DNA of 20,791 nt, taken from the IMG/VR virus record IMGVR_UViG_3300046004_002406, positions 1 to 20,791 of that record; one strand, given 5' to 3'. The notes beneath the pieces were generated by a model. It ran no database searches, had not been told where the DNA came from, and saw only the letters and a list, made by a program, of their open reading frames with translations. Position 1 is the stretch's first letter; every line of letters begins with the position of its first letter. This document shows positions 1-20,791 of this stretch, one piece after another. Both the position numbers and the translations under genes were made by a program. This DNA comes from a virus.

Positions 1-180
1 GGATTAGGTCGTAAATATGGCCCACACTTTGGACTGCGTTCTACCAAAGACAAAGACGAAGCAGCTTTTCATCTAGGATATGATAAAGCTGAAATGCAAA
101 GTAGAAAGAAAGTAGATGAAGAAGTTGAGCAGATTAGCGGCTCTGTTTTATCAAAACTTCGCGCTGCTCGGGCAAAATAA
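1..180 (+). CDS. C-terminal part of an unrecognised head-region protein (5' end outside window)
   Basis: Frame 1 is open from the first base to the TAA at 178-180 and encodes 59 residues that start in mid-protein. The peptide is charged, rich in K, R, E and D, and contains DEEVEQISG followed by a basic tail ending LRAARAK. I do not recognise the family. The gene sits directly upstream of the gp21 protease, where T4 keeps its small prohead core genes 67 and 68. A core or scaffold-associated protein is therefore possible, but this is inference from position only. The EEVEQI string recurs in the acidic part of gp22 (DEEVEQIDEM), which weakly supports a related core role. Its stop codon overlaps the TAAGG that serves as ribosome binding site for the next gene. 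Confidence 0.6.
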   Translation, partial: GLGRKYGPHFGLRSTKDKDEAAFHLGYDKAEMQSRKKVDEEVEQISGSVLSKLRAARAK

Positions 181-192
181 GGTAAAGAAAAA

Positions 193-837
193 ATGAAGCT
201 AATAAGAGAAACTGTTGAAGAAGTGAAGGTTATCGCCGAAGAAAAAAACGGCGTAAAATCTCTTTACATTACTGGACCTTTCTTAGTTGCCGAAAAAGAA
301 AATCGCAACAAAAGAATGTATACAGTAGAAACTTTAGCTAGAGAAGTTAACAGATACAATGAAGAGTATGTGTCTAAAAACAGAGCGTTTGGTGAATTAG
401 GTCATCCAGATACGCCTTCTATTAATCTAGATCGAGTGTCACATTTGATAACTTCTATCAAACAAGAAGGTAATCTTTTCATTGGAAAAGCGAAAATTCT
501 TGAAACACCTATGGGTAAAATCGCCAAAGGATTAATGGACGGCGGTGCTTGTTTAGGTGTTTCTTCTAGAGGAATGGGCTCCCTTAAGGAAATAAATGGA
601 GTCAACATAGTTCAGGACGATTATTATTTGGCCACAGCGGCTGATATTGTTGCAGATCCTTCTGCTCCCGGTGCTTTTGTGCAAGGCATTATGGAAAATA
701 AAGAATGGGTTTGGGACAATGGTATTATTAAGGAGTTTAATGTTAATGCTTACTACAATCAAATTAAAACTGCTAAGCAAAAACAAATTGAAGATGTTTC
801 ATTAAAAATCTTCGAAAACTTCTTGTCAAAACTTTAA
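193..837 (+). CDS. 21: Prohead core protease (T4 gp21-like)
   Basis: Serine protease that cleaves the scaffold and the N-terminus of the major capsid protein during head maturation. The 214-residue length matches T4 gp21 (212). Visible motifs are RNKRMY near residue 38, the catalytic-histidine segment GELGHPD (His71) and the serine segment GVSSRGMGS (Ser124/125). The last is the hallmark of the T4/herpesvirus assembly protease fold. The start follows TAAGG (178-182), which overlaps the stop of the preceding gene, about ten bases upstream. The neighbours gp22 and gp23 are its expected substrates, and the 21-22-23 order is the classical T4 head block. The assignment is firm from motif and context. 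The exact catalytic serine is inferred. Confidence 0.95.
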   Translation: MKLIRETVEEVKVIAEEKNGVKSLYITGPFLVAEKENRNKRMYTVETLAREVNRYNEEYVSKNRAFGELGHPDTPSINLDRVSHLITSIKQEGNLFIGKAKILETPMGKIAKGLMDGGACLGVSSRGMGSLKEINGVNIVQDDYYLATAADIVADPSAPGAFVQGIMENKEWVWDNGIIKEFNVNAYYNQIKTAKQKQIEDVSLKIFENFLSKL

Positions 838-841
838 CATT

Positions 842-849
842 TATAAATA
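842..849 (+). promoter_or_regulatory. T4-type late promoter (TATAAATA)
   Basis: An exact TATAAATA octamer, the consensus recognised by the T4 gp55 late sigma factor, lies in the short gap between gp21 and gp22, 29 bases before the gp22 start. Late promoters of this type need no -35 element, and none is evident. Transcription starting around 855 would cover gp22 and gp23. It is the only exact TATAAATA I found in the window, and the window also encodes a gp55. Confidence 0.8.
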
Positions 850-877
850 AAATTACTTCATCAGGAGTCAAATTAAA

Positions 878-2101
878 ATGAGTAAGACATTAGCTGAATC
901 AGCCGCTGAAATTCTAAGAGCATCGATGGGTGCTCCAAAAGACCCCATGCCTTCTATGGGCGCTAACGCCGAAGATCTTGGTGGTTCTTCGAACGAAAAT
1001 CCAGCAGGCGACGCAGTCGGCACGAAGGCCGCTGCCAAAGTAAAAGTTGCACCTAAGCCAGGTCAGTCTGGTGCTCCAGCCGAGCCAATCAAGAAGGGTG
1101 CTCCGCCAGCAGAGCAAGTCATTGACGAGAAAGGTCTTGTCAGAGAAGAAGATGAAGTCGAACTGACTGAAGAAGAGTTAGACGCTTATCTAGAAACTCT
1201 TTCTGAAGAAGAGCTAGAGGCCCTAGCCAATCAAATTGACGAAGACGACGAAGAAGTCGAGCAGATTGATGAGATGGGTATGGGCGCTAAACCAACTGCA
1301 GGTAAAGGCAAGACTGCTATTCCTATGAATATAAAAGTAAAAGAACTTGTCAATGACAAAATGGGTTCAATGAAAGAAGACGTTGATGCGCTATTCAACG
1401 GCGAGTCTCTTTCAGAAGAATTCCGTGACAAAGCAACCACTATTTTTGAAGCTGCCGTCAAGTCAAGAGTTGAAGTTGTTCTGGAGCAAGTTATTGCTAA
1501 GAACGAAGAATATTTGTCTGAAGCTACCAACGGAATAGAAGCTGAGTTAACTGAAAAAGTTGACGAGTATCTAAACTATGTCGTAGAGCAGTGGATGCAA
1601 GAAAACGCATTAGCCGTTAACTCAGGCCTAAGAGCTGAGTTGGCCGAAGACTTCATTAACGGATTGAAGAATCTATTCAACGAACACTACATTGATATCC
1701 CAGAAGATAAGGTCAATGTTGTTGACGAGTTGGCTGATAAGGTTCTAGGCCTAGAGTCAGCTCTAGAAGAAGCTTGTTCCAATGCGGAAGCTTTGATCGC
1801 TGAGCTAAATGGCGCTAATAAAAATAATTCAATCAATGATTTCTGTGAGGGGTTGACCCAAGTACAGAAAGAAAAGATGAGATCGCTCGCAGAGGGCGTG
1901 GAGTTCACCTCAGAGGGTGATTTTGTTAAGAAACTCGCAATGATTCGCGAGAGCTACTTCCCAACCAAATCAAATGTGAAAATTGCGGAAAAGAAAATTC
2001 TTTCTGAGACGTCAGAGGAAAATTCCGAAGTAGAAACTGGCACTGTTATGGATTATTATGTAAAAGCAATCTCAAAAACTGTTCCTAAAACTGGAGAATA
2101 A
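878..2101 (+). CDS. 22: Prohead scaffolding core protein (T4 gp22-like), with long acidic N-terminal extension
   Basis: Major internal scaffold around which gp23 assembles and which gp21 later degrades. The part from about residue 150 to the C-terminus aligns by eye with T4 gp22: a segment like FINGLKNLFNEHYIDIPED, then VDELADK, a helical coiled-coil-like stretch, and QKEKMRSLAEGVEF. At 407 residues it is much longer than T4 gp22 (269). The extra roughly 135 N-terminal residues are low-complexity: an Ala/Pro/Gly-rich part, then a very acidic run around residues 85-135 (EEDEVELTEEELD, DEDDEEVEQID). Candidate gp21 cleavage sites of form LxE are frequent, for example LAE/S at residues 5-8 and LSE/T at 375-378. 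AGGAG at 862-866 precedes the start. It is transcribed with gp23, which begins three bases after its stop. Confidence 0.9.
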   Translation: MSKTLAESAAEILRASMGAPKDPMPSMGANAEDLGGSSNENPAGDAVGTKAAAKVKVAPKPGQSGAPAEPIKKGAPPAEQVIDEKGLVREEDEVELTEEELDAYLETLSEEELEALANQIDEDDEEVEQIDEMGMGAKPTAGKGKTAIPMNIKVKELVNDKMGSMKEDVDALFNGESLSEEFRDKATTIFEAAVKSRVEVVLEQVIAKNEEYLSEATNGIEAELTEKVDEYLNYVVEQWMQENALAVNSGLRAELAEDFINGLKNLFNEHYIDIPEDKVNVVDELADKVLGLESALEEACSNAEALIAELNGANKNNSINDFCEGLTQVQKEKMRSLAEGVEFTSEGDFVKKLAMIRESYFPTKSNVKIAEKKILSETSEENSEVETGTVMDYYVKAISKTVPKTGE

Positions 2102-2103
2102 CA

Positions 2104-3420
2104 ATGTATCTATCAGAAGTTCACGCAAAAAAGTGGGCTCCAGTTCTTGATCACCCAGAACTCCCAAAAATCAAAGATCCATATCGCCGTGCCGTCACAG
2201 CGATTGTTCTAGAGAATCAAGAAAAAGCCCTATACGAAAATAACCGTCTATGGGAAACTTCCCCAGCCAACTCAGTTGGCGGTGGTATGTCCCCTGTTGT
2301 TGGCGGCGAAGGTAACATCAAAGGGTTCGACCCAATCCTAATCGGATTGGTCCGTCGCGCTCTTCCAAACCTAATGGCTTATGACATCTGCGGCGTTCAG
2401 CCAATGACAGGCCCAACTGGTTTGATCTTCGCAATGCGTTCGAAGTATGCAAATACTGCAAACAGCGGCCTAACTGCAGACGAAGCTCTGTATAGCGAAG
2501 CGGATACGGATTTCTCGGGCACCGGGTCACATGCAAACGACTACAATTTCGGTAATGCGGCATTCGTGCTTGCAAACACTGGTAGCGCAGTCGCCACATC
2601 AACTGGTGAAGACTTTGGTGGCGGCACAACGCTGCAATCAATGGGCTTCTCAATTGAGCGTGTATCGGTTACAGCCAAGACCCGTGCCTTGAAGGCGGAA
2701 TACTCACTCGAATTAGCACAGGACTTGAAGGCAATTCATGGTCTTGACGCTGAAACCGAGTTGACCAATATTCTGTCAACTGAAATTCTAGCTGAAATCA
2801 ACCGTGAAGTTGTTCGTACTGTGTACGCAACAGCCAACGTTGGTATCACTGGAACTTCTCGTCCGACTTTCAACCTAAACAGCTCATCAGACACCTCAGG
2901 TCGTTGGGCGGTTGAGAAGTTCAAGGGTCTATTGTTCGCAATTGAGCAAGCTAGCAATAAAATTGCTAAGGACACTCGTCGCGGCAAGGGCAACATGTTG
3001 GTTCTTTCAACCGACGTTGCTTCGGCCCTAGCAATGACTGGTCTTCTAGACTATAACTCAGCATTGAGCAACAATACGAACCTAGCTGTGGACGATACAG
3101 GTAATACCTTCGCTGGTATGCTGTTCGGCCGCATTAAGGTTTTTGTTGATCCGTACTCGGTTGCCGGTCGTGACTATGTTGTGGTTGGATATAAGGGTAC
3201 TACCCCATATGACGCAGGTCTATTCTACTGCCCATATGTTCCTCTACAAATGGTCCGCGCTATCAACCCAGACACCTTCCAGCCAAAGGTAGGCTTCAAG
3301 ACCCGATATGGTCTAGTTGCTAACCCATTCGCTCAGGGTGGTACTGTCGGTTCGGGTGCAATTACCAATGGTACAAACCAGTACTATCGTAAGTTCGTTG
3401 TCGAAAATCTCGTTGGATAA
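2104..3420 (+). CDS. 23: Major capsid protein precursor (T4 gp23-like)
   Basis: Forms the hexameric capsomers of the head (HK97 fold). Strong family strings are RRALPNLMAYDICGVQPMTGPTG, LKAEYSLELAQDLKAIHGLD, EILAEINREVV, VGYKG...DAGLFYCPYVPL and FQPKVGFKTRYGLVANPFA. All have direct T4 gp23 counterparts. The length of 438 compares with 521 in T4. The missing length falls mostly in the N-terminal propeptide and in the middle between about residues 110 and 180, where T4 has an insertion domain. The propeptide probably ends at Glu51 (NNRLWE/TSPANS). GGAGA at 2093-2097 is the ribosome binding site. Codons are richer in C and G at third positions than in neighbouring genes, as expected for the most highly expressed protein. 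A strong terminator follows. Confidence 0.97.
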   Translation: MYLSEVHAKKWAPVLDHPELPKIKDPYRRAVTAIVLENQEKALYENNRLWETSPANSVGGGMSPVVGGEGNIKGFDPILIGLVRRALPNLMAYDICGVQPMTGPTGLIFAMRSKYANTANSGLTADEALYSEADTDFSGTGSHANDYNFGNAAFVLANTGSAVATSTGEDFGGGTTLQSMGFSIERVSVTAKTRALKAEYSLELAQDLKAIHGLDAETELTNILSTEILAEINREVVRTVYATANVGITGTSRPTFNLNSSSDTSGRWAVEKFKGLLFAIEQASNKIAKDTRRGKGNMLVLSTDVASALAMTGLLDYNSALSNNTNLAVDDTGNTFAGMLFGRIKVFVDPYSVAGRDYVVVGYKGTTPYDAGLFYCPYVPLQMVRAINPDTFQPKVGFKTRYGLVANPFAQGGTVGSGAITNGTNQYYRKFVVENLVG

Positions 3421-3440
3421 TAAAAAAGATAAGACGAGTA

Positions 3441-3467
3441 AAAAGGGGGCGCAAGCCCCCTTTTTTT
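3441..3467 (+). terminator. Rho-independent terminator after gp23
   Basis: The stem GGGGGC/GCCCCC closes on a GCAA (GNRA-type) tetraloop at 3445-3460. It is flanked by AAAA on the left and seven T on the right, so the stem can extend through A-T pairs. It ends the head-gene transcript 21 bases after the gp23 stop. Confidence 0.93.
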
Positions 3468-3520
3468 ATTCCCAGTTTTACTATATAATACCATATACCC
3501 TAATTTAAGTTGGAGCGGTA

Positions 3521-4942
3521 ATGGAAAACGAACAAACTATACAAGAATTAAAAGCTATTAGAAGCAATCCTAGAAAAATGCAGTCGAAATTTTTAGAGCC
3601 ATATATCCAATTTTTAAACGAAAACTCACCGATATCTTGGAAATTAAAAGAAAGGATAGATTACGTTTTGCAAGAAACAAAAGTAACTTGTTATTGCGGC
3701 AATCCAGCTAAACCTAATTCTAATTGGTGCGGTATTGTTTGCAGAAATAAAGATACTAATCTACGAAATAACATTTCAAACAAAAATAAATCCAATAAAA
3801 CACAGAGAACTTCTAATTTAAAGAAAACTCTTCTTTCCAAATATGGTGTCGATTCAATACAAAAAATACCGTCAGTTAGTGCGAAAACTAAAACTTCTAA
3901 GTTAAAGTATTATGATGATGTTATTGATTCTACTTTTGCAGCATATGGGCTAAGTAAAGCGAAACTATCGGATCAAGAATATTTAAAAACTATTTGTGCT
4001 AATAGTTCATATTCCGAACTTAGTGAAAAACATTTCAACGGTATGCCAGAAATGACCATATACAGGTTCTTCAAAAGGATTTCGTTTGATCCTAATTTCC
4101 AGAAAACTTCCTCTATTGCAGAGCGAGAAATAGCAGACTTTATTCAAAATGATTTGGGCTTTGGCGTTATTAGAAATGATAGAACGTTAATAGCCCCTAA
4201 AGAATTAGATATTTTGGTTCCAGAAAAAAATCTGGCTGTAGAATATCATGGATTATATTGGCACGCCGAAAAAGACCACACAATTAAACTTAAAATGTGC
4301 TCAGATAAAAATATCAGTTTAATTCAAATTTTTGAAGATGAGTGGGCCTTTAAAAAACAAATAATTAAATCAATTCTGACCAACAAATTGGGTTGTACAC
4401 CTAGAAAAATTTCGGCTAGAAAAACAAAATTTTCAAAAATAGAAAATGCAGAAGCTAGAGAGTTTTTAGATAAAAACCATTTACAGGGAAAAATTAATGG
4501 CGCGCATTATGGCCTCTCATTAAATGGTGAACTAGTAAGTTTAGTGACCATAGGAAAGTCCCGATTCAGTAAAGGTATCGAGCTTCTTAGATATGCTAAT
4601 GCACTAGACACTTCAGTCACCGGTGGTTTTTCTAAACTACTAAAAAATGTGAAGTTGCAGTTAAATGTTAACGAAATAATAACATATGCAGATCTCAGAT
4701 TTTCTACTGGAAAAACGTATGAATCTTTCGGTAAATACTCGCACACAACTACCCCAGGGTATTTTTGGGTAGATAAAAAAAATATTAGTACTAGAATCAA
4801 CCGATTCGCCACACAGAAACATAAACTTGGGGCGTTGCTCGGTACTAAATATGATAGTAGTTTAACCGAAGATCAGAATATGATTAATTCTGGTTATATT
4901 AAGTTATTTGATGCAGGTCACGCGGTCTACCTATTACAATAA
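3521..4942 (+). CDS. Free-standing homing endonuclease, VSR/EDxHD-like nuclease
   Basis: 473 residues, predicted to make a site-specific double-strand break that drives copying of its own gene into phages lacking it. An N-terminal zinc-ribbon-like set, CxC (57,59) and CxxxC (70,74), is followed by a basic linker with the KYGVDSIQ motif (107-114) common in phage homing endonucleases. The nuclease core spans about 198-275: AEREIADFI (Glu201/203), PKELDILVPEKNLAVEYHGLYWHAE (split here: Asp230, Glu241, His243, His248) and LIQIFEDEW. This resembles the very-short-patch-repair nuclease fold of the EDxHD homing endonucleases. The region 300-473 (ADLRFSTGKTYESFG, TPGYFWV) is a C-terminal domain often attached to such phage enzymes. 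It lies alone between the gp23 terminator and a tail gene, and is more AT-rich than gp23. The assignment to a nuclease is firm; the homing role is inferred. Confidence 0.8.
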   Translation: MENEQTIQELKAIRSNPRKMQSKFLEPYIQFLNENSPISWKLKERIDYVLQETKVTCYCGNPAKPNSNWCGIVCRNKDTNLRNNISNKNKSNKTQRTSNLKKTLLSKYGVDSIQKIPSVSAKTKTSKLKYYDDVIDSTFAAYGLSKAKLSDQEYLKTICANSSYSELSEKHFNGMPEMTIYRFFKRISFDPNFQKTSSIAEREIADFIQNDLGFGVIRNDRTLIAPKELDILVPEKNLAVEYHGLYWHAEKDHTIKLKMCSDKNISLIQIFEDEWAFKKQIIKSILTNKLGCTPRKISARKTKFSKIENAEAREFLDKNHLQGKINGAHYGLSLNGELVSLVTIGKSRFSKGIELLRYANALDTSVTGGFSKLLKNVKLQLNVNEIITYADLRFSTGKTYESFGKYSHTTTPGYFWVDKKNISTRINRFATQKHKLGALLGTKYDSSLTEDQNMINSGYIKLFDAGHAVYLLQ

Positions 4943-4981
4943 TAGTTTTAATAACCGTATTAAATCTAAGGGAAGTTGTTA

Positions 4982-5515
4982 ATGTCGATGATGCCTGAAA
5001 CAGAAGACCTATTACAATCCACTAAATTTAGATTAACGTTTAGTCGATTGCCGGGGATAACTTTTTTTTGTCAAACTGCAAATTTGCCTGGGATATCCTT
5101 AACTGAAGGCATTAGAAATACTCCATTCGTTGACGTTTATTATCCCGGCGAAAAAGCCATATACGACACCTTTAACGTCACGTTTCTTGTAGATGAGCAA
5201 TTAAGCTCTTGGATACAACTTCATGATTGGATAAGGGGATTGACGTTTCCTACTGACTTCAAAGAATATAAAGATCTTAAAACAAAGTTTTTGGCTCAAC
5301 AATCTTTTGCAGATCCTAAAGCTAGATTTCAATATAGCGATGCAACTCTAAACATATACACAAACAAAAATAATCCAAATATAAGGATAAACTTTTCTGA
5401 GATCTTCCCAGTATCACTAGGCGCACTTATCTTTAGCACATCAGATACAGCTGAGAATATCGTTATTAGCGACGCCACGTTTAGATTTGCGTATTATAAC
5501 ATTCAAAAAGTTTGA
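4982..5515 (+). CDS. Tail structural protein, gp3 (tail completion) or gp19 (tail tube) type
   Basis: 177 residues starting MSMMPETEDLL. I chose the ATG at 4982 because AAGGGA (4968-4973) lies eight bases upstream; the earlier TTG at 4976 overlaps that site. The protein has alternating beta-strands typical of tail-tube-like folds: TKFRLTFSRLPGITFFCQTANLPGISL at the N-terminus (split in a beta hairpin), PFVDVYYPGEK, FNVTFLVDEQL, WIRGLTFP. The phrase about particles 'CQTANLPG' is typical of phage tube and baseplate proteins. T4-like cyanophages carry a gene annotated gp3 (tail completion and sheath stabiliser, 176 residues in T4) between gp23 and uvsY, which fits position and length. The gp19 tube protein shares the general fold. 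Structural tail role likely; exact identity uncertain. Confidence 0.65.
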   Translation: MSMMPETEDLLQSTKFRLTFSRLPGITFFCQTANLPGISLTEGIRNTPFVDVYYPGEKAIYDTFNVTFLVDEQLSSWIQLHDWIRGLTFPTDFKEYKDLKTKFLAQQSFADPKARFQYSDATLNIYTNKNNPNIRINFSEIFPVSLGALIFSTSDTAENIVISDATFRFAYYNIQKV

Positions 5516-5540
5516 TTTTTTATCAAATTTGTAGTATAAT
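5512..5540 (+). promoter_or_regulatory. Sigma70-type early promoter for uvsY
   Basis: -35 TTGATT (5512-5517), 17-base spacer, -10 TATAAT (5535-5540). The start should be near 5547, giving a leader of about 20 bases before uvsY, with AAGGAG at 5554-5559. The -35 box overlaps the stop codon of the tail gene and lies in an inverted repeat, TTTGAT/ATCAAA (5511-5516 with 5522-5527). Confidence 0.85.
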
Positions 5541-5566
5541 TATCTTATGAATTAAGGAGTTATACT

Positions 5567-6013
5567 ATGATTAGACCACCTTCCATAGAAGAAATGATCA
5601 AAATGTGGGAGAAAGATTCAGAAATTGACATTACTGAACCAGGTAGAGAAATGCTGAAAATCCCCAACCTCCATAGTAAATATGTCAAATTTTTGACCCT
5701 CCATAACATAGCGGCCAAACGTTGCAATATTGAACTCAATAACATGAAAAAATTGAAGTGGATGTATTACAACGGAAAGATGGATAGAGCCGACCTCGAA
5801 AAATATGGCTGGGAACAATTTAAGTTCACACTAAAATCTGATATTGCTATCTATATGGATAGTGATTTAGACCTAAACAAAATCGTAAACAAACGAAGCT
5901 ACCATGAAGAAGCTGCTTCTTTTTGTAATCACGTCATTAAAGAGTTATCAAATAGAACCTGGCAATTAAGGGAATACATGACTCACGAAAGATTTATTCA
6001 GGGCGCTAGATAA
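5567..6013 (+). CDS. uvsY: Recombination mediator protein UvsY
   Basis: In T4, UvsY loads the UvsX recombinase on gp32-covered single-stranded DNA during strand exchange and recombination-dependent replication. The 148-residue protein is close to T4 UvsY (137). It shows the same pattern: an acidic N-terminus, a middle helix with SKYVKFLTLHN and AAKRCNIELNNMKKLKWMYYNGKMD, then YGWEQFKFTLKSDIAIYMDSDLDL and a C-terminal helix ending RTWQLREYMTHERFIQG. T4 has equivalent LDYYSGR, LSADKDVLK and IKHIQDMRAFEAGK. Position next to uvsW and behind its own early promoter supports this. It overlaps uvsW by one base (TAATG), implying translational coupling. Confidence 0.9.
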   Translation: MIRPPSIEEMIKMWEKDSEIDITEPGREMLKIPNLHSKYVKFLTLHNIAAKRCNIELNNMKKLKWMYYNGKMDRADLEKYGWEQFKFTLKSDIAIYMDSDLDLNKIVNKRSYHEEAASFCNHVIKELSNRTWQLREYMTHERFIQGAR

Positions 6014-7464
6014 TGACTGATGTTGTTGTTACTAAAATTAACAACATCTATATGTCTTTAGATGCAGAACCTTCTGTTTTGCAAGAATTAAGCGACTTCT
6101 TTACATTTTCTGCGCCAAACGCAAAGTTTTCTCCCAGTTATAAGAGCGGTTATTGGGACGGAAAAATACGGCTATTTTCGTTAAAGACTAAACAAATATA
6201 CGTTGGTCTACAAAAATATGTTGCCGAGTTTTGTAAACTCAATAATTATAATTTCATTATTGAGAAAAAAGAAATATATCCAGTCGATACGAAAAATTTA
6301 AGTAAAGCTTTAAATTTACCTTTCGACGCTAGAGATTACCAATTGTTGGCGAGTTCATATGCACTTTCACACAAAAGATGCGTTATAGTAAGCCCAACTG
6401 CCTCTGGCAAATCTCTCATCATATATCTTATAGTTAGACATTTGATATCATATAAAAAACAGGGAATATTAATAGTTCCAACTGTATCTTTAGTTGAACA
6501 AATGTATACAGATTTTAAATCGTATGGCTGGGAAGTTGACAAGTATTGTCAAAAAATCTATGCTGGCCAACCAAAAGAACCGGATAAATTTTTAGTAATT
6601 AGCACTTGGCAAAGCGTATTTGATATGCCCAAATCATACTTTAAGGATTTTGATTTTATTATTGGCGACGAAGCTCACACATTTAAAGCTAAATCGTTGA
6701 CTACTATAATGGATAATTTGGTTAACGCTGACGTTAGAATAGGAACTACTGGAACAATTGATTCTACTAAAGTACATCAGTTGGTACTAGAGGGCCTCTT
6801 CGGTTCAATTAAAAAAGTTGTTTCAACTAAAACTTTGATGGACAGAGGGCAACTAGCAACTCTTAATATTAAGTGCATGGTATTGAAATATCCGACTGAG
6901 AGTTGTAAGTTGGCTAAAAAAATGTCTTACCAAGAAGAAATTGATTACATCGTGAGGTTTCACCCCAGAAATGAATTCATATCAAAACTTGCATTATCTT
7001 TAGAAGGTAATAGTTTAATTCTGTTTACTTATGTTGATAAACATGGAAAGGTTTTGTTTGATAACATCAAAAAACAAGCTGGGAATAGAAAAGTATTTTT
7101 TGTTTTTGGTGGCACTGAAGTTCAAGATAGAGAATCAATTAGGGCAATTACAGAAAAAGAAACTGACGCTATCATAGTTGCTTCATATGGAGTTTATTCC
7201 ACAGGCATTAATATTAAAAACCTACATAATATCATATTCTCCTCGCCAACTAAAAGTAAAATTAGAAGTCTGCAATCTATAGGCAGAGGATTACGTTTAG
7301 GGCAAGATAAGCTATCGGCTACATTGTATGATATTGTGGATGATTTGAGGAGTAGTTCTCATGATAATTTTGCGATAAAGCACTTTGAAGAAAGAGCTAA
7401 TATTTACAGCGGAGAAAAGTTCCCATTTAAAATATACAATTTTAACCTAACTCAAAAGGAATAG
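6013..7464 (+). CDS. uvsW: UvsW-type SF2 DNA/RNA helicase
   Basis: T4 UvsW unwinds branched recombination intermediates and R-loops and helps shift replication from origin- to recombination-dependent initiation. The 483-residue length is near the T4 value of about 500. The motifs are in order: Q-like DARDYQ (105-110), Walker A SPTASGKS (127-134), GDEAH (motif II, 218-222), GTTGT (motif III, 244-248), a C-terminal RecA-like domain from about 330 with VFGGTEVQDRE, and motif VI QSIGRGLRLG (421-430). An N-terminal domain with SPSYKSGYWDGKIRLF matches the small substrate-binding domain of UvsW. The start overlaps the uvsY stop by one base. Confidence 0.95.
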   Translation: MTDVVVTKINNIYMSLDAEPSVLQELSDFFTFSAPNAKFSPSYKSGYWDGKIRLFSLKTKQIYVGLQKYVAEFCKLNNYNFIIEKKEIYPVDTKNLSKALNLPFDARDYQLLASSYALSHKRCVIVSPTASGKSLIIYLIVRHLISYKKQGILIVPTVSLVEQMYTDFKSYGWEVDKYCQKIYAGQPKEPDKFLVISTWQSVFDMPKSYFKDFDFIIGDEAHTFKAKSLTTIMDNLVNADVRIGTTGTIDSTKVHQLVLEGLFGSIKKVVSTKTLMDRGQLATLNIKCMVLKYPTESCKLAKKMSYQEEIDYIVRFHPRNEFISKLALSLEGNSLILFTYVDKHGKVLFDNIKKQAGNRKVFFVFGGTEVQDRESIRAITEKETDAIIVASYGVYSTGINIKNLHNIIFSSPTKSKIRSLQSIGRGLRLGQDKLSATLYDIVDDLRSSSHDNFAIKHFEERANIYSGEKFPFKIYNFNLTQKE

Positions 7465-7468
7465 TCCG

Positions 7469-7870
7469 ATGGAAGTACAATACATAAGACTCAGAGAAGG
7501 ATCCGATGTTATCGCTCAATGCGAAGATTTAGGTGATAGGTTGGTTTTAACTAAACCAATGAGAGTTTACATTGAAACAATCATAGAAGAAGCCAGACAA
7601 ACTGTAATTTTAGATGAATTCCTACCTCAGAGAATGGTAGAAATAAAGAGCATTGAAATCTTGAAGCAAGATATATTGTTCAATACGCCTTTGAATAAAG
7701 GCTTTTTGCAAGATTACGAAACAGTAAGTTCCGCTTGCTATGATGAAGTTGAAGAAAAACCCAAAGCGAAGGGAAAGAAAATTCAGTCCTCAGGTACTGA
7801 CGACAAGATTATATCGCTTCTGGAAGCTATTGAAGTTCTTAAGAGCCGTAAAAACACTCTTCTCAACTAA
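7469..7870 (+). CDS. Hypothetical protein of the uvsW-gp55 interval, possibly Sm-like fold
   Basis: 133 residues, family not recognised with certainty. The N-terminal 70 residues (IRLREGSDVIAQCEDLGDRLVLTKPMRVYIE) read as a small beta-barrel of the Sm-like kind seen in hypothetical proteins next to uvsW in some T4-like phages. The rest is a linker with Lys-rich KPKAKGKKIQ and a C-terminal helix. There are no catalytic motifs. AAGGAAT precedes the ATG four bases after the uvsW stop, so it is part of that operon. A terminator-like hairpin lies inside the gene at 7687-7707, and a minus-strand promoter just downstream points into it. It is intact and in the same coding style as its neighbours. Confidence 0.75.
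   Translation: MEVQYIRLREGSDVIAQCEDLGDRLVLTKPMRVYIETIIEEARQTVILDEFLPQRMVEIKSIEILKQDILFNTPLNKGFLQDYETVSSACYDEVEEKPKAKGKKIQSSGTDDKIISLLEAIEVLKSRKNTLLN
7687..7707 (+). terminator. Possible intragenic attenuator hairpin
   Basis: Perfect 6-bp stem GCCTTT/AAAGGC with a GAAT loop (7687-7702), followed at once by TTTTT (7703-7707). It sits within the coding sequence upstream of gp55. The stem has only three G-C pairs, so termination would be partial at best, and chance is possible. Confidence 0.3.
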
Positions 7871-7914
7871 CAAGAATCTAGACTAAACCCATCCATCAAT
7901 CATCGACATAGTCT

Positions 7915-7943
7915 ATTATACCCATAAGTCAAGGAAAAGTCAA
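7915..7943 (-). promoter_or_regulatory. Minus-strand sigma70-type promoter in front of gp55
   Basis: Read on the - strand, -35 TTGACT (7943 down to 7938) is followed by TTTT, a 17-base spacer, and -10 TATAAT (7920 down to 7915). This is the same pattern as the + strand promoters here. The transcript would start near 7908 and run antisense to the 7469-7870 gene and then uvsW. No convincing minus-strand gene follows. Confidence 0.65.
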
Positions 7944-7948
7944 ACTTT

Positions 7949-8473
7949 ATGAAACCGACCCACTATATCAATAATAAAGAATTCTTGAGTGAAATGATCG
8001 AATATCGGCAGGCAGTAATTGAAGCCAAATGCAATGGTGCACCTAAGCCTAAAATTCCTCATTATGTAGCTCTTTCGTTTATGAAAATTGCAGAAAAATT
8101 GTCACATAAACAAAACTTTCTTTCCTATACGTTTAGGGACGAAATGGTTGCAGATGCTATAGAAAATTGCGTAATGTACGTTGACAATTTTGATCCAGGT
8201 AAATCGAGCAACCCATTTGCTTATTTCACTCAAATAGTATATTATGCATTCCTTAGACGAATTCAAAAAGAAAAGAAACAATTGTATTGCAAATATAAAG
8301 CTACCGAGAATATCGGTATCTTGGATGAGTTTGAATTGAATCAAAATGAAGACGGAACATTTAGGCAATTTGAACTATATGAAAATATCTCTCAATTTAT
8401 TGAGAATTATGAAACGGCTAAAAATGAAAAGAAGATAAAACGTAAAAATAGCCAACTTCCGCAAGAAGAATAA
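7949..8473 (+). CDS. 55: Late promoter sigma factor (T4 gp55-like)
   Basis: Small divergent sigma70-family factor that directs host RNA polymerase to TATAAATA late promoters, coupled through gp33 to the gp45 clamp. The 174 residues compare with 185 in T4. Shared features are the N-terminal HYINNKEFLSEMIEYRQ, the sigma region 2-like core FRDEMVADAIENCVMYVDNFDPGKSSNPFAYFTQIVYYAFLRRIQKEKK (read in segments, about residues 63-110), and an acidic C-terminus. T4 has [20 protein letters not shown] and [23 protein letters not shown]. Both the matching late promoter and the clamp gene are in the window. AAGGA (7931-7935) is about 13 bases upstream, longer than usual, which suggests modest translation. 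No + strand promoter with a good -35 was found in the gap. Confidence 0.93.
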   Translation: MKPTHYINNKEFLSEMIEYRQAVIEAKCNGAPKPKIPHYVALSFMKIAEKLSHKQNFLSYTFRDEMVADAIENCVMYVDNFDPGKSSNPFAYFTQIVYYAFLRRIQKEKKQLYCKYKATENIGILDEFELNQNEDGTFRQFELYENISQFIENYETAKNEKKIKRKNSQLPQEE

Positions 8474-8482
8474 TTATAGATT

Positions 8483-8632
8483 ATGATCAAAAATAAACTA
8501 TTGCGGACTAAGAAAGAGTATGATGAATTGATTAATTGGCACAAATCGGTTATTTCGCAGTATCCAATAAAAATTCAAATAGAATTGCGTGGATATGGGG
8601 TTAAATTTTTGGGTGGTATTGGGATAGTATAA
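8483..8632 (+). CDS. Small hypothetical protein between gp55 and gp47
   Basis: A 49-residue ORF (MIKNKLLRTKKEYDEL...) that exactly fills the gap between the gp55 stop, nine bases upstream, and the gp47 start, two bases downstream. The N-terminal half is basic and helical, and the C-terminal half is beta-like, ending GVKFLGGIGIV. The ribosome binding site is poor (AAGAAGAA at about 8463-8470, about 12 bases away). Support is the tight packing and the otherwise unexplained gap. I do not recognise the family. Confidence 0.55.
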   Translation: MIKNKLLRTKKEYDELINWHKSVISQYPIKIQIELRGYGVKFLGGIGIV

Positions 8633-8634
8633 TT

Positions 8635-9690
8635 ATGAAAATTGCAATTTTGGGTGATACCCACCATGGAATGAGATCAGATAGTGTAATATTCCATAAT
8701 CATTACAGAGAATTTTATTCAAAGACGTTTTTTCCTTATTTGGAAAAACATAATATCACCACAGTAATTCAATTGGGCGATCTATTCGATCGGCGCAAGT
8801 ACATATCATTCCAAACGTTGGCATTATGCCGTAAGTATTTCTTTGATAAACTTCGCGATAAAGAAATACAATTTTATACTTTATTGGGTAACCACGATAT
8901 AGCCTTTAGAAATACGCTTGAAGTCAATTCTCCACAGTTATTGTTGAAAGAATATCCCAATATAACTGTGTTTGATAAACCAACTTCATTCGAAGAAATT
9001 GATATAATTCCTTGGATTTGTAAAGACAACGAACAGGAAATAATGCAATTTATCAAAGACTCAACAAATGAAGTTTGTATGGGTCATTTTGAGCTAAGTG
9101 GATTTGAGATGGATCGAGGTAATATCTGCCATGAAGGTATGGACCCAAAGATTCTTTCTCGATATGACATGGTATTTTCTGGACACTTTCACCACAAAAG
9201 TACTAAAGGAAATATCACATATGTTGGCACCCCTGGGGAAATGACATGGAGCGATTATAATGATGAAAGAGGCTTTCACATTTTTGATACAAAAACTAGA
9301 GAACTTGAATTTGTTGATAATCCAATTAAGATCTTTTATAAGGTCAAATATAACGACTCACAAGAATCATTCAATGAACTATCAAATACAAACTATGATC
9401 ATTTACTTAACAAATATGTTAAAGTTGTAATTGAAAATAGATGCAATCCTATATTATTTGACGCTTTGGTAGAAAAGATCACTAGCGCCCATCCAGCCGA
9501 ACTTTCTATAGTTGAGGATTATTCTGATATTCTAAAAGAAGCCGAAAATATTGAGATAGATGAAGCTCAAGATACAGTAACCATACTCAATAAGTATGTT
9601 GATGGCTTGACTTTAGGCGAAGATTCAAGTAAAATTAAGTCTATTTTAAGGGAAGTATACACCGAAGCCCTATCTCTTGAGAGATTATGA
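8635..9690 (+). CDS. 47: Recombination endonuclease subunit gp47 (Mre11/SbcD-like)
   Basis: Nuclease half of the gp46/gp47 complex that resects DNA ends for recombination and helps degrade host DNA. The 351 residues compare with about 340 in T4. Calcineurin-type phosphoesterase motifs are complete and in order: GDTHHG (7-12), GDLFDRR (48-54), GNHD (85-88), GHFELSG (150-156) and GHFHHKS (183-189). These supply the two-metal site. The C-terminal part (IKIFYKVKYND onward) should bind gp46. It ends with ATGA overlapping the gp46 start by four bases, the usual coupling of this subunit pair. Confidence 0.96.
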   Translation: MKIAILGDTHHGMRSDSVIFHNHYREFYSKTFFPYLEKHNITTVIQLGDLFDRRKYISFQTLALCRKYFFDKLRDKEIQFYTLLGNHDIAFRNTLEVNSPQLLLKEYPNITVFDKPTSFEEIDIIPWICKDNEQEIMQFIKDSTNEVCMGHFELSGFEMDRGNICHEGMDPKILSRYDMVFSGHFHHKSTKGNITYVGTPGEMTWSDYNDERGFHIFDTKTRELEFVDNPIKIFYKVKYNDSQESFNELSNTNYDHLLNKYVKVVIENRCNPILFDALVEKITSAHPAELSIVEDYSDILKEAENIEIDEAQDTVTILNKYVDGLTLGEDSSKIKSILREVYTEALSLERL

Positions 9691-11396
9691 TAAAATTTAA
9701 AACCGTTAGATTTAAGAATTTCCTGAGCACAGGAAACGCATTTACTGAAATTAAATTAGAAGCTAACCCAATAACATTAATTATTGGCGAAAATGGTGCC
9801 GGAAAGTCCACGTTTCTAGACGCCATTACGTTTGCATTGTTTGGTAAGCCCTTTCGAAACATCAATAAACCTCAATTGATCAATTCAATTAACGAAAAGG
9901 ATTGTTTGGTTGAAATTGAGTTCACTATATCAGACAAGCATTACTTGGTCAGAAGAGGCATAAAGCCAAATATATTAGAGATTTATTGTAACAAATCTCT
10001 ACTAAACCAAGACGCTAAGTCTAAGGATTATCAAGATCAGCTAGAGAAACTGATTTTGAAGATGAACTACAAGTCATTTACTCAAATAGTGATATTGGGT
10101 AGCACCAACTTTACTCCGTTTATGCAATTATCAGCCGCTGATAGAAGATCGGTTATTGAAGACCTACTAGATATTCAAATTTTCAGTTTAATGAACTCAG
10201 TAGTCAAAACTAAGATTGTTGAGTTCAAAGAAAAATCCAATGAATTGAGACTGTTAATTTCTTCTTGTAAAGAAAAAATGCAAATGCACAAATTGCATTT
10301 AGAAGAGATTAAGAAAAACAATGCAGATATATTGGACGCTAAACGCAAAGAAATTTCCGACAACCAAGGCACCTTATCTGATTTACTTTTGGATCAAGAA
10401 ACCTTATCCGAAACAATTACAAAACTGCAAGAACGATTAGTGGATCAAGATTCTACGAATAAGAAAAAACAAAAAATTCAAATTCTAGAAGCTAAAATAG
10501 AAAACAACATAGATAAAGTCAAAAAAGACATAGAGTTTTTTGTTAAAAATGACACTTGCCCAACCTGCGAACAAACCATCAATAACAAAGAATCAAAAGT
10601 GCATGAATGCAATGATAAAATTAGCACATTGCAAAATGGACTAGAAAAACTCAAGCTAGAAGAATCTGCTGTTTTGCAAATTATATTGAAGTTGCAAAAG
10701 ATTAATGAAGAACTGCTTGAGGTAAGAAACCGACTGTTAGAAAACTCAACGAAGTCAGTTCAAATATCCAATTATATCAGTAGACTAAGCAGAGAATTGG
10801 TAGAATTGGAGCAAAAGCCAGCAATGAGCGAAACGTTTAAAGCTAAGTCTAAGGAGTTGATTGCTTCTTTACAAGAAAATAGTGACAAATATAAACAGTG
10901 TTTAGTCGATTTGCAGCATTATGATCTAGTCTCAACCATGTTGAAAGACGGCGGAATCAAATCTAAGATCATAAAACAGTACATACCAATCATCAATAAA
11001 CAAGTAAATAAGTATCTGGCGGCTATGAACTTTTTCGTAAACTTCAATATGGATGAAGAATTCAAAGAGTCTATTAAATCTCGTCATAGAGATTCTTTTA
11101 GTTATGAAAATTTCTCCGAAGGTGAAAAAAGAAGAATTGACTTGGCGCTTTTGTTTACTTGGCGTGCAATTGCTAAAATGAAAAACAGCGTCCATACTAA
11201 TCTTTTGATATTCGATGAGGTTTTTGATGGCTCTTTGGATGCCAATGGAACTGAAGAGTTCATGAAACTGTTAGATATATGCGGAGAAAATACTAACATA
11301 TTTGTAATTTCTCATAAGGGCGATATCTTAGCTGATAAGTTTAGAGACATAATTAAATTTAAGAAGGCGCAAAACTTCTCACAAATGGTGCAATAA
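9687..11396 (+). CDS. 46: Recombination endonuclease subunit gp46 (Rad50/SbcC-like ATPase)
   Basis: SMC-type ATPase partner of gp47; ATP binding closes the head and controls end resection. 569 residues, close to T4 gp46 (560). Visible are the N-terminal RFKNFLSTGNAF, Walker A GENGAGKST (34-42), Q-loop region QIVILGSTNFTPFM, long coiled coils on both sides of a zinc hook CPTC (291-294), the ABC signature SEGEK (477-481) and Walker B LLIFDE (Asp510/Glu511) followed by a D-loop-like GSLD. Only four bases overlap gp47. The stop overlaps the deformylase start by one base, so all three are probably one message. Confidence 0.96.
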   Translation: MIKFKTVRFKNFLSTGNAFTEIKLEANPITLIIGENGAGKSTFLDAITFALFGKPFRNINKPQLINSINEKDCLVEIEFTISDKHYLVRRGIKPNILEIYCNKSLLNQDAKSKDYQDQLEKLILKMNYKSFTQIVILGSTNFTPFMQLSAADRRSVIEDLLDIQIFSLMNSVVKTKIVEFKEKSNELRLLISSCKEKMQMHKLHLEEIKKNNADILDAKRKEISDNQGTLSDLLLDQETLSETITKLQERLVDQDSTNKKKQKIQILEAKIENNIDKVKKDIEFFVKNDTCPTCEQTINNKESKVHECNDKISTLQNGLEKLKLEESAVLQIILKLQKINEELLEVRNRLLENSTKSVQISNYISRLSRELVELEQKPAMSETFKAKSKELIASLQENSDKYKQCLVDLQHYDLVSTMLKDGGIKSKIIKQYIPIINKQVNKYLAAMNFFVNFNMDEEFKESIKSRHRDSFSYENFSEGEKRRIDLALLFTWRAIAKMKNSVHTNLLIFDEVFDGSLDANGTEEFMKLLDICGENTNIFVISHKGDILADKFRDIIKFKKAQNFSQMVQ

Positions 11397-11956
11397 TGGC
11401 TAATATGTTAAAATTTGTCAATGGTAATATGGTCGAATATACAATCTACAAGTTAGTCGATTGTTATGATCCAATTCTAAGGCAGCCGACCAAGCCGGTA
11501 GAATTCGGAAAAGATAATGCCACTTTTATGGCGTTTTCTTTAACAGAGACATTATCTAAACTCGGCGGTTTGGGTTTATCTGCAAATCAAGTTGGCGTTC
11601 CTTATAGGCTTTGTGCTATTAATGTCGGAACTCACATTTGGGTTATGATCAACCCTGAGATAACCTATGCCTCTGATGATTTGTCTGACTTTAAAGAAGG
11701 GTGCCTTTCTTTTCCGGGGCTGTATCTAAAAATTAGAAGATCTTCTAAAATTAGGGTCAAGTTTAATGCTATTGGCGGGGAAGAAATTGAACAAGAATTT
11801 GACGGGTTGACTGCCACAGTCATCCAGCACGAAGTAGACCATTTGAATGGCATATGTTATACTGATCTAATTAATGATGTAGTTTTGCAAAGAGAAAAGA
11901 GAAAAATGAAGGTTAATATTAAGAAAATGAAGAGAGCAAAACTAGAGAACACCTAA
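11396..11956 (+). CDS. def: Peptide deformylase (phage-encoded)
   Basis: Metalloenzyme that removes the formyl group from the N-terminal methionine of nascent proteins. 186 residues with all three motifs: GLGLSANQVG (58-67, motif 1), EGCLSFPG (101-108, motif 2 with metal ligand Cys103) and QHEVDHLNG (144-152, motif 3 with His145, Glu146, His149). The active site is therefore complete. The C-terminal tail is lysine-rich (REKRKMKVNIKKMKRAK). The start shares one base with the gp46 stop; an alternative ATG lies three codons in. Deformylases are known from marine T4-like phages, where they are thought to keep host or viral protein synthesis running. Function is firm, benefit to the phage is inferred. 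Its stop codon opens the repeat described at 11954. Confidence 0.93.
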   Translation: MANMLKFVNGNMVEYTIYKLVDCYDPILRQPTKPVEFGKDNATFMAFSLTETLSKLGGLGLSANQVGVPYRLCAINVGTHIWVMINPEITYASDDLSDFKEGCLSFPGLYLKIRRSSKIRVKFNAIGGEEIEQEFDGLTATVIQHEVDHLNGICYTDLINDVVLQREKRKMKVNIKKMKRAKLENT

Positions 11957-11993
11957 GTCATTGATTTGACTAGAGTTTTATCCATTTACTTTT
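11954..11993 (+). repeat. Stem-loop/promoter cassette, copy A
   Basis: Forty bases starting at the deformylase stop codon align without gaps with 14318-14357 at 32 of 40 positions, including an identical first 14 bases (TAAGTCATTGATTT). It contains a short stem AGTCA/TGACT (11956-11960 with 11966-11970) followed by GTTTTA, then the -35 region of the next promoter. The distance from TAA to the -35 box is 31 bases in both copies. Confidence 0.75.
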
Positions 11994-12013
11994 AGATTGC
12001 TGTAGGGTATAAT
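11985..12013 (+). promoter_or_regulatory. Sigma70-type early promoter for the CobT-like gene
   Basis: -35 TTTACT (11985-11990) followed by TTTT, 17-base spacer, -10 TATAAT (12008-12013). The start is near 12020, so the leader is only about 18 bases and carries GAGGAG at 12027-12032. Confidence 0.8.
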
Positions 12014-12037
12014 GGTCTTATAAACTGAGGAGTTTTT

Positions 12038-14320
12038 ATGGACCAACTAACCAACAATTATAATTCCAAGTCTATTCTTGCTAGACTTCTTGCTGAAGAA
12101 AACATCTCCATTGTACATCAAAACGTGCAAACGGCATGTTTTGATTTGGAGACTAGAACCATGATCCTTCCTATTTGGAAGGAAATGGATGGTGAACTTT
12201 ATGACTTGTTGACTGCACATGAGGTCGGTCACGCTAAAGAAACCCCTCCTGAGGGTTGGCATTCTGCAATTTTCACAGAAAATGCTGACGGCGAAAAGCC
12301 CAGCAAAGCCAATTTAGCATTTAAAAGTTATTTGAATGTCATAGAAGACGCTCGAATCGAAAAGCTTATGAAGCGCAGGTATCCTGGCCTTTCTAGGTCT
12401 TTTTCTAAAGGGTACAAGTCTCTTCATGAGCGAGATTTTTTCGGTATTTCTGGCGTTGACGTCAACAACTTGAAGTTGATTGACAGGATCAATATCAAAT
12501 TCAAACTTGGTTCCTTTATTCCCGTTCGGTTTTCGGATGAGGAAAAGCTATTTGTTGAAGAAATCTATAATCTTGAAACTTGGGAACAGGTTGTCAATTT
12601 GGCAGAACGTGTTTATGCACACACCAAGTCTAAAGCAAAAGAAACCAAATCCTCGTTATCCGATTTAGCGGATTTGTTGGCTGCAATGCCACCCTTGCAA
12701 AAACCTACTCTTGATGAAAACGATGAAGACTCATCAGAAGAAGATGATGGAGGCGATGAAGACTCATCAGAAGAAGATGATGGACAATTGGAGGATTTTT
12801 ATTTCGACGAGAACGATCAGGAAAAATCGCAAGGTTTGAAATCCGACGAAACCGAGCCAAACAAAAACGACGATTATGATTTTGACGAAGGCTCTAACAC
12901 GGATGCCGTTTTTCGCTCGCGAGAATCGGAATTGGTCAATTCTAATAATAACGTGGTTGTGGTGGAACTTCCTGAATGCAATCTAGAAAATATTATTATT
13001 CCTAATTCTGTAGTTATATCTATGCTCAATTCCTTTCTGAGCAAGGAAACAGAAATTTCTTACGTTTATTCCAAGTCTAAAATGACTTATGAAAACCTTC
13101 GCATCAATTGCAGGCGCAAGTTTAACAACAGAAACAACAAATACATCATGCATTTGGTCAAAGAATTTGAAAGTCGGAAAAACGCTAACAGCTATTCTCG
13201 CCAGTTAGAATCTAAAACTGGAGAGCTGAACACAAACGCCTTGCACAAGTACAAGTTTACGAACGACTTGTTCAAAAAGATTACTGTAGTTCCGAAGTCT
13301 AAGAGTCATGGACTTGTCATGTTTTTGGATATGTCTGACTCTATGCGACCAATCTTCGCTAATACGTTGGAACAGCTTTTGATTTTCGCCTCTTTCTGTA
13401 AAAAAGTGAATATTCCATTTGACGTCTATGGATTCGCTAATTCTAGGTTGACTAGAATTAATGAACAATATGATAAAATTGTCAATAACCAAAATAAATT
13501 TAAATGGTCAAATGAGTTTACTATCACTAATGCTGCAAGGTTTAACCTCAAACACTTGATTTCTAGTTCTTTAAACAATGCAGCATATAAGAATGCGTTT
13601 GACGCCTTGTCTGTTGCAATAAATGAATATCCAAGATATTCTCCTCAAACGAGCAGACAGCGCTACCGAGCAAATCATGCACGAACGAATAGGGGGCAGG
13701 GCGACTTTACTCAAGATTGGAGTGACGCCGGATTTGATTTGGGTTCTACGCCTTTGATTTCTACTTTGTTATGCTCTAGGGAAATTGTTGCTAATTTTAA
13801 TTCTAGGCATGGAGTTGATATCACAAACGTTTTATACTTGACCGATGGCGCGCCGTCTGACAATATGCAACATGCATCTGGGTTTGACATCAGTTATAAA
13901 TCTGAAATTATCTTGATTGATAAAAAAACCAAATTGCGAAATTCGTACAGCCAATATCGGCAATATCCTGCTGTCGCTGAATTGGTTCGTCGAGTTACTG
14001 GTTGCAAACAAATAGGGTACTATTTGATGCCGAATAGTAAGCATCTAGGAAAAGTTCTACCGAGCAATTTTAGCAAAATGCAAATAATTTCAGCTAAGTC
14101 TAAACTGACACAAGATTCATTTTACTCAGTAAAGACTAATGGGTTTGATGAATACTTTTTCGTTAAAATGAATTCTAGTGAAAATGCGGAAATACTAGAG
14201 GTCAATTCTACTATGACTAAGGCTTCTTTGACGAGCAAATTTAAGATGTACCAAAAGAGTAAAACAAACTCCAGGGTTATGGTCGCTAAATTCGCCCAGT
14301 CTTTGGCCTCTTCTCTGTAA
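12038..14320 (+). CDS. CobT-like protein: HExxH metallopeptidase-like N-terminus, acidic linker, VWA domain
   Basis: 760 residues. The N-terminal part has HEVGH (61-65) and NVIEDARIEKL (100-110), the pair of helices seen in gluzincin-type zinc sites and in CobT-family proteins; Glu103 could be the third zinc ligand. A very acidic linker at about 220-290 contains a tandem repeat. The C-terminal domain is von Willebrand factor A-like with MIDAS DMSDS (431-435) and TDG (602-604). Cellular CobT pairs with the AAA+ CobS in cobaltochelatase, and similar MoxR/VWA pairs act as chaperones that insert metals or remodel complexes. The next gene encodes such an ATPase. No CobN-like chelatase subunit is visible, so cobalamin synthesis should not be assumed. 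Domain call firm, role unknown. Confidence 0.82.
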   Translation: MDQLTNNYNSKSILARLLAEENISIVHQNVQTACFDLETRTMILPIWKEMDGELYDLLTAHEVGHAKETPPEGWHSAIFTENADGEKPSKANLAFKSYLNVIEDARIEKLMKRRYPGLSRSFSKGYKSLHERDFFGISGVDVNNLKLIDRINIKFKLGSFIPVRFSDEEKLFVEEIYNLETWEQVVNLAERVYAHTKSKAKETKSSLSDLADLLAAMPPLQKPTLDENDEDSSEEDDGGDEDSSEEDDGQLEDFYFDENDQEKSQGLKSDETEPNKNDDYDFDEGSNTDAVFRSRESELVNSNNNVVVVELPECNLENIIIPNSVVISMLNSFLSKETEISYVYSKSKMTYENLRINCRRKFNNRNNKYIMHLVKEFESRKNANSYSRQLESKTGELNTNALHKYKFTNDLFKKITVVPKSKSHGLVMFLDMSDSMRPIFANTLEQLLIFASFCKKVNIPFDVYGFANSRLTRINEQYDKIVNNQNKFKWSNEFTITNAARFNLKHLISSSLNNAAYKNAFDALSVAINEYPRYSPQTSRQRYRANHARTNRGQGDFTQDWSDAGFDLGSTPLISTLLCSREIVANFNSRHGVDITNVLYLTDGAPSDNMQHASGFDISYKSEIILIDKKTKLRNSYSQYRQYPAVAELVRRVTGCKQIGYYLMPNSKHLGKVLPSNFSKMQIISAKSKLTQDSFYSVKTNGFDEYFFVKMNSSENAEILEVNSTMTKASLTSKFKMYQKSKTNSRVMVAKFAQSLASSL
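12721..12784 (+). repeat. Tandem 31-bp direct repeat in the acidic linker of the CobT-like gene
   Basis: Bases 12721-12751 and 12754-12784 are identical (31 bases, period 33). They encode two copies of DEDSSEEDDG. The reading frame is kept because the period is 11 codons. It looks like a recent in-frame slippage or unequal-recombination duplication. Confidence 0.95.
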
Positions 14321-14357
14321 GTCATTGATTTACTTAGGATTTTTTCCATTGATTTTT
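14318..14357 (+). repeat. Stem-loop/promoter cassette, copy B
   Basis: Second copy of the 11954 element, again beginning at a stop codon, that of the CobT-like gene. The stem here is TAAGT/ACTTA (14318-14322 with 14332-14336) followed by GGATTTTTT, giving a weak terminator-like hairpin directly before the next promoter. Confidence 0.75.
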
Positions 14358-14377
14358 TCGCCCCTTTAACCTATACT
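14349..14377 (+). promoter_or_regulatory. Sigma70-type early promoter for the CobS-like gene
   Basis: -35 TTGATT (14349-14354) followed by TTTT, 17-base spacer, -10 TATACT (14372-14377). A second overlapping -10-like TATAGT lies at 14377-14382. The start near 14384 gives a leader of about 22 bases. Confidence 0.78.
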
Positions 14378-14405
14378 ATAGTTGTATTGAAATATGGAGT
14401 ATATT

Positions 14406-15602
14406 ATGCCTAAAACGAACTATTCTACCGAAACTGAACGTTCAGAAGTTTTGCGTCAGATGAGAAATAAGTTTGACTGTGATGTGATTAGCGGTAAAGA
14501 GCTAAATTCTTATGTTGAAAATGCGGGAATTCCTTTCCCATATTTTATTGTGCGCGAACGAAAAGTTTCGCGAGGAAGATTCAGTATTGTTGACAACTTC
14601 AATACTATCACGGAATTGCGCGACGGTTCCCAGGAAAATGGTTCAGATGGTACTTCTGATTCAATTTCTCAAGCCGCTATGCAAAAAAATGTTGTGCCGA
14701 TCAACTCTAAGAAGTTGAATATTAGCGTCGATTCTTTTGTTCCAGAAAAAAACTCAACATATGTTCCTTTCGGATTTTTCTCTGATCTGAAGGAAATAGT
14801 TAAATCAAAGATTTTCTACCCGATCTATATTACTGGTCTTTCTGGTAATGGCAAGACTATGATGGTAGAGCAGGTTTGCGCAAGTTTAAATCGCGAACTA
14901 ATTCGTGTCAACGTAACTAAGCGAACTGACGAAACTGATTTGATTGGCTCATATGAGTTGATCGACGGCAACACAGTTCGGCGCGAAGGCCCAGTCATTA
15001 TTGCTATGCGACGTGGGGCTGTATTGCTTCTAGATGAAGTCGATCTGGGAACTGAAGATCTCCTTTGCCTCCAGCCAATTTTGGAAGGAAAGTCCTTCTA
15101 CGATAAGAAGACTGGAGAAATTGTACACCCAGCTCCAGGGTTTAATGTTTTTGCTACTGCAAATACAAAGGGTAAGGGTAGCGATGATGGCCGATTTATC
15201 GGAACTAATTTTCTAAACGAAGCATTTTTGGAGCGGTTTGCCATAACTGTTGAGCAGCAGTACCCTCCAGCAGCAACTGAACGCAAGATCCTCGAAAAGA
15301 ACTTCGCCGAGCATGGTATTTCTGACGATAACTTTATCGAACGACTTATCACTTGGGCAGATGTTATTCGTAAGGCTTTTGAAGATAATTCTTGCGACGA
15401 AGTTATTTCTACTCGCCGTTTGATTCACATTGTTAAAGCTTACGCGATCTTCAAGGATCGACTGAAGGCGATTGAGCTTTGTTTGGCTCGATTCGATTCC
15501 GATACAAAGAACGCTTTCTTGGATTTTTATACTAAGATCGATTCGCAGGCTGTTGTGCCAGAAGTTCAAAACACAACACAGGAGAATGTCACGAATGTCT
15601 GA
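14406..15602 (+). CDS. CobS/MoxR-like AAA+ ATPase
   Basis: 398 residues from the ATG at 14406 (MPKTNYSTETE). This start is preferred over the ATG at 14394 because GGAGT (14396-14400) lies five bases before it and inside the longer version. The AAA+ module has Walker A GLSGNGKT (144-151), a DETDLIGSYEL segment typical of the MoxR/CobS branch, Walker B LLLDEVD (207-213), sensor 1 FATANT (249-254) and an arginine-finger LERF (Arg277). The N-terminal 100 residues are a CobS-like recruiting region. T4-like cyanophages carry CobS homologues annotated as porphyrin or cobalamin proteins. Here it follows a CobT-like VWA protein, making a complete ATPase/VWA pair. The substrate is unknown. The following small gene overlaps its end by eight bases. 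Confidence 0.88.
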   Translation: MPKTNYSTETERSEVLRQMRNKFDCDVISGKELNSYVENAGIPFPYFIVRERKVSRGRFSIVDNFNTITELRDGSQENGSDGTSDSISQAAMQKNVVPINSKKLNISVDSFVPEKNSTYVPFGFFSDLKEIVKSKIFYPIYITGLSGNGKTMMVEQVCASLNRELIRVNVTKRTDETDLIGSYELIDGNTVRREGPVIIAMRRGAVLLLDEVDLGTEDLLCLQPILEGKSFYDKKTGEIVHPAPGFNVFATANTKGKGSDDGRFIGTNFLNEAFLERFAITVEQQYPPAATERKILEKNFAEHGISDDNFIERLITWADVIRKAFEDNSCDEVISTRRLIHIVKAYAIFKDRLKAIELCLARFDSDTKNAFLDFYTKIDSQAVVPEVQNTTQENVTNV

Positions 15603-15780
15603 TTTTTACTTGCAGGATGAGGTCAATTTGTTCTTGGATCGTATTAGGGAGTCCGGCGCAATTAACATGTTCGGAGCCGCGCCATATGTACAAGAAGCTT
15701 TCGGCATTTCCAAGAAAGAAGCGAAAGAGCTATTGTTGAATTGGATGGATACTTTTGACCAGCGCCACCCGCTAAAATAA
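15595..15780 (+). CDS. Small hypothetical protein coupled to the CobS-like ATPase
   Basis: 61 residues, MSDFYLQDEVNLFLDRIRESG through HPLK. I chose the ATG at 15595 because AGGAGA (15580-15585) is nine bases upstream. An in-frame ATG at 15586 is too close to that site, and the longer open frame back to 15472 lies over the ATPase gene. All-helical, with GISKKEAKELLLNWMDTFD, similar in style to small helix-turn-helix or adaptor proteins. Family not recognised. The eight-base overlap with the ATPase gene suggests coupled translation and a shared complex or message. Confidence 0.7.
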   Translation: MSDFYLQDEVNLFLDRIRESGAINMFGAAPYVQEAFGISKKEAKELLLNWMDTFDQRHPLK

Positions 15781-15783
15781 AAC

Positions 15784-15812
15784 TTTACTTTTGACTTTAG
15801 AAGTAGTATAAT
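15784..15812 (+). promoter_or_regulatory. Sigma70-type early promoter for the winged-helix gene
   Basis: -35 TTTACT (15784-15789) followed by TTTT, 17-base spacer, -10 TATAAT (15807-15812). The start near 15819 gives a leader of about 64 bases, three times longer than at the other promoters in this window. Confidence 0.82.
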
Positions 15813-15822
15813 AATGACTAGA

Positions 15823-15861
15823 CCAAACAATAACCCCCAATTGTTTGGGTTTTTGATGGGG
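15823..15861 (+). promoter_or_regulatory. Predicted H-type pseudoknot in a 5' leader
   Basis: Stem 1 is a perfect 9-bp inverted repeat CCAAACAAT/ATTGTTTGG (15823-15831 with 15840-15848). Its 8-base loop contains CCCCA (15835-15839), which can pair with TGGGG (15857-15861) as stem 2. Loop lengths are 3, 0 and 8 bases, in the range of real H-type pseudoknots. It would begin about four bases from the predicted 5' end and end 21 bases before the start codon. An alternative reading is an attenuator hairpin, since GTTTTTG follows stem 1. Confidence 0.55.
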
Positions 15862-15882
15862 ATATTTAATGAGGTATAATAT

Positions 15883-16176
15883 ATGAGTGCTATTAATTCT
15901 ATGCTGAACTATCTGTCTGGTGGTAATGTCGTCACAACTAAGCAGGCCCGAACCCTGTTTAAGGTTGATAATGTTGCCGATTTGGTTTATCGTTTGCGTA
16001 ATGAGGGTGTTTCGATTTACACGAATCGCGTCACCACTTCTCGCGGCGAAAAGACCTTTGCGTATCGTCTGGGCAATCCTAGCCGAGCTTTCGTTAGCTA
16101 TTTTGACAACCGTCATGTGGCGCGTGCAAGAAAGACTCTTTATCGCAACGCAATCACCGTTAAGATGGCGGCATAA
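15883..16176 (+). CDS. Small predicted winged-helix DNA-binding protein
   Basis: 97 residues, basic. The pattern MLNYLSGGNVVTTKQARTLF, VDNVADLVYRLRNEGVSIYTNRV and GEKTFAYRLGNPSR (read as three pieces) fits a compact helix-turn-helix followed by a beta wing, a type of small phage protein often annotated as a helix-turn-helix domain. The C-terminal extension HVARARKTLYRNA is strongly basic. GAGG (15871-15874) is eight bases before the ATG. It has its own early promoter, an unusually long structured leader and a strong terminator, so it is a one-gene unit. It could be a regulator or a DNA-coating protein. Function beyond DNA binding is not visible. Confidence 0.7.
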   Translation: MSAINSMLNYLSGGNVVTTKQARTLFKVDNVADLVYRLRNEGVSIYTNRVTTSRGEKTFAYRLGNPSRAFVSYFDNRHVARARKTLYRNAITVKMAA

Positions 16177-16200
16177 AAACACAATAGTTGTTTTTGAAAT

Positions 16201-16231
16201 TGTGGGGGCTTTCGCCCCCGCAGTTTTATTT
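16201..16231 (+). terminator. Rho-independent terminator after the winged-helix gene
   Basis: A 9-bp stem TGTGGGGGC/GCCCCCGCA (one G-T pair) with a TTTC loop at 16201-16222, followed by GTTTTATTT. An AT-rich hairpin (AAAAACA/TGTTTTT, 16175-16195) precedes it. It insulates the next operon, whose -35 box lies 12 bases downstream. Confidence 0.9.
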
Positions 16232-16242
16232 CACGCGGGAAA

Positions 16243-16271
16243 TTGACTTTTTGTTAAATAAGAGATATAAT
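16243..16271 (+). promoter_or_regulatory. Sigma70-type early promoter of the DNA modification operon
   Basis: -35 TTGACT (16243-16248) followed by TTTT, 17-base spacer, -10 TATAAT (16266-16271). The start near 16278 leaves a leader of only about 13 bases, with a strong GGAGGGAG ribosome binding site at 16280-16287. Confidence 0.87.
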
Positions 16272-16290
16272 AATTTTTTGGAGGGAGATT

Positions 16291-17649
16291 ATGGCAAAGG
16301 TTATTGTAGCTCGCGAAAAGATTGATTGTTCTTATTTGCTAGGTCAATTTCTAGACGAATCGCATTATGATCTTCTAATTGAGGAAGATACTGATTGCTA
16401 TCAAAAAGCTGATTGCGATCCAGTAACTAAGGCTGATTGTTCTACTGCAAATTGCGCTGACTGCACCGAAATCAATACAAAAGACGAGAAAAAAATTGCG
16501 TTCAAGTTTCGCAAAAACTTCTTCACTAAAGAAGAACAAGAACAGGCTTACGTTGGACTAAAAGAAGCAGCAACCCAATCTCAAAATAGAGGTTTAGCTG
16601 CTGGGCCTAAAGGGTCTACTTGTTTGGGTCGAGAATGGGTCAACGAGTTCCAGTTACATGTACTGGATTTTTTTAAGAAACAAGAAGAAAATAGTGTAAT
16701 TGAAGTTGACGTAAATAAAGAAGTAGATATCTTGAGGGAAAAGTATTCAAACACTCAAGGCACTCGCGGATTAGTTTGGCTGTCCGCAAAAATAAAAGAA
16801 GATAATTTTAATTTTGAAGTTTGGTTAAAAGAAGCAATTAGCCTCTCAGTTAAAGAAAGAAAGCGCGAAGCTGGCGAAGTATTTGAAACGTATATTTCAG
16901 ATACAACTTATGCTAACCCCGTGTATTCTGGAATTGCTGGATGGTTTGATAGGTATCCAAGAATACCTTACGGAAGAGCAACATCATACACTCAGCATTC
17001 TTACGCTAAATTTAAGTTGTCGTTTCCGTTTCTACAATCACTAGACAGAGGATTTAGAACTTTGTTGCCATGGCGTTGGCAAAATCAAAAAAACGCTATA
17101 GATAAAATTGACCCTACGTTTGTAGTTCCGGGAACTGTGTTTACTACAATAACAGTAAACAAAACATTTAGAACTGCTGCACATTATGATGCTGGAGATT
17201 TTGCTGACGGATTATCTAATCTACTAGTTCTTTCAAATAATGGAAATTATTCTGGGGGGTATCTAGTTTTTCCGGAATATAGAATTGCCGTTAATGTTAG
17301 GCCGGGCGATTTGCTTCTGGTCAATAACCATGAAATTATGCACGGTAACACACCAATAGTTGTTCATGATGATGTTGCGGAAAGAATTAGTTTGGTTTGC
17401 TATTTGCGCGAAAAAATGCTAGAATTGGGAACTAAAGAATATGAAGATTTCCGATATCAGTTCGTTGAGTCTAGGCGCAAAAATCCAGACCATCCTATGC
17501 AGAGAAGATTGTGGAATGGAATTTCAGAAGGAATGTGGGAATCTCAAGAGTGGTATGACTTCTTGGAAAAGAATGGCGGCAAAAAAATGGTTGATGATTA
17601 TCACCCTAAAGCGTTCCAGCAAATTTCTACTTTAGAAGGATTATTTTAA
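16291..17649 (+). CDS. TET/JBP-type 2-oxoglutarate/Fe(II) dioxygenase, probable DNA base hydroxylase
   Basis: 452 residues. The double-stranded beta-helix core has iron ligands HYD (His298, Asp300) and MHGN (His351), with Arg365 as likely 2-oxoglutarate contact (AERISLVCYLRE). Between them are DGLSNLLVLSN, YSGGYLVFPEYRIAVNV and RPGDLLLVNNHEIMHGN, which read as the TET/JBP family of nucleic-acid 5-methylpyrimidine oxygenases rather than prolyl hydroxylases. Such enzymes convert 5-methylcytosine or thymine in DNA to the 5-hydroxymethyl base. The two following glycosyltransferase genes fit a pathway in which that hydroxyl receives sugar. The N-terminal region has a cysteine cluster (Cys36, 42, 50, 55, 58) that may bind metal. 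No DNA methyltransferase is in the window, so the substrate base is open. Confidence 0.82.
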   Translation: MAKVIVAREKIDCSYLLGQFLDESHYDLLIEEDTDCYQKADCDPVTKADCSTANCADCTEINTKDEKKIAFKFRKNFFTKEEQEQAYVGLKEAATQSQNRGLAAGPKGSTCLGREWVNEFQLHVLDFFKKQEENSVIEVDVNKEVDILREKYSNTQGTRGLVWLSAKIKEDNFNFEVWLKEAISLSVKERKREAGEVFETYISDTTYANPVYSGIAGWFDRYPRIPYGRATSYTQHSYAKFKLSFPFLQSLDRGFRTLLPWRWQNQKNAIDKIDPTFVVPGTVFTTITVNKTFRTAAHYDAGDFADGLSNLLVLSNNGNYSGGYLVFPEYRIAVNVRPGDLLLVNNHEIMHGNTPIVVHDDVAERISLVCYLREKMLELGTKEYEDFRYQFVESRRKNPDHPMQRRLWNGISEGMWESQEWYDFLEKNGGKKMVDDYHPKAFQQISTLEGLF

Positions 17650-17658
17650 GAGGTATTT

Positions 17659-18465
17659 ATGAGCTATGATTATGTAATTGCAGTTCCTAGTTACAAGAGA
17701 TCGAAGACGGTTAAAGAAAAAACTCTGTCTACGCTGACTAGGCTAAAAGTTAATCCTGAAAAGGTCACCATTTTTGTTGGTGATTCTGATCAAGAAGTTG
17801 AATATCGAAACGTATTATCTGATACACCATACAAAAATATTGTAGTCGGTGTTCCTGGCATGGGCAATATTCGCAACTATATTCAAAATTATTATAGCCC
17901 CGGAACTTATATTTTAAATCTTGACGATGATCTAATTGACATCCAGTATCGAAAAAATGAAAAGGTGTTGGAGCCAATTACCAATATAGATGAATTAGTC
18001 AATGCTGGGTTTGATGCTTGCATTAAAAACAATGCTCATCTTTGGGGCGTTTATGCTGCTTCTAATCCATTCTTTATGCACGACCGAATTGCCGTTGGCC
18101 TGTACTACATAATCGGTAGCATGTGGGGTTGCATAAATAGGCATGGAGAAGAATATTCTGTGACTCTGGACGATAAAGAAGACTTCGAGAGGTCAATTAA
18201 GTACTATATATCTGATGGTGCTGTTTGTCGATTAGATTACATTACAGTTAAGTCTAATTATTACAAAGAACCAGGAGGTATGCAAGTAACCAGAACCACT
18301 CAGAGAATTGAAGAATCCGCAAAAATTCTAGCTGAGAGGTATCCTGACTATTGTACTATGTACACTAGAAAAACTACTGGACACGCTGAATTGAAGTTGA
18401 AAGATAAAACTGGGAAAACTAAAGGTTCAGAACCGAGCAATTCCCTTGAAAGTTTGTTTGATTAA
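17659..18465 (+). CDS. TET-associated-type glycosyltransferase (GT-A fold)
   Basis: 268 residues. The N-terminus VIAVPSYKRSKTVKEKTLSTL is a nucleotide-sugar-binding strand-helix start. GMGNIRNYI and the metal-binding LNLDDD (87-91) give a GT-A type DxD site, and DDKEDFERS (171-179) is a probable catalytic acidic segment. The phrase GGMQVTRTTQRIEESAKILAERYPDYC near 206-232 and RKTTGHAELKLK near 237-248 resemble the family described beside phage TET/JBP oxygenases (TAGT). It would transfer a sugar from a nucleotide sugar to 5-hydroxymethyl bases in DNA. Starts nine bases after the dioxygenase stop with GAGGT as ribosome site. The family name rests on motif memory and context. Confidence 0.77.
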   Translation: MSYDYVIAVPSYKRSKTVKEKTLSTLTRLKVNPEKVTIFVGDSDQEVEYRNVLSDTPYKNIVVGVPGMGNIRNYIQNYYSPGTYILNLDDDLIDIQYRKNEKVLEPITNIDELVNAGFDACIKNNAHLWGVYAASNPFFMHDRIAVGLYYIIGSMWGCINRHGEEYSVTLDDKEDFERSIKYYISDGAVCRLDYITVKSNYYKEPGGMQVTRTTQRIEESAKILAERYPDYCTMYTRKTTGHAELKLKDKTGKTKGSEPSNSLESLFD

Positions 18466-18481
18466 TTTGAGGTAATGATAT

Positions 18482-19306
18482 ATGCAATTAGAAGTTAAAG
18501 TCGAAGAACTGCGTAAGCGTAAATTGTTCGTCGCTACTCCAATGTATGGTGGTATGGCGCACGGTATGTACATGAAGTCTAGTTTAGATTTACAGACTGT
18601 TTGTGCAAATTATGGTGTAGAAGTCAGGTTCTCATTCATTTTCAATGAATCGTTGATCACCCGCGCCAGAAATTATTTGGTTGATGAATTTCTGCGAGCA
18701 GAAGGATTCACTCATCTTCTATTCCTAGACGCTGACATCCACTATGATCCTCGAGATGTAATTGCGCTTTTGGCTATGGATAAGGATGTTTCTGGCGCAC
18801 CATACCCGAAGAAGTCTATTAAGTGGGGAGCAATCAAAACTGCGATTCAGAGAAATCCGGAATGGAAGGATGCGCAGGGAAAGCCACTCCCAGATTCCGA
18901 GTTGGAAAAGCTTGCTGGTGATTTTGTGTTCAATCCTGCTCCTGGAACCGAAAAGTTTAGCGTTGCTGAGCCAATCGAAGTGCTTGAACTTGGTACTGGA
19001 TTCATGATGATTAAGCGAGAAGTTTTTGATAAGTTCAAGGAAGCGTATCCTGAGCTTCGCTATAAGCCAGATCATATTGGTCAGGTAAATTTCGATGGTC
19101 AGCGTTATATCCATGCATATTTTGATACCGTTATTGATCATGGTAAGAGCGATCGATACCTGTCAGAAGATTATATGTTCTGCCAGTGGTGGAGAAATAT
19201 TGGTGGACAGGTTTGGATGTGCCCTTGGATGAAAACCCATCACATTGGAACTTATGCATTTACAGGAGACATGCCAGCCGTAGCTAATTGGGTTGGAAGT
19301 CTGTAA
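18482..19306 (+). CDS. Second GT-A glycosyltransferase
   Basis: 274 residues. KLFVATPMYGGMAHGMY (14-30) starts the Rossmann-like half, and FLDADIHYDP (81-90) contains the DxD metal site (Asp83, Asp85). LELGTGFMMIKREVF (168-182), a SEDYMFCQWW segment (228-237) and THHIGTYAF complete a family-2-like GT-A enzyme. Proteins of this type are common in T4-like phages of cyanobacteria and others. Placed directly after the TET-type enzyme and the first transferase, it may add a second sugar or act on an alternative base product. A role on host surface polysaccharide or virion protein cannot be excluded. GAGGT at 18469-18473 is the ribosome site. Confidence 0.82.
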   Translation: MQLEVKVEELRKRKLFVATPMYGGMAHGMYMKSSLDLQTVCANYGVEVRFSFIFNESLITRARNYLVDEFLRAEGFTHLLFLDADIHYDPRDVIALLAMDKDVSGAPYPKKSIKWGAIKTAIQRNPEWKDAQGKPLPDSELEKLAGDFVFNPAPGTEKFSVAEPIEVLELGTGFMMIKREVFDKFKEAYPELRYKPDHIGQVNFDGQRYIHAYFDTVIDHGKSDRYLSEDYMFCQWWRNIGGQVWMCPWMKTHHIGTYAFTGDMPAVANWVGSL

Positions 19307-19309
19307 TTT

Positions 19310-20008
19310 ATGCTAGTTGGTCTTGTTGGATTTATTGGCGCCGGCAAAGGTAGCGTCGCCGATATTCTAGTAGAACGTCATGGGTTCGCTAAAGAAAGTT
19401 TCGCAAACAGTCTAAAGGACGCTTGCTCAGCAATCTTTGGATGGGACAGAGAGCTACTGGAAGGATCAACGGCAGAGTCCAGATTGTGGCGTGAAACTCC
19501 GGATGCTTGGTGGTCTACTAAATTCGGTAAACCATTTTCACCCAGACTAGCGTTGCAACTTATGGGAACAGAGGCGGGGAGAGGTGTATTTCACCCCGAC
19601 CTCTGGGTTCATACTGTTTTGCGCCGCTGTGAAAATAATCCAAACGTAAACTACGCTATTGCTGATGTGAGATTTCCAAATGAAATCAATGCAATTAAGG
19701 CTTCTGGTGGTAAGATCGTTAGAGTTCGTCGAGGGCCGGATCAACTTTGGTATGATTGTGCGTTTAAGCAAAATACAACCAATGAAGATGATCTTTGGGT
19801 GCTGGAGGATAGAGGTGAATTGATGGAACAAAAATTCCCCGAAATTCATTTCAGCGAGTGGGCTTGGATTGGCGCTGACTATGATATAACCTTTGATAAT
19901 TCTTGCTCATTAAAAGAATTGTCTAGTAGGGTTGACTTTTTGGTCGATATCTTATATAATAATAGAGTTGAGGAAATTGAGGTGATTAAATATGAAGATT
20001 TCAGATGA
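19310..20008 (+). CDS. 1: Deoxynucleoside monophosphate kinase (T4 gp1-like)
   Basis: 232 residues, near T4 gp1 (241). The N-terminal P-loop is GFIGAGKGS (7-15), followed by FANSLKDACSAIFGWDRELLEG, and FSPRLALQLMGTEAGRGVFHPDLWV near 86-110. IADVRFPNEINAIKASGGKIVRVRR near 127-150 is a typical dNMP kinase core. T4 gp1 phosphorylates dTMP, dGMP and 5-hydroxymethyl-dCMP. Here it follows DNA modification genes, so supply or salvage of (modified) nucleotides is plausible, but general dNTP supply is the safer reading. Its last 17 bases overlap the clamp gene, and the promoter for that gene lies in its 3' end. Confidence 0.88.
   Translation: MLVGLVGFIGAGKGSVADILVERHGFAKESFANSLKDACSAIFGWDRELLEGSTAESRLWRETPDAWWSTKFGKPFSPRLALQLMGTEAGRGVFHPDLWVHTVLRRCENNPNVNYAIADVRFPNEINAIKASGGKIVRVRRGPDQLWYDCAFKQNTTNEDDLWVLEDRGELMEQKFPEIHFSEWAWIGADYDITFDNSCSLKELSSRVDFLVDILYNNRVEEIEVIKYEDFR
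19932..19960 (+). promoter_or_regulatory. Sigma70-type early promoter for the clamp gene, inside the kinase gene
   Basis: -35 TTGACT (19932-19937) followed by TTTT, 17-base spacer, -10 TATAAT (19955-19960). The start near 19967 leaves about 25 bases before the clamp ATG, including GAGGTGAT at 19979-19986. Confidence 0.8.
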
Positions 20009-20669
20009 TACGGTTACTATTTTAAAGAATTTTTCTACTATCAATCAGAGCCTACTTTTTAAGGAAGGTAATGTTTTGAGAACTATTTCTCCACTAAAGA
20101 CTGTTTATGTGGAGGCAGTAGTATCAGAAGATTTCCCTAAGACTTGCGCTCTTTATGATCTAAACAAGTTCTTGGCGAAGATCTCTCTTTACAAACAGCC
20201 GGTGTTGAATTTCGACGAAGACAAGGTCTTTATTCTGACGGAAGATTCTCGTCGAAAGGATTACATTAAGTATGCTTCAGTTAAGGTCATTACAACTCCA
20301 CCCGATAAGGGAATTGACCTGGGTCAGGTAGCAGTTTCTTTTGACTTGAGTGAAGAAGATCTTGACTGGATGAGAAAGAGCGCAGGCATTTCCGGTTCTC
20401 CGAATTTTGTTTTTGAGAGCGACGGCGAAAATGTTTGGTTTGTTGCTTCTGATGTTAAGGATGACGCTGCAGACGTTTCCCGTATTCAGATCGGTAAGGG
20501 TGATGATTCTTTTTTCAAGGTGGTCTTAAAAGTCGAAAACTTTAAAATGATTGCAGGCTCATATAATGTTTCGGTTTCTAAGAAGGGTGTTGCTTTATTT
20601 TCAAACGTAAAGCTAAACATTAAGTACTACGTTGCAATTGAATCTGGCCTATCTACCTTCGGTGAATAA
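19992..20669 (+). CDS. 45: DNA polymerase sliding clamp (T4 gp45-like)
   Basis: Ring-shaped processivity factor for the phage DNA polymerase. In T4 it also activates late transcription through gp33 and gp55. The 225 residues match T4 gp45 (228). The N-terminus MKISDDTVTILKNFSTINQSLLFK aligns with the T4 start (KNFATIN), followed by ALYDLNKFLAKISL (T4 IYDLNGFLGILSL), FKVVLKVENFKMIAGSYNVSVSKKG and a C-terminus KYYVAIESGLSTFGE (T4 YVVALEADSTHDF). GAGGTGAT is the ribosome site. It has its own promoter, consistent with the need for large amounts. T4 continues with 44 and 62; here a different small gene comes next. Confidence 0.94.
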   Translation: MKISDDTVTILKNFSTINQSLLFKEGNVLRTISPLKTVYVEAVVSEDFPKTCALYDLNKFLAKISLYKQPVLNFDEDKVFILTEDSRRKDYIKYASVKVITTPPDKGIDLGQVAVSFDLSEEDLDWMRKSAGISGSPNFVFESDGENVWFVASDVKDDAADVSRIQIGKGDDSFFKVVLKVENFKMIAGSYNVSVSKKGVALFSNVKLNIKYYVAIESGLSTFGE

Positions 20670-20671
20670 TT

Positions 20672-20791
20672 ATGAGAATTAACCCACAACATAAGCAGGC
20701 TGTTCTAGGTTGTTTGAAAGAAATGTCAAACTCTTACGCTAGGATTGAAGCTGAACGAGATCTAGTCAAGGAAATTCTAGAAAAGATGCAG
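20672..20791 (+). CDS. N-terminal part of a small helical protein, possibly DsbA-like (3' end outside window)
   Basis: Forty codons open to the window edge, beginning two bases after the clamp stop. The sequence MRINPQHKQAVLGCLKEMSN, then SYARIEAERDLVKEILEKM, is a continuous charged helix. The RIEAERDLVKEIL phrase is reminiscent of small proteins in marine T4-like phages related to T4 DsbA, a double-stranded DNA-binding protein that helps late transcription. That link is tentative, because only the first part is visible. It would be co-transcribed with the clamp gene. Confidence 0.6.
   Translation, partial: MRINPQHKQAVLGCLKEMSNSYARIEAERDLVKEILEKMQ

Follow-up and report, generated by a model that had tools for sequence, protein, structure and literature searches.

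The window, the complete 20,791-nt stretch analyzed here, belongs to a T4-like phage and is a contig in IMG/VR. Cyanophage homologues share 63% identity with the window's head protease, and the contig also carries genes for SbcCD-like, CobT/CobS-like, and gp45-clamp-like products, a TET/JBP oxygenase, and a TAGT glycosyltransferase. An HNH/homing endonuclease-like gene (3521–4942) has head genes on one side and a helicase on the other. The TET/JBP oxygenase adjoins a TET-associated glycosyltransferase (16291–18465), and the pair suggests hypermodified phage DNA derived from 5-methylcytosine. A forward-strand gene at 15883–16176 encodes a 97-aa winged-helix (wHTH) protein assigned to HTH_39 (Pfam PF14090, E 8.8e-7; phrog_4973, unknown function). 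Wherever the contig extends far enough, the gene order cobT-cobS-wHTH-TET is constant among relatives. A 61-aa ORF with weak likeness to DUF5049 (15595–15780) overlaps the end of the CobS-like gene; many relatives retain it ahead of the wHTH gene.

The AlphaFold model of the wHTH protein comprises the wHTH domain plus two C-terminal helices (pLDDT 76), and structure comparison points, weakly (best E 7e-3), to DNA-associated transcription factors. Identity averages 83% per column, residues R81, R83, K84, and R88 are invariant, and a basic stretch at the C-terminus is conserved. The gene is preceded by a promoter, TTTACT-17 nt-TATAAT (15784–15812, + strand), whose −35, −10, and spacing are identical in relatives; a reversed-pattern control gave 0 matches. 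A terminator-like GC-rich hairpin recognized by inspection lies past the gene (16201–16229, + strand) and is present in relatives too. With its own promoter and this hairpin, the wHTH gene is a one-gene unit.

The promoter ends at 15812 and the ATG is at 15883, leaving an mRNA leader of about 64 nt (15819–15882, + strand; start site predicted from the −10). The original prediction had set this long leader against short ones elsewhere, and the contrast is borne out, as the window promoters at 11985, 16243, and 19932 leave about 18, 13, and 25 nt. The H-type pseudoknot proposed for the leader can be drawn on the + strand exactly as described. Stem P1 pairs CCAAACAAT (15823–15831) with ATTGTTTGG (15840–15848) at 9/9 positions, and its loop reads AACCCCCA. 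Stem P2 pairs CCCCA (15835–15839) with TGGGG (15857–15861), giving loops of 3, 0, and 8 nt. Both stems were assessed from the sequence, by pseudoknot scoring, and by covariation. Since a run of five C faces four G, the true register of P2 in the window may differ by one base. L2, 0 nt in the window as drawn, is mostly 2 nt in relatives. L3 is GTTTTTGA in the window (15849–15856) and mostly TATTGAA in relatives, so the U-run is not conserved. P2 ends 21 nt before the ATG, and a Shine-Dalgarno sequence, GAGG, follows at 15871–15874 (+ strand).

Two other candidate features of the leader were rejected by inspection. A second promoter over the leader (TTGATG-16-TATAAT, 15853–15880) is attributed to chance and degrades in relatives L003, L005, and L011. 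A leader peptide starting from the ATG that some relatives have inside P1 was discarded, as ATA stands at that place in many others and the reading frame relative to the gene varies.

Within the window, the pseudoknot is mildly unusual. Its leader has an ordinary minimum free energy (z = +0.83), and an H-type pseudoknot of equal or better score arose in 1/200 dinucleotide shuffles of the leader. Among 1886 66-nt windows taken from both strands, about four further sites reach an equal or better score. The sequence alone is suggestive at best. With the single-sequence case weak, the evidence for the knot rests on conservation in relatives.

Two IMG/VR scans yielded 81 loci with usable start codons and 44 distinct full-length leaders, 43 of which have the knot with both stems. 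Both stems are also kept in 12/12 distinct leaders fetched later. In the exception, L035, promoter and pseudoknot are both gone but the wHTH gene remains, its start directly following an upstream small gene (~640–691); the element is therefore not indispensable. The family architecture is a P1 of mostly 11 bp, an L1 of 3 nt, a P2 of 5–6 bp, an L2 of ~2 nt, and an L3 of 7–12 nt. A covariance model, R1, matches window positions 15813–15882 with E 5.7e-11, a value to be read with the presence in the model of L002, whose leader is identical to that of the window.

In an alignment of the 43 leaders, standard pairs fill 97.4% of pair cells, compared with 37–53% when partners are slid. Two-sided changes are found at 12/16 pairs (63 cells), including 3/5 P2 pairs, and the observed covariation values were reached by 0/500 shuffles. 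Some divergent rows of this alignment are slightly off register, which should depress rather than inflate the counts. Parsimony on a CDS tree gives ~40 double compensations (34 in P1, 6 in P2), 48 single steps from one standard pair to another, and 12 breaks. P1 is free in sequence, with 23 different strands, and P2 appears as GCCCC/GGGGT, GCCGC/GCGGT, GTCCC/GGGAC, GCCCT/AGGGT, and GCCTC/GAGGT. Homologous leaders that break both stems without compensation, named at the outset as the result that would tell against the knot, were looked for and did not occur; both stems are compensated. The leader RNA element is very probably real on this comparative evidence. About 50 related freshwater phages retain this fold although its letters differ among them, so the knot is almost certainly a true control element, probably a switch by which the wHTH protein or another factor lowers expression of the gene.

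Strong R1 matches occur once per record in 23/24 records, including those of 197 kb and 173 kb, and all lie at the wHTH gene. The record without one is L035, and additional matches are weak (E 0.03 or more). When the core DNA pattern was run over 2.9 M viral contigs, 42 of 48 matches lay before a wHTH gene, and the remaining 6 are without a downstream P2 strand. The full knot is tied exclusively to the wHTH (HTH_39) gene in the records searched. Rfam covariance models gave no match for the leader at the gathering threshold. Relaxing the cutoff to E<=5 still gave nothing for the window leader; for the L068 leader it gave a spurious microRNA match alone. No wHTH relative was found among the named phages of INPHARED or in the bacterial genomes searched, and nothing beside the TET-like gene of phages DLP_6, Cr30, and C48C1 is annotated as wHTH. 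The suggestion that this may be a new RNA element has thus held up: it is absent from Rfam, tied to the wHTH gene, and adjoins the ribosome binding site. It is a new RNA family without an Rfam entry.

Most relatives carry a further element, P0, which is absent from the window (15784–15830). P0 is a 12–13-bp inverted repeat that starts immediately downstream of the −35, extends past the −10, and directly abuts P1 (e.g., L003 1633–1661 and L026 2909–2937). Its arms vary in concert (GACTCTT/AAGAGTC, GCCATTT/AAATGGT, TACACTT/AAGTGTA, and GTCATTT/AAATGAT). Across 21 sequences, 98.8% of cells are paired versus 33–53% when slid, and 6/12 pairs show two-sided change. Non-Watson-Crick cells on the + strand comprise 58 G.T and 2 C.A, 22 of them from one invariant G.T pair. 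Because G.T is favored over C.A, unlike the expectation for a DNA operator, these counts suggest that P0 acts as a + strand RNA hairpin in transcripts reading through from upstream. Other promoters of these phages are without P0, apart from a few borderline cases. The promoters of T4 gene e and of related lysis genes offer a parallel, lying in DNA that specifies one arm of an inhibitory hairpin (PMC3014915), although P0 leaves the ribosome site uncovered.

Two further leaders in these phages were noted. In some relatives (L007 ~3379–3403, L042 ~406–427, and L114 ~1986–2012), the TET/JBP gene leader has a hairpin with a Shine-Dalgarno sequence in its loop. The arms vary yet look complementary by eye (GAACAC/GTGTTC and GAAAC/GTTTC), and this hairpin may covary too. 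L108 (from 1671) and L092 (from 1501) have another gene with a ~65–70-nt leader behind a TTTACT-17-TATAAT promoter. Its protein begins MSLASLKK/MSLSSLK, and we take it to be possibly gp32-like.

Our preferred reading, with a probability of roughly 0.48, is that the knot is a translational operator for the wHTH gene, probably one to which the encoded protein binds. The wHTH mRNA leader would fold into an H-type pseudoknot immediately past its 5′ end and serve as a gene-specific cis-acting regulatory RNA. The small basic winged-helix protein is the most probable binder and would read the shape of the knot. The bound knot would then block the 30S subunit at the adjoining U-rich/Shine-Dalgarno segment, so that the protein would limit its own synthesis. 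Any stabilizer or binder of the knot would be expected to compete with the 30S subunit. The 3′ edge of the knot lies 17–22 nt upstream of the AUG among leaders, at the border of the ribosome site, and this narrow range is consistent with an operator. Stem letters are free while the protein is strongly conserved, which fits shape recognition. With T4 gp32 as precedent, autogenous repression, which the wHTH protein could plausibly exert, is the leading model. DNA is the usual ligand of winged-helix proteins, and this, together with the DNA-associated structural matches, counts against an RNA operator. A broader proposal is doubtful: a new phage RNA family in which a shape-read knot is the wHTH self-operator and is mostly joined to P0 over the −10, giving read-through and promoter-started mRNAs different leader folds.

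The main rival to a translational operator is 5′-end protection, in which a knot near the mRNA start would shield it, ligand-free, from 5′-end-dependent decay (RNase E/RppH or a 5′ exonuclease). We regard this as distinctly less probable than an operator. As the knot is at the predicted 5′ end, decay protection would explain its position equally well: in all leaders only a few nt separate P1 from the predicted transcription start, and the −10-to-P1 distance is kept. The loops tolerate change, and P0 would supply read-through transcripts with a similar leading structure. However, the distance to the AUG is kept too. A plain hairpin would be enough for protection, yet P2 is conserved and compensated. 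The knot is also present in a single copy per record, though other transcripts would profit as well, and a generic stabilizer across many genes was rejected because R1 gives one strong copy per record.

The knot could instead be a non-autogenous operator for another trans factor (a phage protein, a host protein, or a phage small RNA), or a translation enhancer or standby structure. The structural evidence for this is the same as for the autogenous model, but no second genomic copy hints at a shared regulator, and we consider it improbable. A switch in which the P1 3′ strand pairs with the Shine-Dalgarno sequence was tried by inspection; it fits L018 and L013, fails in L005, L011, and L027, and was rejected.

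The original prediction had also raised a ligand-sensing RNA, and this option is weakened. A small H-type metabolite riboswitch would account for a compact pseudoknot adjoining the Shine-Dalgarno sequence, and within the main group NAA-G in L1 and UUGA in L3 are recurrent. Across the divergent groups of the window, L005, and L011, however, the loops and P2 letters change; L1, L2, and L3 all differ, almost no unpaired base is invariant, and P2 itself varies (GCCGC/GCGGT, GCCTC/GAGGT, and GTCCC/GGGAC). With few fixed loop bases, no conserved pocket, nothing credible in Rfam at E<=5, and a downstream gene that is not metabolic, a riboswitch is very unlikely. Least likely of all is an intrinsic terminator or attenuator made of P1 and the following GTTTTT: a scan scores window 15823–15848 as terminator-like, but the U-tract is found only in the window and relatives carry ATTATTGA after P1, which argues against a terminator, terminator-like sites in the scanned region number 6 versus 5.6 in shuffles, and a terminator-like hairpin is placed after the wHTH gene instead.

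As an operator, the wHTH knot is closest to that of gene 32 in T4, T2, and RB69, with which it shares an H-type leader pseudoknot, a nucleic-acid-binding product, and a T4-like phage. T4 gp32 represses its own synthesis by binding the leader pseudoknot (PMC3014915, PMC535899). That knot starts 67 nt upstream and is followed by an unstructured UUAAA/UAAA-rich stretch of >40 nt before the AUG (PMC535899). The wHTH knot is only 17–22 nt from the AUG and is without the >40-nt UUAAA-rich segment. It has a P1 of mostly 11 bp and no visible sequence relation to the gene 32 knot, and the gene behind it is a PF14090 HTH_39 member rather than the gp32 single-strand-binding protein. In Escherichia coli, a leader pseudoknot serves autogenous translational control of rpsO (S15), and in T4 the gene 43 mRNA is repressed by the protein it encodes, through an RNA structure lying upstream (PMC3014915). 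The rpsO operator shares a pseudoknot in the leader with the wHTH mRNA but belongs to a cellular ribosomal protein unrelated to the wHTH protein. The two pseudoknots probably also differ in architecture. The gene 43 operator is a hairpin with a conserved loop, whereas the wHTH element is a kept knot with variable loops. Small H-type riboswitches (preQ1, SAM-II, and others) are alike in size and topology; the wHTH knot differ from these by being without an Rfam match, a conserved ligand pocket, or a metabolic gene. The wHTH leader knot adds an RNA family missing from Rfam and would, if the autogenous model is true, provide a case of action on RNA by a winged-helix fold, which normally reads DNA. 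It offers a second, unrelated leader pseudoknot, whose natural variants are a ready compensated set for testing shape reading by a protein.
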